A stretch of DNA of 64,000 nt. Source: Planotetraspora kaengkrachanensis. GTDB taxonomy: Bacteria; Actinomycetota; Actinomycetes; Streptosporangiales; Streptosporangiaceae. Positions 1 through 64,000 of the stretch are shown here, one piece after another. The DNA is taken from contig NZ_BONV01000010.1 of NCBI RefSeq assembly GCF_016862895.1, positions 62,001 through 126,000 of the forward strand, read 5' to 3'. The first letter of the stretch is position 1. Every line of letters starts with the position of its first letter. Position numbers and translations under genes: made by a program. The notes under the pieces were generated by a model that had not been told where the DNA came from, did no database searches, and was given only the letters and a program-made list of their open reading frames with translations.

Positions 1-1802
1 CCGGAGAGCCTCGGGTAACCCGGCCCCCGGTCGAAGAAGGCGTCCCGCGGCGTCGGCGCGTCCGCCCGTGCCGCCGCCCGTAGCCGCGCCGTGGCCTCCT
101 CGTCGATCCGCGGATCGTCACGAGGGCCGTGCAGGACGACGCCGTAGTCGTTCTTCGCGGCCTCGACGGACACCTTCCCGTCGCGGACGTCGGCGGCCAC
201 CCGCGCGGCCTCCCGCTCGTACGGCGAGCCCCACCCGCCGCCCCCCGTGGTCTTGACCCGCACGATCTCCCCCGCCTTCACGGGGAAGTCGTCCACCAGG
301 CCCTCCATCTCCTCGCCGTTCACCGTGACGAGGAAGGGACGGCCCGCCCGGCCGCCGTTCACGCCCCAGCACGACAGGATGGACCGGTCGGCGATCGACA
401 TGAACGACGCGTCCCGCAACATCCGGATGTGCTTGTCGTAGCCGAGGCCGCCCCGGAACTGCCCCGGCCCGCCGCTGTCGACGGCCAGCCCGAGCCGTTC
501 GACCAGGAACGGCCAGCGCGACTCGGCGAACTCGACCGGGATGTTGCGCGAGTCGGGGACGACGTGGATGGTGTCCTCGCCGTCGGCGTACCAGCGCCCG
601 CCGGAACCCCCGCCGAGCACCTCGCGCATCAGGTACGGACCGTCGTCGGACTCGCCGTAGACACCGGTGTAGCGGATGGTCTCCTGGTCGGCCGGCATGC
701 GCCCCCCGGTGGCCTTGGCGAGCACGCCCGCCAGCACGCCGAGGAGCCGGAGGATCACGAACGTCCTGGCGTTGGTCGGCGCCGGGAAGATCGGCGTCAG
801 CAGCGTGCCCTTCTCCGGGAACACCATCCTGATCAGCGGGACGACTCCCTCGTTGACGTCGAGTTCCGCCATCCGCTCGGGCGTGTCCGCGAGGTTGCGC
901 AGGACCGGCGCGAGCCACTTCTTCAGGAACACCCCGTCGGCGTAGTCGCCGGCATGGTTGATCGGCCCCTTGGCCTGGGCGGACGTCCCGGTGAAGTCGA
1001 TCGTCAACGGCACCTCGGCCGAGTGGTCCACGGTCAGGGTGATCCGCTGGGTGTGCAGCCGGGGCTCGTCGACGCCGTCGTGCTCGGCGTAGTCCTCCCA
1101 GACGTGCACTCCCTCGGGGATCTTCGACAGCAGCTCCCGCCGGAACGTCTCCGTCGTCTTGGCGATGATCGCGTCGAAGCAGGCCTCGACGGCCGCGCGG
1201 CCGTACCGGTCGAAGATCTCCCCCAGCCTCCGTGCGCCCATCAGGCAGGCCGAGCACTCCGCGTCGAGGTCGCCCGCGAGCGAGTCGGGCATCCGCGAGT
1301 TGCGCGTCATGATCGTCAGGGCCGCGCGGTTGGGCACGCCCTGGTCCCAGAGCTTGATCGGGGGGACCATGAGGCCCTCTTCGAAGGCGCTTCGCGCGTG
1401 CGAAGGCATCGAGCCCGGCACGGCGCCCCCGATGTCGTCGTGGTGCCCGAACGCCTGGACGAAGGCCACCACCTCGCCCTCGTGGAAGACCGGCACGGTG
1501 ACGCACAGATCGGGCAGGTGGCCGATGCCGCCCTCCGACAGGTAGACGTCGTTGTGGAAGTAGACGTCGCCCGGCCGCATCGTCTCGATCGGGAAGTCCC
1601 GCACGACCGGGTGGACCAGCGCCGAGTACGACCTGCCGGTCAGCTTGCGCAGCCGTACGTCGTGGATGCCCGCGCGGAAGTCGTGCGCGTCGCGGATCAT
1701 CGGAGAGCGGGCGGTCCTGGCGATCGAGGTCTCGACCTCCATCTCGACCGACGCGAGAGTCCCCTCGACGATCTCCACCAGGATCGGATCCACGTCGCTC
1801 AT
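1..1802 (-). CDS. hyuB: Hydantoinase B/oxoprolinase family protein (3' end outside window)
   Basis: This is the beta-type subunit of an ATP-dependent hydantoinase/oxoprolinase-type enzyme, which pairs with HyuA to open cyclic amides or carboxylate ketones. About 600 codons are visible from an ATG at 1802, reading MSDVDPILVEIVEGTL, with family features such as FHNDVYLSEGGIGHLPD near residue 70, a GHHDDIGG metal-type motif near residue 100 and KTTGGGGWGSP near the visible end. The start codon overlaps the hyuA stop by 4 bp, so the two are co-translated. The reading frame runs off the left edge without a stop. Substrate cannot be told from sequence; N-methylhydantoin, oxoproline and acetophenone-type homologues all look alike. 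Confidence 0.9.
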   Translation of the reverse strand, partial: MSDVDPILVEIVEGTLASVEMEVETSIARTARSPMIRDAHDFRAGIHDVRLRKLTGRSYSALVHPVVRDFPIETMRPGDVYFHNDVYLSEGGIGHLPDLCVTVPVFHEGEVVAFVQAFGHHDDIGGAVPGSMPSHARSAFEEGLMVPPIKLWDQGVPNRAALTIMTRNSRMPDSLAGDLDAECSACLMGARRLGEIFDRYGRAAVEACFDAIIAKTTETFRRELLSKIPEGVHVWEDYAEHDGVDEPRLHTQRITLTVDHSAEVPLTIDFTGTSAQAKGPINHAGDYADGVFLKKWLAPVLRNLADTPERMAELDVNEGVVPLIRMVFPEKGTLLTPIFPAPTNARTFVILRLLGVLAGVLAKATGGRMPADQETIRYTGVYGESDDGPYLMREVLGGGSGGRWYADGEDTIHVVPDSRNIPVEFAESRWPFLVERLGLAVDSGGPGQFRGGLGYDKHIRMLRDASFMSIADRSILSCWGVNGGRAGRPFLVTVNGEEMEGLVDDFPVKAGEIVRVKTTGGGGWGSPYEREAARVAADVRDGKVSVEAAKNDYGVVLHGPRDDPRIDEEATARLRAAARADAPTPRDAFFDRGPGYPRLS

Positions 1803-3841
1803 GAGTCGCTCACCACCACGAGGTTGCCGTAGTCGTCCATGGTCGCCGTGAAGCCGGGGTGCACCGGCAGGGTCGAGCCGTACTCCTCGACGACCGCGGG
1901 GCCGGTGACCACGGCGCCCGCGCCGAGGTCGGCGCGGCGGTAGATCACCGTGCGGCCCCACCGTTCGTAGAAGACGTCCCGCGTCGCGATCGGGCTCGGC
2001 TCCTCCGGCTGGTACGGCACGCGCGCGATCGCCGGCCTGGTGATCGGGCCGATGCCGGAGACCCGCAGGTTCACCCATTCGACGGCGTGTCTGGGGTCGT
2101 CGCGGTAGCCGTACCCGTAGAGCCGCTGGTGCGCCTCGTGGAAGCGGTCCACGACGGCGGCCCGCCAGCCGTCGTCCAGCGGCCCGTCGGGAGCGGGCAC
2201 CCTGACCTCGTAGGCCTGGCCGTAGTAACGCAGGTCGGCGCTGCGCGCGTACACGTGACTCGTGAAGCCCTCGCGGTCGAGCGCGGCGGCGGCCTGGCCC
2301 TCGAGTTCGGCGAAGACGGCGCGCAGCGTCTCCCGCGAGGGGTCGCGGGAGACGTGGGTGCGGACGTAGTCGTTCTTCACGTCGACCGTGAGCAGGCCGA
2401 ACGCCGACACGTTCCCCGGGTTCGGCGGGACGATCGCGGCCCGGAGACCGAGGATGTCGATCAGCCGGCAGGCGAGCAGCGGCCCCGATCCGCCGAACGC
2501 GACCATGGGGAAGTCCCGCACGTCGAGGCCGCGTTTGACGGTGATCTGGCGGATCGCGTTCGACTGGTTGAACGCGCTGATCTCGAGGATGCCGGTCGCG
2601 CAGCGCTCGGGCGACAGGCCGAGCTTGCCGGCGAGGGCCTCGATCCCCGCCCGCGCCGCCGACACGTCGAGCGGGATCTCCCCGCCGAGGAGGTGGGGAG
2701 GCACCCGGCCGAGGAAGACGTGGGCGTCGGTGACGGTGACCTCAGTGCCGCCCCTGCCGTAACAGAGCGGCCCCGGGTCGGCGCCCGCCGACCGCGGCCC
2801 GACCTTCAGCGTGCCCTCCGGGGAGATCCACGCGATCGACCCGCCCCCCGCGCCCACGGTCACGATGTCGATCATGGGGATCTTGCAGGGGTACCTGCCG
2901 ATGGTGCCCTCGGTCGTCAGGGACGGCTCGCCGTCGACCACCACCGCCACGTCGGTGGAGGTGCCGCCGCCGTCGAGCGTGATCACACCGGGGTGGCCGG
3001 CCGTCCCGGCGATCAGGGCGGCGCCGAGTGCGCCCGCCGCGGGCCCGGACAGGACCGTCGTGATCGGCTGGTGGACCACCTCGGACGCCGACAACACGCC
3101 TCCGTTGCTCTTCATCACCGAGAACGGCCGCCCGATCCGGTCCGACAGGTTGCCGATGTACCGCCGCATGATGGGCTTGACCGCCGCGTCGACGAGCGTG
3201 GTCACCGACCGCTCGTACTCCCGGTACTCCCGCAGGACGTCGCTCGACAACGACACCACCGCGTCCGGGTGCTCCCGCTCGATCACCTCGCGCATGCGCC
3301 GTTCGTGTGCGGGGTTCGCGTAGGAGTGCAGAAAGCACACACCGATCGCGGTGACGCCGTTCTCGGCGAACCAGCGGGCGGCCTGTACGGCTCCCGCCTC
3401 GTCGAACGACCGCACCTCGCGCCCGAGGTGGTCGAGCCGCCCGCCGACGGTCCGCACCCGGCGCACCGGGACGATCCGGGGCGGCTTGACCCAGAAGTAG
3501 GAGTTGCCGTAGCCGTCCGGCACGCTCTGCCTGGCTATCTCCAGGATGAACTCGAAACCCTCGGTCGTGACGAAGCCCAGGTGCTCGGTGCCGTCGGGGC
3601 GGTCCTCGAGCAACTGGTTGGTGGCCACCGTGGTGCCGTGGACGATCGCGGCCACGCCGCCGAGGTCGTCCGAGCCAGCGTGGAGCTCCAAGACCTTGTG
3701 GACACCTGCCATGAATCCGTCCGCCGGATTGGCAGGTGTCGAGGGGGTCTTGGTCGTGACGATCTCACCGGTCTCCTCGTCGACCAGGACGACGTCCGTG
3801 AACGTGCCCCCGGTGTCGACCCCGATGCGGACGCTACCCAT
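1799..3841 (-). CDS. hyuA: Hydantoinase/oxoprolinase family protein, ATP-binding subunit
   Basis: This is the actin-fold ATPase subunit that activates a cyclic amide or carbonyl substrate and works with the HyuB product. It has 680 residues from ATG 3841 (MGSVRIGVDTGGTFTDVVLVD), the family phosphate-binding motif DTGGTFTD at the N-terminus. Further family blocks are HGTTVATNQLLE near residue 75, LSGPAAGALGA near residue 260 and LDGGGTSTDVAV near residue 285. A longer frame is open to 3886 but the family normally begins just before the DTGGTFTD motif. It is followed by hyuB with a 4-bp overlap and preceded at 99 bp by a CoxG-like gene on the same strand. Presumed cytoplasmic. Substrate unknown; the context of molybdenum hydroxylase, NCS2 permease and PucR suggests an N-heterocycle. 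Confidence 0.92.
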   Translation of the reverse strand: MGSVRIGVDTGGTFTDVVLVDEETGEIVTTKTPSTPANPADGFMAGVHKVLELHAGSDDLGGVAAIVHGTTVATNQLLEDRPDGTEHLGFVTTEGFEFILEIARQSVPDGYGNSYFWVKPPRIVPVRRVRTVGGRLDHLGREVRSFDEAGAVQAARWFAENGVTAIGVCFLHSYANPAHERRMREVIEREHPDAVVSLSSDVLREYREYERSVTTLVDAAVKPIMRRYIGNLSDRIGRPFSVMKSNGGVLSASEVVHQPITTVLSGPAAGALGAALIAGTAGHPGVITLDGGGTSTDVAVVVDGEPSLTTEGTIGRYPCKIPMIDIVTVGAGGGSIAWISPEGTLKVGPRSAGADPGPLCYGRGGTEVTVTDAHVFLGRVPPHLLGGEIPLDVSAARAGIEALAGKLGLSPERCATGILEISAFNQSNAIRQITVKRGLDVRDFPMVAFGGSGPLLACRLIDILGLRAAIVPPNPGNVSAFGLLTVDVKNDYVRTHVSRDPSRETLRAVFAELEGQAAAALDREGFTSHVYARSADLRYYGQAYEVRVPAPDGPLDDGWRAAVVDRFHEAHQRLYGYGYRDDPRHAVEWVNLRVSGIGPITRPAIARVPYQPEEPSPIATRDVFYERWGRTVIYRRADLGAGAVVTGPAVVEEYGSTLPVHPGFTATMDDYGNLVVVSDS

Positions 3842-3940
3842 GCTCCAGTGTTTACCGACAGCGACCGGCCCCCGGAACCGGCGCACTCTGCCGAAGAAAA
3901 CTCAGCCCGTCGTCAGACCCTGCCACCATGGGCGAAGACG

Positions 3941-4606
3941 CTAGCGCCGCCGCCCGGACCGGCCGAGAAGCCAGCCGATCACCGCGCCTCCCAGCGCGAT
4001 CCCCGCGCCCATGCCGAACGCGGTCAGCACCGGCCACACCGGCGCGCCCGCCCGGGCCGCCGGCTCGGCGGGCCGGGTGAAGACCTGGGCGCCGGGCGCC
4101 GCCTCGGCGGCCGCGGCGGGGACGGCCTCGGCCGCCTTCTCCGGCACGGCGGGCACCGCGGCCGGCCCGGACACGAGGTGCCGCTCGACGGCGGTGAAGA
4201 ACTCGCCGGCCGTCCTCTTGGCCACCGAGCCGAGCATGCGCTGGCCGACTCCGCCGATCATCCCGCCCACGACGGCCTCGGCGTCGTAGTCGACGCGGGT
4301 GCCGCCCTCCTCCGCCTCGCTGAGCCGTACGCGCACGGTGGCCTCGACCGTGCCGGGGGCGCCCTGCCCTCGCGCAGTGAGCACGAAGCGCTCGGGTTCG
4401 TGCTGGTCGGCGAGGACGACCTCACCCTGATAGACGCCCCTGATCGAGGCGACCCCCGCGGCGACCGTCATCTTGTAGGCGTCGCCGCCGATCTCCTCCA
4501 GCCGCTCGCAGCCGGGGATCGTCCGCACCAGGACGGCGGGGTCCTGAAGCGCGTCCCAGACCCGCTTGCGCTCGGCTGCGAGCACTGCACTGCCAACGAC
4601 CTTCAT
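3941..4606 (-). CDS. CoxG-like SRPBCC family protein with C-terminal membrane anchor
   Basis: This is a 221-residue SRPBCC (START-fold) protein of the carbon monoxide dehydrogenase subunit G type, opening MKVVGSAVLAAERKRVWDAL and continuing PGCERLEEIGGDAYK. CoxG homologues accompany molybdenum hydroxylases and have been described as membrane-anchoring or quinone-delivery partners. A Pro/Ala-rich linker (about residues 140-185) leads to a single hydrophobic segment and the basic tail LLGRSGRRR. That layout fits a cytoplasmic domain tethered to the membrane. A GGAGG site lies just before ATG 4606. It is upstream of hyuA on the same strand. The hydroxylase genes it probably serves lie beyond cydAB. 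Confidence 0.85.
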   Translation of the reverse strand: MKVVGSAVLAAERKRVWDALQDPAVLVRTIPGCERLEEIGGDAYKMTVAAGVASIRGVYQGEVVLADQHEPERFVLTARGQGAPGTVEATVRVRLSEAEEGGTRVDYDAEAVVGGMIGGVGQRMLGSVAKRTAGEFFTAVERHLVSGPAAVPAVPEKAAEAVPAAAAEAAPGAQVFTRPAEPAARAGAPVWPVLTAFGMGAGIALGGAVIGWLLGRSGRRR

Positions 4607-4967
4607 GGGCACCTCCGATGCCGAGCACACTAGACAATCTCCGGGACCGGCGAGTACGGCAACATCTGCCTCTCCGTCACGGCGGTGTTACCCAGAAGTT
4701 CACACGTCGCCCGGTCGTCGCAGCCGTACTCATGCCCAATCGGTCGGTCGGCGTACAAGCGGGTCACCGGTGTCTATTGCCTCGCCTCCGGCTCGGCGTG
4801 CTCGGGGCGCCCTAGAGGCCGGGTCGCAGTACCTCCGGGAGACGCACGACCTCTGTGACGAAGATCGCATCGGTTCCCGGCACCGCACTCGCTCATTGCT
4901 CTACAGCTTGTAGTACTACTAGAGGTAGAACTACAAGCTGTAGAGCTCCGGCACCCGCGAGGGGGAC
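4607..4967. other. Intergenic region between coxG-like gene and cydA
   Basis: This 361-bp gap separates two divergent genes and should hold the promoters of both. The only clear structure is the inverted repeat at 4901-4943 described separately. No convincing small ORF, RNA gene or Rex-like site is visible in the rest. Confidence 0.6.
4901..4943 (+). promoter_or_regulatory. Inverted-repeat operator upstream of cydA
   Basis: Two 13-bp arms, CTACAGCTTGTAG (4901-4913) and CTACAAGCTGTAG (4931-4943), are exact reverse complements with centres 30 bp apart, about three helical turns. Each arm is itself nearly palindromic (TACA...TGTA). A third palindrome, GTAGTACTAC, sits at 4910-4919. The block lies 25 bp before the cydA ATG in a locally AT-richer stretch, so it would overlap a promoter. 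TACA/TGTA half-sites resemble operators of the BlaI/MecI/CopY winged-helix family; the regulator is not in the window and the assignment is inference. Confidence 0.7.
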
Positions 4968-6401
4968 ATGGACGCGCTGGACCTGGCACGGTGGCAGTTC
5001 GGGGTCACCACCGTCTACCACTTTCTCTTCGTACCCCTGACGATCGGGCTCGGCGTCTTCGTCGCAGGACTGCAGACGGCCTGGCTCCGGCGGACGCGCC
5101 GGGGCGGGGACGGCGAGCACCTGCTGCGGCTCACCAAGTTCTTCGGCAAGCTCTTCCTGATCAACTTCGCGATGGGGGTGGTCACGGGGATCGTGCAGGA
5201 GTTCCAGTTCGGCATGAACTGGAGCCAGTACTCGATCTTCGTGGGGGACGTCTTCGGAGCGCCGCTCGCCATGGAGGCGCTGCTCGCGTTCTTCCTGGAG
5301 TCGACCTTCCTCGGCCTGTGGATCTTCGGCTGGGAGCGGCTTCCGCGCGCGGTCCACCTCGCCTGCCTGTGGGCCGCGGTCATCGGCTCCAACCTGTCCG
5401 CGTACTTCATCCTCGCCGCGAACGCCTGGATGAAGCACCCCGTCGGCTACGAGGTCGTCGGCGGCCGGGCCCGGATGACCGACCTGTGGGCCGTCCTGAC
5501 CAACTCGACGGCGCTCGCCCAGGTGCCCCACGTGGTCGCCGGCGCCTTCGTCGTGGCCGGCGGGTTCGTGATCGCGGTCAGCGGTTACCGGATCCTGCGC
5601 GAGGGCTCAGGGGGATCGAAGGGCTCGAAGGGCTCGGAGGGCTCGAAGGGCTCGGAGGGCTCGTACGGCGAGGCCGGGATGTGGCGGGCGAGCCTGCGCG
5701 GCGCGCTCGTGATGACCGCGATCGCCGGGATCGTGGTGGCGGGCACGGGCGACCAGTCGGCGCGCCTGCTCAGCGAGCAGCAGCCGATGAAGCTCGCCGC
5801 CGCGGAGGGGCTGCGCCACGACACCGCGGGAGCGCCCTTCAGCGTGGTCCCCGGGGTCGAGGTGCCGAACCTGCTGAGCCTCCTGGCCGCCCACGACCCG
5901 CGGGCCGTGATCCAGGGGACCGACGACATCGAGCGGCGCTACGCCGCCGCCTTCGGGCCCGCCGACTACACGCCGAACGTGCCGGTGGTCTTCTGGTCGT
6001 TCCGCGTGATGATCGTGTTCGGCATGGCGACGGTCGCGCTGTCGTTCCTCGGCCTGTGGCTCACCCGGCGCCGGGCCCGGCCGCCCCGCTGGTTCGCCCG
6101 CCTGTGCGTGCTCGCGCTGCCCCTGCCGACGACGGCGATCGTCGCGGGCTGGCTGCTCAGCGAGATCGGCCGCCAGCCCTGGACGGTGCAGGGCGAGCTC
6201 ATGACCGCGGCCAGCGTGTCGCCCGGGGTCGCCCTGGCGGAGGTCGCGGCCACCCTGGCGGGCTTCACCCTGCTGTACGGCGTGCTCGCCGTGGCGGAGG
6301 GCGTCCTGCTGGTGCGCCACGTCAAGGCCGGTCCCGAGCCTCTCCCCGTCGAGCCGGTCCCCTCCGGCGAGGCGCGGCTGACCCCGACCCTCATGTACTG
6401 A
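4968..6401 (+). CDS. cydA: Cytochrome bd ubiquinol/menaquinol oxidase subunit I
   Basis: This is the heme b558/b595/d subunit of the bd-type terminal oxidase, which oxidises quinol and reduces O2 to water at the membrane. It has 477 residues, about nine membrane spans and a short Q loop. Recognisable blocks are WQFGVTTVYHFLFVPLTIGL (His18, heme b595-type ligand), a GMNWSQYS segment, ESTFLGLWIFGWERL near residue 105, AQVPHVVAGAF with a conserved His near residue 185, and GRQPWTVQG near residue 400. ATG 4968 follows a purine-rich GAGGGGGA ribosome site. It is followed 11 bp later by cydB. Unusual is the Gly-Ser-Lys/Glu repeat insert at residues 216-232. Confidence 0.97.
   Translation: MDALDLARWQFGVTTVYHFLFVPLTIGLGVFVAGLQTAWLRRTRRGGDGEHLLRLTKFFGKLFLINFAMGVVTGIVQEFQFGMNWSQYSIFVGDVFGAPLAMEALLAFFLESTFLGLWIFGWERLPRAVHLACLWAAVIGSNLSAYFILAANAWMKHPVGYEVVGGRARMTDLWAVLTNSTALAQVPHVVAGAFVVAGGFVIAVSGYRILREGSGGSKGSKGSEGSKGSEGSYGEAGMWRASLRGALVMTAIAGIVVAGTGDQSARLLSEQQPMKLAAAEGLRHDTAGAPFSVVPGVEVPNLLSLLAAHDPRAVIQGTDDIERRYAAAFGPADYTPNVPVVFWSFRVMIVFGMATVALSFLGLWLTRRRARPPRWFARLCVLALPLPTTAIVAGWLLSEIGRQPWTVQGELMTAASVSPGVALAEVAATLAGFTLLYGVLAVAEGVLLVRHVKAGPEPLPVEPVPSGEARLTPTLMY
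5613..5663 (+). repeat. 9-bp tandem repeat inside cydA
   Basis: Five full 9-bp units plus a partial one, alternating GGCTCGAAG and GGCTCGGAG (first unit GGATCGAAG), keep the reading frame and encode GSKGSKGSEGSKGSEGS. They fall in the loop between two predicted membrane spans (residues 216-232), so length change by slippage would be tolerated. Confidence 0.9.
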
Positions 6402-6412
6402 GGAGCATTCCC

Positions 6413-7357
6413 ATGACGCTGACGACGTTCTGGTTCATCATGATCGCGTTCCTCTGGACGGGCTACTTCGTGCTGGAGGGATTCGACTTCGGCGCGGGCG
6501 CGCTGATGCCGCTGCTGTCCAGGTCGGAGGCGGAGCGCAGGCAGGTCGTCACGACGATCGGGCCGGTGTGGGACGGCAACGAGGTCTGGCTGATCACCGC
6601 CGTCGGCGCCATGTTCGCCGCCTTCCCCGTGTGGTACGCCCACATGCTCAGCGGCTTCTACCTCCCCGTCTTCGTGGTCATCGTGGGGCTCATCGTGCGC
6701 GGCGTCGGCCTGGAGTGGCGCGGCAAGGTGACCTCCCGCAGGGAGCTCGCGCTCTGCGACGCCGGGATCGTGGCGGGCAGCGTGCTCCCCGCATTCCTCT
6801 GGGGCGCGGTCTTCGGGCACATGGTGTACGGCACGGCTGTCGCGACCGCGGTCGGCGGCGCGTTGTCGCTGGCGATGGCGACGCTGCACGGCGCGGTGTT
6901 CGTCGCGCTCAGGACGACGGGGCCCGTCCGCGCCCGCGCCCGGCGTGCCGCACTCCTCGTGTCCGGGGCCGCGGTCCCCCTCGCCGCAGTGGCGCTGCCG
7001 TCCCTTCCCGGATCCTCCGCCCTGACCGTTCCCGACTGGTCGGCGTCGCCGTTCCTGTGGGCCTCGGCGCTGGCCGCGATGGCCGCCCTGGCCTCGGGCG
7101 TGGCGCTGGCCTGGCGGCGCAGGGAGGGCTGGGCGTTCACGGCGACCGCCGCCGCGATCGTGTTCACGACGGCGACTGTTTTCGGGCGGTTGTGGCCGGC
7201 TCCGATGCCGGGCATCTCGGTCGCCGAGGCGGCATCCGCGCCCTACACCCTGACCGTGCTGACCTGGCTCGGCGCGTTGGCCCTCCCCGGGGTGATCGCC
7301 TACCAGGCCTGGACCTACTGGATCTTCCGCAGGCGCGTGTCCGTCCGCAGCGAGTAG
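6413..7357 (+). CDS. cydB: Cytochrome bd oxidase subunit II
   Basis: This is the structural partner of CydA, a membrane protein of 314 residues with about eight spans. It opens MTLTTFWFIMIAFLWTGYFV and has the family blocks EGFDFGAGAL near residue 22, GPVWDGNEVWL near residue 50 and FGHMVYGTA near residue 140. ATG 6413 follows GAGGAG by 7 bp and lies 11 bp after the cydA stop, so the two form one operon. No cydCD transporter follows. The last 43 bp overlap the end of the convergent molybdenum hydroxylase gene. Confidence 0.96.
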   Translation: MTLTTFWFIMIAFLWTGYFVLEGFDFGAGALMPLLSRSEAERRQVVTTIGPVWDGNEVWLITAVGAMFAAFPVWYAHMLSGFYLPVFVVIVGLIVRGVGLEWRGKVTSRRELALCDAGIVAGSVLPAFLWGAVFGHMVYGTAVATAVGGALSLAMATLHGAVFVALRTTGPVRARARRAALLVSGAAVPLAAVALPSLPGSSALTVPDWSASPFLWASALAAMAALASGVALAWRRREGWAFTATAAAIVFTTATVFGRLWPAPMPGISVAEAASAPYTLTVLTWLGALALPGVIAYQAWTYWIFRRRVSVRSE

Positions 7358-9717
7358 AGATCGGAGGGGGAGATCGGCATCCGGTCGATCGTGATGCCCT
7401 CGGCGTCCTCGATCGCGGCGGCGACGACGGCGGAGACGGGGATCACCCCCGCCTCCCCTGCGCCCTTGACCCCCAGCGGGTTCAGCGGCGAGGGCGTCTC
7501 CAGATGCGCGGTCTCGATCCGCGGCACCTCGGTGGCGTAGGGCATCAGGAAGTCCATGAACGAGGCGTTCAGCAGCTGCCCGTGCTCGTCGTAGGCCATC
7601 TTCTCGTAGAGCGCGCCGCCCACGCCCTGGCCCACTCCCCCGTGGATCTGCCCTTCGACGATCATCGGGTTGATCAGCTTGCCGCAGTCGTGGACGACCA
7701 CGTATCGGAGGATCTTGATCTCGGCGGTGAGCGGGTCGGTCTCCACGATGGCGGCGTGCATGCCGGACGCGAACGTCGACCGGATCGGCGAGTAGTAGTC
7801 CCTGCCCTCCATCCCGGGTTCCTCGCCGTCCTCCACGGGCGGGCGGTCGTCGGAGGACGGCCCGGCGAACTGCGTGGCCCGCTGGGCCTCCTGGTCGAAG
7901 GCGTACCTCAGCGGGTTGGACAGCACCGCGACCGTCGCGAGCGGGATCGACGCCGACGGCGCGCCGGCCACGTGGACGACCCCGTCGGTGATCTCCAGGT
8001 CGCGGGGGTCGGCCTCGAGGGCGTCCGCGGCGACCTTCAGGGCCTTGTCCCGAACCTTCCTGCAGGCCAGGGCGATGGCGTTGCCGCTCATGACCGCCGC
8101 CCTGGAGGCGAACGTCCCCACGGCGTAGCCGAACCGCCGGGTGTCGCCCGTGACGACGGACACCCTCTCGATGGGCACGCCGAGCTCGGTCGCCGCGATC
8201 TGCGCGAACACCGTCTCGTGTCCCTGCCCCTGCGAGGTGAGCCCGGTCGAGACGTGCACCCGCCCGTCCGAGGTGATCTGCACGTGGCCGCCTTCGTACG
8301 GCCCGACCCCGGTGCCCTCGACGTAGCAGCCGACGCCGATGCCGATCGTGCGCCCCTCGGCGGCGGCCTCGGCCTTCGTCGCCGGGAAGGAGTCCCAGCC
8401 GATGAGTTCCTTGAGCATCCGCAGCGACTCGGGATAGTCGCCGCTGTCGTAGATCAGCGGGCGGCCGTCCTGGAAGGTCATCCCCTGGTCGTAGGGGAAC
8501 TCGCCGGGCTGGATGAAGTTGGCGGCGCGCACCTCGGTGCGGTCCCGTCCGAGGTGGGCGGCGATCCGGTCCATCGTGCGCTCCATGCAGAACACGCCCT
8601 GGGGCCTGCCGGCGCCCCGGTACGGCGTGACCTGCACGGTGTTGGTGTAGATCGAGGTGAACTCGACCCGGTAGGCCCCGATCTTGTACGGCCCGACCAG
8701 CTGGGTCGAGGTGATGATCGGCACGATGATTCCGTACGGCGTGTAGGCGCCGTGGTCGTGCAGGATGTTGACGTCGAGGCCGAGGACGCGGCCGTCGTCG
8801 TCGAAGCCGACCCGCACGTGGTGCACCTGGGCGCGCTCGTGGGCCGAGGAGATGAAGTGCTCACGCCGGTCCTCTGTCCACTTGACCTCACGGCCGAGCA
8901 GGCGGGCGGCCCACGGCACGAGGATCTCCTCCGGCCACGGGTGGACGATCTTGACGCCGAAGCCGCCGCCCACGTCCGGCGCGATGACCTCCACCTTGGG
9001 CAGCGCAAGACCGAGCTTGGCCGCGACGGCCATCCGCACGCTGGTGGAGGTCTGCGTGGAGGAGTAGACCCGCAGCGACTCGTCGTCGGCGTCCCAGCGC
9101 GCGTAGACGCCCCTGCCCTCCAGGGGCATGGAGGCGCTCCGCTCGATGTCGAGCCTGAACGCCAGCGTGTGGGGCGCCGCCTCGATGGCCTCCCGCGCGG
9201 ACGTCCCCGCCGCCGAGTGCACCTCCTGCACCAGGTGCGCGCCGATGTTGCCGGGCACGTCGGCGTGGACGAGGTTGACGGCCTCCGCGGCCTCCTCGAC
9301 CCCGACGACCGGCTTGAGCAGTTCGTAGTCGACCTCGATGAGCGCGCAGGCGTCCTCGGCCACGTAACGGTCGGCGGCCACGACCATGACGACGGGTTCG
9401 CCGACGTGCCGAACCACGTCGCGCGCGAGCGCGTGACCGGTGCGGCCGTGGGTGAGCGCGGGGTGCGGGATCAGCAGCGGCAACGGCTCGGCGATCAGGC
9501 CGGGGAGGTCCTCCCACGTGTAGATCGCGACCAGGCCCTCCACGTCCAGCGCGGCGGAGACGTCGACGTCCCGGATCCTGGCGTGCGCGTGCGGCGACCT
9601 GACGAACGCCGCGGCCAGGGCGTTCGCGCCGAGGTCGTCGAGGAACCGCCCCTGACCGGTGATCAGGCGGGCGTCCTCCCGTCGCCGGACCGGCTCCCCG
9701 AACAGCTTCGTCGTCAC
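7315..9717 (-). CDS. Xanthine dehydrogenase/CoxL-family molybdopterin-binding subunit
   Basis: This is the large catalytic subunit (800 residues) of a three-subunit molybdenum hydroxylase that hydroxylates a heterocycle or aldehyde and passes electrons to its Fe-S and FAD partners. It opens with KLFGEPVRRREDARLITGQG, typical of the family. The active-site loop reads YRGAGRPQ, not the AYRCSFR loop of true form I CO dehydrogenase, so CO oxidation is unlikely. GVKGAGEAG near the C-terminus carries the presumed catalytic Glu. GTG 9717 overlaps the stop of the 2Fe-2S subunit gene by 4 bp. The 3' end overlaps cydB on the opposite strand. Substrate unknown; neighbouring permease and PucR favour a purine, pyrimidine or similar ring. 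Confidence 0.93.
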   Translation of the reverse strand: MTTKLFGEPVRRREDARLITGQGRFLDDLGANALAAAFVRSPHAHARIRDVDVSAALDVEGLVAIYTWEDLPGLIAEPLPLLIPHPALTHGRTGHALARDVVRHVGEPVVMVVAADRYVAEDACALIEVDYELLKPVVGVEEAAEAVNLVHADVPGNIGAHLVQEVHSAAGTSAREAIEAAPHTLAFRLDIERSASMPLEGRGVYARWDADDESLRVYSSTQTSTSVRMAVAAKLGLALPKVEVIAPDVGGGFGVKIVHPWPEEILVPWAARLLGREVKWTEDRREHFISSAHERAQVHHVRVGFDDDGRVLGLDVNILHDHGAYTPYGIIVPIITSTQLVGPYKIGAYRVEFTSIYTNTVQVTPYRGAGRPQGVFCMERTMDRIAAHLGRDRTEVRAANFIQPGEFPYDQGMTFQDGRPLIYDSGDYPESLRMLKELIGWDSFPATKAEAAAEGRTIGIGVGCYVEGTGVGPYEGGHVQITSDGRVHVSTGLTSQGQGHETVFAQIAATELGVPIERVSVVTGDTRRFGYAVGTFASRAAVMSGNAIALACRKVRDKALKVAADALEADPRDLEITDGVVHVAGAPSASIPLATVAVLSNPLRYAFDQEAQRATQFAGPSSDDRPPVEDGEEPGMEGRDYYSPIRSTFASGMHAAIVETDPLTAEIKILRYVVVHDCGKLINPMIVEGQIHGGVGQGVGGALYEKMAYDEHGQLLNASFMDFLMPYATEVPRIETAHLETPSPLNPLGVKGAGEAGVIPVSAVVAAAIEDAEGITIDRMPISPSDLYSLRTDTRLRKIQ

Positions 9718-10217
9718 CCGGACTCCTCCGCCTGGATCTCCGCGGCCCGGTGGACCGCCTTGATGATGTTCTGGTAGCCGGTGCACCGGCACAGGTTTCC
9801 CGAGACGGCCTCGAGGACCTCCTCGTCGGTCGGCGTCCGGTTGTCCCGCAGGAACGCGGTGACCGTGCAGAGGAAGCCGGGGGTGCAGAAGCCGCACTGC
9901 AGTCCGTGGCACTCCGTGAACGCCCGCTGCACCGGGGACAGGGCGCCGCCCTCGGCCAGCCCCTCGACCGTGGTGATCTCGTGGCCGTCGACCGTCACCG
10001 CGAACGTCAGGCACGACCGGATCGGCTCGCCGTCCAGCAACACCGTGCACGCGCCGCACACGCCGTGCTCGCAGCCGACGTGGGTGCCTGTGAGCCCGAG
10101 GTCGTGGCGCAGGCAGTCGGACAACAACCGCCGGGCGGGCACCGTCACCTGGTGCAGCACGCCGTTGACTGTCAGCGTGACGGCGTGAGCCCTGTGCGCG
10201 CCGGTCGTCTCGCTCAT
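9714..10217 (-). CDS. 2Fe-2S subunit of molybdenum hydroxylase
   Basis: This is the small electron-transfer subunit of 167 residues. The N-terminal plant-type ferredoxin domain has GCEHGVCGACTVLLDG, and the second domain has CGFCTPG and CRCTGYQNI, giving the eight Cys for two 2Fe-2S clusters. Gene order on the minus strand is FAD subunit, this gene, then the large subunit. Both junctions are 4-bp overlaps, so the three are translationally coupled at equal ratio. Confidence 0.96.
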   Translation of the reverse strand: MSETTGAHRAHAVTLTVNGVLHQVTVPARRLLSDCLRHDLGLTGTHVGCEHGVCGACTVLLDGEPIRSCLTFAVTVDGHEITTVEGLAEGGALSPVQRAFTECHGLQCGFCTPGFLCTVTAFLRDNRTPTDEEVLEAVSGNLCRCTGYQNIIKAVHRAAEIQAEESG

Positions 10218-11098
10218 GCCGGTCCCTCCCCGCCCTCGGCCGCTTCGTGGGCCGCGCCGCGCAGCGCCTTCGTGACGAGCACCCCGGTGAGGTGGCGCCG
10301 GTAGTCGGCCGTCGCGTGGATGTCGCCCTCGGGTTCGATCCGGTCCTGTACGGCTCTCGCGACCGCGTCCCAGTCGACGGACGCCGGGGGCCGCCGGCCG
10401 CAGACGCCGGTCACGTCCACGACCACGGGCACCGGGCCGACGCTGACGCAGACCACCCGCGCCGCGGAGATCCGGAAGTCCTCGTCGAGCGTGACGGCGG
10501 CGGCCACTCCGGCGACCGCGTAGTCGCCGTGGCGCCGGGCCACCTCGCAGAACGCGGTCCCCGACCGCTCGGGCAGCGCGGGGAAGAACGCCGACACGGC
10601 CAGCTCCCCCGGCAGGCAGGCCGACTCCAGCGGCCCGACGAAGAAGTCCGCCGCCGCGACGTCGCGCTCGCCGCCGAGGCTCGCCAGGCGTACCGAGCCG
10701 CCGAGCAGGGCCAGGACGGCGGGCATCTCGGCGGACGGGTCGGCGTGGACGAGGCTGCCGACGACGGTGCCGCGGTTGCGGATCACCGGGTGGGCGACCA
10801 GCCTGAGCGCCTGGGCGAGCAGCGGCTGCGCGGCGCGCGCCGAGCCGGATCGTTCCACCACGGCGTGCCTGGCCAGGGCGCCCACCCGCACTCCCGACGC
10901 GTCCGCGGCGATCGTGCCGAGCTCGGTCAGGCCGTTGATGTCGACGAGGTGCCCGGGCGCGGCCAGCCGCATGTTGAGCAGCGGGATCAGGCTCTGGCCG
11001 CCCGCCAGGACCTTGCCGTGCGCGCCGGCCTCGGCGAGGGACCGAAGCGCCTCGCCGAGGCCGGCGGGCCGGTGGTAGTCGAAGGGGGGCGGCTTCAC
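10214..11098 (-). CDS. FAD-binding subunit of molybdenum hydroxylase (CoxM-like)
   Basis: This is the medium subunit of 294 residues that carries FAD and delivers electrons to the external acceptor. FAD-contact motifs are visible: AGGQSLIPLLNMR near residue 36, and NRGTVVGSLVHADPSAE near residue 110 matching the family TIGG motif region. It is the first of the three hydroxylase genes and starts 18 bp after the NCS2 permease stop, so uptake and oxidation are probably on one transcript. Confidence 0.95.
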   Translation of the reverse strand: MKPPPFDYHRPAGLGEALRSLAEAGAHGKVLAGGQSLIPLLNMRLAAPGHLVDINGLTELGTIAADASGVRVGALARHAVVERSGSARAAQPLLAQALRLVAHPVIRNRGTVVGSLVHADPSAEMPAVLALLGGSVRLASLGGERDVAAADFFVGPLESACLPGELAVSAFFPALPERSGTAFCEVARRHGDYAVAGVAAAVTLDEDFRISAARVVCVSVGPVPVVVDVTGVCGRRPPASVDWDAVARAVQDRIEPEGDIHATADYRRHLTGVLVTKALRGAAHEAAEGGEGPA

Positions 11099-11116
11099 GA
11101 CAGGGGGACCCGCCCC

Positions 11117-12487
11117 TCAGCCCGCCGCAGCGTCTCGCTCGAATCCGATCTCCCCACCGGAGACCTCCTTGTCGGGACGGCGCGCCATCGCGCGGAGCAG
11201 GTGATATCCACCAAGTACCACTATGGTGCCGAGCGTGATCCCGGCGAGCGAGAAATCGCCGGTGATCTGATGCGTCACGGGGCCGACCGCGAGGATGATC
11301 CCCGCTCCGATCGGGACCATGTTGACCGGATCGGAGAAATCGACCCGGTTCTCGATCCAGATCTTCGCGCCCAGCAGGCCGATCATGCCGTACAGGATGA
11401 CCGTGACACCGCCGAGCACGCCTCCGGGCGTGGCGGCGACGAGCGCGCCGAACTTGGGCGAGAAGCCGAACAGAATCGCCACGAGGGCGGCGATGTAGTA
11501 CGCGGCGGTCGAGTAGACGCGGGTGGCGGCCATGACGCCGATGTTCTCCGCGTACGTCGTGGTGGGCGAGCCGCCGACGGCGCTGGCGAGGGCGGTGCCG
11601 ACGCCGTCGCCGATGATGGCCCGGCCCATCAGGGGATCGACGTCCGTGCCGGTCATCTCGCCGACCGCCTTGACGTGGCCGACGTTCTCCGCGATGAGCG
11701 CGATGACCGCGGGCAGCACCAGGATGGCGGCCGAGGCCTGGAAGCTCGGCGCGTGGAAGCTCGGCAGGCCGAACAGGTTCGCCGACGAGACGGCGTCGAA
11801 GTTCACGCGGGGGTGCGTGTCGATCTGGCCGGTCCCGGCGTTGAGGGCGGTGATGTTCCCCCAGATCTTGTCGACCACCCAGGACAACGCGAACCCGAAG
11901 ATCAGGCCGAGGAGGATGCCGATCCGGCCGAGGAAGCCCTTGAAGATCACCAGGAACAGCCCGGTGGCGATCATCGTCACGAGCGCGATCCAGTGATCCT
12001 GCGGCCAGTAGATGTCCGCGACGACGTACGCCAGGCCGAACCCGATCAGCATGACCACCGCACCGGTCACCACCGGCGGGAAGACCTTGTGGATGATCTG
12101 GACGCCGAGGAAGTGGACGGCGACGCCGACGGCGGCCAGCACCACACCCGCGACGAGGATGGCACCGGTCACCCGGCCGTCGTCGCCGCCGGCCGCGCGG
12201 ATGGCCGCGACGGCGCCGACGAACGATGCCGACGTTCCGAGATAGCTCGGGACCTTGCCCTGGACGATGAGCAGGAACAGGATCGTCGCGACGCCCGACA
12301 TCATGATCGCGAGGTTGGGGTCGAGCCCCATGACCAGTGGGAAGACGAACGTCGCACCGAACATCGCGATCACGTGCTGCGCGCCGAAGCCCAGCGTCCG
12401 CGGCCAGCTCAGCCGCTCGTCGGGCCGGACGACCTCGCCCGGCGCGAGTGCTCGTCCCTCACCGTGGACCGTCCATCGAAATGCCAT
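11117..12487 (-). CDS. NCS2 family nucleobase permease (uracil/xanthine type)
   Basis: This is a membrane transporter of 456 residues with about 12-14 spans, expected to import a nucleobase or related compound by proton symport. It shows the NCS2 signatures GAQHVIAMFGATFVFP near residue 35 (the QH motif) and TYAENIGVMAATRV near residue 310 (the ENxGxxxxT motif). A soluble N-terminal stretch (MAFRWTVHGEGRALAPGE) precedes the first span. It leads the minus-strand operon that continues into the molybdenum hydroxylase genes. Substrate choice between uracil, xanthine and urate cannot be settled by eye. Confidence 0.93.
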   Translation of the reverse strand: MAFRWTVHGEGRALAPGEVVRPDERLSWPRTLGFGAQHVIAMFGATFVFPLVMGLDPNLAIMMSGVATILFLLIVQGKVPSYLGTSASFVGAVAAIRAAGGDDGRVTGAILVAGVVLAAVGVAVHFLGVQIIHKVFPPVVTGAVVMLIGFGLAYVVADIYWPQDHWIALVTMIATGLFLVIFKGFLGRIGILLGLIFGFALSWVVDKIWGNITALNAGTGQIDTHPRVNFDAVSSANLFGLPSFHAPSFQASAAILVLPAVIALIAENVGHVKAVGEMTGTDVDPLMGRAIIGDGVGTALASAVGGSPTTTYAENIGVMAATRVYSTAAYYIAALVAILFGFSPKFGALVAATPGGVLGGVTVILYGMIGLLGAKIWIENRVDFSDPVNMVPIGAGIILAVGPVTHQITGDFSLAGITLGTIVVLGGYHLLRAMARRPDKEVSGGEIGFERDAAAG

Positions 12488-12800
12488 GTGAGCCCCTCCA
12501 GCTAAACGGGCCGTGGGCCGGTGGCCACCCCGCCGGCGTCCCGCCGCGGCGCTTCGTGCGGTCGATCTCGACCGTTTGCCGGGACTGTAAGACGGCCGGG
12601 GCCGTTAGACATGGGCATGATCTGCCAAAGCCGAACCCGGTTGACGCCGAAACCTCGCTCACCGTTCGGAATCGATCCCGGTGCGTCAGCGCGGGGGATC
12701 GACGCCGGCGGCCCTCATGAGGTCGGCCATGGCGTGCTCTCGGTCCACGCGGAACGGCAGGACCTCGCCTGAGGGCGGGGAGGAGCCGCCGATCGGCCGA
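12488..12800. other. Intergenic region upstream of NCS2 permease
   Basis: This 313-bp gap holds the presumed promoter of the permease-hydroxylase operon. It contains the inverted repeat CGGTCGA-TC-TCGACCG at 12559-12574, about 70 bp before the permease ATG, which could be an operator. A short minus-strand frame ending at about 12676 (LPFRVDREHAMADLMRAAG) looks protein-like but has no start of its own. I do not call it. Confidence 0.5.
12559..12574 (-). promoter_or_regulatory. Inverted repeat, candidate operator of permease/hydroxylase operon
   Basis: CGGTCGA and TCGACCG face each other with a 2-bp spacer, upstream of the permease start. Position fits a regulator such as the nearby PucR, but no PucR site is established for this group; inference only. 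Confidence 0.35.
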
Positions 12801-13019
12801 TCACGAGGTGGCGATCACCCGGATCTCGAACCCGTCCCCGCTGACGACCTGACCCGCCCGGATCTTGCACGCCTTGCGCAGCTCCACCTCGCCGTCCACC
12901 AGGACGTTGCCCTCGGCGATGAGATGTTTGGCCGCGCCGCCGCTCTCGGTGACGAAGCAGAATTTCAGCAGGTCGCACAGCGGGATGTAGTCGCCCCTGA
13001 GCTCGAAGGTCTCTTTCAC
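12801..13019 (-). CDS. S4-domain RNA-binding protein (YbcJ-like)
   Basis: This is a 72-residue protein made almost entirely of one S4 fold, with GGAAKHLIAEGNVLVDGEVE as the S4 core. Such small S4 proteins bind structured RNA and are ribosome-associated in other bacteria. GTG 13019 is preceded, with 6 bp between, by TATATT (minus strand, 13031-13026), a good -10 placed for a leaderless transcript. The gene lies 15 bp after the pucR stop on the same strand. Confidence 0.88.
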   Translation of the reverse strand: MKETFELRGDYIPLCDLLKFCFVTESGGAAKHLIAEGNVLVDGEVELRKACKIRAGQVVSGDGFEIRVIATS

Positions 13020-13034
13020 GGCGTCAATATAGGG

Positions 13035-14645
13035 TCAGATGCCGCGCATGCGGAGCACGTGGAGCGCCAGGGTCAGGTTCAGCCTCAGGTGGGCGTCCTC
13101 GGTGAAGTTGCCGAGCAGCCGCTCCAGCTTGCCGATCCGGTAGCGGAGCGTGTTGTAGTGGAAGTGCAGCCGCCGGGCCGTCTCCGCCACGTTCAGGTTG
13201 GTGTCCAGCAGCACCTGCAGGGTCCTGCGCAGGTCGGCGTTCTCCACGTCGTCGTCGCCCGCGAGCGACCCGAGCGTCTCCCGGACGAACGCGTGCAGTT
13301 CGTCGGTGTCGTTGACCAGGGACAGGAGCCGGTAGACGCCGAGTTCGTCGAAGTGGGCGACGGCTCCCGACCCGTGGAGCTGGCGTCCCACCCTGGCGGC
13401 CTTGAGCGCCTGGCCGTAGGCCGCGGGGAGGGAGTCCGTCCCGGTCGAGACCCGGCTGAGCCCGGTCGAGAACGTGCCGTCGGCGATGGCGGTCAGCGCG
13501 TCCCTGGCGAGCTTGGGAGCGTCCACGTCGGCCCCGACGATGGCGACGACCTCGTGGGAGAAGCCGGCGACCGCTCCCCTCGGGTCGAACCTGCGCACCG
13601 CGGCCTGCCAGGCCGCGAGCATGCGGTCCTGCGCCGGGCGCTCGTCGGCGTCCGGGTCGATCTCCGCCACGAGCACGCTCACCGGGCGTTCCAGGTTCCA
13701 GCCGAACGCCTGGGCGCGCTCGGCGACCCGCGTGCCGCCCCGGCCGGTGAGCACGTCCCGCAGGAAGTCGGCGCGGTACTTGCTCTCGACGGCGGTGACC
13801 GCCTCCTGCCGGGTGATGACCAGGGCGGCGACCGTGGCCGCGCGCTCCAGGATCCCGATGTCGCTCGGGGTGAGCGTGCCCGCCGCGCTGAAGGCGACGA
13901 TCCTGCCGTGGTGGTGGCCTCCGGCCACGACCGGCACGGCCACGTAGTGCCCGTCGGCCCTGGTAACGGGCTCGACCGTCGGCGAGGCCGCGCCGGCGCC
14001 GTGCGCCTCCCGCAGCATCGTGACCTGCTCGGCGTCCCCCGCCGTGGCCAGGAGCCGGCCGGACGCGTCCACCGCCGCGACGGCCGCGTGCAGCAGACCG
14101 GCGACCTCGGCCGTCACCTCGCGCATCCCTCCGCCCGCGAGGACGATCTGCACGAGGGCCCGGTGCGCCTCCTCCGTCCGCGCGAGGATCGCCGCCTGCC
14201 GGTTGAGGATGTCGGTGAGGACCTGGTTGAGGATGTCGTCGAAACCGACGTCGTTGGGCAGCAGGATCAGCGGGAAGCCCAGTCTGTCGGCCTGCTCGAC
14301 CATCTCCCCCGGCAACTCGTCCAGGTAGCGCCCGAGCTTGATCGCGAGAGCGGCGAGCCCCCGCTCGTCGAGGTCGGCGACGAGGCGGTCGAGCGACTGG
14401 GGCGTGTTCCGCAGCGGATAACCCGTCGTCAGCAGCAACTCGTGCGGTTTCACCCACGCGAGGATGTCGGGGACCTCCATGACGTTCAGCCGCTGGACGA
14501 TGCGGTCGAGTCCGCTCTTGCCCGCGATCAGCCGGGCCTCCGCCAGGGTCGACACCCCGAGCACCTCGCCCACGGAAACACCGTGGAGGATCGTTCCCGT
14601 GCTGGCCAGGCGCATCGCCGGGGGGGCCGGATCCATCGTCATCAT
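13035..14645 (-). CDS. PucR family transcriptional regulator
   Basis: This 536-residue regulator has the PucR layout. An N-terminal purine-catabolism domain (GVSVGEVLGV, then KPHELLLTTGYPLR near residue 67) is followed by a middle GAF/GGDEF-like region and a C-terminal helix-turn-helix with NVAETARRLHFHYNTLRYRI (HTH_30). PucR members activate purine or related nitrogen-source genes in response to an intermediate. It is divergent from the DUF2877-fdrA-DUF1116 operon and lies near the permease/hydroxylase operon on its own strand, so it is the obvious local controller. Start could be ATG 14645, 14642 or 14636. Confidence 0.92.
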   Translation of the reverse strand: MMTMDPAPPAMRLASTGTILHGVSVGEVLGVSTLAEARLIAGKSGLDRIVQRLNVMEVPDILAWVKPHELLLTTGYPLRNTPQSLDRLVADLDERGLAALAIKLGRYLDELPGEMVEQADRLGFPLILLPNDVGFDDILNQVLTDILNRQAAILARTEEAHRALVQIVLAGGGMREVTAEVAGLLHAAVAAVDASGRLLATAGDAEQVTMLREAHGAGAASPTVEPVTRADGHYVAVPVVAGGHHHGRIVAFSAAGTLTPSDIGILERAATVAALVITRQEAVTAVESKYRADFLRDVLTGRGGTRVAERAQAFGWNLERPVSVLVAEIDPDADERPAQDRMLAAWQAAVRRFDPRGAVAGFSHEVVAIVGADVDAPKLARDALTAIADGTFSTGLSRVSTGTDSLPAAYGQALKAARVGRQLHGSGAVAHFDELGVYRLLSLVNDTDELHAFVRETLGSLAGDDDVENADLRRTLQVLLDTNLNVAETARRLHFHYNTLRYRIGKLERLLGNFTEDAHLRLNLTLALHVLRMRGI

Positions 14646-14706
14646 GCGCTCCGGGGTGTCAAGGTCTCACGCCGATTGTGCATGATCGACCCGACTGTCA
14701 GGAAGA

Positions 14707-14720
14707 GCCAAGCATTTGGC
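14707..14720 (+). promoter_or_regulatory. Inverted repeat in pucR / DUF2877 divergent promoter
   Basis: GCCAA-GCAT-TTGGC lies midway in the 155-bp region between pucR (start 14645) and the DUF2877 gene (start 14801), with a further TTGGCA nearby at about 14727. A shared site here could control both directions. A solitary GTGCATGATCGAC at 14678-14690 resembles the core of the 53-bp repeat family. Functions are inferred from position only. Confidence 0.35.
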
Positions 14721-14800
14721 GGACTGTTGGCAGCTTTCTCCGTACGGACCGTGCCAACCTCGTTCTAGCGTCGGCAGGAACTGGCTTGTCGGGAGGTTCG

Positions 14801-15718
14801 GTGACTGTTGGAACACGCCCGAAAGCCCGGCGGACGACGTCGCCCGCCTTCCGGGGCGTCGGCGGCCCCGCATACGTGACCGGGGCGGCCAGCGCCGCGC
14901 TGCGCGACGCCCTCGAGTCGCCGCGCCGCCCGGCTCGGGTGCTCGCGGCCTTCCCCCTCGCGGTCTACCTCGAGGTGAGGAGCGAGACCGAGCCCCATGT
15001 CGTGACACTCGTGACCGGCCAGGGCGTCCGCCTGCCCAACGCCGTCGTGGTCGTGGACCCGCTCGACGGCATCGCCGCGGGCGACGACGGCTGGGTCGGA
15101 GACGGGGCCGTCGAGATCGGCGGGCTGTCGGTCCGGGTCCGCCGCTGGTGGGACCCCGCGCCGCCCCTCGGCCCCGCCGACCTCGTACGGCTCTCGCGGT
15201 CGGCCGCGCGGCTCGGCGAGATCAGGCGCCGGACGCCGAGACGGCCGGGACTCGACCAGGAAGGGGCTCCGAGCCTCCTGGAGGCCGGCTGCCGGGCCGG
15301 CTCCCTCGCCGACGCCATCACGGCGGCAGAACGCCTGATCGGGCTCGGCCCCGGGCTCACGCCGAGTGGCGACGACATGCTCTCCGGCCTGCTGGTCGCC
15401 CTGCGGCACCTGGGGGAGGCGACCGGCACGCCGAGGGCCGTCTGGCTGGCCGACTGGCTCGCCACGGCCGTCACCTACGACGCCCGCACCCGGACCACGC
15501 CGATCTCGGCGACGCTGCTCCACTGCGCCGCGAAGGGCCAGACGACCTCCGAGGTCGTCGGGGTGCTGCGGGCCGTGACGGGGCGGCAGCCCCTCGAGGC
15601 CGCGGCGCACCGCCTGCTCCAGCTGGGGCACACCTCGGGCGCCGACATCGCCTGGGGCGTCCACATCGGCATGTCCGCCGTCCTGTCCCACGCCGTCCGT
15701 TCCAACGGGGAGCCCTAA
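14801..15718 (+). CDS. DUF2877 domain protein (AllH/YlbF-like)
   Basis: This 305-residue protein matches the DUF2877 family by its C-terminal block LIGLGPGLTPSGDDMLSGLL (about residues 180-200) and GHTSGADIAWG near residue 275. GTG 14801 is preceded by GGGAGG at the right distance; the frame stays open upstream but without a better site. It is the first gene of a three-gene operon with FdrA and DUF1116 proteins. As I recall, the E. coli trio of the same three families has been assigned as oxamate carbamoyltransferase of allantoin breakdown. Activity here is inferred from that gene set. Confidence 0.85.
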   Translation: MTVGTRPKARRTTSPAFRGVGGPAYVTGAASAALRDALESPRRPARVLAAFPLAVYLEVRSETEPHVVTLVTGQGVRLPNAVVVVDPLDGIAAGDDGWVGDGAVEIGGLSVRVRRWWDPAPPLGPADLVRLSRSAARLGEIRRRTPRRPGLDQEGAPSLLEAGCRAGSLADAITAAERLIGLGPGLTPSGDDMLSGLLVALRHLGEATGTPRAVWLADWLATAVTYDARTRTTPISATLLHCAAKGQTTSEVVGVLRAVTGRQPLEAAAHRLLQLGHTSGADIAWGVHIGMSAVLSHAVRSNGEP

Positions 15719-17083
15719 TTGAGCGATCTGGTCGAAGTGCGTGCCGGGGTCTACCACGACTCGGTGAGCCTCATGCGGGTGAGTCAGGCCCTCGCCGCTC
15801 GCACCGACGTCGAGGCCGCCCTCGTGGCGATGGCGACCGAGCTCAACGTGGACCTGGCCCGCGACCTCGGCTTCGCCGTACCGGCGGCGACGGGAGGCGA
15901 CCTGCTCGTCGCGATCAGGGCGTCCGGGGACGAGCAGCTCGAGCAGGCGGCGGCCGAGCTCGACCGGCTGCTCACGGCCGGGTCGCCGGGCGGCGGTTCG
16001 CGGGCGCGCGACCAGCTGCCGCGCACCACCCGTTCCGCGAGCAGGGCCTGGGACGCGACGGTGGCCCTCGTGAGCGTCCCCGGCGAGCACGCCTTCGTGG
16101 AGGCGTGCGACGCCGTCGAGGCGGGCCTGTCCGTCATGATCTTCAGTGACAACGTCCCGGTCGAGCTGGAGATCGTCCTCAAGGACCGCGCCAGGGACAG
16201 GGGCGTGCTCGTGATGGGCCCCGACTGCGGAACCGCCGTGATCGGCGGGGCGGGTCTGGGCTTCGCCAACGTCCTGCGCCCCGGCCCGGTCGGCGTGGTG
16301 GCCGCATCGGGCACAGGCGCGCAGCAGGTGACGAGTCTGCTCGACCTGGCGGGCGTGGGCGTCAGCCACCTGCTCGGAGTGGGCGGCAGAGACCTGTCCG
16401 CGCAGGTCGGCGGGCGCTCGACGAAGCAGGCGCTGCTGGCACTCGACGAGGACCCGGCGACCGAGCTGATCGTGCTGGTCTCCAAACCGCCCGCCCCCGA
16501 GGTGGCGGCGGCCGTGCAGGAACAGAGCCTGGCCAAACCCGTCGTCCGCGCGCTGCTCGGGCCGGGGCAGGACGACCTGACGACGACCGTGGAGAAGGTC
16601 CTGGGAGCCCTCGGCGTCCCGGTGCCCGAGTGGCCCTCGTGGGCGGCCGAAAACCCGTCCGTCCCCGGAGGACCGCTGCGCGGCCTCTACTCCGGAGGCA
16701 CGCTCTGCACCGAGGCCGCCCTCATCGCGGGCGCCGGTGAGTTCACCGACTTCGGCGACGACGAGTACACACGGGGGCGCGCCCACCCCATGATCGACCC
16801 CGCCCTCCGTCTGGAGGCGCTCGCGGCGGTGGAGTCGGGCGCCGTCCTGCTCGACGTGGTCCTCGGCCACGGCGCCGATCCCGACCCGGCCGCGTCGCTG
16901 GCGCCGGCCGTCGCCGGCGCGTGCGAGCGCGGCGTGGCCGTGGTGGTCGCGCTGGTCGGCACCGAGGGCGACCCGCAGGGCCTGCGTTCCCAGGCCGCCC
17001 GCCTGAACGAGGCCGGAGCCGCCGTGTTCACGTCCAACGCCGCCGCGGCCCGCCACGCCCGCCTCCTGATCGGAGCCTCATGA
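15719..17083 (+). CDS. fdrA: FdrA family protein (acyl-CoA synthetase-like carbamoyltransferase component)
   Basis: This 454-residue protein resembles the succinyl-CoA synthetase fold. It has MGPDCGTAVIGG near residue 162, GVVAASGTGAQQVTSLLDLAGVG near residue 195 and LVSKPPAPEVAAAV near residue 254. FdrA proteins pair with DUF1116 and DUF2877 partners. The start is TTG 15719, immediately after the TAA of the previous gene with GGGGAG 7 bp before it. The stop overlaps the DUF1116 ATG by 4 bp, so the trio is translated together. No carbamate kinase, which usually takes the carbamoyl phosphate onward, is in the window. Confidence 0.9.
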   Translation: MSDLVEVRAGVYHDSVSLMRVSQALAARTDVEAALVAMATELNVDLARDLGFAVPAATGGDLLVAIRASGDEQLEQAAAELDRLLTAGSPGGGSRARDQLPRTTRSASRAWDATVALVSVPGEHAFVEACDAVEAGLSVMIFSDNVPVELEIVLKDRARDRGVLVMGPDCGTAVIGGAGLGFANVLRPGPVGVVAASGTGAQQVTSLLDLAGVGVSHLLGVGGRDLSAQVGGRSTKQALLALDEDPATELIVLVSKPPAPEVAAAVQEQSLAKPVVRALLGPGQDDLTTTVEKVLGALGVPVPEWPSWAAENPSVPGGPLRGLYSGGTLCTEAALIAGAGEFTDFGDDEYTRGRAHPMIDPALRLEALAAVESGAVLLDVVLGHGADPDPAASLAPAVAGACERGVAVVVALVGTEGDPQGLRSQAARLNEAGAAVFTSNAAAARHARLLIGAS

Positions 17084-18465
17084 CCCTCTCGATGTTGCTG
17101 GGCGAGCCCCGCGTGATCACCGTGGGCGCGTCCGTGCTCGGCGAGGCCCTCGACCAGCAGGCGGTGCCGCGCGCGCCGGTCGACTGGCGGCCGCCGCTGC
17201 CCGGCACGCCGGCGGCGCTGGCGCGCGTGCTGGCCGATCCGCGCCGGGAGCGCGCCAACGCGCTGGCCGTCGGGCGGCTGCTGTCGGCCCGGCCCCGGCT
17301 CGTCGACGTACGGCCGGCTCGCGACGTCCTCGGGCTGGAACCCGGCACGTTCTTCCACGCCGGGCCGCCCGTCACCTGGGAACGCGCCTCCGGCCCGATG
17401 CGGGGCGCCCTCATCGGCGCGATGTTGTTCGAGGGCCTGGCCGACTCCCCCGAGGAGGCGGAGCGCAGGCTCGCGGCCGGCGACGGGATCACCCTCGACT
17501 CCTGTCACCACCACCGCACGGTGGGGCCGATGGCGGGGGTCGTCAGCCCGTCGATGTGGATGCTCGAGGTCGCCGACGCCGAGCACGGCGGCACCGCCTA
17601 CTGCTCGCTGAACGAGGGCCTGGGCAAGGTGCTGCGGTACGGCGCCTACGGCTCCGAGGTGGTCGAACGGCTGCGCTGGATGGGCGAGGTGCTGGGCCCG
17701 GTCCTCCAGGCGGCCCTCCGCCGCACCGGCCCGCTCGATCTGCGCTCGCTCATCGCTCAGGCCCTGCAGATGGGCGACGAACTCCACAACCGCAACCGGG
17801 CGGCCACCTCGCTCCTGGTGCGGGAGCTCGCCCCGGCGATCGTCGAGGCCGCGCCGGAACGGGCCGCGGAGGTCCTGCGTTTCGTCAATGGAAATGATCA
17901 TTTCTTCTTGAACGCGGGAATGGCTGCGGCGAAAGTGAGCGCCGACGCGGCGCGGAACGTTCCTGGGTCGAGTCTCGTCGTCGCCATGGCTCGAAATGGA
18001 ACGGAATTCGGTATCCAGGTGTCCGGGCTCGGCGATCGCTGGTTCACCGGGCCCGCCGGCGTCCCCGACGGCCTCTACCTCGGCGCGTACGGCCCCGGCG
18101 ACGCCAATCCGGACATCGGCGACTCGACGATCACCGAGACGGTGGGGCTCGGAGGCTTCGCGATGGCGGCGGCGCCGGCCATCGTGCGGTTCGTCGGCGG
18201 CGACGTGCCGGACGCCATAGCGGCCACGACCTCGATGTACGAGATCACGCTGGCCGAGCATCCGGCCTACCAGATCCCGGGGCTGGGCTTCCGGGGGACG
18301 CCCGTGGGCATCGACGTCACCCTCGTCGCCAGGACCGGACTCCTGCCCGTCGTGAACACCGGCATAGCGGGCCGCGTGGCGGGAACCGGGCAGGTCGGGG
18401 CAGGTCTGGTGACTCCGCCCGCCGAGGTCTTCACGGCGGCCCTACAGGCCTTGACTCAGGCATGA
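17080..18465 (+). CDS. DUF1116 family protein (AllG/YlbE-like)
   Basis: This 461-residue protein belongs to the DUF1116 family, by CHHHRTVGPMAGVVSPSMWM near residue 145, LNEGLGKVLRYGAY near residue 175 and FVNGNDHFFLN near residue 270. It is the third gene of the FdrA operon and overlaps it by 4 bp. Codons across 17880-18010 (the FVNGNDHFFLN block) are clearly richer in A and T than the rest of the gene, though the protein block is conserved. Its role as a carbamoyltransferase subunit is inferred from the E. coli gene set. Confidence 0.9.
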   Translation: MTLSMLLGEPRVITVGASVLGEALDQQAVPRAPVDWRPPLPGTPAALARVLADPRRERANALAVGRLLSARPRLVDVRPARDVLGLEPGTFFHAGPPVTWERASGPMRGALIGAMLFEGLADSPEEAERRLAAGDGITLDSCHHHRTVGPMAGVVSPSMWMLEVADAEHGGTAYCSLNEGLGKVLRYGAYGSEVVERLRWMGEVLGPVLQAALRRTGPLDLRSLIAQALQMGDELHNRNRAATSLLVRELAPAIVEAAPERAAEVLRFVNGNDHFFLNAGMAAAKVSADAARNVPGSSLVVAMARNGTEFGIQVSGLGDRWFTGPAGVPDGLYLGAYGPGDANPDIGDSTITETVGLGGFAMAAAPAIVRFVGGDVPDAIAATTSMYEITLAEHPAYQIPGLGFRGTPVGIDVTLVARTGLLPVVNTGIAGRVAGTGQVGAGLVTPPAEVFTAALQALTQA

Positions 18466-18583
18466 ATTCCCTTTGGGGCCGACTTGACCCTAATATCGGT
18501 AGCCCAAACCTCACATATCCAGTGGAATTCGCTTGATCCGTCGGGGGATCTCGCGGATCGAACGATGAATTGGGGACCGTCCT

Positions 18584-20653
18584 ATGTCGACCGATGGCCT
18601 GCTCGGTATGGTCCCCCCTATGCCCGAGGGCCAGGGACATATGGGAAACGTCCCCACTGAGGCGACGCCGGACGGACAGGGACGGCTCGTCGGCCGGCGC
18701 TACCGCCTGCTCTCCCCCGTCGGCCGCGGCGGCATGGGCATGGTCTGGCACGCCCACGACGTGCTCCTCGACCGTGACGTCGCCGTCAAGGAGCTGATCC
18801 TTCCTTACGGGCTCGACCAGTCGGCCACTCAGGTCGCCAACCGCCGTGTGCTCCGCGAGGCGCGCTCCGCCGCCCGGCTCAGCCACCCCGGGATCGTGAC
18901 CGTTCACGACGTGGTCGAGGAGGACGGCCGGCCCTGGATCGTGATGGAACTGGTCCGCGCGTGGTCCCTGGAGCAGGCCGTCCGCCAGAGCGGCCCCCTC
19001 CCCGTGATCCAGGCGGCCGAGATCGGCATCCGGGTGCTCGACGCCATCCGGCACGCCCACGCCGCCGGCATCCTCCACCGTGACGTCAAGCCGGGCAACG
19101 TGCTCCTCACCGCCGACCGCGTCGTCCTGACCGACTTCGGCATCGCCGCCATCGAGGGCGACGTCACGATCACCCAGACCGGGCTCCTGATGGGCTCGCC
19201 GGCCTACATCCCGCCGGAGCGCCTGCAGGGCCGCCCCATCACCCACGCCGCCGACCTGTGGTCGTTCGGCGCCACCCTGTACGCGGCCGTCGAGGGACGG
19301 CCGCCGTACGAGGGGGCCGACGCGGTCGCCGTCCTCGGCGCGGTGCTCACCCAGGAGCCGAACCGGCCGCAGCGGGCGGGCGCGCTGCTCCCCGTGATCG
19401 AGGGGTTGCTGCGCAAGAACCCGGCCGACCGCATCGCGGCGGCGCAGGTGGCCGAGATGCTGGAGCGGGTGCTGCACAGCAGCGGAGCCGGCCTGCCCGG
19501 GCGCGGCGTCTCCTCGCTGTCCATGCCGACGCCCCAGAACCCCACGCCCGCCGGACTGCTGCCGCCGCTCGACCTCCCGTCGGGACCGCTTCCCTCCCGC
19601 ATCATCGAGACGCCGTCGGGCCCGGTACGCGTGCCGTTCGCCCCCGAGGACATGCCCGGGTCCATGAGCGGCCCGCAGCCCTACACCGCCTCGGGTCCCC
19701 ACGCGACGCCGGCCTTCGACGCCCTGGCCTCTCCTTCGGGCTCCACCCACGCGCCGGAGCGGTCGCGTGAGGCGATGTGGCCGACGCCGTCTCCCGGCGA
19801 CCTCCCGGGCGACCTGGCGGGCAGGCCGGGCCGCAACGGCACCGGCGAGCACCGCATGACCGGGCCCTTCCGCACGCCCGCACCCGGGCACTCCACGGGA
19901 GCGCACTCCACCGGCCCGCACTCGACAGGTCCGCACTCCACCGGCCCGCACTCGACGGGGCCGCACTCCACCGGGGGACGCTCCGTAACGAGCCCGCAGA
20001 CCGGCCGCAGGCGCAGGGACGAGGACGAGCAGGTCGAGGAGCGCGAATCCCGTCCGACCGTCCTGATCGCCGTGATCGCCGTGGCGGTGATCGGCCTGGT
20101 GGTCACCCTCCTGTTCGTCCTGATGCCGGGCGGATCGGACGACTCCACACAGGAGGTCGCCCAGGGGGTCCCGTCCGTGAGCGGGCAGAAGGAGCCGTCC
20201 GACGAAGCGTCCGCGGTCCAGGTGCCCAAGGGCTTCACCCCGCACAGCGAGAACGGCGTGTCCGTCGCGGTGCCCAAGGACTGGACGGTGGCCGATCAGG
20301 GCGGCTCCGTGACCTACTCGGGCCCGAAGGACAGCGCCCAGCAGATCAAGATCCAGAAGATCAAGGACGGCAGCCTGGCGGCGCTCCAGGCGGTCGAGCA
20401 GAACCTGAACGCCCAGGACTACCCCGACTACACGCAGGTCCAGCTCGCGAAGGTCGACTACCGGTGGCCGGCGGCCGACTGGGAGTACACCTACACCAAC
20501 GCCGACCAGGTGACCGTCCACGCCGTCACCCGGTACGTGGAGGCCGACGGTCAGGGCTACTCGATCACGTTCTCCTCCCCCGACTACGACTGGGGAGAGT
20601 CGGCCGCGCCCGTCCGCCAGGCGCTCTGGAACACCTTCACCCCGGCGGCGTGA
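18584..20653 (+). CDS. Membrane-anchored Hanks-type Ser/Thr protein kinase
   Basis: This is a 689-residue receptor-like kinase. The cytoplasmic kinase domain (about 37-300) has GRGGMGMVW, VAVKE (Lys), HRDVKPGNVL, DFGIAAIEG and the APE-like SPAYIPPERL. A Pro/Ser-rich linker with a HSTGP repeat (residues 436-465) leads to one membrane span near residue 490 (VLIAVIAVAVIGLVVTLLFV). After it comes an extracytoplasmic domain of about 180 residues, with KGFTPHSENGVSVAVPKDWTV, that I do not recognise as PASTA or NHL. ATG 18584 has GGGGAC upstream. The sensor ligand and targets are unknown. Confidence 0.93.
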   Translation: MSTDGLLGMVPPMPEGQGHMGNVPTEATPDGQGRLVGRRYRLLSPVGRGGMGMVWHAHDVLLDRDVAVKELILPYGLDQSATQVANRRVLREARSAARLSHPGIVTVHDVVEEDGRPWIVMELVRAWSLEQAVRQSGPLPVIQAAEIGIRVLDAIRHAHAAGILHRDVKPGNVLLTADRVVLTDFGIAAIEGDVTITQTGLLMGSPAYIPPERLQGRPITHAADLWSFGATLYAAVEGRPPYEGADAVAVLGAVLTQEPNRPQRAGALLPVIEGLLRKNPADRIAAAQVAEMLERVLHSSGAGLPGRGVSSLSMPTPQNPTPAGLLPPLDLPSGPLPSRIIETPSGPVRVPFAPEDMPGSMSGPQPYTASGPHATPAFDALASPSGSTHAPERSREAMWPTPSPGDLPGDLAGRPGRNGTGEHRMTGPFRTPAPGHSTGAHSTGPHSTGPHSTGPHSTGPHSTGGRSVTSPQTGRRRRDEDEQVEERESRPTVLIAVIAVAVIGLVVTLLFVLMPGGSDDSTQEVAQGVPSVSGQKEPSDEASAVQVPKGFTPHSENGVSVAVPKDWTVADQGGSVTYSGPKDSAQQIKIQKIKDGSLAALQAVEQNLNAQDYPDYTQVQLAKVDYRWPAADWEYTYTNADQVTVHAVTRYVEADGQGYSITFSSPDYDWGESAAPVRQALWNTFTPAA
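19889..19978 (+). repeat. 15-bp tandem repeat in kinase linker
   Basis: Six consecutive 15-bp units encode HSTGA, HSTGP (four times) and HSTGG in the juxtamembrane linker of the kinase. Synonymous differences alternate between units (ACC GGC CCG versus ACA GGT or ACG GGG), which points to duplication of a larger 30-bp unit. Confidence 0.9.
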
Positions 20654-20681
20654 CAGGCCCGGGCCGTCCGCTCGCCGGCCG

Positions 20682-22289
20682 TCACTTCGCGTCGGCGTAG
20701 CAGGCGACGGCGACCGCCTCCATCGGGAAGCGCACCGGAGTCTGCCCGAACACGAGCCGCGTCGCCTCCTCCGCCGCCCGCGCGACCGCGGCGCGCACCT
20801 CGGGCGCCAGGTCCTCGGGGCAGTGCACCATGACCTCGTCGTGCTGGAAGAACACGAGCCTCGCCGGCTCCGGCAGCAGGCCCCTGAGCACGGCCATGAG
20901 CGTCAGCGCCCACTCCGCGGCCGTGGCCTGCACGACGAAGTTCCGGGTGAACCGGCCGCGGTCGCGGGCCGCCCTGACGCCCTCCGGGCCGGAGACCAGC
21001 TCGCGCCACCGGGCGGACGGCGGCGGGCTCGTACGGCCGAGCCACGACCTGACCAGCCTGCCGTCCTCCCCCGCCCGCGCGGCGTCCTCCACGAACCCGT
21101 ACGCCTGCGGGAAACGCTGGCGCATGACGGCGAGGAGCTTGGGCGCGTCGCCGCTGGTGCCGCCGTACATCGCGGACAACATGGCGATCTTCGCGGAGTC
21201 GCGGGCGCCGCCGAACGCCTGGGCCAGGGCGGCGTACAGGTCGATCTCGCCGGCCGCCCGGGCCAGCCCGCCGTCGCCGGCCATCGCCGCCAGGACCCGC
21301 GGCTCCAGCTGGGCCGCGTCGGCCACGACCAGCGTCCAGCCCTCGTCGGCCACCACCACGCGGCGCATGACCTTGGGGATCTGCAGGGCGCCCCCGCCGC
21401 TCGTGGCCCATCGGCCGCTGACGACGCCTCCCACGACGTACTCCGGGTGGAACCGGTCGTCCCGCACCCACTGGTCGGCCCAGACCCAGCCGTGGAAGCT
21501 GTAGAGCCTGGCCAGCTCCTTGTAGGCGAGCAACGGGCGCGTACCCGGATGCTCGACCTCCTTGATCACGTATGACCGAGTGGAGGGGATCGCGATGCCC
21601 GCGCCCTTGTACGCCTTGACGATCTGCTGGGGGGAGTCGGGGTTCACCGGGTGGCCGAACGCGGCGGAGATCTCGTCGGCGAGCGCCTGCAACCTGGCCG
21701 GCCGCATCCCGTGCGCCGGGCGCGGCCCGAGCAGCTCCGTCAGCAGGGCGTCGTGGACGTCCCGCCGCCACGGCATGCCGTCGTGCGCCATCTCCGCGGC
21801 GATGAGCGCCCCCGCGGACTCGGCCGCGACGAGCAGGCGGAAACGCCCCGGGTCGGGGGTCAGGGCGATCCGGCGCAGCTGGTCGTCGAGCACCTCGGCG
21901 ACCAGGTCGGCCTCCGCCACGTCCGGCCCGTCCTTCGCGGGCTCGAAGAGCGCGACCTGAGCCGCCTCCGCGCTCTCGTGGACGTCCGCGGGCACGGGAA
22001 GGCCGTGGAGCCGCGCGTAGGCCGCCGCAGGCTGTCTGGGCTCGCCGTAGCGCCCGTCCGCCGCCAGCAGGAGGCCCTCGGTCAGCGTCACGTCATGGCA
22101 GCGCGACAGCCGTACGCCTCCGGCCAGCAGGGCCGGGTAGACGCGGCGCGCGTCGGCCCACGCCCAGCGGGGGCGCCCGGCCTCCAGCTCCCGGACGGCC
22201 TGCGCCAGGTCGGCGACCCTGACGGCCTCGCTCCCGGCCTGGCGGATCGACCCGCCGCCGTCGGAGTCGGCCGCCACCACTACGTGCAC
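20682..22289 (-). CDS. Family-A DNA polymerase-like protein (bifunctional 3'-5' exonuclease/polymerase family)
   Basis: This 535-residue protein is shorter than PolA and belongs to the actinobacterial family annotated as bifunctional 3'-5' exonuclease/DNA polymerase. The C-terminal half has polymerase motif A (VADAAQLEPRVLAAMAGD, near residue 315), a motif B region RDSAKIAMLSAMYGG and motif C FFQHDEVMVH near residue 490. The N-terminal half lacks an obvious DxE exonuclease site, so proofreading is doubtful. I chose GTG 22289 because the family begins with a VVVAADS-like strand; the frame is open further upstream without family similarity. It is convergent with the kinase gene. Confidence 0.85.
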   Translation of the reverse strand: MHVVVAADSDGGGSIRQAGSEAVRVADLAQAVRELEAGRPRWAWADARRVYPALLAGGVRLSRCHDVTLTEGLLLAADGRYGEPRQPAAAYARLHGLPVPADVHESAEAAQVALFEPAKDGPDVAEADLVAEVLDDQLRRIALTPDPGRFRLLVAAESAGALIAAEMAHDGMPWRRDVHDALLTELLGPRPAHGMRPARLQALADEISAAFGHPVNPDSPQQIVKAYKGAGIAIPSTRSYVIKEVEHPGTRPLLAYKELARLYSFHGWVWADQWVRDDRFHPEYVVGGVVSGRWATSGGGALQIPKVMRRVVVADEGWTLVVADAAQLEPRVLAAMAGDGGLARAAGEIDLYAALAQAFGGARDSAKIAMLSAMYGGTSGDAPKLLAVMRQRFPQAYGFVEDAARAGEDGRLVRSWLGRTSPPPSARWRELVSGPEGVRAARDRGRFTRNFVVQATAAEWALTLMAVLRGLLPEPARLVFFQHDEVMVHCPEDLAPEVRAAVARAAEEATRLVFGQTPVRFPMEAVAVACYADAK

Positions 22290-22321
22290 GCCCCAAGAGT
22301 GCCAGGCGGCACCGACATCGG

Positions 22322-23827
22322 TCAGAGGGGTATCTCGACCTCGTCCTCCAGCGGCGGGTCGATCTCCTGCGCCAGGCAGCCCGTCGCGGCGAAGCACCTG
22401 ATCTTCAGCCGGTCGGCCGTGACGGACACGTGCAGGAAGCTCTTGAAGAACGGCGGGGTGTCCCAGTCGGACAGCTCCGAGATCCACCGGTGGAAGACCC
22501 GTCCGACGGGCAGGCGGAAGGGCATCGGCCAGCCGCCGAGCAGGCGCGCGGCCCACCGCGTCCGCGCCGTGACCCGCGCGCCGGGGGTGGGCCTGGGCGG
22601 CGTGTTGCCCACCCGCCGCGACATGAGCTCGAGGCCCTGCTCGGGGGTGATGTAGAGCCAGCGCATGCGCAGTCGCCTGCTGTAGAGCAGGCTGTAGAAC
22701 GACAACGAGTCGCCGCGCAGCGGATAGCACTTGAACTCGTCCTCGTGCACGCCTCCGACGTCGACCCTGGGGGTCGTGTGCGTCGCGTGCATGAACGCGC
22801 CCCCGCCTCCGGAGACGATGTACTGGATCGTCCGGCCGCCCACGTGGACGGGATAACGCTCGTAGTTGTGGACGTCCCCGCCGATCGCGGCCACGTAGTT
22901 GTTCGCCGGGTCGCGGACGACGTCGTCGACCGTCCCCCCGCCCTCGATCGCGCAGGGGTGGTACTCGTTGCGCACGTAGATCGGCTTGCCGGTGATGAGG
23001 ATCTTGGGCCGGGGGTCGGCGGACACGCGGCGCAGCCACTCCCCCTGTTCGCGGTCGATGTCGCCCTTGATGCCCGTGTCGATCCCGACGACGACCAGCC
23101 TGCCGAGGTCCAGCATCCAGTACGGCGCGGGCAGCGTGGCCTGCTGCTCGGGGAGCGAGCGCATCTTCCGCGCCTGTTCCAGGGCCGCCTCGTCGATGAC
23201 GTCCGGCTTCTTCCAGAGCAGTCCGCGGATGCCCGCGGGCGACAGCCGGAACCCCTGCCGCTGGACCTCGAGCGGCCGCGCGTCGCAGAAGACCCGCATG
23301 AAACCGCCGAGCCCGTCGTACCAGTCGTGGTTGCCGGGGACCGCGTAGATCGGGGCCGCGTAGTCCTGGTAGGGGCGGAAGAACTTGTCGCCGTACTCGT
23401 TGCCCGAGCCGGTGGGATAGATCACGTCGCTGGCCACGACGGCGAACGACGTGTCCTCCCCCAGCTTCAGCATGCCGGGGACCACCGCGTACTGGGAGGC
23501 GTCGCCCTCGCCGGTGTCACCCAGGACCAGGAACGAGAACTCCTCCCCCACCTCGTGCGCGACCCGGAGGTCGGGGTCGGCGCCGCGCTCCCGCTGCGCG
23601 GCCATCCACCGGCGCCTGACCTCGGACGAGGGGTCGCCGAAGAGCTGGGCGAGGATCTCGTTGCGTGACCGCCACAGGGTCACGGGATTCAGCCAGGTGA
23701 AGGTGTTCCTGCTCGGCCGCAGCTTGTCGAAGGTGCCGATCTGCTGACAGTTCCACCCGGCCCCCTCCTCCGACACCCGTGAAGAGACCTGCTTTCCGCG
23801 CGCCGCCGCGGTGCCGACATCCACCAT
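22322..23827 (-). CDS. Calcineurin-like metallophosphoesterase
   Basis: This 501-residue protein has the dinuclear-metal phosphoesterase motifs GDTGEGD (near residue 100), a degenerate second site VVASDVIYPTG, GNHDWYDG near residue 160 and GGDVHNYERY near residue 305. There is no signal peptide, so it is probably cytosolic. A C-terminal region of about 150 residues (from PTPGARVTART) is outside the catalytic core and I do not recognise it. ATG 23827. The next gene upstream is 33 bp away on the same strand. Substrate unknown. Confidence 0.88.
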   Translation of the reverse strand: MVDVGTAAARGKQVSSRVSEEGAGWNCQQIGTFDKLRPSRNTFTWLNPVTLWRSRNEILAQLFGDPSSEVRRRWMAAQRERGADPDLRVAHEVGEEFSFLVLGDTGEGDASQYAVVPGMLKLGEDTSFAVVASDVIYPTGSGNEYGDKFFRPYQDYAAPIYAVPGNHDWYDGLGGFMRVFCDARPLEVQRQGFRLSPAGIRGLLWKKPDVIDEAALEQARKMRSLPEQQATLPAPYWMLDLGRLVVVGIDTGIKGDIDREQGEWLRRVSADPRPKILITGKPIYVRNEYHPCAIEGGGTVDDVVRDPANNYVAAIGGDVHNYERYPVHVGGRTIQYIVSGGGGAFMHATHTTPRVDVGGVHEDEFKCYPLRGDSLSFYSLLYSRRLRMRWLYITPEQGLELMSRRVGNTPPRPTPGARVTARTRWAARLLGGWPMPFRLPVGRVFHRWISELSDWDTPPFFKSFLHVSVTADRLKIRCFAATGCLAQEIDPPLEDEVEIPL

Positions 23828-23860
23828 GGGACAATCTTGACGCTTCAGCAGCGAAGGGAT

Positions 23861-25459
23861 CTACGGAATCATCACCCCGGGATTGAGCACACCCGCCGGA
23901 TCGAGACGTTCCTTGACCGCCCGCAGGATCTCCGCGCCCAGTTCCCCGATCTCCGCGCCGAACGCCTCACGGTGGTCGCGCCCGACGCCGTGGTGGTGGG
24001 TGATGGTCCCTCCGGCGCGCAGGATCGCCTCGCTCGCCGCCCGCTTGGCCGCGGCCCACTGGCCGACCGGATCATCCGTCTGCGCGGTGACCACGGTGAA
24101 GTACAGGGAGGCGCCCGTGCCGTACACGTGCGAGACGTGGCACATCACCAGCGGTGAGCCGAGCGCGGCCGTGAGGGCCTGCCGTACGGCCTCGTAGAGG
24201 CGCGGCACGGCGGACCAGAAGCAGGCCGTCTCCAGCGTCTCCACGGTCGCGCCCGCGGCGAGCAGCGAGTCCCGCAGGTACGGCGCGTCGAACCGCCCGT
24301 GCGCCCACTTCTCCCCTGGCTCGGGACCGAGATGGACGCCGCCCGTCGCGGCCAGGACCGCCGCCGCACGCTCCCCCCGGTACGACACGTCGTCGGGGCC
24401 GCCCTCGTAACCGGCGACGACGAGGCAGCCGGAACCCGTCGCCGACGAGCCGAGCTCACCGGGCTGGGCCAGGCCCACCAGGGTCTCCGTCTCGTCGGAC
24501 AGCCGCAGGACGGTCGGCGCGGGGCCGTCCTGCGCGAGCCGCCGGACGGCCGCCAGCCCCTCGGCGAACGTCGCGAACCGCCAGCCCTCGTAGACCCGCC
24601 GCTCGGGAGCCCGGCGGACGCGCAGCCTGAGCGAGGTGATCACCCCGAAGGCGCCCTCGGAACCGAGGATCACCTGCCGCAGGTCGGGGCCCGCCGCCGA
24701 CTTGGGGGCGCGGCCCGTCTCCAGCGTGCCGCGCGGCGTCGCGACGGTCATGCCGACGACCATGTCGTCGAACCGGCCGTACCCGGCTGACGCCTGCCCG
24801 CTCGACCTGGCCGCGGCGAAACCGCCGAGCGTCGCGTACTCGTAGGACTGCGGGAAGTGCCCGAGCGTAAGGCCGTGGGAGGCGAGCAGTTCCTCCGCCT
24901 GGGGCGCGCGGAGGCCGGGCTCCATCTCGGCGACCATCGACTCCACGTCCACCGAGACGAGCCTGTTCAGCCGGGACAGGTCAAGGGCCGCCACCCCCGC
25001 GAATCCCTCGCGGGAGGCGACCAGGCCGCCGACGACCGACGTCCCCCCGCCGAACGGCACCACGGCCACCCTGTGCTCAGCGCACACGCGCAGAACGGCG
25101 GCCACCTCGTCGTGCGAGCCGGGCAGGACGACGGCGTCGGGGGCGTCCGAGCCGTCTCCCGCCCGCATCCGCAGCAGGTCGGGCGTGGACCTGCCGCGGG
25201 TGTGGCGGATGCGGGCGTCGTCGTCGGTGCGCACGTACCCGGCCCCCGTGATCGCCGCGAGCGCGGCCAGAACGGCCGGCGGGAGGGCCGCTGCCGGCAG
25301 CCGCACCTCGCCGAAGGTGGCGGCCGGGGCGGCCGGCCCCTGTACGCCGAGGAAGTCGGCGAGCAGCTTGCGTACGGGTTCCGGCAACTCCGTCGCCTTG
25401 GCGGGATCACCCCAGCCGGACCAGAGCATCGGTTCCGCGGGGGTCGAAGGGGTCTCCAC
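23861..25459 (-). CDS. FAD-binding oxidoreductase, alkyl-DHAP synthase-like
   Basis: This is a flavoprotein of the vanillyl-alcohol oxidase/PCMH group, with an FAD-contact block VVPFGGGTSVVGGL near residue 135, KSAAGPDLRQVILGSEGAFGVIT near residue 255 and the C-terminal HHHGVGRDHREAFGAEIG typical of alkyldihydroxyacetone phosphate synthase relatives. It is about 532 residues. The start is chosen at GTG 25459, ten bases after GGAGG; GTG 25468 is an alternative but almost abuts that site. It is divergent from glpD with 56 bp between them. The pair suggests glycerophosphate or ether-lipid-type metabolism, though D-lactate or glycolate oxidase-like activity is not excluded. Confidence 0.85.
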   Translation of the reverse strand: METPSTPAEPMLWSGWGDPAKATELPEPVRKLLADFLGVQGPAAPAATFGEVRLPAAALPPAVLAALAAITGAGYVRTDDDARIRHTRGRSTPDLLRMRAGDGSDAPDAVVLPGSHDEVAAVLRVCAEHRVAVVPFGGGTSVVGGLVASREGFAGVAALDLSRLNRLVSVDVESMVAEMEPGLRAPQAEELLASHGLTLGHFPQSYEYATLGGFAAARSSGQASAGYGRFDDMVVGMTVATPRGTLETGRAPKSAAGPDLRQVILGSEGAFGVITSLRLRVRRAPERRVYEGWRFATFAEGLAAVRRLAQDGPAPTVLRLSDETETLVGLAQPGELGSSATGSGCLVVAGYEGGPDDVSYRGERAAAVLAATGGVHLGPEPGEKWAHGRFDAPYLRDSLLAAGATVETLETACFWSAVPRLYEAVRQALTAALGSPLVMCHVSHVYGTGASLYFTVVTAQTDDPVGQWAAAKRAASEAILRAGGTITHHHGVGRDHREAFGAEIGELGAEILRAVKERLDPAGVLNPGVMIP

Positions 25460-25481
25460 GTCGTGCACGCCTCCAGATAGG

Positions 25482-25495
25482 TTACTCAAGGGTAA
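25482..25495. promoter_or_regulatory. Inverted repeat in shared oxidase/glpD promoter
   Basis: TTACTCAAGGGTAA is a near palindrome (TTACnC..GnGTAA) in the 56-bp gap between divergent genes, so one bound protein could control both. TTAC/GTAA half-sites are common for TetR-type regulators of lipid genes in actinobacteria. No regulator gene is adjacent. Confidence 0.45.
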
Positions 25496-25515
25496 TACGC
25501 GGCCCAAGGAGCGGT

Positions 25516-27066
25516 ATGGACACTTCGCTGAACGCCTCCCGGCGGGCTCGCGAGCTCGCCGAGGTCCGGGACACCGTGGTCGACGTCCTCGTCGTCGGCC
25601 TCGGCGCCACAGGCGCGGGAGCGGCGCTCGACGCCGCGTCGCGCGGCCTGACGGTCGCCGCGATCGACGCGCACGACATCGCCTTCGGCACCTCCCGATG
25701 GAGCTCGAAACTCATCCACGGCGGGCTGCGCTACCTCGCGAAGGGCCAGATCGGCGTCGCGCACGAGAGCGCGGCCGAGCGTGGCGTGCTGCTGCGCCAC
25801 ACCGCCCCCCACCTGGTCCGCGCCCAGCCGTACCTGCTGCCGCTCACGCCGGCGGTGCCGCGCTCGCAGGCGGCCGTGGTCATGGCGGGCTACCGGCTGG
25901 GCGACGCGCTGCGGGCCGCCGTCCGCACGCCGCGCGCCGTCCTGCCCGGGCCGTCGCGCGTGCCCGCCGGGCGCGCGCTCGCCCTTGCGCCGCCGCTGAG
26001 CCCGCGCGGCCTGCGCGGGGCGCTGCTGTCCTGGGACGGAAGGGTCGTGGACGACGCGAGGCTCGTCCTCGCCGTGGCCCGCACCGCCGCGGGCCACGGG
26101 GCGCGGATCCTCACCAGGTGCCGCGCGCTGTCCCTCGCCGGAGACGGAGCCCAGGTCCGCGACGAGCTGACCGGCGCCGAGTTCGGGATCAGGGCCCGCG
26201 CCGTGATCAACGCGGCCGGGGTGTGGGCCGGTGAACTCGTCCCGTCGGTACGGCTGCGCCCCTCCCGCGGCACCCACCTCGTGCTCGGGCCGGAAGTGCT
26301 CGGCGGGCTGCGCGCCGGGATGCACGTGCCGATCCCCGGCGAGCCGAACCGCTTCGTGCTCGTCCTCCCGCAGGCCGACGGGCGGGTCCACGTGGGCCTG
26401 ACGGACGAGCCCGTCGACGGTCCCCTCCCCGACGTCCCGGAGGCGCCGGAGAGCGACGTGGCCTTCCTCCTCGACGTCCTGAGCTCGGTCCTGTCCGAGC
26501 CGGTCGGACGGGAGCAGGTGGCCGGCGCCTACGCCGGGCTGCGCCCGCTGGTCGACTCGGGAGGCGGCAGGACGGCTGACGTCTCCCGCAAGCACGCGGT
26601 GCTGCGGTCGCCCGACGGCGTGGTGACCGTCGTGGGCGGAAAGCTCACCACCTACCGCCGCATGGCCGAGGACGCCGTCGACGCCGCCTGCCCGGGCGCG
26701 CCGCCGAGCCGTACGGCACGGCTTCCGCTGGTCGGCGCTCCCGGTCCGGCCGCCAGGGTCGCCGTCCCCTCGTCCGAGGGGATCCCGGCCAGGCTGGCCG
26801 AGCGGTACGGCACGGAGGCCCCTGCCGTACAGGCGCTGGCGCGGGAGGATCCGGCGCTGGCCGAGCCCGTCGCGCTGGGGGTGACACGGGCGGAGCTGGT
26901 GTGGGCGGTCAGGCACGAAGGCGCTCTCGACCCGGGCGACCTGCTCGACCGGCGCACGCGGATCGGGCTGGTCGCCGCCGACCGCGAGGCGGCGCTTCCG
27001 GCGGCCGAGGAGGCACTCACGGCTTCCTGGGACCCACCCGTCACACCGTTTGACTCGATTAGCTAA
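25516..27066 (+). CDS. glpD: Glycerol-3-phosphate dehydrogenase (FAD-dependent)
   Basis: This is a 516-residue flavoenzyme that oxidises sn-glycerol 3-phosphate to dihydroxyacetone phosphate and feeds electrons to the quinone pool. It shows the dinucleotide-binding motif VVGLGATGAGAALDAA near residue 31, FGTSRWSSKLIHGGLRYL near residue 57, INAAGVWAG near residue 233 and GGKLTTYRRMAEDAVD near residue 373. AAGGAG precedes ATG 25516. It is divergent from an alkyl-DHAP-synthase-like oxidase. Its TAA stop is part of the iron box of the next gene. Confidence 0.95.
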   Translation: MDTSLNASRRARELAEVRDTVVDVLVVGLGATGAGAALDAASRGLTVAAIDAHDIAFGTSRWSSKLIHGGLRYLAKGQIGVAHESAAERGVLLRHTAPHLVRAQPYLLPLTPAVPRSQAAVVMAGYRLGDALRAAVRTPRAVLPGPSRVPAGRALALAPPLSPRGLRGALLSWDGRVVDDARLVLAVARTAAGHGARILTRCRALSLAGDGAQVRDELTGAEFGIRARAVINAAGVWAGELVPSVRLRPSRGTHLVLGPEVLGGLRAGMHVPIPGEPNRFVLVLPQADGRVHVGLTDEPVDGPLPDVPEAPESDVAFLLDVLSSVLSEPVGREQVAGAYAGLRPLVDSGGGRTADVSRKHAVLRSPDGVVTVVGGKLTTYRRMAEDAVDAACPGAPPSRTARLPLVGAPGPAARVAVPSSEGIPARLAERYGTEAPAVQALAREDPALAEPVALGVTRAELVWAVRHEGALDPGDLLDRRTRIGLVAADREAALPAAEEALTASWDPPVTPFDSIS

Positions 27067-27082
27067 GGTAAGACTTACCTAA
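27064..27082 (+). promoter_or_regulatory. Iron box (DtxR/IdeR-type operator)
   Basis: TAAGGTAAGACTTACCTAA is a 19-bp near-perfect palindrome that fits the known DtxR/IdeR consensus TTAGGTTAGGCTAACCTAA. It starts at the glpD stop codon and ends 29 bp before the next ATG. A wider inverted repeat, CTCGATTAG (27054-27062) and CTAATCGAG (27079-27087), overlaps it. Confidence 0.85.
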
Positions 27083-27111
27083 TCGAGCGTGAGGGAGGCG
27101 GGGGACCACCG

Positions 27112-28017
27112 ATGGCCAACGGCTGCGAGCATTCCGCCGCGTGCCACACCGGCACCGCCCCCGTCTACGCGAGCGCGACCACCGGCGCGCGGTTCTGGCT
27201 GCTGATCGAGCACTCCGGGCCGTGGGCGGCCTACCTCGAAGAGATGAAGCTGCCCGAGCCGGTGCTCGCGCTGATCGACCGGGCCCGGTCGCTGGGCGTC
27301 CGGCCCCAGTTGATCCGCCGCCCGGGCCGCCGCACCAGCCGGACCGGTCCAGTGCACGTGTTCGTGGCCTCGTCCGTCGGCGCCGAGCCGTGGCTCGCGG
27401 AGGGCTTCTTCGAGAACCCCGACGATCTTGACCTGGGCTCCGTCGTGCACGGAGTGGTTCCGGAGTCCTGCATACTGGTGAACGAGCCGATGTTCCTGGT
27501 CTGCACGCACGGCAAACGCAACGCGTGCTGCGCCCGTTTCGGCCTTCCGCTGGCCCGGTTCCTGGACGGGAACCTGCCCGGAGGGGCCTGGGAGACCACT
27601 CATGTTGGCGGCGATCGATACGCCGCTAACCTCGTATGCTTGCCACACGGGCTTTACTACGGCAGCATGTCTCAAGCTGCTGCGATCGCGGCGGCAAACG
27701 CGTACCGGCACGGCGAGGTCGTCCTCGACCGTTTCCGGGGGCGCGCGGGTATCCCTGAGCCATTGCAAGCCGCCGAGCATTTCGTCCGGTCCCACACGGG
27801 TGAGGTCTCGGTCGGCGGAGTGGCCGTGGAATCCTCCCGGTCGGAAGGCGACACCACGGTGTGCGTCGTGCGAAGCACGTCACAGCGGGGGACGTCGCGA
27901 TTTCGGGTTGTGGTCGAACGTGCGGTGTTGTCGGCACCGTGCGGGATGACCTGCACCGACGAGATCTCGACCTACAGGTTGGCCGAATTGAGGCAGCTCA
28001 CTGCGGCTCTGACCTGA
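27112..28017 (+). CDS. Sucrase/ferredoxin-like (Suc_Fer) protein, iron-regulated
   Basis: This 301-residue protein belongs to the thioredoxin-like 2Fe-2S Suc_Fer family. It has the cluster-type motif CTHGKRNACCARFG near residue 126, then HVGGDRYAANLVCLPHGLYYG near residue 164. Further Cys occur at the N-terminus (NGCEHSAACH) and the C-terminus (APCGMTCTDEIS). GGGAGG precedes ATG 27112. The iron box directly upstream predicts repression when iron is plentiful, which suggests a role in iron acquisition or release such as siderophore reduction. That role is inference; the enzymatic reaction is unknown. Confidence 0.85.
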   Translation: MANGCEHSAACHTGTAPVYASATTGARFWLLIEHSGPWAAYLEEMKLPEPVLALIDRARSLGVRPQLIRRPGRRTSRTGPVHVFVASSVGAEPWLAEGFFENPDDLDLGSVVHGVVPESCILVNEPMFLVCTHGKRNACCARFGLPLARFLDGNLPGGAWETTHVGGDRYAANLVCLPHGLYYGSMSQAAAIAAANAYRHGEVVLDRFRGRAGIPEPLQAAEHFVRSHTGEVSVGGVAVESSRSEGDTTVCVVRSTSQRGTSRFRVVVERAVLSAPCGMTCTDEISTYRLAELRQLTAALT

Positions 28018-28132
28018 GGCCACCGACCGGAACGGGAACATCACGGCCAGTCCTCGCGTTGGATACAGGGACGCCACAAGCGTCCAATGCGGCACGAACC
28101 CTTGAAATACCTCTCACCAAAGGTGGTTTCTC

Positions 28133-28447
28133 ATGTCTCAGGTACGTCGGCAGCTCGCCCGCCCGCGCCCCAGTTGGGGATGGCAGGATGATGCCGCGTG
28201 CCGGGGAGAGGACCTTGTGCTGTTCTTCGGTCCTGACGGTGAGCGTCAGCCGGAGCGCGACATCCGTGAGCGCAAGGCCAAGGCCATCTGCGCTCAGTGT
28301 CCCGTGCGCGCCGAGTGCCTCGACTACGCCCTGTCCCGTCCCGAGAAGTACGGGACCTGGGGCGGGCTGAACGAGGACGAGCGCGCCTCCGAGCGTCGTC
28401 GCCGTATGCGCCGCGCGGCGAGCGCCGGTATCAGCGCTGTCGCCTGA
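28133..28447 (+). CDS. WhiB-family iron-sulfur transcription factor
   Basis: This 104-residue protein carries four Cys in the WhiB pattern: one in DDAACRGED (near 23), CAQCPVRAEC (near 53-62), and the turn YGTWGGLNEDER, followed by a basic tail RRRRMRRA for DNA contact. WhiB proteins bind a 4Fe-4S cluster and the sigma factor. AAAGGTGG precedes ATG 28133. A small hairpin, GGACGC-CACAA-GCGTCC (28070-28086), lies in the leader. The subfamily is not clear to me. Confidence 0.93.
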   Translation: MSQVRRQLARPRPSWGWQDDAACRGEDLVLFFGPDGERQPERDIRERKAKAICAQCPVRAECLDYALSRPEKYGTWGGLNEDERASERRRRMRRAASAGISAVA

Positions 28448-28533
28448 GCCGTCTTCCCCCTCCCCCGACACGCTTCAGCAGGCCTCCGGGTGTTCCGCCC
28501 ACCCCTCCCCAGGGAACGCGGGACACCCTCAGG

Positions 28534-29193
28534 TCACGGCCGTTCCCTGAGCAGGTCGAGAACATCGTCGTCGGTCAGTTGGTCGAAGGATTCGTACCAC
28601 TGCCCGACCGCGCGGAAACCCCACGGAACCGCGAGAATCACGACATTGTCGGCTTCTTTCCGCATGCGCTCCACGGTATCCCCTGCGGCGACCGGAACCG
28701 CCAGAGTCGACGTGCCCTGCCCCTCCTGCCGCGCCCGCACGGCCCGCAGCGCCGCCGTCGCGGTTCCCCCCGTCGCCATCCCGTCGTCGACGACGATCAC
28801 GTCCTTGCCGCGGAGATCGGGCGCCGGCCGCGTGCCGCGGTAGACCTTCACCCGCCTGGCCAGTTCGAGCCGTTCCCGGTCCACGACCGGCAGGACGTCC
28901 TCCGGCTCGAGTCCGAGCTTCTCCAGCAGATCCTGGTGGAACACCGGCTCCCCGCCCTCGGCGATCGCGCCGACGCCGAGCTCCGGCTGACCCGGGCATC
29001 CGATCTTCCGTGTCACGAGCACGTCGAGGGGCGCGTCGAGCATGTCCGACACGGGCGCGGCCACCGCCACCCCGCCTCGCGGCAGGGCGAGCACCACCGG
29101 ATCCCTCCGGCGCATGCCGTACAGGGCGTGGGCGAGAAGCGTTCCCGCCTGGGCCCTGTCCGTGAACGGCAGCCGCACCCGCATCGGCTTCAT
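28534..29193 (-). CDS. Phosphoribosyltransferase-fold protein
   Basis: This 219-residue protein has the PRPP-binding motif VIVVDDGMATGGTAT near residue 130 and an N-terminal ALPRGGVAVAAPVSD. It belongs to the actinobacterial group of stand-alone PRTase-domain proteins often annotated only as phosphoribosyltransferase. No specificity hood for a known base is evident. It could be regulatory. ATG 29193 or an internal ATG at 29184 may be the start. Confidence 0.85.
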   Translation of the reverse strand: MKPMRVRLPFTDRAQAGTLLAHALYGMRRRDPVVLALPRGGVAVAAPVSDMLDAPLDVLVTRKIGCPGQPELGVGAIAEGGEPVFHQDLLEKLGLEPEDVLPVVDRERLELARRVKVYRGTRPAPDLRGKDVIVVDDGMATGGTATAALRAVRARQEGQGTSTLAVPVAAGDTVERMRKEADNVVILAVPWGFRAVGQWYESFDQLTDDDVLDLLRERP

Positions 29194-29229
29194 AAATTCC
29201 TCATACCCGACAAATCTCGCCAGGCACCT

Positions 29230-30327
29230 CTAGGGGCGGGCCCGGCCCGACCTGCGCATCTCCTTGTGGATGATCTTCCATTTGCGGGTCTCCTCACTCT
29301 GGAGACGGGCGTCGGCCCTGCGGGCCATCCAGGCGGCCTCCCGCTGCAGCTTGTGCCAGCTCTGCAGCCGCCGCACGGGCAGCTCGCCCGACTCGACCGC
29401 CTCCTGCACGGCGCATCCTGGCTCCTCGCCGTGTCCGCAGTCGGAGAACCGGCACTGCCCGGCCAGCTCCTCGATGTCGGAGAACACGAGGTCCACCCCG
29501 TCGCTCATCTCGTACAGGCCGACCCTGCGGATGCCGGGGGTGTCGATGATGAGCCCGCCGCCGGGCAGCGGGATGAGCTCCCGGTGGACGGTCGTATGCC
29601 TGCCCCGGCCGTCGGCCGCCCTGACCTGCTGGGTCTCCATCACCGCGTCCTGGGCGAGCGCGTTGACCAGAGTGGACTTGCCGGCCCCCGAGGGACCGAG
29701 CACCACCGCCGTCCTTGAGCCGGCGAGATGGGCGCGGACGAGGTCGACGCCGTCGCCCGCCAGCGAGCTGACCGCGTGGACGTCCACCCCCGGAGCCGAG
29801 GCGGCGACATCGGCGAGCAGGTCGTCGAGCCCCATCTCGAACAGGTCGGTCTTGGTGATCAGGACGACGGGCGTGCCGCCACTCTCCCAGGCCAGCGCCA
29901 CGAGGCGCTCGATCCTGCCGAGATCGGCGAAATCGGTGGAATGCATCGACGGCTCGGCGACGAACACGACGTCCACGTTGGCGGCCAGGACCTGGCCCTG
30001 CCCGTCGCCGGACAGGCCGCCCCTGGACGTACGGCTCACGCCGCCACGGACGAAGGCCGACGTACGGGGAAGCACCCCGTCGAGCTCGTAGCGGCCCTCA
30101 GGAAGCCGCCGGAGGGCCACCCAGTCGCCCACACAGGGAAGGGCGATCGGATCGGCCGCGGCGGCCCTGCGGACGTGCGAGCCGTACCTGGCCTGGAGTG
30201 TGCCGTCGGCGGCGATGACTTCGGCGGCGCCGCGGTCGACCCTGGCCACCCGGGCGGGAACGGTGCCCGCGGGAAGCTCGGAGTATCGGTCGTCCTGCCA
30301 GCCGAGAAGCGAAAGATCGAACAACAT
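29230..30327 (-). CDS. rsgA: Ribosome small subunit-dependent GTPase A
   Basis: This is a circularly permuted GTPase of 365 residues that checks 30S maturation. After an OB-fold N-terminal region come G4 (LITKTDL, near 163), G1 (GPSGAGKSTLVNAL, near 217), the switch region GRGRHTT and G3 (DTPGIRRVGL, near 265). The C-terminal zinc site is CRFSDCGHGEEPGC near 295. ATG 30327 is taken as the start; GTG 30339 four codons earlier is possible but almost abuts its GAAGG. On the minus strand it lies downstream of glyA, across a gap filled with repeats. Confidence 0.94.
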   Translation of the reverse strand: MLFDLSLLGWQDDRYSELPAGTVPARVARVDRGAAEVIAADGTLQARYGSHVRRAAAADPIALPCVGDWVALRRLPEGRYELDGVLPRTSAFVRGGVSRTSRGGLSGDGQGQVLAANVDVVFVAEPSMHSTDFADLGRIERLVALAWESGGTPVVLITKTDLFEMGLDDLLADVAASAPGVDVHAVSSLAGDGVDLVRAHLAGSRTAVVLGPSGAGKSTLVNALAQDAVMETQQVRAADGRGRHTTVHRELIPLPGGGLIIDTPGIRRVGLYEMSDGVDLVFSDIEELAGQCRFSDCGHGEEPGCAVQEAVESGELPVRRLQSWHKLQREAAWMARRADARLQSEETRKWKIIHKEMRRSGRARP

Positions 30328-30339
30328 CGGTGAAGACAC

Positions 30340-30684
30340 CCTTCGGAGACGGGTGCCTCAGCGAGAACTAGGCGGGCACCCGGAGGTTGATGGACGGCAT
30401 GCTCGTCAGAAAGACCCGCATGTTCCTCACCTCCCACAGCTCCGAGGCCGCGTTCGAAGCGGCGTTGCCAGAACCCTACGGAGCCCCCGACCGCTCCGCA
30501 ACCCACTTTTCCCCGCACACTTTTTTGGGGGTGATCATGCACAGATTCGCCGAAAGGCCCTCCGCCTGCGGCGTTCCCCGCCGTGATCATGCACAGATTC
30601 GGCCCGGTCACCGCTGACCAGGCGATTGCCTCAGCGTGATCATGCACAGGTTCCGGGGAACCTGCGCATGATCACGCCCGGAGG
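30340..30684. other. Intergenic region between rsgA and glyA
   Basis: This 345-bp gap contains the rsgA promoter region (right of 30340) and, from 30531, the first locus of the 53-bp repeat family. A short T-run, ACTTTTTTGGGG (30519-30530), precedes the first repeat. No convincing ORF is present. Confidence 0.6.
30531..30675 (+). repeat. 53-bp phased repeat family, locus A
   Basis: Plus-oriented copies of GTGATCATGCACAGATTCG start at 30531 and 30583, and GTGATCATGCACAGGTTCC starts at 30636, that is 52 and 53 bp apart. The third copy faces an inverted copy (30657-30675, ending CATGATCAC) with a 2-base loop. The pair forms a 19-bp stem with one mismatch only 9 bp from the glyA stop. The tails between copies share fragments such as CCTGCGGC with locus C. 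Confidence 0.9.
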
Positions 30685-31944
30685 TCAGGAGAGGCCAGGG
30701 GCGGGGAACTGGGCCGTGAGGTCGCTGACCTCACGGTGGACCCGAGCGATCACGTCCTCGGCGTCGCCCTTGGCCAGGGCCGTGACGACCTCGTCGATCC
30801 AGGCGCCGATCTGCCGCATCTCCGCCTCGCCCATGCCCCGCGACGTCACCGACGGCGTGCCGATCCGGATGCCGGAGGGGTCGAACGGCTTGCGCGGGTC
30901 GAAGGGCACCGTGTTGTAGTTCGTCTCCAGGCCGGCCCGGTCGAGAGCCTGAGCGGCCGGCTTGCCGCCGATCCCCTTGGGCGTGAGGTCCATCAGGATC
31001 AGGTGGTTGTCGGTGCCGCCGGAGACGAGGTCGAACCCCCTGCCCGCCAGCTCGTCGGCGAGCGCCTGGGCGTTCTTCACGACCTGCGCGGCGTAGGCCT
31101 TGAAGTCTGGCTGGGCGGCCTCGTGAAGGGCCACCGCGATGGCGGCGGTCGTGTGGTTGTGCGGTCCGCCCTGCAGACCCGGGAACACGGCCTTGTTGAG
31201 GGCGGTCGCGTGCTCGTCCGAGGTCGCCATCAGCATGGCGCCACGCGGGCCGCGAAGGGTCTTGTGCGTCGTGGTGGAGATCACGTCGGCGTGGCCGACC
31301 GGCGAGGGGTGGGCGCCGCCCGCGACGAGGCCGGCGATGTGCGCGATGTCGGCCGCCAGGACCGCCCCGACCTCACGCGCGATCTCGGCGAACGCCGGGA
31401 AGTCGATCGTGCGCGGGATCGCGGTGCCGCCACAGAAGATCAGCTTGGGCCGGTGCTCCAGAGCCAGCGCGCGGACCTCGTCCATGTCGATGCGGCCGGT
31501 GTCCTTGCGCACGCCGTACCGGACGGCGTTGAACCACTTGCCGGTGGCCGAGACCGACCAGCCGTGGGTGAGGTGGCCGCCGAACGGGAGGCCCATGCCC
31601 AGCACGGTGTCACCGGGGTTCAGGAACGCCAGGTAGATCGCCAGGTTCGCGGGCGATCCCGAGTACGGCTGGACGTTGGCGTGGTTCACGCCGAACAGCG
31701 ACTTGGCCCGCTCCACGGCCAGAGTCTCGATCTGGTCGATGACCTGCTGGCCCTCGTAGTAACGCTTGCCCGCGTAACCCTCGGAGTACTTGTTCGTGAG
31801 AACCGTCCCCGTGGCCTCGAGAACGGCCTTGGACACGTAGTTCTCGGACGCGATGAGCTTGACCGTGTCGGCCTGCCGTCGTTCCTCTGCCGCGATGAGC
31901 CCGGCGAGTTCGGGATCGACGGCGTTCAGCGAGTTCCCAGCCAT
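30685..31944 (-). CDS. glyA: Serine hydroxymethyltransferase
   Basis: This PLP enzyme interconverts serine and glycine and loads one-carbon units on tetrahydrofolate. It has 419 residues, close to the family norm, with KLIASENYVSKAVLEATG near 28, NVQPYSGSPANLAIY near 95, the PLP lysine block STTTHKTLRGPRGAM near 225 and SGIRIGTPSVTSRGM near 355. ATG 31944 follows AAGGAAG. The long leader is a ZTP riboswitch. A repeat hairpin lies just past the stop. Confidence 0.97.
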   Translation of the reverse strand: MAGNSLNAVDPELAGLIAAEERRQADTVKLIASENYVSKAVLEATGTVLTNKYSEGYAGKRYYEGQQVIDQIETLAVERAKSLFGVNHANVQPYSGSPANLAIYLAFLNPGDTVLGMGLPFGGHLTHGWSVSATGKWFNAVRYGVRKDTGRIDMDEVRALALEHRPKLIFCGGTAIPRTIDFPAFAEIAREVGAVLAADIAHIAGLVAGGAHPSPVGHADVISTTTHKTLRGPRGAMLMATSDEHATALNKAVFPGLQGGPHNHTTAAIAVALHEAAQPDFKAYAAQVVKNAQALADELAGRGFDLVSGGTDNHLILMDLTPKGIGGKPAAQALDRAGLETNYNTVPFDPRKPFDPSGIRIGTPSVTSRGMGEAEMRQIGAWIDEVVTALAKGDAEDVIARVHREVSDLTAQFPAPGLS

Positions 31945-31969
31945 GGCGCTTCCTTGTCCGTATCGGCGG

Positions 31970-32072
31970 TGACGGCGGCCCAGGCGCACGGCCTCCGCGA
32001 GAATGCTCCCCGGTGGTGACCCACCTTCGACGCGGCCCCTCGGGGACACGTCAGCGCCAGTCGCGACTTCCC
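31970..32072 (-). ncRNA. ZTP (pfl) riboswitch in glyA leader
   Basis: On the minus strand the leader reads GTCGCGACTGGCG (32068-32056), then a variable stem, GGTGGGTCACCACCGGGGAGCA near 32027-32006, and GCCGTGCGCCTGGGC near 31992-31978. These are the conserved blocks of the pfl motif (GACUGGCG, ACCACCGGGGAGC, CGCCUGGGC), which senses ZTP/ZMP and commonly precedes one-carbon genes such as glyA. Boundaries are approximate. A -10-like TAAAGT lies immediately upstream at 32079-32074, beside the stop of the preceding kinase gene. Confidence 0.88.
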
Positions 32073-32100
32073 TACTTTATCGGGAGCGGTCCGGTACGGC

Positions 32101-33579
32101 TCACCCATCCGTGATTGGGATGTCGGGAATGAGGCCGAATCCGGGGATGTCGACGCCGACCGTCTCCACGCTCTCCGGCACGTCGGAATAGCTCGCGTAG
32201 ACGGCCAGGGTGTCCCCGGACTTCAGCCACTGCTTGGGCATCGAGGTGCACAGGCAGTCGCCGTCCTTGCTCGCCGGGGTGAACTTCGATCCGCTGGGCG
32301 CGTCGATGAGGCTGACTCCGGAGGCCGCGTCACCGAACAGGTCTCCCGGCCACCACTGCTTGGCGCCGCTCACCTGGACCGAGAACCGGACGCTCACGGA
32401 GGTCCCCTGCCGCGTCGCCGCGTCGATGGTCGCCTTGAGGGGGATGCCGCTGATCTGCACGTCATGGGTCGCCAGCGGACCGCTCGGGTTCTCCTTCTCG
32501 CCCAGGCCGAACGGATGGAAAACCACGACGGCCGTCACCGCCACCGCGACGGCGGCGACCGCTCCGGCCAGCACGGCCGGGAGCCGGCGGCGTGACACGG
32601 CACCGGCCTGGGACGTACGGCCCGCCGCGTCCCCGGCGGCCGGCGCGGCGGCCGAGCGCACGGTGCCGCCGGAGTCCGGGCCGGCCCCGTCCGGCTCCGG
32701 GCTGGTCCACGCCTCGCTCACGATCCGGGTGGCGGCCTCGACGGCGACCTCCTCCCGGCCGAGCAGCCGGTCGAGGAGCTCCTGCGCCGACGGCCTCCGC
32801 TCGTGGTCCTTGTCGAGGGCCCTCTCGACGAGCGGCCGCAGGCGTTCGTCCAGCCCCCGGAGCTCGGGCACGTGGTGGGCGACCCGGAACAGCACCTCGG
32901 GTGTGCTCCCACGGCCGAACGGCGGCCGCCCGGTGCCCGCGTACCCGACGACGCATCCCCACGCGAAGACGTCGGCCGCGGCGGTCACCGTCTCGCCCCG
33001 CGCCTGCTCCGGCGACATGTAGCTCGGCGTCCCGATCACCGTCCCGGTCTGCTCCGCCAGGGTGTCCGCGAGCTGGGCGATGCCGAAGTCGATCACCCGG
33101 GGGCCGACCGGCGCCAGCAGGATGTTGGACGGCTTGAGATCGCGGTGGACCACCCCCGCCCGGTGGATGGCCGCCAGCGCCGTCGCCACTCCCACCGCGA
33201 GCGCGTCGAGGTTGGAGCCGCTCATGGGCCCCTGCGCCTCCACCACCGCGGACAGGTCGGGACCTTCGACGTACTCCGTGACCAGGTAGGCCTGCTCGCC
33301 GTCCAGACCGGCGTCGAGGAGGGGCGCCGTGCAGAAGCGGGCGACGCGCTTGGCGGCCTCGGCCTCCTTGCGGAACCGGCTCCTGAACTGCTCCTGCGAC
33401 GCGAGCTCGGGCCGCATCACCTTCACGGCGACCTGCCGCCCCGCGGCGTCGTGGGCGAGGTAGACGATCCCCATACCGCCCTCGCCGAGCCGGCGGACCG
33501 GGACGTACGGACCGATCGTCCTGCGGGCGACCGGCGTCGTGTCCTCTGCGGATGGCTGCGCGTTCATCGCAGACATCAT
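32101..33579 (-). CDS. Hanks-type Ser/Thr protein kinase with single membrane span
   Basis: This 492-residue kinase has GEGGMGIVYLAHD, VAVKVMRPE, HRDLKPSNILL, DFGIAQLAD and GTPSYMSPEQARGE in order within residues 30-200. After an acidic, Ala-rich linker there is one membrane span near residue 345 (LAGAVAAVAVAVTAVVVF). An extracytoplasmic domain of about 120 residues follows, with SVSVRFSVQVSGAKQWWPGD and the pair CLC; I do not recognise it. Start is ATG 33579 or 33567. The kinase ends 157 bp before glyA, whose promoter sits at its 3' edge. Confidence 0.92.
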   Translation of the reverse strand: MMSAMNAQPSAEDTTPVARRTIGPYVPVRRLGEGGMGIVYLAHDAAGRQVAVKVMRPELASQEQFRSRFRKEAEAAKRVARFCTAPLLDAGLDGEQAYLVTEYVEGPDLSAVVEAQGPMSGSNLDALAVGVATALAAIHRAGVVHRDLKPSNILLAPVGPRVIDFGIAQLADTLAEQTGTVIGTPSYMSPEQARGETVTAAADVFAWGCVVGYAGTGRPPFGRGSTPEVLFRVAHHVPELRGLDERLRPLVERALDKDHERRPSAQELLDRLLGREEVAVEAATRIVSEAWTSPEPDGAGPDSGGTVRSAAAPAAGDAAGRTSQAGAVSRRRLPAVLAGAVAAVAVAVTAVVVFHPFGLGEKENPSGPLATHDVQISGIPLKATIDAATRQGTSVSVRFSVQVSGAKQWWPGDLFGDAASGVSLIDAPSGSKFTPASKDGDCLCTSMPKQWLKSGDTLAVYASYSDVPESVETVGVDIPGFGLIPDIPITDG

Positions 33580-33636
33580 TACGGATCACCCGTCGTTTCG
33601 CGACAAATCAGGCCACGCCGGGGATCGGTTGATCGT

Positions 33637-34587
33637 TCAGCCGGATCGCTCGTGGCGGGCCGTGCCGTTCAGGGGCCACATCCGGTCCACTTCGGCGTTC
33701 AGTGTGGCGCCGATCAGCACGGCGAGGGCGGTGATGTACAGCCACAGCAGCACGGCGATCGGGGCGGCCAGCGATCCGTAGATCGACAGCGGCGTGAACC
33801 AGGCGGCCAGCACCTCGCGGAGAACGGTCGCGCAGAGGATCCAGATGATCAGAGCGAGGACGGCCCCTGGCGTCTCACGCCACCAGCGCGTCCGCCTCGG
33901 AACGCTCACGTGGTAGAGCAGCGTGAGCATCAGGACCGATCCGACGATGACCACAGGCCAGTAGAAGACCGCGACGAGCACGCCGTACCGGCTGAGGGCG
34001 TTGGACAGCAGCGTGGGCCCGATCACCAGGGTGGGCATGATGACGAGGCCGATCAGGAGCGCGGCCACGTACAGGCCGAACGACATGACCCGGGTGCGGA
34101 TGATCCCGCGCGTCTCCCCCAGGCCGTACGCGATGGAGATCAGGTCGACGTACACGAACAGCGCGCGGGAGCCCGACCACAACGACAGCAGGAAGCCGAC
34201 GGAGATCAGCGACACCTGGCCGCCGGTCAGCACGTCGTTGAGCAGGGGCGTGACCACCCGGTCCACGGTGTTGCTGGTGAACAGCAGTTCGGCCTGGTCG
34301 ACGACCCACTGCTTGATCTCCAGGACGGTGTCCGCGCCGAGCATCCCGCTCAGGTGGCCCATGACGCCGAGCAGCCCCAGGACGAAGGGCGGCAGCGACA
34401 GCAGCGCGAAGAAGGCCGCCTCACCCGCGAGGCCGGTCACGCGGTAGTTGACGCCCGCCATGGTGGTCGCCTTCACCAGTGCCCAGCCGCTGGTGTCGCG
34501 GACCCAGCTCATGCGGGCACGGGCCCGCGCCATCGCCAGGCGTGAGACATGCCTGGGCCTGCGCGTCGAAGCGTCCGTGGACGTCAT
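33637..34587 (-). CDS. YihY/BrkB-family inner membrane protein
   Basis: This 316-residue protein has about six membrane spans and the YihY family pattern: GLAGEAAFFALLSLPPFVLGLLG near residue 53, LWSGSRALFVYVDLISIAYG near residue 135, and the C-terminal WFTPLSIYGSLAAPIAVLLWLYI near residue 270. ATG 34587 is preferred over an upstream in-frame start because it begins the hydrophilic arm normal to the family. It lies 57 bp upstream of the kinase gene on the same strand. The function of the family is not settled. Confidence 0.88.
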   Translation of the reverse strand: MTSTDASTRRPRHVSRLAMARARARMSWVRDTSGWALVKATTMAGVNYRVTGLAGEAAFFALLSLPPFVLGLLGVMGHLSGMLGADTVLEIKQWVVDQAELLFTSNTVDRVVTPLLNDVLTGGQVSLISVGFLLSLWSGSRALFVYVDLISIAYGLGETRGIIRTRVMSFGLYVAALLIGLVIMPTLVIGPTLLSNALSRYGVLVAVFYWPVVIVGSVLMLTLLYHVSVPRRTRWWRETPGAVLALIIWILCATVLREVLAAWFTPLSIYGSLAAPIAVLLWLYITALAVLIGATLNAEVDRMWPLNGTARHERSG

Positions 34588-34747
34588 GGCACCCAACCGT
34601 ATACACACAGTGATGGCGTCCGCGGCTCAGCGTGATCTTTCATGCGAACACCGGCTGTTAGATCTGAGCACTACCCGCATCCGGCGCGAATACCGCCGCC
34701 CGGCTCGGCCCGGGCCTCGACGCCGTCGTCAGGCCAAGGATAGGGGG

Positions 34748-35572
34748 TCATACCCGGCGTTTCGCCAATGCCGGGGTGTTCCCGGGACTCCGGCCTGCTC
34801 CCGGCGGCCCGGCGAACGCCTGCGCGATCTTCAGCCACGCCGTCGCCGTGGCGCCCGCGGCCTCGAGAGCGGTGTCGTCGAGATGACAGCGCTGAGTGAC
34901 CAGCAGGCAGAAGTCGAGCGCCGGTCCGCGGACGACGTCGTCGGCCCCGGCGGGCCCGGCCGTCCACACGTCGCCGCCGGGCAGGGTCAGCTCGACGCGC
35001 ACCGGGTCGGAGGGGAGCGCGAGGCCGCGCACCGCGAAGCCGTACGGCAGGGCGCGCACGCCCAGGCTCGCCACGTGCCGCAGGCGGACGCTCGGCACCC
35101 GGGCGATCCCGAGCGCGTCGGCCACGTCCTGGCCGTGCGCCCACGTCTCCATCAGGCGAGCCGTCGCGGACGACGCCGCCGACATGTCGGGCCCGTACCA
35201 GGGCACCCTCAGGCGGGGGTCGGTCCGCTCGAACTCCCCGATCATGCGGGCGCGGGCCGTCACGAATCCGTCCATGAGCTCGCGGGGGCTGCGGCGGTCG
35301 GCGTGCGCCAGCTCGTCGATGAACGACTCGCCCTTGGCGAGCAGGCCGTCCCTGGCGGCGCGGAACCCGCCGGGGTCGGTCAGCGCGCGGGTCGCCGCTT
35401 CGTCGAACCACGCCAGATGACTGATCTGATCCCGTACGGCCCAGCCGGCCGCCGGGGTCGGCAGGTCCCAGCCGGCGGCGTCGAGGTTCTCGACCATCCC
35501 GGCGAGGTCGGCCGTCTCCGCCCGGAGGTCGGCGACGAGTTCGGCCATGAGCCCGGATCCTGTGACACCCAT
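34748..35572 (-). CDS. TIGR03084-type maleylpyruvate isomerase/DinB-fold protein
   Basis: This 274-residue protein has the DinB/MDMPI fold. GWAVRDQISHLAWFDEAA near residue 42 provides the first metal-type His, and ETWAHGQDVADALG near residue 142 provides the second. It belongs to the actinobacterial group thought to use mycothiol. ATG 35572 has GGGAG 5 bp upstream; GTG 35575 is too close to that site. Reaction unknown. Confidence 0.85.
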   Translation of the reverse strand: MGVTGSGLMAELVADLRAETADLAGMVENLDAAGWDLPTPAAGWAVRDQISHLAWFDEAATRALTDPGGFRAARDGLLAKGESFIDELAHADRRSPRELMDGFVTARARMIGEFERTDPRLRVPWYGPDMSAASSATARLMETWAHGQDVADALGIARVPSVRLRHVASLGVRALPYGFAVRGLALPSDPVRVELTLPGGDVWTAGPAGADDVVRGPALDFCLLVTQRCHLDDTALEAAGATATAWLKIAQAFAGPPGAGRSPGNTPALAKRRV

Positions 35573-35644
35573 CACATCTCCCGTGACAGACCCGCCGGCG
35601 ACAGGCGGCTCACGTCAGCGTAACCGGCGGAGAACAATGAAGAC

Positions 35645-35776
35645 ATGATCTGCGAAGCGTGCAAGGACCGCAGGCACGACGACTGCAGGGGCGGGTCGTG
35701 GTGCGACTGCCAGCATCAGGAGCGGCCGGACGGCCGGCGGACCGAGCCGCCGGAGAACTGGGTGAGTCAGGGGTGA
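35645..35776 (+). CDS. Small Cys-rich protein (43 aa)
   Basis: This short gene encodes 43 residues beginning MICEACKDRRHDDC and continuing RGGSWCDCQHQ, with five Cys and two His in the first 25 residues. The pattern suggests a small zinc-binding knuckle. I have the impression that such proteins are widespread in actinobacteria but know no function. GGAG precedes the ATG by about 11 bases. It lies between the DinB-fold gene and the sulfite reductase leader. Confidence 0.7.
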   Translation: MICEACKDRRHDDCRGGSWCDCQHQERPDGRRTEPPENWVSQG

Positions 35777-35872
35777 CGACCCGTCTCGCCTGGAGAAATG
35801 AACGAAAGATTACAGTCCCGCATCGTGGACACGAACTTGGACATCTGGGATCTCCGAGGTATCGTCTAGGAC

Positions 35873-35956
35873 ATGCCAGCGGACCCACTGCTCGTCGTGC
35901 GACGTCACGTCGACCTTCTGCGCGTCCGTAGTGCCATCTGTATCGACGCCGGCTGA
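35873..35956 (+). CDS. Actinobacterial Cys leader peptide upstream of sir
   Basis: A 27-codon frame ends in RRHVDLLRVRSAIC plus IDAG and a stop. It matches the RxHVDLxRxxSxxC pattern of the putative leader peptides seen ahead of sulfur-assimilation genes in actinobacteria. Translation through the Cys codon (TGT at 35939) would report cysteine supply and adjust expression of the genes downstream. After the stop, GCATG...CATGC (35981-36004) flanks a CTTTTT run and could form a switchable hairpin. The regulatory link is inference. Confidence 0.75.
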   Translation: MPADPLLVVRRHVDLLRVRSAICIDAG

Positions 35957-36100
35957 CCGCTCCCACTGTTGACCCGGGGCGCATGGCAGGCGTCTTTTTC
36001 ATGCCCTCACACTCGATGACGAGGTGAGAGGCCGCCTGTCCCCGCGCGTCCCGGACCGTAGTCCGATGCTCAGACCGATCACTCGGAAAAGGACGTGCCC

Positions 36101-37783
36101 ATGAGCACCCCGGCCCGCCCGGCGAACCGCCACCACAAGCGCCCACGCGGCGAAGGACAGTGGGCTCTCGGTTACCGTGAGCCGCTGAACAAGAACGAGG
36201 AGAACAAGAAGAACGACGACGGGCTCAACGTCCGTCAGCGGATCATCGACGTCTACTCGAAGCGTGGTTTCGACTCGATCGACCCGGCCGACCTCCGGGG
36301 GCGGTTCCGGTGGTTCGGGCTGTACACCCAGCGCCGGCCCGGGATCGACGGCGGCAAGACGGCCATCCTCGAGCCCGAGGAGCTCGACGACCGCTACTTC
36401 ATGCTCCGCGTCCGGATCGACGGCGGCCAGCTCAGCCTGGAGCAGCTCCGGGTGATCGCCGACATCTCCAACGAGTACGGCAGGGGCACGGCCGACATCA
36501 CCGACCGGCAGAACATCCAGTTGCACTGGATCGAGGTCGAGGCGGTCCCCGACATCTGGGAGCGGCTGGAGGCCGTCGGCCTGTCGACGATGGAGGCCTG
36601 TGGTGACACGCCCCGTGTCATCCTGGGCTGCCCGCTCGCCGGCATCGACGCCGACGAGGTGATCGACGGCACCGTCCAGATCCACGAGATCAACGAGCGC
36701 TACATCGGGAGCCCGGAGTTCTCCAACCTCCCCAGGAAGTTCAAGTCGGCGATCAGCGGCTGCACGGCACACTGCACCGTCCACGAGATCAACGACATCG
36801 CCTTCGTCGGCGTCGTGAACGAGCAGGGCGAGCAGGGCTTCGACGTCTGGGTGGGCGGCGGCCTGTCGACCAACCCGATGTTCGCCAAGCGGCTCGGCGC
36901 GTTCGTCCGGCCCGAGCAGGTCCACGAGGTCTGGGCGGGGATCTGCGGCATCTTCCGCGACTACGGCTACCGCCGCCTGCGCCATCGGGCCAGGATCAAG
37001 TTCCTGGTCAGCGACTGGGGGGCGGAGAAGTTCCGGCAGACCCTCGAGACCGAGTACCTGCACTACGCGCTGGCCGACGGCCCGGCTCCCGAGCTGCCCC
37101 GCGGCGGCCGCCGCGACCACGTGGGCGTCCACCCGCAGCGCGACGGCAACTTCTACGTCGGTTTCGCCCCCAAGGTCGGCCGGGTCGACGGCGACAAGCT
37201 CCACGAGATCGCCGACATCGCCGAGCGCCACGGCGCGACGCGGGTGCGGACGACGGTCGAGCAGAAGATGGTCGTCCTCGACGTCGCGCCCGACCAGGTG
37301 GAGTCGATCGTCAGGGAACTCGAGGCGGCCGACCTCCAGGTCAACCCCTCGACCTTCCGCCGCCAGACCATGGCGTGCACCGGCATCGAGTTCTGCAAGC
37401 TGGCGATCGTCGAGACCAAGGCCACGGCCTCCGACCTGATCGACGAGCTGGAGAAGCGGCTCCCCGACTTCTCCGAGCCGCTGACCATCAACGTCAACGG
37501 CTGCCCCAACTCCTGCGCCCGCATCCAGGTCGCCGACATCGGGCTGAAGGGCCAGCTGGTCACCAACGACAAGGGCGAGCAGGTCGAGGGCTTCCAGGTC
37601 CACCTGGGCGGGTCCGTCGGCCTCAACCCCAACTTCGGGCGGAAGGTCCGCGGGCTGAAGGCCACCGCCGAGGAGCTGCCCGACTACGTGGAGCGCGTGG
37701 TCCGGAACTTCGAGAAGCAGAAGAACGAGGGCGAGACCTTCAGCGAGTGGGTCCAGCGCGCCGACGAGGCCGACCTCAAATGA
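36101..37783 (+). CDS. sir: Ferredoxin-dependent nitrite/sulfite reductase
   Basis: This is a siroheme/4Fe-4S enzyme of 560 residues that makes the six-electron reduction of sulfite to sulfide or nitrite to ammonia. The cluster ligands are visible as ACTGIEFCKLA near residue 425 and NGCPNSCARIQ near residue 467. The two ferredoxin-like repeats begin at GLYTQRRPGIDGG and VGVHPQRDG, and TDRQNIQLHWI lies near residue 140. ATG 36101 follows AAAAGGA by 6-7 bp. The neighbours cysH and a sirohydrochlorin chelatase (which makes siroheme precursor) and the Cys leader argue for sulfite as the main substrate. Confidence 0.94.
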   Translation: MSTPARPANRHHKRPRGEGQWALGYREPLNKNEENKKNDDGLNVRQRIIDVYSKRGFDSIDPADLRGRFRWFGLYTQRRPGIDGGKTAILEPEELDDRYFMLRVRIDGGQLSLEQLRVIADISNEYGRGTADITDRQNIQLHWIEVEAVPDIWERLEAVGLSTMEACGDTPRVILGCPLAGIDADEVIDGTVQIHEINERYIGSPEFSNLPRKFKSAISGCTAHCTVHEINDIAFVGVVNEQGEQGFDVWVGGGLSTNPMFAKRLGAFVRPEQVHEVWAGICGIFRDYGYRRLRHRARIKFLVSDWGAEKFRQTLETEYLHYALADGPAPELPRGGRRDHVGVHPQRDGNFYVGFAPKVGRVDGDKLHEIADIAERHGATRVRTTVEQKMVVLDVAPDQVESIVRELEAADLQVNPSTFRRQTMACTGIEFCKLAIVETKATASDLIDELEKRLPDFSEPLTINVNGCPNSCARIQVADIGLKGQLVTNDKGEQVEGFQVHLGGSVGLNPNFGRKVRGLKATAEELPDYVERVVRNFEKQKNEGETFSEWVQRADEADLK

Positions 37784-37932
37784 GCGAGAGAGCGGCGCCG
37801 TTCTACTGCCCGTACTGCGGCGAGGAGGACCTCGAGCCGTACGTCACCGAGGAGGAGAGCTACGGGTGGTACTGCCGCTCCTGCGCCCGGGCCTTCCGGG
37901 TGAAGTTCCTCGGTCTGGGCGTCCGTTCGTGA
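37780..37932 (+). CDS. Small zinc-ribbon protein (50 aa)
   Basis: A 50-residue protein carries two CxxC knuckles, FYCPYCGEEDL and WYCRSCARAF, forming a zinc ribbon. Its ATG overlaps the sir stop by 4 bp, so it is translated with the reductase. The tight coupling suggests a partner role in sulfite reduction, but nothing in the sequence shows what it does. Confidence 0.85.
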   Translation: MSERAAPFYCPYCGEEDLEPYVTEEESYGWYCRSCARAFRVKFLGLGVRS

Positions 37933-37977
37933 CGAGCCTAAAAGCGATCTTAGAGAAATGACGTTTGAGGAGTAGCG

Positions 37978-38706
37978 ATGACCGTCGTGGAGATAGAGGC
38001 CAACCTACAACGCCAGCGGGTGACGCTCGACCTGCAGAGCATCGTCGAGTCCGCGGCCGAGTTCCTTGAGGACGCGCCCGCGCGTGAGATCATCCGCTGG
38101 GCCGCCGCCACGTTCGGCGACCGTCTCTGTCTCACGTCCTCGATGAGCGACGCGCTGCTGATCGATCTGGTCAGCCGGGTCAAGCCCGGCGTGGACGTGC
38201 TGTTCATCGACACCGGCTACCACTTCGCGGAGACCATCGGCACGCGTGACGCCGTACGCCAGGTCTACGACGTCAATGTGATCGACATTCAGCCGTCGCG
38301 GACGGTGGCCGAGCAGGATCGCGACCTCGGCCCCCGGTTGTTCGGCCGCAACCCTGACCTGTGCTGCTACCTGCGCAAGGTGGAGCCGCTCAACCGGGCG
38401 CTCGAGCCGTACCTGGCCTGGATCTCGGGCATCCGCCGCGACGAGTCGCCCACCCGGACGAACACCAAGGTCGTCGAGTGGGACGCCAAGCGGCAGATGG
38501 TCAAGGTCAACCCGATCGCCCGGTGGACGCAGGAGGAGGTCGACAACTACATCGCGGACAACGGTGTGCTGATCAACCCGCTGCACTACGACAACTACCC
38601 CTCGATCGGCTGCGGGCCCTGCACCCGTCAGGTCGCGCCCGGCGAGGACCCGCGGAGCGGCCGCTGGGCGGGCCTCGGCAAGATCGAGTGCGGCATCCAC
38701 CTCTGA
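37978..38706 (+). CDS. cysH: Phosphoadenylyl/adenylyl-sulfate reductase
   Basis: This 242-residue enzyme reduces activated sulfate to sulfite, the step before sir. The P-loop-like LCLTSSMSDALLIDLV is near residue 50. Two Cys pairs, DLCCYLRKVEPL near residue 128 and GCGPCTRQV near residue 213, mark the 4Fe-4S form that uses adenylyl sulfate (APS). The C-terminal ECGIHL carries the catalytic Cys. No cysDN is in the window. It is followed by an extreme G-run and a repeat locus. Confidence 0.95.
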   Translation: MTVVEIEANLQRQRVTLDLQSIVESAAEFLEDAPAREIIRWAAATFGDRLCLTSSMSDALLIDLVSRVKPGVDVLFIDTGYHFAETIGTRDAVRQVYDVNVIDIQPSRTVAEQDRDLGPRLFGRNPDLCCYLRKVEPLNRALEPYLAWISGIRRDESPTRTNTKVVEWDAKRQMVKVNPIARWTQEEVDNYIADNGVLINPLHYDNYPSIGCGPCTRQVAPGEDPRSGRWAGLGKIECGIHL

Positions 38707-38720
38707 CCCCCCACCCCGCC

Positions 38721-38746
38721 GGGGGCGGGGGGCGGGGGGCGGGGGG
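38721..38746 (+). other. Four-tract G-run, candidate G-quadruplex
   Basis: Four runs of G (lengths 5, 6, 6 and 6), each separated by a single C, follow the cysH stop by 14 bp. This is an ideal G-quadruplex pattern with one-base loops on the coding strand. The C-run before it (CCCCCCACCCCGCC) could pair with it as a competing hairpin. It may act as a transcription or decay barrier between cysH and the chelatase. Confidence 0.75.
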
Positions 38747-38747
38747 C

Positions 38748-38870
38748 GTGATCATGCACAGGTTCGGAGAAACGGCCACTGACCTGCTCCTCCACCGGAC
38801 GTGATCATGCGCGAATTCGTGAAAACACCCGACTACCAGGCGGAACTCCACTCGTGACCATGCACAGCCG
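38748..38870 (+). repeat. 53-bp phased repeat family, locus B
   Basis: Copies start at 38748 (GTGATCATGCACAGGTTCG, exact consensus), 38801 (GTGATCATGCGCGAATTCG) and 38854 (GTGACCATGCACAGCCG, degenerate), each 53 bp apart. The third copy contains the GTG and ATG that can start the chelatase gene. Confidence 0.9.
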
Positions 38871-39612
38871 TCCAGCCGACCGGGCACCGCTGATCGCGGT
38901 GGCGCACGGGTCCCGCGACCCGCGCGCCGCCGCGACGGTGGAGGAACTCGTGCACGCCGTACGGCTGCGCGAGCCCGGTCTCGAGGTCAGGACGGCCTAC
39001 CTCGATCACGCCCCGCCGACGCTGGCGTCGGCCCTGTGCGGCCTGGACGAGGCCGTCGTCCTCCCTCTGCTTCTCACCGCGGCCTACCACAGCCGGGTGG
39101 ACATCCCCGCCGCGCTGCGTGAGGCGTCCGCGCGCCGCCCGAGACTCCAGGTCGCGTACGGTGACACCCTCGGGCCGCACCCGCTCCTCGTCGGGGCGCT
39201 CGAACGCCGGCTCGCCGAGGCCGGGGTGACGCCGGGCGACCCGGGCACCGCCGTGGTCCTCGTGTCCGCGGGCTCCAGCGACCGGCGGGCCAACCTCGTG
39301 ATCGCCCGGATGGCCCGTGAATGGGCGCGGGCGCGCCCCTGGTGGTCGGTCACCGAGGCCTTCGCCTCCGCCGCCGCCCCCACCCCGGAACAGGAGGTGG
39401 CGCGGCTCAGGCGCGCCGGAGCGCCCAGGGTCGTCGTCGCCCCCTACCTGCTGGCGCCGGGCCACTTCGCCGACAAGGTCGCGCGCGACACCCGGGAGGC
39501 CGGAGCCGACGTGGTCGCCGGCGTCCTCGGGGCCGCCCCAGAAATCGTCAGCGTCGTCCTCGAAAGGTACGGCCAGGCCGTACGGCGCCCGGCTGCCGTC
39601 GCGACCGCCTGA
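38854..39612 (+). CDS. Sirohydrochlorin chelatase (CbiX/SirB type)
   Basis: This 252-residue protein is the class II chelatase that inserts iron (or cobalt) into sirohydrochlorin on the way to siroheme, the cofactor of the upstream Sir. It opens APLIAVAHGSRDPRA with the metal His, has LPLLLTAAYHSRVDIP near residue 70, and has a second related half (VVLVSAGSSDRRAN, then PYLLAPGHFADKV) as in the two-domain form. GTG 38854 or ATG 38860 is the start; both lie inside a copy of the 53-bp repeat, so the first codons derive from repeat sequence. Confidence 0.88.
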   Translation: MTMHSRPADRAPLIAVAHGSRDPRAAATVEELVHAVRLREPGLEVRTAYLDHAPPTLASALCGLDEAVVLPLLLTAAYHSRVDIPAALREASARRPRLQVAYGDTLGPHPLLVGALERRLAEAGVTPGDPGTAVVLVSAGSSDRRANLVIARMAREWARARPWWSVTEAFASAAAPTPEQEVARLRRAGAPRVVVAPYLLAPGHFADKVARDTREAGADVVAGVLGAAPEIVSVVLERYGQAVRRPAAVATA

Positions 39613-39669
39613 GGCGTGTCACGCGGATCCCGATGGCGCCCGCGCGGGCCTGCTTTCAGCCGCGCGGGC

Positions 39670-40320
39670 CTACTTCAGCCGGGCCACGGCCTCGGCGATC
39701 CCGTCGCCGGTCAGCCCGCCCGGTCCTGTCCGCCGTCCCGTGGCGAGGAGGAGCAGGTCGCCGGACGGTCCCCGCACCTCCCGCGGACCGTCGCCGGCCG
39801 CCCAATCGGCGTCGCTGGCGACGAACCGCAGCCCGGCGAAGCGCTTGCGCGTGCCGTAGAAGAAGCTGTCCCACACGTGCCGCAGCACCGGCAGCACCCG
39901 TTCGGCGGGCATCGGGCGCTCTCTGCCGAGCGGCCGGGCGATGTCCTGCCCGTGCACCAGGATGTCGGTCAGCGGGTCCAGTGAGCCGCTCATCGGGAAC
40001 CGCCGGGGCCGCCCCGCCGTTTCCCGCAACTGTGTGACGAGTTCGGCGGGGCTGTAGCGGAGGGCCCGTTCGCGGGCCATGTCCGCGGTCGCCCCGTCGA
40101 AGTCGCCGCGAACCCGGATCACCCGGAGCATCGTGGCGGTGAACTCGCGATCGGCGAGCGTGAGATGAGCGACCACGTCGCGGACGGTCCAGCCGGCGCA
40201 CAGCGACTGCACCTGCCATTCGCGGTCGTCGAGTGTGTCGAGAAGGCCGGCGAGATCGAGCCGTTCGGCCTCCACATCGGCCACCATGGCGACGCGGGTG
40301 CGGCGGGGAGGTTCGCTCAT
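39670..40320 (-). CDS. Maleylpyruvate isomerase family mycothiol-dependent-type enzyme
   Basis: This 216-residue DinB-fold protein of the TIGR03083 type has CAGWTVRDVVAHLTLADREF near residue 42 and DPLTDILVHGQDIARPLGR near residue 117, supplying the metal-binding His residues. GAGGAG precedes ATG 40320; the long open frame upstream is low-complexity shadow. Such enzymes use mycothiol or detoxify electrophiles, but the substrate is unknown. Confidence 0.86.
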   Translation of the reverse strand: MSEPPRRTRVAMVADVEAERLDLAGLLDTLDDREWQVQSLCAGWTVRDVVAHLTLADREFTATMLRVIRVRGDFDGATADMARERALRYSPAELVTQLRETAGRPRRFPMSGSLDPLTDILVHGQDIARPLGRERPMPAERVLPVLRHVWDSFFYGTRKRFAGLRFVASDADWAAGDGPREVRGPSGDLLLLATGRRTGPGGLTGDGIAEAVARLK

Positions 40321-40412
40321 GACGGGGCTCCTCGGGCGGATCAGCGTCTGGGTCGCCGGAGGTGGCGCCGGCGATCTCCCCCAGACCGCCATCGAAGATC
40401 CACGGACACTAC

Positions 40413-41324
40413 TCAGTAGGGCGCGGAAGGCGGGGGGTCGCCCTGGCGCCCCTCCCGCCAGGCGTCGCGCTCCTCGCGGCGGGACTCCCTGCGGGCCTCC
40501 TGGTCGTCGCGCATCATCTGCCGGCGGACCTCCCGCTCGCCTCGCATGGCGTCGCGGAACCCGTGGCGGAACTCCCTTTGGGCGTCCCTGTGGGCCTGCA
40601 TCATCTCGCGGTGGGCCTGGCGGCCCATCTCGATCGACTGGCGGATGTCCCGATGGATCTGGTGGCGCCCCTCCTTGCGGCGGTCCCACCACCACTCACT
40701 CCAGGCGAACCATCCCCGCTTGATGGGCGTGGCCAGCGAGTCACCGATGATCTTCACATCGCCCATGAGGACGAAGGCCTTGACCTTGACGACGGGGGCG
40801 TTCTGGCCGGCCGGCGCCTCCACCACCTGGACCTTCTTGTCGCCCATGATGGCCACGCCGGAAAGCTGTACGTCGACGCCGTCCGGCACAATGATCTTCA
40901 GGTCGCCCATGACGCAGGTGGCCGTGATCTCCACCTCGGGCGTGCGCACCTCGGCTTCCCGGAGGTCGAGCGTCACGTCGCCCATCACGCTGACGGCGCC
41001 GATCTCCTGGTCGATGCGCCAGGTGCCGTTGCGCTTGGCGTCGCCCATGACCGCCACGACCCAGGTCCGGACCTTGCCCATGGGCTTGACCGGCTGAGGG
41101 CCGGGGCCGGGGGTGGGTCCGGGGGCCGGGGCTCCGCCGGGCAGATCAGTGGTGAGCTGGGCGAGCTCCGCGTGGGTCCGGGCCAGATAGGCCGCCTCGG
41201 TCCGCTCGGTCAGCTCGGCGAGGGTCAGCCGACCTTCGACCGAGGCCTCGCGAAGTCTTTCGACCACTTGCTCCCGTTCCGCGTCGGAAGCACGCATCTC
41301 ACCCGGATCACTCACGGCGTCCAC
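40413..41324 (-). CDS. DUF1707 protein with MGD beta repeats and charged C-terminal tail
   Basis: This protein has up to 303 residues. MRASDAEREQVVERLREA begins the DUF1707 domain (to about residue 60). A Pro/Gly linker is followed by five strands each carrying MGD (VAVMGDAKR, VSVMGDVTL, CVMGDLKII, AIMGDKKVQV, VLMGDVKII) that resemble the LiaF-type beta repeat of cell-envelope stress proteins. The last 90 residues are almost all Arg, Glu, Gln, His and Asp, in a long predicted helix. No membrane span is evident. The start may be GTG 41324 or GTG 41315. Confidence 0.85.
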   Translation of the reverse strand: MDAVSDPGEMRASDAEREQVVERLREASVEGRLTLAELTERTEAAYLARTHAELAQLTTDLPGGAPAPGPTPGPGPQPVKPMGKVRTWVVAVMGDAKRNGTWRIDQEIGAVSVMGDVTLDLREAEVRTPEVEITATCVMGDLKIIVPDGVDVQLSGVAIMGDKKVQVVEAPAGQNAPVVKVKAFVLMGDVKIIGDSLATPIKRGWFAWSEWWWDRRKEGRHQIHRDIRQSIEMGRQAHREMMQAHRDAQREFRHGFRDAMRGEREVRRQMMRDDQEARRESRREERDAWREGRQGDPPPSAPY

Positions 41325-41514
41325 GCTATCCCGACAGACGCGATCGACCTATCCTCCCTGGGAAGGAATCCGATTCTCCCAGGGGACGAACTTCGTGCCC
41401 GCCGCGCCTGACGGCCGCCGGGTGTGATCGCGGAGTTATTCCCGTCGACCCCCGCATTTCATCATCCACTTGAAATGTTGAGATGGATGGCGAGGACCCG
41501 GACAGGAGGCCCAA

Positions 41515-43119
41515 GTGACCCACGACGTGATCAACCAGGCACCGCCGCTGATCGGGCACGACGTGTCGAACGACCGCGCCCTGCTCGACGGGCTGGACCG
41601 GGAGGGCGCGGACTGGGCGACCGGGGAGCTCCGACAGCTCGGCCTGCTGGCCGGTTCCGCGAAGGCCCAGGACTGGGGACGGCTGGCCAACGAGAACCCG
41701 CCGATCCTGCGGACGCACGACCGGTACGGCAACCGCGTCGACGAGGTGGAGTTCCACCCAGCGTGGCACGAGCTGGTGGCCGTCGCGGTCGCGAACGGCA
41801 TGCACGCCTCCCCGTGGACCTCCGCCCGGCCCGGCGCCCACGTGGCCAGGGCCGCGAAGTTCTTCACCTGGTCACAGGTCGAGGCGGGGCACGGCTGCCC
41901 GATCTCCATGACGTACGCCGCGGTGGCGGCGCTCAGGCACTCCCCCGACCTCAGGTCCGAGTGGGAGCCTCTGCTCGCCTCCCGGAGTTACGACTACGGG
42001 CTCAGGCCCGCGCACGACAAGCGCGGCGTGCTGGCCGGCATGGCCATGACCGAGAAGCAGGGCGGATCCGACGTCCGCGCCAACACCACCAGGGCCGAGC
42101 GGCTCGGCGACGGCACGTTCGCCCTGACCGGCCACAAGTGGTTCAACTCCGCGCCGATGTGCGACGTCTTCCTCGTCCTGGCCCAGGCTCCCGGCGGGCT
42201 TTCGTGCTTCCTGCTGCCCCGCGTGCTCCCGGACGGCTCCCGCAACGCGATGCGGCTCATGCGGCTGAAGGACAAGCTGGGCAACCGGTCGAACGCCTCG
42301 GCCGAGGTGGAGTACGACGGCGCCATCGCCTACCTCGTCGGCGAGGAGGGGCGAGGCGTCCGCACGATCATCGAGATGGTCAACATGACCCGGCTCGACT
42401 GCGTGATCGGCTCGGCGGCCGGCATGCGGTACGGCCTGGCCCAGGCGATCCATCACACCACCCACCGCAAGGCCTTCGGCAAGCCCCTCATCGAGCAGCC
42501 GTTGATGCGGAACGTGCTCGCCGACCTGGCCCTGGAGTCCGAGGCGGCGACCACGCTGATGATGCGCCTGGCGGGCGCCACCGACCGCGCGGTGCGCGGC
42601 GACGCCGCCGAGGGACTGTTCCGCCGTACGGCACTCGCCGCATCGAAGTACTGGATCTGCAAGCGGGCCCCCGTCCACGCCGCCGAGGCGCTCGAGTGCC
42701 TGGGCGGCAACGGGTACGTCGAGGAGTCGCAGATGCCGCGGCTGTTCCGCGACTCGCCGCTCAACGGCATCTGGGAGGGCTCGGGCAACGTCGCGGCGCT
42801 CGATCTCGTCCGGGCGCTCACCCGGGAGCCGGAGGGGCTGGAGGCGTTCTTCGCCGAGGTCGCGCTGGCCGGCGACCGCCGGGTGACCGACGCCGCCGAA
42901 CGGGCGCGCAAGACGCTCGCGTCGGCCGGGGAGGGCGATGCCAGGCGCCTGGCCGAGGAGCTCACGCTGCTGCTCCAGGCGTCCCTGCTCGTACGGCACG
43001 CTCCCGCGGCGGTGGCGGACGCGTTCTGCGCCTCCCGGCTCGGCGGCGAATGGGGAAGGGCCTTCGGGACGCTACCGACCGGCCTCAACCTGGAGTCGAT
43101 AATCGAACGAGCATCCTGA
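41515..43119 (+). CDS. AidB-like acyl-CoA dehydrogenase family protein
   Basis: This 534-residue flavoprotein is of the AidB branch, with a long N-terminal part absent from ordinary acyl-CoA dehydrogenases. It has NQAPPLIGHDVSNDRALLDG near residue 6, the FAD block MAMTEKQGGSDVRAN near residue 175 and ECLGGNGYVEESQMPRLFRD near residue 400. E. coli AidB binds DNA and is linked to alkylation defence, but dehydrogenase activity on a physiological substrate is unclear. AGGAGG precedes GTG 41515. The stop is 9 bp before the first copy of repeat locus C. Confidence 0.92.
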   Translation: MTHDVINQAPPLIGHDVSNDRALLDGLDREGADWATGELRQLGLLAGSAKAQDWGRLANENPPILRTHDRYGNRVDEVEFHPAWHELVAVAVANGMHASPWTSARPGAHVARAAKFFTWSQVEAGHGCPISMTYAAVAALRHSPDLRSEWEPLLASRSYDYGLRPAHDKRGVLAGMAMTEKQGGSDVRANTTRAERLGDGTFALTGHKWFNSAPMCDVFLVLAQAPGGLSCFLLPRVLPDGSRNAMRLMRLKDKLGNRSNASAEVEYDGAIAYLVGEEGRGVRTIIEMVNMTRLDCVIGSAAGMRYGLAQAIHHTTHRKAFGKPLIEQPLMRNVLADLALESEAATTLMMRLAGATDRAVRGDAAEGLFRRTALAASKYWICKRAPVHAAEALECLGGNGYVEESQMPRLFRDSPLNGIWEGSGNVAALDLVRALTREPEGLEAFFAEVALAGDRRVTDAAERARKTLASAGEGDARRLAEELTLLLQASLLVRHAPAAVADAFCASRLGGEWGRAFGTLPTGLNLESIIERAS

Positions 43120-43128
43120 GCCCGTGCC

Positions 43129-43671
43129 ATGATCATGCACGAACTCACGGCGCGTGATCATGCACTTCTCGGGCGTGATCACGCACTTCTCGGGCGTGAT
43201 CATGCACAGGTTCGTGATCACGCCTCGCGACCTGCGCCCGCCCCCTTCGTGATCATGCACGGATTCGCGATCATGCCTCGCGACCTGCGGCTTCGCCGTA
43301 CGTGATCAGGCACGACTTCGCGATCATTCGGGATGAACAGGGGTTTCAGTCAGGGTGATCATGCAGGCGAGAAGCGCTCGTTCCGACAGAGCGCGAAGAC
43401 TCCTGCATGATCACGCACAGGGAAGCCGCAGGTCCGCACGGCCCCACGCGAAAGTGTGCATGATCACAAACTGCGTCGTCGCAGGTCACGGACCACGCCA
43501 ACGAACTCGTGCATGATCACCCGCGAGGAGAGCGGGGGCTGGGCATCGAAGCCATGCATGATCACACCCAAGATTTGGGCTGCTCAGAGGGCACATCCAC
43601 GAACCTGTGCATGATCACCACCAACAGGGGGGCAGGGTGGGAGGGGCTTGGGCGAACCTGTGCATGATCAC
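43129..43671. repeat. 53-bp phased repeat family, locus C (array with orientation switch)
   Basis: This 613-bp gap (43120-43732) is filled by about 16 copies. Plus copies start at 43129, 43154, 43175, 43196, 43249, 43302 and 43355, with weaker half-copies at 43214, 43267 and 43320. From 43404 on all copies are inverted (GTGCATGATCAC type), with TGATCA cores at 43408, 43461, 43514, 43559, 43612 and 43665. Core spacing is 53 bp in almost every step, also across the switch (52). The copies at 43196 (plus), 43600 and 43653 (inverted) are exact to GTGATCATGCACAGGTTCG. The units at 43196 and 43249 are alike over most of their 53 bp. No ORF of substance is present. Confidence 0.93.
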
Positions 43672-43732
43672 CACATGGGGAGGCTCTAAGCTCGCTCCTG
43701 GATGTGACTTAACCGATGAAGGGACAATCGCC

Positions 43733-44161
43733 ATGGCGACCACGCGTACCGCGACCACGCAGTGGAAGGGCGCTCTCCTCGACGGCTCGGGCGTCGTCTC
43801 GCTGGACACCTCCGGCGTCGGCACCTTCGACGTCACCTGGGCTTCCCGCTCCGAGACGGCCAACGGCAAGACCAGCCCCGAAGAGCTGATCGCGGCCGCC
43901 CACTCCTCCTGCTTCTCGATGGCCCTTTCCCACGCCCTGGCCGGCGCGGGCACCCCGCCGCAGTCCCTCGAGACCAAGGCCGACGTCACCTTCCAGCCCG
44001 GTGAGGGCATCACCGGCATCGTGCTGTCGGTCCGCGGCCAGGTCCCCGGCCTGTCCGCCGAGGACTTCCAGCAGGCCGCCGAGACGGCCAAGGCCAACTG
44101 CCCGGTGAGCAAGGCCCTCACCGGCACGACGATCACCCTGAACGCCGAGCTGGTCGGCTGA
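43733..44161 (+). CDS. OsmC/Ohr-family peroxiredoxin
   Basis: This 142-residue protein reduces organic hydroperoxides through a Cys pair: AAAHSSCFSMALSHAL near residue 60 holds the peroxidatic Cys, and ANCPVSKAL near residue 124 the resolving Cys. AAGGGA precedes ATG 43733; the longer frame upstream is repeat DNA. It starts 62 bp after the last repeat copy. No OhrR-type regulator is adjacent. Confidence 0.93.
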   Translation: MATTRTATTQWKGALLDGSGVVSLDTSGVGTFDVTWASRSETANGKTSPEELIAAAHSSCFSMALSHALAGAGTPPQSLETKADVTFQPGEGITGIVLSVRGQVPGLSAEDFQQAAETAKANCPVSKALTGTTITLNAELVG

Positions 44162-44182
44162 TCTCCCCCGACAGCCGGGCAG

Positions 44183-44213
44183 AGCCCCCTCCGGACGCGG
44201 TCCGGTGGGGGCT
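44183..44213 (+). terminator. Hairpin terminator after OsmC gene
   Basis: AGCCCCCTCCGGAC-GCG-GTCCGGTGGGGGCT forms a 14-bp stem with one T-T mismatch, 21 bp after the OsmC stop. There is no U-run after it, as is usual for strong hairpin terminators in high-GC actinobacteria. Confidence 0.8.
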
Positions 44214-44423
44214 CTCGCGCGTCTACCCCGGGCCGACCCCGTCCCCCGGCAGAAGACGGTCCAGAACAATGTTCGATCGGCGGTTTCCAGGAAAGCTTTC
44301 CGGTGATGATCTACCGAGGACGTTCCCGGCGATGGGCCCGGTGAGGGTTTCCTGACGAGGTCTCCGACCGCGTCGTACCTCTCCAGGTGCGCGATCGACC
44401 GCGGGAGTGGAGAATGAGGTCAC

Positions 44424-46544
<2,121 letters not shown>

Positions 46545-46549
46545 CCCAC

Positions 46550-46711
46550 GGCGATGAGCGCACGCAAGCGGCCCACGCGAGGGGTACGGCGATGAGCCCG
46601 CGGGGGCCGGCCACTCGAGCGGGCACGGCGATGAGCGCATGGAAGCCGGCGCGGCTGAACGCATGGGAGCCGGCGCGGCTGAACGCATGGGAGCCGGCGC
46701 GGCGATGAGCG
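46550..46711 (+). repeat. Minisatellite ahead of and including the AraC start
   Basis: GGCGATGAGC recurs at 46550, 46588, 46627 and 46701, the first three 38-39 bp apart. Nested within are two full copies (46637-46660, 46661-46684) and a partial third (from 46685) of a 24-bp unit, GCATGGGAGCCGGCGCGGCT plus GAAC. The last GGCGATGAGC provides the ATG of the AraC-family gene. Confidence 0.9.
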
Positions 46712-47568
46712 GACGGGAGCGGGCACGGCACTGGCGGCATCCCGGGCTGCCGGGAGTCGACCTGCTCGACGCCCGCTACGTCAGAAAGACCTTCGCCCGG
46801 CACACGCACGAGTCGTTCGTCATCGCCGCGATCACCTCGGGCGTCGAGGAGTTCCACCACCGCGACTCGATCGAGCGCGCGGGCGCGGGCCACCTCGCGC
46901 TGGTCAACCCCGACACGGTGCACACGGGCCAGGCGGGCGTGCCGGAGGGCTGGACGTACAGCGTGATCTATCCGTCGGCGGCCGTCGTGGGCGAGATCGC
47001 CGCGGAGACGACCTCGATCCGCGGGAACCCCGGTTTCTCCGTCGCCGTGACCCACGATCCGCATGCCGTGCGCCTGATCACCCAGGTGCTCCGGGCCGCC
47101 GACGGTCAGAACGCGCTCGCCGCCGACACGATGCTCCGCCTGGTGGTGGCCCGGCTGCTGCGTTCCAGCGGGACGTCCCTGCCCGCCCGCCCCGCCCGGG
47201 CCGCGGCCCCGCGCGACGCGTCGCGGGCCAGGGAGATCCTCGAGTCCAGGATGGCCGCGCCTCCGTCCCTGCGGGAACTCGCCGCCGAGCTCGGCGCCGG
47301 CCCGTTCGCGTTGCTGCGGGCCTTCCGCGACGCGTACGGCATGCCGCCCCACGCGTGGCTCACCGACGCGAGGGTGCGGCGGGCCCGGCACCTCCTCGAC
47401 TCCGGCGTGTCGCCCGCGGACGCCGCCGTGACCGTGGGTTTCACCGACCAGCCGCACCTCAACCGGCACTTCACCCGCATCGTCGGCGTACCGCCGGGCG
47501 CCTACCGCCGGGAGCGCAAGAACGTACAAGACACCCGAAAGGCCGCGGACCTAACGTCAGCCGGGTGA
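46705..47568 (+). CDS. AraC family transcriptional regulator
   Basis: This 287-residue regulator has an N-terminal cupin-type sensor (ARHTHESFVIAAITSGVEEF near residue 30) and a C-terminal double helix-turn-helix: SLRELAAELGAGPFALLRAF, then VSPADAAVTVGFTDQPHLNR. ATG 46705 lies in a tandem repeat; in-frame ATGs upstream (for example 46639) are also repeat-derived and give no family sequence. It overlaps azlC by 4 bp, which makes a regulator-exporter operon and suggests it controls branched-chain amino acid or analogue export. Confidence 0.92.
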   Translation: MSGRERARHWRHPGLPGVDLLDARYVRKTFARHTHESFVIAAITSGVEEFHHRDSIERAGAGHLALVNPDTVHTGQAGVPEGWTYSVIYPSAAVVGEIAAETTSIRGNPGFSVAVTHDPHAVRLITQVLRAADGQNALAADTMLRLVVARLLRSSGTSLPARPARAAAPRDASRAREILESRMAAPPSLRELAAELGAGPFALLRAFRDAYGMPPHAWLTDARVRRARHLLDSGVSPADAAVTVGFTDQPHLNRHFTRIVGVPPGAYRRERKNVQDTRKAADLTSAG

Positions 47569-48308
47569 CCGCATCCCCCACCCCGGCCTCCCTTCCCGCC
47601 AAGCCGCGAGCCGCGGTCGTCCGCGACGCCCTCGGCGTGGGGATCGCGGTCGGCCTGTCCGGCTTCGCCTTCGGCGTCACCTCGGCGGGAGCCGGAATGA
47701 GCACGGCGCAGACCTGCGTCCTGTCGCTGCTGGTCTTCACCGGCGCGTCGCAGTTCGCCCTCGTCACGGCCATCGGAGCGGGCGGCGCCCCGTTCGCCGC
47801 CGCCGCGGGCGCCCTCTTCCTCGGGGCGCGCAACGCCTTCTACGGGTTGCGGCTGGCGCACCTGCTCGACCTGCCCCCGAAGGTCCGCCCGCTGGCCGCG
47901 CAGTGGGTGATCGACGAGACCTCGGCCGTGGCCCTCGCCCAGCCGGACCGCGCCTCCGCGCGCCTCGGCTTCACCGTCACCGGCGTGAGCCTCTACCTGG
48001 GCTGGAACGTCACCACCCTGGTGGGCGCCCTCGGCGCGTCCGCGCTCGGCGATCCGTCGGCCTGGGGCATCGACGCCGCCGGCCCGGCGGCCTTCCTGGC
48101 CCTCCTTGCGTCGATGACGCGCGGCACGGGCTCGAGCGGATCGTGGCGACGGGTCCGTGACCGGCCCGAGCCGGTGACCGCCGCCGTCGCCGCCGTGCTC
48201 GCACTGCTCTGCCTGCCCGTCGTGCCCGCCGGAGTGCCCGTGCTCGTGGCGGCGCTCGCCGCGCCGGCCGTCCTCATCGTGACCCGCCGCCGAGGAGACA
48301 ACTCATGA
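47565..48308 (+). CDS. azlC: AzlC family branched-chain amino acid permease subunit
   Basis: This 247-residue membrane protein has the AzlC pattern GVGIAVGLSGFAFGVTS near residue 26, LVFTGASQFALVTAIG near residue 60 and GARNAFYGLRLAHLL near residue 87. With AzlD it forms a two-part exporter for branched-chain amino acids or analogues. GTG 47565 overlaps the AraC stop and the stop overlaps azlD, both by 4 bp. Confidence 0.92.
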   Translation: MTASPTPASLPAKPRAAVVRDALGVGIAVGLSGFAFGVTSAGAGMSTAQTCVLSLLVFTGASQFALVTAIGAGGAPFAAAAGALFLGARNAFYGLRLAHLLDLPPKVRPLAAQWVIDETSAVALAQPDRASARLGFTVTGVSLYLGWNVTTLVGALGASALGDPSAWGIDAAGPAAFLALLASMTRGTGSSGSWRRVRDRPEPVTAAVAAVLALLCLPVVPAGVPVLVAALAAPAVLIVTRRRGDNS

Positions 48309-48610
48309 TCTGGGCCGCCATCGCCGTCGTCGCCGCGGGCTGCTACGCCGTGAAGGTGCTCGGCCTGTCCGTCCCGGCCTCAGTCCTGGAACGGCCCCTG
48401 ATCCGCAGGCTGGCGGCGCTCGTACCCATCGCGACCCTCGCCGCCCTCATCGCGCTGCAGACGTTCGGCGAGGGGCGCGCGCTGGTCGTGGACGCCCGGG
48501 CGGCAGGCCTCGCCGGGGCCGCGGTGGCCCTGCTCCTGCGGGCACCGTTCCTCGTGGTGGTGGCGGTCGCCGTGGTCGTCACCGCCGGCGTCCGGGCCCT
48601 CACGGGCTGA
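48305..48610 (+). CDS. azlD: AzlD domain protein
   Basis: This 101-residue partner of AzlC has about four membrane spans and the AzlD-type VLERPLIRRLAALVPIATLAALI block. It is translated with azlC through a 4-bp overlap and ends 3 bp before the convergent DNA ligase gene. Confidence 0.9.
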   Translation: MIWAAIAVVAAGCYAVKVLGLSVPASVLERPLIRRLAALVPIATLAALIALQTFGEGRALVVDARAAGLAGAAVALLLRAPFLVVVAVAVVVTAGVRALTG

Positions 48611-48613
48611 CGG

Positions 48614-49690
48614 CTATTTGGCCAGGATCTCGCCGAGGTCGTACCGGACCGGCCTGTCCAGCTGCTCGTAGGTGCAGGAGGACGGCGTGCGGTCCGGGCG
48701 CCAGCGGCGGAACTGGGCCGTGTGCCGGAACCGGTCACCCTCCATGTGGTCGTAAGCCACCTCGATCACCAGCTCGGGCCGGAGCGGGATGAACGACAGG
48801 TCCTTCTTCGCGTTCCACCGGGAGACCGCGCCAGGCAGCCGCTGACCGTCGGATCCGCCCTGCGCGAACTCGGCCCACGCGCCCCAGGGATGCTCGCTGA
48901 GATCGTCCAGCCGGTACGGCGCGAGCTCCGCGACGAGCTCCTCCCGCCGCTTCATGGGGAACGACGCCGCCACGCCCACGTGGTGCAGCCGCCCGTCCGG
49001 CGAGTACAGCCCCAGCAGCAGGGAGCCGACGATCGGACCGGACTTGTGCTCCCGGTAGCCCGCGACGACGCAGTCGGCCGTGCGCTCGTGCTTCACCTTG
49101 AACATGACCCGCTTGTCCGGCGCGTACGGCAGGTCGCCCGGCTTGACCACGATGCCGTCGAGCCCCGCGCCCTCGAACATGTCGAACCACTCGGCGGCCA
49201 CCTTGTCGTCCTGCGTGACGGGCGTGAGCCGCACGGAGTCGCCCGCCCCGGTGAGGATCTCCTCCAGCCGCGCCCTGCGCACCGAGAACGGCTCCTCCAT
49301 GAGGTTCTCGGACCCGAGGGCCAGCAGGTCGAAGGCCACGAACGACGCGGGCACCTGCTCAGACAGCAGCTTCACCCTCGAGGCCGCCGGGTGGATGCGC
49401 TGCTGGAGGGTGTCGAACTGGAGCGCGTCCCCCTGGATGATGATGATCTCGCCGTCGACGACGCAGCGCGGCGGAAGTTCCTTCTTCACCGCCTCGACCA
49501 GCTCGGGGAAGTAGCGCGTGAACGGCCGCTCGTTGCGGCTGCCGAGATAGACCTCGTCGCCGTCACGGAAGACGATGCAGCGGAAGCCGTCCCACTTCGG
49601 CTCGTAGTAGAGCGAGCCGTCCTGGGGCGGCATGCCCTTGACCGCCTTCGCGAGCATCGGCGAGACCGGCGGTTCAACCGGCAGTGCCAT
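48614..49690 (-). CDS. ligC: ATP-dependent DNA ligase (LigC type)
   Basis: This 358-residue ligase has the adenylation motif YEPKWDGFRCIVFRDG near residue 30 (Lys nucleophile in motif I), SRNERPFTRYFPEL, VVDGEIIII, EGAGLDGIVVKPGDLPY and FKVKHERTADCVVAGYR (motif V), then an OB domain. It has no polymerase or nuclease domain. Start ATG 49690 overlaps the end of the upstream RibD-like gene by 17 bp. A separate LigD-type polymerase lies at 53511-54524; Ku is not in the window. Confidence 0.93.
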   Translation of the reverse strand: MALPVEPPVSPMLAKAVKGMPPQDGSLYYEPKWDGFRCIVFRDGDEVYLGSRNERPFTRYFPELVEAVKKELPPRCVVDGEIIIIQGDALQFDTLQQRIHPAASRVKLLSEQVPASFVAFDLLALGSENLMEEPFSVRRARLEEILTGAGDSVRLTPVTQDDKVAAEWFDMFEGAGLDGIVVKPGDLPYAPDKRVMFKVKHERTADCVVAGYREHKSGPIVGSLLLGLYSPDGRLHHVGVAASFPMKRREELVAELAPYRLDDLSEHPWGAWAEFAQGGSDGQRLPGAVSRWNAKKDLSFIPLRPELVIEVAYDHMEGDRFRHTAQFRRWRPDRTPSSCTYEQLDRPVRYDLGEILAK

Positions 49691-50411
49691 CCTGGACCTC
49701 CCTGACGTATCGGCAGAAGAGGAAGCCGTCCTCTTCCAGCACCTGGGCGAGCACGAGGGGAGTCTGCGACCCCACGCCGTTGAGGATCCGGGCGGCGTCC
49801 CCCCCGAGGAGCACGGGGCTGAACGACAGGCAGAGCTCGTCGACCAGCCCGGCGGCGGCGAGCTGCGCGTTCAGGCGCGGACCGCCCTCGCACAGGATCC
49901 TGCCGAGCCCTCTGCGGCGCAGCTCGCGGACGGCGCGGGCCAGGTCGACCCGGTCGTCTCCGGCGATGACGACGTCGGCGTTCTCCGCCGCCTTCTCGCG
50001 GCGGTCCAGCGGGGCCGCCTCCGTGGTGATGACGATGGGCCGCGCGTACGGCTCGGCCTCGGTGAACAGCGGACCGCCGAGGTCGAGGTCGAGCTGCCGG
50101 GTCACGACGGCGATGGGCGGCGCGGGCGGGCGGCCCTGCCTGAGGGCGGACCACGACTCGCGGGGGCGGGCCGGGCGGTACCCCTCGGTGCGGACGGTCG
50201 CCGCCCCGGCGAGGACCACGTCGGCGAGACCGCGCAGGACGCCGAAGATCTTCCTGTCGCCCTCGCCGGACAGCCCGGCGGACAGACCCTTCATCCACGC
50301 CGCGCCGTCGGCGCTGGCCACCATGTTGAGTCTCAGCCACTCGTCACGCGGGCAGGCGTAGGAGACGACCAGATCGGGATCGTCCTCGACGTCGGGATGG
50401 ATACGGCGCAC
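49674..50411 (-). CDS. Pyrimidine reductase family protein (RibD C-terminal domain)
   Basis: This protein of about 245 residues resembles the NADPH-dependent reductase of riboflavin synthesis and dihydrofolate reductase-like enzymes. It has LRLNMVASADGAAWMKGLSA near residue 26, RGLADVVLAGAATVRTEGY near residue 60 and GRILCEGGPRLNAQLAAAGLVDELC near residue 170. GTG 50411 (VRRIHPD) fits the usual family start; the frame is open to a TTG at 50510. It is coupled to ligC by a 17-bp overlap, an odd pairing. It stands alone, without other riboflavin genes. Confidence 0.87.
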   Translation of the reverse strand: MRRIHPDVEDDPDLVVSYACPRDEWLRLNMVASADGAAWMKGLSAGLSGEGDRKIFGVLRGLADVVLAGAATVRTEGYRPARPRESWSALRQGRPPAPPIAVVTRQLDLDLGGPLFTEAEPYARPIVITTEAAPLDRREKAAENADVVIAGDDRVDLARAVRELRRRGLGRILCEGGPRLNAQLAAAGLVDELCLSFSPVLLGGDAARILNGVGSQTPLVLAQVLEEDGFLFCRYVREVQDGTAG

Positions 50412-50550
50412 GGTTTCTACAGTGGCACACGCGGGCGACAGACCGGCACGGCGGAGACGAGCCGATAACGGTTCGATGTCACAGGGTGTGAGATCGCGGC
50501 GAATTGACAAAAGACCTCACAGGCAAGTTCGGAAACCTGTCGGAGGGCCC

Positions 50551-50952
50551 GTGCAACTCGCCGCACTCACCGTATGGCTGGTCTCTACCCTGGCCGGGCT
50601 GTACCTCATGATCCGGTGGCTGGCGGAAGGCGGCCTGCGTCCGCAGGGCACCAAGGTCACCCGCTATCCCCGCACTCTGATCGTCGGCCACCCGGTCCTC
50701 GCCGTCGCCGGGCTCGTCCTGTGGGTGGTCTTCCTCGTCACCCACGACGAGACCTACGCCTGGGCCGCCCTGGTCGTGATCACCGCGGTCGCGCTGCTCG
50801 GATTCACGATGCTGACGCGCTGGCTGGGCGGAGGGCGCCACGCGCGGGGCGCGGGAAGCAGGCGCCCGATGCTCGCCATCCTCCTGCACGGCGTCACGGG
50901 CATGTCCACCTTCGTGCTCGTCATGCTGATCACGACGACGATCCGCTGGTAG
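50551..50952 (+). CDS. Small four-span membrane protein
   Basis: This 133-residue protein is made of four hydrophobic segments: AALTVWLVSTLAGLYLMI, LIVGHPVLAVAGLVLWVVF, WAALVVITAVALLGFTML and LHGVTGMSTFVLVMLITT. Two His sit within or beside them. GGAGGG precedes GTG 50551. I do not recognise the family. It is divergent from the RibD-like gene. Confidence 0.78.
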   Translation: MQLAALTVWLVSTLAGLYLMIRWLAEGGLRPQGTKVTRYPRTLIVGHPVLAVAGLVLWVVFLVTHDETYAWAALVVITAVALLGFTMLTRWLGGGRHARGAGSRRPMLAILLHGVTGMSTFVLVMLITTTIRW

Positions 50953-51010
50953 CGCCCGGAGGGCCGCCGGCGATCTGGCGCGGGGCCGGACGGCGATCTA
51001 CAGTGCGCGC

Positions 51011-53080
51011 ATGGGCATCGGGCTGACCACCGACCACCGGGACCTCGCGGCGTCCGTACGGCGTTTCGCCGAACGGCGGATCCCCGTCAGAGCCGCCGAC
51101 CACCGCGAGTTCTGGGACGACCTGGCCGCGCAGGGGCTGCTCGGCCTGCACCTGCCCGAGGAGCACGGAGGGCAGGGGTTCGGGACGCCGGAACTGGCCG
51201 TCGTCCTTGAGGTGCTCGGCGAACGCTGCGCCCCCGGCCCGTTCCTGCCCACGGTGATCGCGTCAGCCCTCGTCGCCGGATCGGGGACGGAGGCCCTCCG
51301 GGCCGAACTGCTCCCCCGGCTGGCCGACGGCTCGCTCACCGCGGCCGTCGCGTTCCCGGAGACCTCCCAGGAGGGGCTCGCCCTCGGCGAGCCCGACGCC
51401 GGCATCGTGATCACGCCCGTGGGCGGCCGCTGGGCGGTCCTGGACGCCGCGGACGTCACGATCGAGGCGGCCGCCGGCCTCGACCTCACCCGCGGGCTCG
51501 TCCACGTGTCCGTTCACGCCGCAGACGACGTGGACGAGGACCGCGTTCTGCCGGACGTGACCTCGGCGACGGTCCGCGACGTGATCGCCGTGCTCGCGGG
51601 GGCGGAGGCCTGCGGGGTCGCGGCGTGGGCCGTGTCGACGGCGGCCGAGTACGCCAGGACCCGGGTCCAGTTCGGGCGGCCCATCGGGCAGTTCCAGGGC
51701 GTCAAGCACCGCTGCGCCTCGATGCTGGTCGCGCTGGAGCAGGCAAGGGCGGCCGTGTGGGACGCGGCCCGCGCCGTCGAGGACGGCCACGGAACGCGGA
51801 TCGCCGCAGCGGGGGCGGCCGTCGTCGCCCCGGACGCGGCGGTGCGCTGCGCGGCCGGCGCGATCCAGGTGCTCGGCGGCATCGGCTACACCTTCGAGCA
51901 CGACGCCCATCTGTACTACCGGCGGGCCCTCGCGCTCCGCGCGCTGGCGGGCGATCCCGGGGTGTGGGCCGGTCAGGTGACGCGCCTCGCGATGGCGGGC
52001 GGCCGCAGGGACCTCGAGCCCGACCTGCCCGACGAGGCCCTGCCGCTGCGGGAGCGGATCCGCGCGGAGGCGGCCCGGCTCGGCGCGCTGGATCCCGCGG
52101 AGCGGCGTGCCGGGTTCGCGAGCGGAGGCTGGATGATTCCGCACCTGCCCGAGCCGTGGGGCAGGGCCGCCTCGCCGCTGGAACAGGTGATCATCCAGCA
52201 GGAGTTCCGGCATCTCGGCCGCCCCAACCTCGGCATCGCGGCGTGGGCCGTCCCCTCCATCGTCCGGTACGGCACCCGCGAGCAGCAGGAAGAATTCCTC
52301 CCCGGGACGCTCAGAGGCGAGATCGTCTGGTGCCAGCTGTTCAGCGAGCCGGGGGCGGGCTCCGACCTCGCGTCGTTGACGACGAAGGCGGTACGGGCGG
52401 AGGGCGGCTGGCTCATCAGCGGCCAGAAGATCTGGACGTCCCTCGCCCAGTACGCCCGTTGGGCGATCTGCCTGGCCAGGACCGACCCGGACGCGCCCAA
52501 ACACGAGGGCATCACCTACTTCCTCGTGGACATGTCCTCCCCGGGTGTGGAGGTCCGCCCGCTCAAGGAGATCAACGGCGACGAGATCTTCAACCAGGTC
52601 TTCCTCGACGACGTCTTCGTGCCGGACTCGCTGGTGGTCGGAGAGCCCGGCCAGGGATGGCGGGTCGCGAGGGACACCCTGTCGCACGAGAGGGTGTCCC
52701 TCGGCGACTCCTGGGGCCCCGGCTCGCAGCACGGCGACATGGCCGCCCATCTCGCCAAGGCCGGGCCGTTGCGCGAGTCACAACTCGAGGAGGCGGGCCG
52801 GCTCTACGCCGAGGGTCACGCCATCTCCGCCCTCGGGCTGCGGGTCACCCTGGCCCGGCTGGAGGGGACGGACTCCGGCGCCGCCTCCAGCGTGCGCAAA
52901 CTGCTCGGCATGGGCCAGGCGCAGCGGGTCTCGGAGTTCTGCTGGTCGCTGAACCCCTCCGACCCCCACTGGAGCCGGATGATCCTCACCACGAGGGCCT
53001 TCACGATCGGCGGCGGCACGACCGAGGTGCAGCTGAACATCATCGGAGAGCGCGCCCTCGGCCTCCCCCGCGACCCCTGA
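51011..53080 (+). CDS. Fused two-domain acyl-CoA dehydrogenase
   Basis: This 689-residue protein is two acyl-CoA dehydrogenases joined end to end. The first half (about 1-335) runs from DHRDLAASVRRFAERRI to QVLGGIGYTFEHDAHLYYRR. The second half (about 345-689) has its own N-terminal domain, the FAD block QLFSEPGAGSDLASLTTKA near 440, SGQKIWTSLAQYARWAICL near 470 and a C-terminal GGGTTEVQLNIIGERALGLP. Ordinary members are single 380-residue subunits. In actinobacteria the steroid and CoA-ester enzymes of the FadE type are heterotetramers, some as such fusions (FadE34). Substrate unknown. Confidence 0.9.
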   Translation: MGIGLTTDHRDLAASVRRFAERRIPVRAADHREFWDDLAAQGLLGLHLPEEHGGQGFGTPELAVVLEVLGERCAPGPFLPTVIASALVAGSGTEALRAELLPRLADGSLTAAVAFPETSQEGLALGEPDAGIVITPVGGRWAVLDAADVTIEAAAGLDLTRGLVHVSVHAADDVDEDRVLPDVTSATVRDVIAVLAGAEACGVAAWAVSTAAEYARTRVQFGRPIGQFQGVKHRCASMLVALEQARAAVWDAARAVEDGHGTRIAAAGAAVVAPDAAVRCAAGAIQVLGGIGYTFEHDAHLYYRRALALRALAGDPGVWAGQVTRLAMAGGRRDLEPDLPDEALPLRERIRAEAARLGALDPAERRAGFASGGWMIPHLPEPWGRAASPLEQVIIQQEFRHLGRPNLGIAAWAVPSIVRYGTREQQEEFLPGTLRGEIVWCQLFSEPGAGSDLASLTTKAVRAEGGWLISGQKIWTSLAQYARWAICLARTDPDAPKHEGITYFLVDMSSPGVEVRPLKEINGDEIFNQVFLDDVFVPDSLVVGEPGQGWRVARDTLSHERVSLGDSWGPGSQHGDMAAHLAKAGPLRESQLEEAGRLYAEGHAISALGLRVTLARLEGTDSGAASSVRKLLGMGQAQRVSEFCWSLNPSDPHWSRMILTTRAFTIGGGTTEVQLNIIGERALGLPRDP

Positions 53081-53198
53081 CCTCCCGGCCCCGGGGCCAC
53101 GCTTCGGCGGCGTCCCGGACGTTCGATACCCGGTGGCCACGTGAGCTGCCGAGGCGTACGGTGAGTGAGTACGTGATCGCCCCCCGTAAGGAGCGCCG

Positions 53199-53435
53199 AT
53201 GGAGGCTTCGTCGGACGGCCGGATCCTGCTCTTCATCGCCATCGGCATCGCTCTGTTCGTCGCGGGGCGCAAGTTCCAGCTCATGCTCAACGCGTGGCGG
53301 GACTGGCGGAAGGCGGTGGAGGGCCTCCCCAAACTCCGTTCCACGGCCTGGGGCGGCGTCGGGACGATGATCAGGGTCGGGTTGGTCGCGGCCTTGGTGC
53401 TCGTGGTCGCGACCATGGTGGACCGCCACGTCTGA
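53199..53435 (+). CDS. Small two-span membrane protein
   Basis: This 78-residue protein has hydrophobic segments near residues 9-22 (ILLFIAIGIALFVAG) and 57-73 (VGLVAALVLVVATMV) around a basic middle. AAGGAG precedes ATG 53199. The family is not recognised. It lies 118 bp after the fused dehydrogenase. Confidence 0.75.
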   Translation: MEASSDGRILLFIAIGIALFVAGRKFQLMLNAWRDWRKAVEGLPKLRSTAWGGVGTMIRVGLVAALVLVVATMVDRHV

Positions 53436-53510
53436 CCGGGCCGTAGACGCCGGCCGGACCGGGGGCGTCGACCGGACCGGGAGCGTCGACCGATGATTCC
53501 TGGCGCGGGC

Positions 53511-54524
53511 TCAGGCGTCCGCCTCGCCGGCGGACGGCCTCGCCTTCGACGGCTGGACCCGCTTGGGCTCCCCCGGCATCTTGGGGTAGTTCGGCGGGTA
53601 CGGCATGTCGCCCCGGTCGTCGGCGGCGTACCACTCCAGCAGCGTGTCGAGGGCGAACACCTGGTCGCCGATGCCCCGGTGGACGTCGCCCAGTTTCGCG
53701 AACCGCTCCGGCATGGTCCTGATGTCGAAGTCGCCGGGGTCGCAGTCCTCCAGCTCGTCCCAGGTCACCGGCGCGGAGACGCGGGCGTCGGGGCGGGCGC
53801 GGACCGAGTAGGCGCCGACCACCGTGCGGTCCAGCGCGTTCTGGTTGAAGTCGATGAAGACCCGCTCGCCGCGCTCCTCCTTCCACCAGGCCGTCGTCGC
53901 GAGGTCCGGACGGCGGCGCTCCACCTCGCGGGCGAGGGCGATGCCGGCGTGCCGGACGTCGACGAACGACCAGCGGGGCTCGACGCGGATGGTGATGTGG
54001 ATGCCGCGGTTCCCCGACGTCTTCGGGAAGCCTTCGACGCCCAGTTCCCCGAGGACCTCCCTGGCGGTGAACGCGACCTTCCGCGCCTCCTCGAACCCCG
54101 TCCCCGGCTGCGGGTCGATGTCGATGCGCAGCTCGTCGGGATGTTCCAGGTCGGGCCGGCGCGCGGCCCAGGGGTGGAAGTCGATCGTGCCGAGGTTGGC
54201 GCACCACGCGAAGGCGGCGACCTCGGTCGGGCAGAAGGCGTCGGCCGTGCGGCCGCTGGGGAAGCGCACGGTGGCCGTCTCGATCCAGTCGGGATGCTTG
54301 GGCATCCGCTTCTGGTAGATCGCCTCCGACTCGACGCCGTCCGGATGCCGTTTCAGGTACGTGGGCCGGTCGCCGAGCGCGCGGAGCACGCCGTCGCCGA
54401 CGCTGATGTAGTACTCCACCAGGTCGCGCTTGGTGGCCCCGGCGGCGGGAAAGTAGACCTTGTCCGGGTTCGTGACCTTGACGGTCCGTCCACCGGCGTC
54501 GATTTCGATGTACGGCGATGCCAT
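53511..54524 (-). CDS. ligD: LigD-type polymerase/primase domain protein
   Basis: This 337-residue protein is the stand-alone polymerase domain of bacterial non-homologous end-joining enzymes (archaeo-eukaryotic primase fold). It has VTNPDKVYFPAAGATKRDLV near residue 17, the metal motif LRIDIDPQPGTGF near residue 130, TSGNRGIHITIRVEP near residue 165 and FIDFNQNALDRTVVGAYSVR near residue 218. ATG 54524 (MASPYIEIDAGG) is preferred over upstream in-frame starts. Ligase activity would come from another protein such as the LigC 4 kb away. Confidence 0.92.
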   Translation of the reverse strand: MASPYIEIDAGGRTVKVTNPDKVYFPAAGATKRDLVEYYISVGDGVLRALGDRPTYLKRHPDGVESEAIYQKRMPKHPDWIETATVRFPSGRTADAFCPTEVAAFAWCANLGTIDFHPWAARRPDLEHPDELRIDIDPQPGTGFEEARKVAFTAREVLGELGVEGFPKTSGNRGIHITIRVEPRWSFVDVRHAGIALAREVERRRPDLATTAWWKEERGERVFIDFNQNALDRTVVGAYSVRARPDARVSAPVTWDELEDCDPGDFDIRTMPERFAKLGDVHRGIGDQVFALDTLLEWYAADDRGDMPYPPNYPKMPGEPKRVQPSKARPSAGEADA

Positions 54525-54956
54525 GGCTCGGACACTACCCCGGAAGAGGCGGGAAAGAGGGTCCGTCCCGGGCTGCCAACGGCGGCCGGACCGGGAGCAC
54601 CCACGAGCCACCCCGCCCACCCGGCGCGGGGCCCGTGGCCGCGGCGTGGACGGCGCTCACGTGACGAGCGCCGTCTCCCCCGCGACGGGACGGACACGAC
54701 GGGCCGCCCGGACGGGCGGCATCCTCTTGCCGTCCGGCGGCGCCCAGCACGGGTAGGGCGCTTCGCCGCCGGGACGGCGGGACAGGCCGGCCCCCTCCGG
54801 AACGGATGGTCGGACGGCCTCCTCACCAGTGAAGACGCAAAAAGAATGGCGAATGGATGCTTCGCCGGAAAGAACTCTTGCGGGAAGATCCCCCGGGTGC
54901 GCGTGGTTCTTAGTACGTAATCCCCACAGGGGGCGGCCGCGCTTAGGCTGGTGAAC
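54525..54956. other. Intergenic region between ligD-type gene and msrB
   Basis: This 432-bp gap separates two divergent genes. A TAGGCT at 54944-54949 sits where a -10 would give an msrB transcript starting at or near its ATG, that is, leaderless. I see no repeat, RNA gene or convincing small ORF in the rest. Confidence 0.5.
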
Positions 54957-55358
54957 ATGGACAAGGTGGTCAAGAGCGACGCCGAGTGGCGCGTGCAGTT
55001 GTCGCCCGAGGAGTTCCGCGTGCTCCGGCAGGCCGGGACGGAGCGGCCCTTCACCGGTGAGTATGTGGACACCAAGACGACGGGCGTCTACACGTGCCGC
55101 GCGTGTGGAGCAGAGCTGTTCCGCTCGGACACGAAGTTCGAGTCCCACTGCGGATGGCCGTCGTTCTTCGAACCGTCGAAGTCGGAGGCGGTGACCCTCA
55201 TCGAGGACGACTCCCTCGGAATGAGCAGGGTGGAGGTCCGCTGCGCCCGGTGCGACTCCCACCTCGGGCACGTCTTCCACGGGGAGGGCTATCCCACTCC
55301 CACGGACGACCGCTACTGCATCAACTCGGTGTCGCTGACCCTGACGCCCGCGGAGTGA
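54957..55358 (+). CDS. msrB: Peptide-methionine (R)-S-oxide reductase
   Basis: This 133-residue enzyme repairs methionine-R-sulfoxide in proteins. Two zinc knuckles, YTCRACGAELF near residue 44 and VRCARCDSHLGHVF near residue 94, frame CGWPSF. The catalytic Cys is in RYCINSVSL near residue 122. ATG 54957 is taken as start because of the -10-like TAGGCT just upstream; GTG 54951 is also in frame. Monocistronic. Confidence 0.96.
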   Translation: MDKVVKSDAEWRVQLSPEEFRVLRQAGTERPFTGEYVDTKTTGVYTCRACGAELFRSDTKFESHCGWPSFFEPSKSEAVTLIEDDSLGMSRVEVRCARCDSHLGHVFHGEGYPTPTDDRYCINSVSLTLTPAE

Positions 55359-55415
55359 CCTGAGAAGTGACCCGGTCCGTACGGCGTGCACGCACAGGCG
55401 CCACGCCGTACGGCG

Positions 55416-55997
55416 TCACCGGGGCTCGGGGCTGGTGACCTGACAGTCGGGATCATCCGGGCCGAGGACGTTGGCGAGGACCGGGTTGCCGTTCTCCCCG
55501 AGATCGGCCTGGACGAAGACGACCCGCGAGGTGTCGCCCGCCGCCGCCAGGTACTCCAGCCCCCGCTCGCACAACGTGATCGCGGCGTCGGAGTCGTCGG
55601 CGGCCTCCGGGAGGTCGGTGTAGATCCGCAGGTATCCCCCGGTCGTGCGGATGTCGCGGACCAGGGCCGACGTGCGGTCCCGCCATCGGGTACGGAAGAA
55701 GGCGACGGCCTTGTCGTCGGTGTAGTCCGACCGCGTCGGCGCCGCCATCCCCACCGTCTCGTCCGGCTCGCGCGGGGCGTCGTCCCGCGCGCGGACGTCG
55801 ATCCGGGTGACCGGCCCCGCGTCCGGTCCCGCGGGCGCGATGGCCGTACGGGATCCGGACGGCCACAGCTGGACCGGCCCCATCGTCACGAGGACGGCTG
55901 TCGCGATCACCGCCGCGCCGACGCTCCCCTCGACGACCCAGCTGCGTGACCGGGTCTTGCGGCGGCGCCCTCTGGAACGTGCCACATGCCTCGACAC
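55416..55997 (-). CDS. Membrane-anchored protein of unknown function
   Basis: This 193-residue protein has a basic N-terminus (RHVARSRGRRRKTRSRSW), one membrane span near residue 25-40 (SVGAAVIATAVLVTMG) and an outside domain of about 140 residues with FFRTRWRDRTSALVRDIRTT and two Cys (TLCERGLEYL and DPDCQVTS). GTG 55997 follows GGTGAGG at a good distance; a TTG further upstream is also open. I do not recognise the family. Confidence 0.75.
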   Translation of the reverse strand: MSRHVARSRGRRRKTRSRSWVVEGSVGAAVIATAVLVTMGPVQLWPSGSRTAIAPAGPDAGPVTRIDVRARDDAPREPDETVGMAAPTRSDYTDDKAVAFFRTRWRDRTSALVRDIRTTGGYLRIYTDLPEAADDSDAAITLCERGLEYLAAAGDTSRVVFVQADLGENGNPVLANVLGPDDPDCQVTSPEPR

Positions 55998-56072
55998 GGC
56001 GGCCTCACCTGGATAGGGGATTTCCACCGAGTATGACAAAGATCACAGTGTGACACCGGCGGTTTCCCCTCA

Positions 56073-56774
56073 TCAGGGCAGTGCGGCGATGAGCTCGCTG
56101 ACGGGCTTGCGGGTGCCCGTGTAGAAGGGGATCTCGACCCGGGTGTGCCGCCGGGCCTCGGCTCCGCGCAGATGGCGCATCAGGTCGACGATCCGGTGGA
56201 GCTCGTCGGCCTCGAAGGCGAGCATCCACTCGAAGTCGTTGAGCGCGAAGCAGGCGACGGTGTTGGCCCGCACGTCGGGATAGTCGCGCGCCATCTTGCC
56301 GTGCTCGGCGAGCATCCGCCTGCGGTCGGCGTCGTCGAGCAGGTACCACTCCAGCGACCTGACGAACGGGTAGACGCAGACGAAGCCCCGCGGCTCCTCC
56401 TCGGCCAGGAAGGCCGGGATGTGGGACTTGTTGAACTCGGCGGGCCGGTGCAGGGCCATCGCCGACCAGACGGGCTCGCTGGCCCGGCCGAGCTCGGTGC
56501 GGCGCAGACGCGTGTAGACCTCCTGCAGGTCCTCCGCGGAGGGGGCGTGCCACCAGAACATGTAGTCGGCGTCCGCCCGGAAGCCGGAGACGTCGTAGCA
56601 CCCGCGGGTCACCACGTCCTTGCCCGCCGACTGCTCCAGGAGCTCGCTCACCTCACCGGCGACGGCCTCGCGGCCGGGCGGGAGCTGGTCACGGAGCCTG
56701 AAGACCGACCACATCGTGTAGCGGATTACCTGGTTGAGATCACGCGCCTTGGGCCGCGCGGTGCCGTCCGTCAT
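56073..56774 (-). CDS. hemQ: Coproheme decarboxylase (hydrogen peroxide-dependent heme synthase)
   Basis: This enzyme of about 233 residues makes heme b from iron-coproporphyrin III, the last step of the Gram-positive heme route. It has [14 protein letters not shown] near the start, [16 protein letters not shown] near residue 70, [12 protein letters not shown] near residue 133 with the catalytic Tyr and [15 protein letters not shown] near residue 158 with the heme-ligand His. It lies 18 bp after cgoX, in one operon. Start ATG 56774 or 56783. Confidence 0.95.
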
Positions 56775-56792
56775 AGGCCCCATTCTGCCGTC

Positions 56793-58232
56793 TCAGGCGT
56801 CCGGTTCCTCCCGCGCCCCGGCCGTGGACCGGGCGTTGAGGTGGTCGAGGACGCGGGCGGCGGCCGTACGGCCCGTGGCGATGCAGGCCGGGATGCCCAC
56901 ACCGTCGTAGGCGGCTCCGCACACGGCCAGGCCCGGTTGGTCCGCAACCGCGGCGCGGACGCGCGCGACCCGGTCGAGATGACCGACGTCGTACTGGGGA
57001 AGCGCGCCACCCCACCGGGTGACCCGGGTGTCGATCGGCAGCCCGCGCACCCCCATGGTCTCGGTCATCTCGTTCATCGCGAAGGCCACGAGCTCGGCGT
57101 CGTCCCGCTGGAGCAGGGCCTCCTCCCCCAGCCGGCCGATCGAGCAGCGCACGAGGACCAGGTTCGGGTCGGCCCCGGCGAGGTGCGGCCACTTGGTGGT
57201 GCTGAACGTCACGGCCTTGACCGGCCTGCCCTCGACCGGCGGCACGAGGTATCCGCTGCCGGACGGCGGTTCGGGGAAGGCGGATGCCGGATACGCGAGG
57301 GTGACGATCGCCATGCTGGCGTACTCGATCCCGGCCAGTTCCGCCGCGGCCCTCGGCGCCTCCCGCTCCAGCAGCCGCGCGGCGGCGGTGGCGGGCACGG
57401 CCAGGATGACGGCGTCGGCCTCGACGGCCTCCTCCTCCCGGGTGGGCCCGGTGATCAGCCGCCAGCCGTCCGGGGTGCGCACGAGGTCGCGGACCATCAC
57501 CCCGGTGCGCACCTCGGCGCCCGACGCCGCGGCCACGGCCCCGGGCAGGCCGCCCAGGCCGCCCTTGAGCGTGATGAAGACCGGGCCCGCGTCCTTCGGC
57601 GCCTTGGCGGCCAGGTCCCTCGCCGCCTTCAGCAGGGACCGCTCCGTGCGGGCCGCCGCCGCGACGCCGGGCATCGTGGCCTCGAGGGAGAGCGTCTCGG
57701 CCCGGCCCGCGTAGACCCCGCCGAGCAGCGGTTCGATCATCCGGTCCACGACCTCGCCTCCGACGCGCGCCCTGATGTACGCGGCGACCGAGACGTCCGT
57801 CGTGACCAGCGTCGGGGGAAGCACCTGGTCGAGCGGCACCCGCGCGAGACCTCCGGGCGACAGGATGCCCGAGCGGGCGAGCGCCGCCACGTCGGACGGC
57901 ACTCCCATCACGTGCCCCTTGGGCAGCAGGCGCAGCGCCCCCCTGGACAGGATGGCCGACGTGGTCGTGCCGGGGTTCACGAGCGTGTCGCCGAGCCCGG
58001 CCTGCCGCGCGAGTTCCTTGCCCTCTGGCCGCCGCGCGAGCATGGCCTCGGCCCCGGCGTCGATCTCCACGCCGCCGACCTCAGAGGAGAACAGCTTGCC
58101 TCCCGTGCGCGACGCGCCGTCGAGCACAGTGATCCGCAACGTCGGGTCGCCGCGGTGGAGATGCCACGCGGCGGCCAGGCCGGCGATGCCCGCCCCCACG
58201 ACGACCACACGACGGCCAGAGGTCCCTTCCAT
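56793..58232 (-). CDS. cgoX: Coproporphyrinogen III/protoporphyrinogen oxidase
   Basis: This 479-residue flavoprotein oxidises coproporphyrinogen III (or protoporphyrinogen IX) with O2. It has the FAD motif VVVVGAGIAGLAAAWHL at the N-terminus, GGKLFSSEVGGVEIDAGAEA near residue 45 and CGAAYDGVGIPACIATGR near residue 445. HemQ downstream means the coproporphyrin-dependent route, so coproporphyrinogen is the likely substrate. It is the first gene of the cgoX-hemQ pair. Confidence 0.95.
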   Translation of the reverse strand: MEGTSGRRVVVVGAGIAGLAAAWHLHRGDPTLRITVLDGASRTGGKLFSSEVGGVEIDAGAEAMLARRPEGKELARQAGLGDTLVNPGTTTSAILSRGALRLLPKGHVMGVPSDVAALARSGILSPGGLARVPLDQVLPPTLVTTDVSVAAYIRARVGGEVVDRMIEPLLGGVYAGRAETLSLEATMPGVAAAARTERSLLKAARDLAAKAPKDAGPVFITLKGGLGGLPGAVAAASGAEVRTGVMVRDLVRTPDGWRLITGPTREEEAVEADAVILAVPATAAARLLEREAPRAAAELAGIEYASMAIVTLAYPASAFPEPPSGSGYLVPPVEGRPVKAVTFSTTKWPHLAGADPNLVLVRCSIGRLGEEALLQRDDAELVAFAMNEMTETMGVRGLPIDTRVTRWGGALPQYDVGHLDRVARVRAAVADQPGLAVCGAAYDGVGIPACIATGRTAAARVLDHLNARSTAGAREEPDA

Positions 58233-58385
58233 ATCGACTGAAGTTACCGTCCCTTTCCTTCGGCCCCGGCACCGCCGTGCAAGGTCACGGGCCGGGCTCC
58301 GGGCGATGGCTCAGCGAGATCGACACGTGACGGCATCGTGACGCCGGTAGCGAAACCGGCCCGTGAGGGGATCCGTCTCAAGGAC

Positions 58386-59513
58386 ATGAGACGAATCCGG
58401 TACGGCGTCGCCCTCGTCGCGGCGACCGCTTTCCTGATCTCGGGATGCGGCGCCGGCTCAGAGTCGGGCATGTCGAGCACGGCCGACGGGGCGGTCGCCC
58501 CAGTGGCCCCTGAGTCGGTCACCGCCGAGGACGCCGCCGGCGGCCCCGTGGGGTCCGGGGGATCCGTGGCATCCGGGGGCTCCGTGGGGTCCTCCGCGGG
58601 TCCCGGAGCGCCCAGGGCGGGCAACGCCAAGATCGTGTCCTCGGACAGGTCCCTCGTCCAGACGGCGGAGCTCACCGTGCAGGCCAAGGACGTGACGGGC
58701 ACGGCGGACAAGGCGCGCCAGATCGTGACCGCGGCCGGCGGCTACGCATCCGACGAGAAGAGCACCTCCCAGCCGGGCAACGACATCGCGGTCGTCACCT
58801 TCAAGGTCCCACCGGCCCAGTACCCGGACGTGCTCGCACGGCTCGGCCGCGACCTGGGCAAACGGATCTCGCAGCAGCAGGGGACCGAGGACGTCACCGG
58901 GGAGGTCGCCGACGTCGCCAGCCGGGTGAAGTCGGCCGAGTCCTCGCTCGCCCAGTTCCGCCGGCTGCTGTCGAAGGCCACGGCGATCGGCGAGATCCTG
59001 GAGATCGAGCGGGAGATCGCCGGCAGGGAGGCCGACCTCGAGTCGCTGCAGGCCCGGCAGCGGGCGCTGTCGGAGCGGACCGGCATGGCGACCATCACGC
59101 TCACCGTGGTCCTGCCGCCGACCCCGGCGCAGGCCGCGGAAGTCGCCGAGCCGGAGGGGCCGAGCTTCCTCTCGGGTCTGGAGAAGGGCTGGGAGACGCT
59201 GGTGGCGTCGACCGGCGTCGCCCTCGCCGTGCTGGGCGCGCTGCTCCCGTGGCTGGTCGTGGCCGTCGTCGGCTGGCTGGCCGTCGTCACGGCCATGCGC
59301 CGGCTCAGGCCACGCCGTACGGCAGGCACACCGGCGAAGAGATCGGGCGGCGAGCCGCCCGTGCCGGTGATGGCGGGCGGACCACCCCCAGGAACGGCCG
59401 CAGGAACGCCTGCGGGAACGGCCGCTGCGGCACCTCCAGGGCCGCCACCCGGCCCGCCGCACGGTGACCGGCCGGGCGACGGCCCACAGGAGGGACCTCC
59501 GCCCGGGCGGTGA
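58386..59513 (+). CDS. DUF4349 lipoprotein
   Basis: This 375-residue exported lipoprotein has signal peptide RRIRYGVALVAATAFLISGC with the lipobox Cys at residue 20. A Gly/Ser-rich linker (GSGGSVASGGSVGSSAG) follows, then a DUF4349 domain with SLVQTAELTVQAKDVTGTAD near residue 82 and a predicted coiled coil near residues 178-230. A C-terminal membrane span (TGVALAVLGALLPWLVVAVVGWLAV) and a Pro-rich tail come last. Having both a lipid anchor and a membrane span is typical of the family. Function unknown. It lies between cgoX and hemE on the other strand. Confidence 0.88.
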   Translation: MRRIRYGVALVAATAFLISGCGAGSESGMSSTADGAVAPVAPESVTAEDAAGGPVGSGGSVASGGSVGSSAGPGAPRAGNAKIVSSDRSLVQTAELTVQAKDVTGTADKARQIVTAAGGYASDEKSTSQPGNDIAVVTFKVPPAQYPDVLARLGRDLGKRISQQQGTEDVTGEVADVASRVKSAESSLAQFRRLLSKATAIGEILEIEREIAGREADLESLQARQRALSERTGMATITLTVVLPPTPAQAAEVAEPEGPSFLSGLEKGWETLVASTGVALAVLGALLPWLVVAVVGWLAVVTAMRRLRPRRTAGTPAKRSGGEPPVPVMAGGPPPGTAAGTPAGTAAAAPPGPPPGPPHGDRPGDGPQEGPPPGR

Positions 59514-59516
59514 GAC

Positions 59517-60554
59517 TCAGCGCGCGGACACCTCGTGAACGAGTTCGGTGAGGCGCGCCAACTGGCCGGGGTCGGTGGACGGGAGCACGCCGTGCCCGAG
59601 GTTGAACACGTGCCCCTCCGCCACCCGGCCGCGCTCCACCACCTCGCGGGCGCGCTCGTCGACCACCTTCCACGGAGCGAGCAGGATCGCGGGGTCGAGG
59701 TTGCCCTGGAGCGCCTTGCCCGCGCCGACCCGCAGGGCCGCCTCGTCCAGCGGCACCCGCCAGTCGACCCCGACCACGTCGGCCCCGGCCTCGCCCATGA
59801 GGCCGAGCAGCTCACCCGTCCCGACGCCGAAGTGGATCCGCGGCACCCCGAGGTCCTCCAGCTCCGTGAAGATCCGGCTGGTGTGGGGAAGCACATAGGT
59901 CCGGTAGTCCTGCGGCGCGACCGCGCCGACCCAGGAGTCGAACAGCTGCACCGCCGACGCGCCCGCCGCGGCCTGAACGCGCAGGAACCCCAGGGTGATC
60001 GTGGTGAGCCGGTCCATCAGCTCGTGCCACAGCTCGGGCTCGCCGTACATCATGGCCTTGGTGCGGTCGTGGTTCTTGGAGGGGCCGCCCTCGATCAGAT
60101 AGGACGCCAGGGTGAAGGGCCCTCCGGCGAAGCCGATCAGCGGAGTCGAGTCGAGCTCCTTGACGAGCGCCTCCACCGCCTCGGTGATGTACGAGACGTC
60201 GTCCGGCTCCAGCGGCCGCAGGCGGGCGACCCCGGCGTGGTCGGCGATCGGCGACTCGACGACCGGGCCGACACCGGGCTTGATGTCGAGGTCCACCCCG
60301 ATGGCCTTCAGCGGCACCACGATGTCGCTGAAGAAGATCGCCGCGTCCACGCCGTACCGGCGGACGGGCTGCATGGTGACCTCCACGACGAGATCCGGGG
60401 TGGCGCACGCGGTGAGCATCGCGAGCCCCTCCCTGACGCGCCGGTACTCGGGCAGCGACCGTCCTGCCTGGCGCATGAACCAGACGGGGGTGTGCGGGAC
60501 GGGCTCGCGCCGGCAGGCGCGGAGAAAAGCGGAGTCGGCCAGCTGGGGATTCAC
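59517..60554 (-). CDS. hemE: Uroporphyrinogen decarboxylase
   Basis: This 345-residue enzyme converts uroporphyrinogen III to coproporphyrinogen III, the substrate for CgoX. It has [16 protein letters not shown] near residue 22 (substrate-binding Arg), [21 protein letters not shown] near residue 140, and [14 protein letters not shown] near residue 317. GTG 60554 is the start, directly after a GGGGGA run. The stop is 3 bp from the end of the convergent lipoprotein gene. Confidence 0.96.
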
Positions 60555-60869
60555 TCCCCCAGCGTCCCATGCCGGGCGACCGCCGGGTGCGCCAACCTCT
60601 CAGCTCGGCACGGCATCGGGATGATCTTCGCTCCCCCCGGCACGGCGCGGCACGCCCGGCGCCAATGATCGGTATGGTTGGCACACTCCGTCGTGTGGAT
60701 CTTCTCGCGGCTCGGCAAAATGTTCGTCAAACGAGCATCCGGCATCGATTCCAATGCCACTTTCGAGACACGCCGAGTGCGTTGCGGGGAAATGTCGGCG
60801 GGACATGCCAACGTCGGATCAGTCCTGAGCGACCGACACGACCGCGGATCCGACGAGAGGCCCGGAGCG
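60555..60869. other. Intergenic region between hemE and zinc-ribbon gene
   Basis: This 315-bp gap is somewhat richer in A and T than its surroundings and divides two divergent units. A -10-like TATGGT lies at 60672-60677 on the plus strand. An open frame from 60678 leads into the zinc-ribbon gene but its first part has no recognisable features. No clear operator or RNA seen. Confidence 0.45.
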
Positions 60870-61037
60870 ATGACTTCGATGTGGAGTTCCCCCGAACGCC
60901 GCACTGAGCACTGTGCCGGCTGCGACGCCGAGCGCACGTTCGAGCAGCCCACCTGCCCGGACGGCCACGACGAGCGTCCCGAGTTCCTCTGCATGACCTG
61001 CGGAGGCACCCTGCTGTTTGCGACGGCGACGGCTTGA
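60870..61037 (+). CDS. Small zinc-ribbon protein (55 aa)
   Basis: This protein of about 55 residues has two CxxC pairs, CAGCDAERTF and CMTCGGTLLF, with CPDGHDE between them, so probably a zinc ribbon. ATG 60870 has GAGAGG nine bases upstream; ATG 60879 is an alternative, and the frame is open to 60678. It lies just ahead of the DUF3000 and RNase D genes. No function known to me. Confidence 0.65.
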   Translation: MTSMWSSPERRTEHCAGCDAERTFEQPTCPDGHDERPEFLCMTCGGTLLFATATA

Positions 61038-61106
61038 CCACCATCCATGCCCCCCATCGCCACCCCCGTGCTACGCGCTCTCCCGAATCCGACCTACTCT
61101 TCGGTC

Positions 61107-61703
61107 ATGACCCTCGGTGAACCGCCGGCGCCTCCAGCCGCCTTCCGGCGTGCGCTGGAGACGCTGCGCCCCGCCGAGGTGCGGCCGGAGATCGAGCTGG
61201 AGGACATCCCCGCCCCCCAGCGCCTCGCCCCCTATTCGGGAGCGGTCGGAGCCTCCGTTTACCGCGACGACGACGAGCTCGCCGTCGGCCGCCTGATCAT
61301 GCTGTTCGATCCCGACGGCCAGCGGGGCTGGGAGGGCCCGTTCCGCCTGGTCGCCTACGTGCGCGCCGACATGGAGCCGGAGATCACGTCCGACCCGCTG
61401 CTCGGGCCGGTAGCGTGGAGCTGGCTCACCGAGGCGCTCGACTCCCACGGCGCGAACTACGCCGCTGCCGGCGGCACGGTCACGCGCGCGGTGTCCGAGG
61501 GCTTCGGCAACAAGGCCGAGGACCCCGTCACCACGGAGCTGGAGCTGCGGGCGTCCTGGTCGCCGCTGGACGAGGACCTGTCCGCGCACGTCGCCGCCTG
61601 GTGCGACCTGATGTGCCTCGCGGCGGGCATCCCGCCGCTGCCCCCCGACGTCGCGGCGCTTCACCCGCGCCCGGCGCGCCGAGAAGATCCGAAAGTGCCT
61701 TGA
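61107..61703 (+). CDS. DUF3000 family protein
   Basis: This 198-residue protein of the actinobacterial DUF3000 family has ELEDIPAPQRLAPYSGAVGA near residue 30, VAWSWLTEALDSHGANY near residue 106 and ELELRASWSPLDEDLSAHVAAW near residue 145. ATG 61107 is preceded by TACTCT at 61095-61100, suggesting a leaderless transcript starting at the ATG. The gene is next to RNase D. Function unknown. Confidence 0.85.
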   Translation: MTLGEPPAPPAAFRRALETLRPAEVRPEIELEDIPAPQRLAPYSGAVGASVYRDDDELAVGRLIMLFDPDGQRGWEGPFRLVAYVRADMEPEITSDPLLGPVAWSWLTEALDSHGANYAAAGGTVTRAVSEGFGNKAEDPVTTELELRASWSPLDEDLSAHVAAWCDLMCLAAGIPPLPPDVAALHPRPARREDPKVP

Positions 61704-61720
61704 CCTGTGACCGAGAACCT

Positions 61721-62944
61721 GTGACCGAACCCGAAGTCCAGCCCCTGTTGGAGCCGCGCGAGGGCATCCCCTCCGTCATCGAGGACCCTGCGGCTCTGGA
61801 GGCCGTCGTGCGCGCCTTCGCCGGGGGCACCGGCCCCGTGGCCGTCGACGCCGAACGCGCCTCGGGCTACCGCTACAGCGGCCGGGCCTACCTCGTCCAG
61901 CTTCGCCGTACGGGCGCGGGCAGCGCGCTCATCGACCCGATCGGCTGCCCCGACCTGAGCGGGCTCGACCACGCCCTCGCGGACGCCGAGATCGTGCTGC
62001 ACGCGGCGACGCAGGACCTGCCCTGCCTGTCCGAGCTCGGTTTCCGGCCGCGGCGGCTGTTCGACACCGAGCTGGCGGGAAGGCTGCTCGGCTACGAGCG
62101 CGTCGGGCTCGGCACGATGGTGGAGGTCGTCCTCGGGTTGCGGCTGGAGAAGGGGCACTCCGCGGCCGACTGGTCGACCCGGCCCCTTCCCGAGGCCTGG
62201 CTCCGGTACGCCGCGCTCGACGTCGAGGTGCTGATCGAGCTCCGCGACGCCCTGTACGCCGAGCTCGAGTCCACGGGCAAGCTCGACTGGGCGATAGAGG
62301 AGTTCGCCTCCATCGTCGCCGCCCCCGCCCACCCGCCGAGGAGCGATCCGTGGCGGCGGACCTCGGGCATCCACCGCGTGCGCACGCTGCGCGGCCTCGC
62401 CGTCGTCCGCGAGCTGTGGACGCTCCGGGACGAGATCGCCCGGACCTCCGATCTCGCGCCCGGCCGGGTGCTGCCGGACTCGGCGATCGTGCAGGCCGCG
62501 CTCGACCTGCCGCGAACCACCAAGGCGCTGACCGAGATCGCCCCCTTCACCGGCCGCAGCGCCCGGCGCCACCTGCGTGACTGGCTGGGAGCCGTGACCC
62601 GGGCGCGCGGGCTGGCCGAGTCTGACCTGCCGCAACCGGTCGGCCCGGGAGACGGGCCTCCTCCCGCCAACCGGTGGGCGGACCGCGACCCTGCCGCCGC
62701 ACGCCGGCTGGGGGCCGTTCGCACGGTGGTCGCCGCGCTCGCCGACGAGCACCGCATGCCGATCGAGAACCTGCTCCAGCCTGACGCGGTGCGCCGGCTC
62801 GCATGGGAGCCTCCCGCGGACCTGTCCGAGCAGGCCGTCGCCGAGCGGCTGCGCGGGCTGGGAGCCCGTGAGTGGCAGATCGCGCTGACCGCACATCCGA
62901 TGGCCAAGTCCCTCGAACGCCTGGAGATCAAGGGCGAGGTCTGA
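61721..62944 (+). CDS. rnd: Ribonuclease D
   Basis: This 407-residue 3'-5' exoribonuclease acts in tRNA and stable RNA maturation. The DEDD catalytic set is visible: VAVDAERASGYRY (Asp and Glu, near residue 40), HAATQDLPCL near residue 88, and YAALDVEVLIELRDAL near residue 167. A first HRDC domain (SGIHRVRTLRGLAVVRELW) lies near residue 217 and a less conserved helical region beyond. GTG 61721 is the start. A near-copy of the start region (GTGACCGAGAACCT at 61706) opens only a five-codon frame. Confidence 0.93.
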   Translation: MTEPEVQPLLEPREGIPSVIEDPAALEAVVRAFAGGTGPVAVDAERASGYRYSGRAYLVQLRRTGAGSALIDPIGCPDLSGLDHALADAEIVLHAATQDLPCLSELGFRPRRLFDTELAGRLLGYERVGLGTMVEVVLGLRLEKGHSAADWSTRPLPEAWLRYAALDVEVLIELRDALYAELESTGKLDWAIEEFASIVAAPAHPPRSDPWRRTSGIHRVRTLRGLAVVRELWTLRDEIARTSDLAPGRVLPDSAIVQAALDLPRTTKALTEIAPFTGRSARRHLRDWLGAVTRARGLAESDLPQPVGPGDGPPPANRWADRDPAAARRLGAVRTVVAALADEHRMPIENLLQPDAVRRLAWEPPADLSEQAVAERLRGLGAREWQIALTAHPMAKSLERLEIKGEV

Positions 62945-62973
62945 CCGGCCTCGTTCCTGGTCCCGACCGGTGT

Positions 62974-62999
62974 TAGGCTCGCCGGGAAAGCGCTTTCCC
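62974..62999 (+). promoter_or_regulatory. Promoter with LacI-type operator
   Basis: A TAGGCT -10-like hexamer (62974-62979) is followed by GGGAAAGCGCTTTCCC (62984-62999), a perfect 16-bp palindrome of the type bound by LacI-family repressors. It covers the expected transcription start and ends 22 bp before the ATG of the oxidoreductase gene. Repression relieved by a sugar-like inducer is predicted. Confidence 0.85.
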
Positions 63000-63021
63000 C
63001 CCTCGATCAGGAGTGCTTCGG

Positions 63022-64000
63022 ATGAGCGACCGCGTTCTCGGCGTCGTCATGAACGGCGCGACCGGGCGGATGGGATACCGCCAGCATCTGGTCCGTTCCG
63101 TTCTCGCCATCAACGAGCAGGGCGGGGTGACCCTGACCGACGGCGGCCGGGTGAGCCTGCGCCCCGTACTCGTCGGCCGCGGCCTCGGCAAACTCGCCGA
63201 CATCGCCGAGCGGCACGGCGTCGCCGACTACACCACCGACCTGGACGCCGCCCTGGCCGATCCGGCCAACGAGATCTACTTCGACGCCCAGGTCACGCAG
63301 GCCCGGGTGCCCGCGACGCTCAAGGCGATCGCGCGGGGCAAGCACGTCTACACCGAGAAGCCGACAGCCGAGACTCTCGCCGACGCCGTGCGACTGGCCC
63401 GGGCGGCCGAGGACGCCGGGGTGAAGAACGGCGTCGTGCAGGACAAGCTCTTCCTCCCTGGCCTGCTCAAGCTCAGGCGCCTCGTCGACGGCGGGTTCTT
63501 CGGCCGGATCCTCTCGGTGCGCGGCGAGTTCGGCTACTGGGTGTTCGAGGGCGACTGGCAACCGGCGCAACGCCCCTCGTGGAACTACCGGGCCGAGGAC
63601 GGCGGCGGCATCGTGCTCGACATGTTCCCGCATTGGACCTACGTGCTGGAGAACCTCTTCGGCCGGGTGGAGTCGGTGTACGCGCACGTCAGCACGCACA
63701 TCCCAGAGCGTTGGGATGAGAACGGCAAGGCGTACGCGGCGACCGCCGACGACGCGGCCTACGGCGTCTTCGAGCTCGAAGGCGGGATCGTCGCCCAGAT
63801 CAACTCCTCCTGGGCGGTACGGGTGAACCGCGACGAACTGGTGGAGTTCCAGGTGGACGGAACCCACGGCAGCGCGGTCGCCGGGCTTCGCGAGTGCCGG
63901 ATCCAGGACCGCGCCGGCACGCCGCGGCCGGTGTGGAACCCCGACCAGCCCGCCACCGAGTCGTTCCGCGACCAGTGGCAGCGGGTGCCGGACAACGCCG
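63022..64000 (+). CDS. Gfo/Idh/MocA family oxidoreductase (3' end outside window)
   Basis: About 326 codons are visible of an NAD(P)-dependent sugar or polyol dehydrogenase-like protein. The nucleotide-binding start is LGVVMNGATGRMGYRQH rather than the usual GxGxxG. VYTEKPTAETLADA near residue 110 holds the EKP motif, and DGGGIVLDMFPHWTYVLENLFG near residue 193 the catalytic-type GxxxDxxxH. Control by a LacI-type operator suggests carbohydrate catabolism. ATG 63022 follows CAGGAG. The stop is beyond the window. Confidence 0.9.
   Translation, partial: MSDRVLGVVMNGATGRMGYRQHLVRSVLAINEQGGVTLTDGGRVSLRPVLVGRGLGKLADIAERHGVADYTTDLDAALADPANEIYFDAQVTQARVPATLKAIARGKHVYTEKPTAETLADAVRLARAAEDAGVKNGVVQDKLFLPGLLKLRRLVDGGFFGRILSVRGEFGYWVFEGDWQPAQRPSWNYRAEDGGGIVLDMFPHWTYVLENLFGRVESVYAHVSTHIPERWDENGKAYAATADDAAYGVFELEGGIVAQINSSWAVRVNRDELVEFQVDGTHGSAVAGLRECRIQDRAGTPRPVWNPDQPATESFRDQWQRVPDNA

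Follow-up and report, generated by a model that had tools for sequence, protein, structure and literature searches.

Gaps between genes in the 64,000-nt stretch of Planotetraspora kaengkrachanensis DNA analysed here (the window) hold short repeats set 53 bp apart, about five helical turns. What are such repeats for, and what might read them? A preliminary description of the same DNA offered either an array of protein-binding sites or a decayed 53-bp tandem element. Bacterial transcription is known to end by hairpins or Rho; in one group of soil bacteria the arrays described below may take the place of the usual hairpins.

Anatomy and abundance of the phased arrays

Array A (30531..30647, plus strand; heads at 30531, 30583 and 30636, steps 52 and 53) comprises two full units and a last head that still carries AGGTTC. 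A single minus-strand head with one mismatch faces it (30664..30675), about 10 bp from the end of a minus-strand SHMT-family gene (30685-31944). Array B (38748..38865, plus strand; heads at 38748, 38801 and 38854, steps 53 and 53) lies 3' of a PAPS-reductase-family gene (37978-38706), with a G+C-rich stretch ahead of it that could terminate by itself; its last head, at 38854 (GTGACCATGCAC), runs into a possible start of the CbiX-family gene that follows in the ORF list. At the third locus, three short-spaced plus-strand heads (43129..43186; at 43129, 43154 and 43175, steps 25 and 21) begin about 10 bp 3' of the stop of an AidB-like acyl-CoA dehydrogenase gene (41515-43119), between that gene end and the phased part of array C. 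The plus half of array C (43196..43366) has heads at 43196, 43249, 43302 and 43355 in three steps of 53, the last being a bare closing head; the facing minus half (43403..43671) has heads ending at 43671, 43618, 43565, 43520, 43467 and 43414, with steps from 43671 downward of 53, 53, 45, 53 and 53 and again a closing head at the finish. The centre, assigned to neither strand (43355..43414), spans 60 bp between the closing heads, outer edge to outer edge; centre lengths were measured in 49 facing pairs. All ten head starts given earlier (30531 ... 43355) are correct, and the 53-bp step said to continue into the inverted half of the third locus mostly does so, with one 45-bp break.

The 19-mer with up to three mismatches occurs 12 times in the window and 0 times in 100 dinucleotide-preserving shuffles, and none of the window's 20 heads with at most one mismatch falls inside a predicted gene; the corresponding counts for two other stretches, 5/76 and 10/88, include stray single heads and gene-edge overlaps. 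Across the window's genome the exact 12-mer GTGATCATGCAC is found 652 times (320 + 332; reversed control 0), and exact copies 53 bp apart form 149 + 149 pairs (control 0). The 53-bp step separates 119 of 134 neighbouring same-strand heads (at most one mismatch, less than 400 bp apart, in three stretches not picked by spacing). The preliminary description would have been undone by genome-wide hits lacking both a 53-bp peak and intergenic enrichment; since both the peak and the bias are present genome-wide, that outcome is set aside, and the phased repeat is confirmed as a real, genome-wide feature. The three intergenic loci named there are real but far too few, 121 having been seen in stretches of six genomes. 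Exact heads are unevenly spread, with 73 on contig C1 and 3 on contig C2 (raw counts, not per kb), and the presence of arrays is patchy among families and within one genus. Array-bearing sequence is less GC-rich, at 0.637 vs 0.73.

Within the 53-bp period, the conserved head takes up 11-19 bp and consists of a core, GTGATCATGCA, followed by a lineage-specific second half, here mostly CAGGTTCG; it forms an imperfect palindrome around TGATCA and resembles an ArgR box. A second conserved block, GACCTGC, lies near unit positions 34-40 and is not ArgR-like. Arrays are made of n-1 units and a bare closing head (160 arrays of at least three heads). Nearly every unit is distinct (461/464), yet fixed positions and conserved blocks are common to them, and in 55 unit pairs from orthologous loci identity is 0.96-1.00 at sites 1-10 and about 0.53 at free sites: heads are under selection while spacers drift. 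Some units have a local near-copy (10 of 63 in genome G000), and facing arrays that flank one gene can have similar units (0.88 at locus L134). No pairing covariation was seen among 464 units, and 120 units folded like their shuffles (mean z -0.16), with no folding excess; the highest mutual information lies between neighbouring bases, a type seen for protein-DNA sites.

Gene borders and the missing hairpin

A placement survey of stretches of six genomes (121 loci, 143 arrays, with 363 gaps for comparison) shows that arrays favour convergent gaps (61/143 arrays vs 59/363 gaps) and avoid divergent ones (9/143 vs 110/363); the genes beside them are of mixed function. Paired arrays face each other in all 53 paired loci. 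Between tandem genes there is no preferred orientation (36 with transcription, 37 against), and solitary arrays run 17 with and 11 against (p 0.34). Near stops, co-directional arrays number 90 and opposing ones 21, part of this excess not being independent because geometry forces the orientation with the gene at convergent junctions. In 25 of the 90 co-directional cases the stop codon is the head's own TGA. Conservation hardly depends on direction, the exact 11-mer being present at 0.77 in arrays against the upstream gene and 0.80 in those with it. Compared with 82 arrayless convergent ends (C 0.398, G 0.333), the leader from stop to first head is rich in C and poor in G (0.554 and 0.193; 54 arrays); it is C-rich also in arrays against the upstream gene (C 0.475, G 0.216).

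At the 90 gene ends with a co-directional array, the median hairpin excess over shuffles is 0.0, compared with -3.0 at 105 arrayless convergent ends and -2.3 at 193 tandem ends (p 2.3e-6 and 1.5e-5, respectively, vs co-directional), and only 3% of co-directional ends have a hairpin below -25. As a group, then, gene ends with co-directional arrays lack the usual hairpin directly behind the stop codon, the stable one of an intrinsic terminator. Hairpins persist where the array opposes the gene (excess -2.6, n=21), although the direct contrast between opposing and co-directional ends is not significant (p 0.14, with these 21 opposing ends). Over the whole gap, hairpins below -25 still occur at 44% of facing arrays (n=55) and 29% of solitary ones (n=35). 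The aroF end has a hairpin below -25 kcal/mol in 0/6 head-bearing genomes and in 20/24 headless relatives; a comparison with shuffles singles out just 15 of the 24 (z -2.4 or lower), and z is -2.2 at one of the head-bearing ends. In genome G373 the weaker hairpins of headed ends are no longer seen once compared with shuffles; headed ends of G432 and G579 show no hairpin difference. The preliminary description had not proposed a connection with gene ends or with the loss of hairpins.

Concerted head change and a candidate binder

Comparison of sister species shows that heads change together. At head position 12, non-closing heads have C in 60/61 cases in P. mira and G in 33/34 in P. thailandica, whose closing heads retain C in 11/16; at one locus most of the unit sequence survives (0.85 at free sites) while positions 12-15 are altered in both units. 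Such a concerted change points to a trans-acting protein, and it provides a natural experiment on how such a protein and its hundreds of sites co-evolve. Whole arrays can also differ between genomes: at four junctions inspected, arrays of genome G1 are absent from G3, with, for example, a 378-bp gap vs 12 bp and 189 bp vs a 4-bp gene overlap. A donor search for a G1-only array, in which 40 of 235 candidates in G1 were scored, found non-self matches in its own genome of about 73-80% over at least 100 bases and 85% over 73 bases; these matches carry the conserved sites.

With a matrix derived from the ArgR boxes published for S. coelicolor (36, leaving out the box that contains the head), units peak at the head register with a median of 8.6 bits (genuine boxes, left out one at a time, 10.9), and 0/2000 letter-shuffled heads reach the head's score. 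Heads account for a large share of all 20-mers scoring at least 10 bits in five genomes (G0 30/75, G3 31/71, G1 32/72, G373 53/80, G432 22/48). The ArgR box model thus fits, except that G579 heads score lower, at only 5.6 bits. S. coelicolor ArgR shifted a fragment whose box, CTCTCCGTGATCATGCACCC, has the same 13 letters as the head, in the experiments described in PMC5839063. Together, the matrix score and that shift make ArgR, or a relative with its specificity, the lead candidate; from sequence likeness we give its binding to the heads a little less than an even chance, and a named candidate can be tested by gel shift. The statement that no named element fits still holds for the array, but the head is similar to a site that has a name. 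ArgR boxes as presented in PMC5839063 are likewise imperfect palindromes of about 20 nt, and the head scores about as a genuine box; those boxes occur alone or as two adjoining copies, mostly near gene starts, whereas here the sites form 53-bp arrays at gene borders, few of them in divergent gaps, and have a closing head, a GACCTGC block and lineage-specific second halves. At locus L121 of P. phitsanulokensis, an array lies 3' of the argR gene and 5' of an argininosuccinate lyase gene.

A possible boundary role, its rivals and its relatives

One sequence-specific DNA-binding protein may tile the DNA in 53-bp steps. Its complete site would be a head, the GACCTGC block near 34-40 and the next head, which would leave a bare closing head at the finish of each array. 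Such arrays would mark borders between transcription units, often directly 3' of stop codons, and the phased, bound protein would act as a boundary at which RNA polymerase leaving the gene stops or pauses, taking over the job of the intrinsic terminator hairpin. The protein-binding-site array of the preliminary description is well supported by conservation without pairing covariation, the strict ruler, concerted change between species, similar conservation with and against transcription, and the ArgR-box-like head. That the arrays are protein-bound boundary or transcription-end elements, replacing the hairpin at gene ends, is our tentative preference, held at somewhat below even likelihood. 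The lack of a preferred orientation between tandem genes, the hairpins still present over whole gaps, the lower GC content of array-bearing sequence and the absence of a hairpin difference in G432 and G579 tell against it. The factor would then be a protein acting on DNA rather than on RNA. The fuller account, in which an ArgR-type or other DNA-binding protein on 53-bp sites replaces hairpins behind many genes, protein and sites co-evolve through dialects, and related versions with the CGTGATCATGCA core arose in or moved into several actinobacterial families, is doubtful as a whole. TTF-I, a DNA-bound protein behind the gene, stops RNA polymerase at rDNA ends. LacI roadblocks do so in built constructs (among those described in PMC4132739). 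Both are works-like analogies from other organisms or constructs, set against many gene ends of one bacterial genome here. BldC of Streptomyces, a regulator of development genes, binds direct repeats as cooperative multimers according to the account in PMC5859096, and as an actinobacterial direct-repeat binder it is in that respect like the proposed factor. If the boundary role is true, phased protein-site arrays would be a further mode of termination, or at least a boundary system not known before; should ArgR prove to be the binder, a well-known repressor of metabolic genes would turn out to have an architectural role as well.

It is unlikely, although worth serious attention, that the arrays instead organise the chromosome (nucleoid architecture or segregation) through any protein, gene ends being simply the least harmful place. 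Facing symmetry (53/53), the even split of orientation in tandem gaps (36 vs 37), similar conservation of arrays against the upstream gene (0.77 vs 0.80) and the uneven raw counts of exact heads (73 on C1, 3 on C2) would suit such a role, and ArgR is an architectural factor in plasmid recombination; taken alone, this reading leaves the co-directional hairpin loss and the head-TGA stop codons unexplained. An enlarged ArgR regulon, or decoys titrating ArgR, would serve the arginine response or buffer free ArgR and have no role at transcription ends. The head score and the L121 array between the argR and argininosuccinate lyase genes are in keeping with it; the avoidance of divergent promoter gaps, the mixed function of neighbours, and a ruler, GACCTGC block and closing head foreign to the boxes given in PMC5839063 make it distinctly improbable.

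Sites of a mobile element or transposase, as terminal inverted repeats of sub-repeats copied around, would account for the arrays present in G1 and absent from G3 at four junctions, for patchy spread, for the facing layout and for the similar units flanking one gene at L134 (0.88). They are nonetheless improbable: the scored candidates (40 of 235) include no close donor for the G1-only array, almost every unit is unique, and Y1 transposase (PF01797, TnpA-REP, at E 0.001) has 0 matches in G000, G002, G003 and G004, with 4 in G001. The exact pair at 53 bp was not found in IMG/VR, and the best of the plasmid and phage matches listed have E >= 0.1. The near-identical genomic copies expected of MITE or transposon ends were likewise not found among the scored candidates, the closest being the 73-80% and 85% matches above. 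An element read in the RNA, a 3' UTR signal for Rho loading or mRNA stability, is suggested by the C-rich, G-poor leader and the position directly behind stops; pairing covariation and folding excess are both absent, the leader is C-rich also where arrays run against the upstream gene (0.475), a 53-nt ruler in 119/134 steps is hard to explain in RNA, and the head resembles a double-stranded protein site, all of which leaves it very improbable. The decayed tandem element of the preliminary description, as a functionless repeat, is scarcely credible: local unit duplication (10/63 in G000) fits it, while the frozen heads (0.96-1.00, free sites about 0.53) and their concerted change contradict it, and no close donor copy of the species-specific array was seen among the 40 of 235 candidates scored.

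Among described repeats, the STAR elements of Staphylococcus aureus are the nearest in layout, a likeness of anatomy only (short head, period 53, intergenic). As described in PMC3532100, they are intergenic direct repeats with a 14-bp core and, in the locus described, 40-44-bp spacers, in few copies per locus, with a distinct final spacer and a function given as unknown; within one locus their spacers are often close to identical, and their locations are not common to species, whereas here nearly every unit differs, species have locations in common, arrays face each other and heads change together. The STAR core T(G/A/T)TGTTG(G/T)GGCCC(C/A), with up to two mismatches, occurs once in the window (1.96 by chance). 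REP/BIME sequences with RAYT are dispersed, intergenic, near gene ends and in inverted pairs, traits shared with the arrays; here there is a 53-bp ruler and no internal hairpin, unit energy equalling that of shuffles, although the head, taken alone, is a short imperfect palindrome. DNA uptake sequences of Neisseriaceae and Pasteurellaceae have hundreds of copies, lineage dialects and inverted pairs near terminators; the heads here differ in being phased at 53 bp and mostly intergenic. Tandem repeats of the MIRU-VNTR kind have near-identical successive units, and here 461/464 are distinct. A CRISPR array does not fit a head of only 11-19 bp with a conserved GACCTGC block in the inter-head part, and no cas genes are among the six genes flanking the window's arrays. 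A DUF222-HNH associated repeat was also considered and rejected: DUF222 occurs in 12/12 genomes, headless G388 included, and heads lie near it in few loci, mainly in G432.

Extent and anatomy of the arrays

The heads (the conserved short words that begin each repeat unit) listed for the window in the preliminary description are all present, and the 19-mer head is well beyond chance, with 12 matches in the window at up to 3 mismatches and none in 100 shuffles. The 53-bp step from one head to the next, reported there at three intergenic loci, also holds far outside them: the genome that contains the window (8.77 Mb, 96 contigs) carries the exact 12-mer GTGATCATGCAC 320 + 332 times and 149 + 149 exact pairs at 53 bp, with zero for the reversed control in both counts. 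Three stretches unselected for spacing (400 kb of this genome, 382 kb of P. mira, and the window) yield exactly 53 bp in 119 of 134 same-strand neighbour distances below 400 bp. This is the figure to trust, because the named loci had been found through a 53-bp pair; all sets together, pair-chosen loci included, give 419 of 461 distances of at most 200 bp. The array tables use 78 of the 88 named loci, with L119 and L152 (which duplicate the P. mira contig) and L185-L192 set aside.

There are 461 different sequences among the 464 units that have another head exactly 53 bp further on. Conservation reaches 98-100% at positions 1-10; positions 16-18 (TTC), 34-37, 39, and 53 are further conserved, the remainder being freer, and an extra GATCA core lies inside the unit at 18 bp in 34 cases and at 19 bp in 11. 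Blocks CAGGTTCGG and CCGACCTG lend the unit a stem-like appearance, as an RNA hairpin would, yet this reading is supported neither by covariation nor by folding: compensatory pairing is absent among the top mutual-information pairs of the 464 units, where adjacent bases give the strongest signal, and 120 units fold no better than their shuffles (mean z -0.16). Final heads, taken as a group over 160 arrays with at least three heads, are without TTC at 16-18 and without the later block, so that an array amounts to n-1 units plus a bare closing head. Two arrays occur at 53 of 121 loci and in all 53 they face each other from opposite strands; for 14 of 49 facing pairs the centre measures exactly 35 bp. 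The facing arrays of locus L134, at 2227 (+) and 4241 (-), lie about 2 kb apart, and their units agree at 0.88 of variable sites, a likeness such as gene conversion or inversion might produce.

The named genome collection yielded at least 88 stretches, all from Planotetraspora among the matches listed. Every one of five Planotetraspora genomes carries the head; Planotetraspora sp. A-T 1434 (G105) belongs to another genus in the taxonomy used. Paired heads, allowing up to 3 mismatches over both, are found in 15 of 341 family genomes from 6 genera (reversed control 0 throughout). Of these 15, G314 and G130 are weak cases with two matches each, and in G314 both are copies of a single sequence. 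In other genera the heads are GTGATCTTGCA or TTCC variants, still on the 53-bp ruler. A variant that may be hairpin-like, GTGATCTTGCT..AAGATCA, is paired at 53 bp in another family member (G134, contig C5, 82497 and 249786). Among 384 class genomes, CGTGATCATGCA is strongly enriched in a few (G000, 612; G373, 288; G432, 287; G579, 100; G371, 35; G491, 29; G414, 22; G111, 20), the rest having at most 8. Stretches of 400 kb from each of G373, G432, and G579 show the same core with different second halves and without strict 53-bp spacing; heads are again mostly intergenic, falling in genes in 6 of 57, 1 of 43, and 1 of 12 cases, respectively. Phylum-wide, pairs of CGTGATC reflect coding background, the query being too short.

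Arrays and hairpins at gene ends

With genes called by a codon-usage gene finder made for this analysis, 61 of the 143 arrays with both neighbours known lie in convergent gaps, versus 59 of 363 background gaps (80-1000 bp, same three stretches, array-bearing gaps included); divergent gaps hold 9 of 143 versus 110 of 363, and the other arrays are in tandem gaps. That arrays generally follow the direction of transcription would be too strong a claim: 105 lie with and 54 against it, counts that overstate orientation because convergent geometry forces "with", and in tandem gaps there is no bias (36 with, 37 against). Orientation with transcription is claimed only near stop codons, where the nearest array head within 80 nt shares the gene's direction 90 times and opposes it 21 times. 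For 25 of the 90 co-directional heads, the TGA of GTGATCA is the gene's own stop codon.

The flanking genes are ordinary and of mixed functions, both in the window and at other loci as judged by reading sequences, and eight genes bracketed by facing heads look unrelated. One array found in both P. mira (270256-270422) and G1, most likely P. thailandica (269070-269183), has a head that apparently gives a gene its stop codon; in P. mira its closing head apparently gives the following gene its ATG. The assignment of G1 to P. thailandica rests on a unit identical to one in locus L165. In the window, a ZMP/ZTP riboswitch (RF01750) occupies 31971-32074 (-), directly upstream of an SHMT-family gene (30685-31944).

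For each gene end, the strongest hairpin of 44 nt within 100 nt after the stop was compared with shuffles that keep base content only; array-bearing ends came from all sets and arrayless controls from the window, its genome, and P. mira only. The median excess over shuffles is 0.0 at co-directional array ends (n=90), versus stronger hairpins at arrayless convergent ends (-3.0, n=105, p 2.3e-6) and arrayless tandem ends (-2.3, n=193, p 1.5e-5). Ends with an opposing array keep their hairpins (-2.6, n=21), the direct contrast being non-significant (p 0.14). A whole-gap hairpin below -25 accompanies 44% of 55 facing arrays and 29% of 35 solitary ones.

The end of aroF permits the same comparison across genomes. 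The five genus members and G105 all have heads there (6 of 6), as 53-bp arrays in five and as a single head in each direction in P. phitsanulokensis; the other 24 genomes searched have no head there at up to 1 mismatch. A hairpin below -25 kcal/mol occurs in 20 of the 24 headless genomes versus 0 of the 6 head-bearing ones, and against shuffles z is -2.4 or lower in 15 of the 24, the six head-bearing ends ranging from -2.2 to 1.5. In G373 headed and headless ends differ in raw values (p 0.001) but no longer do so once each is compared with its own shuffles, and in G432 and G579 the two kinds of end are alike in hairpins. The leader from stop codon to first head is rich in C (0.554) and poor in G (0.193), a composition that recalls Rho-loading sites; it is found also before arrays lying against the upstream gene.

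Species dialects, gain and loss

Between the window's genome and P. mira, 16 array pairs sit at matching positions, and in their 55 unit pairs identity is 0.96-1.00 over sites 1-10 and drops to about 0.53 at free sites, where random expectation, computed without register choice, is 0.31. With equal register choice, free sites agree at 0.54 in orthologous versus 0.42 in non-orthologous comparisons (17 pairs, p 2e-9).

Sixteen arrays lie in 310 kb of P. thailandica (aligned blocks 86% identical at the nucleotide level). At ten of these places P. mira also carries an array, with a single P. mira array accounting for two of the ten. The non-closing heads of P. thailandica have G at position 12 in 33 of 34 cases, those of P. 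mira C in 60 of 61, and positions 13-15 read AAG in 29 of 34 versus AGG in 28 of 61; P. thailandica closing heads mostly keep C at position 12 (11 of 16). At one locus free sites agree at 0.85, plainly one and the same array in both species, with the recognition bases changed in situ; in the other seven pairs spacer agreement (0.38 to 0.50) is close to the background of non-orthologous arrays (median 0.42). Because the change is common to nearly all sites examined, such a concerted shift is best explained by a trans-acting recogniser.

Four arrays of P. thailandica missing from P. mira were viewed at their junctions. At one, convergent stop codons are 12 bp apart in P. mira versus 378 bp in P. 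thailandica; at a second, genes that overlap by 4 bp in P. mira are 189 bp apart in P. thailandica. The latter array has no near copy in the P. thailandica genome among the 40 of 235 candidates scored, which match it at about 73-80% over at least 100 bases, or at 85% over 73 bases. Local near-copies of units are present in each of the four species examined.

Candidate agents of other kinds were set aside. RAYT/REP fails in that the Y1 transposase is unmatched in four of five genus genomes. In 400 kb of G432, a GTGATCATGCA head precedes four of five DUF222-HNH genes by 130-200 bp (contig C1: 37782, 83268, 280890, and 336450), yet headless genomes contain the family too, and outside G432 most of its genes are without heads. 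Searches for phage, plasmid, and virus carriers gave no convincing match, four virus contigs having one head each.

A candidate factor and its proposed function

The head lies inside a published ArgR (arginine repressor) box, CTCTCCGTGATCATGCACCC, contained in an ArgR-bound fragment of S. coelicolor (PMC5839063). On a matrix of the 36 other boxes of that paper's model, with the head-containing box left out, Planotetraspora units score a median of 8.6 bits at the head register and at most 4.3 at every other; genuine boxes, left one out, reach 10.9, and none of 2000 letter-shuffled heads attains the head's score. Medians for exact heads are 8.3 in the window, 9.9 in its genome, 9.7 in P. mira, and 11.8 in P. 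thailandica, and elsewhere 13.2 (G373), 10.0 (G432), and 5.6 (G579). Since the head scores like an ArgR box, ArgR or a relative may be proposed as the first candidate for the trans-acting factor; a shared ArgR-like specificity would also explain the same core in several families.

Taken together, these observations argue for a sequence-specific factor that works in trans on duplex DNA, action on RNA being less likely. As a single function, a transcription-end or boundary element built from a phased protein array would fit the sequence data best, with chromosome organisation by the arrays as the main rival. Termination by a protein array is plausible because, in other systems, DNA-bound protein can block RNA polymerase (PMC4132739) and H-NS filaments can aid termination (PMC4337669).

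The STAR element of Staphylococcus, itself of unknown function, is the nearest named element by anatomy; the Planotetraspora arrays are not members of it. The building block resembles ArgR boxes and the layout STAR; the complete array system, with its ruler, closing head, facing rule, hairpin deficit, and concerted dialects, had no match in limited literature searches.

Just one ArgR-motif locus occurs in the DNA examined. At locus L121 of P. phitsanulokensis, argR (568-1092) is followed by heads at 1120, 1173, and 1226 and then by an argininosuccinate lyase gene; this neighbourhood may be due to chance, given the many arrays per genome, and is suggestive given the head's likeness to an ArgR box.
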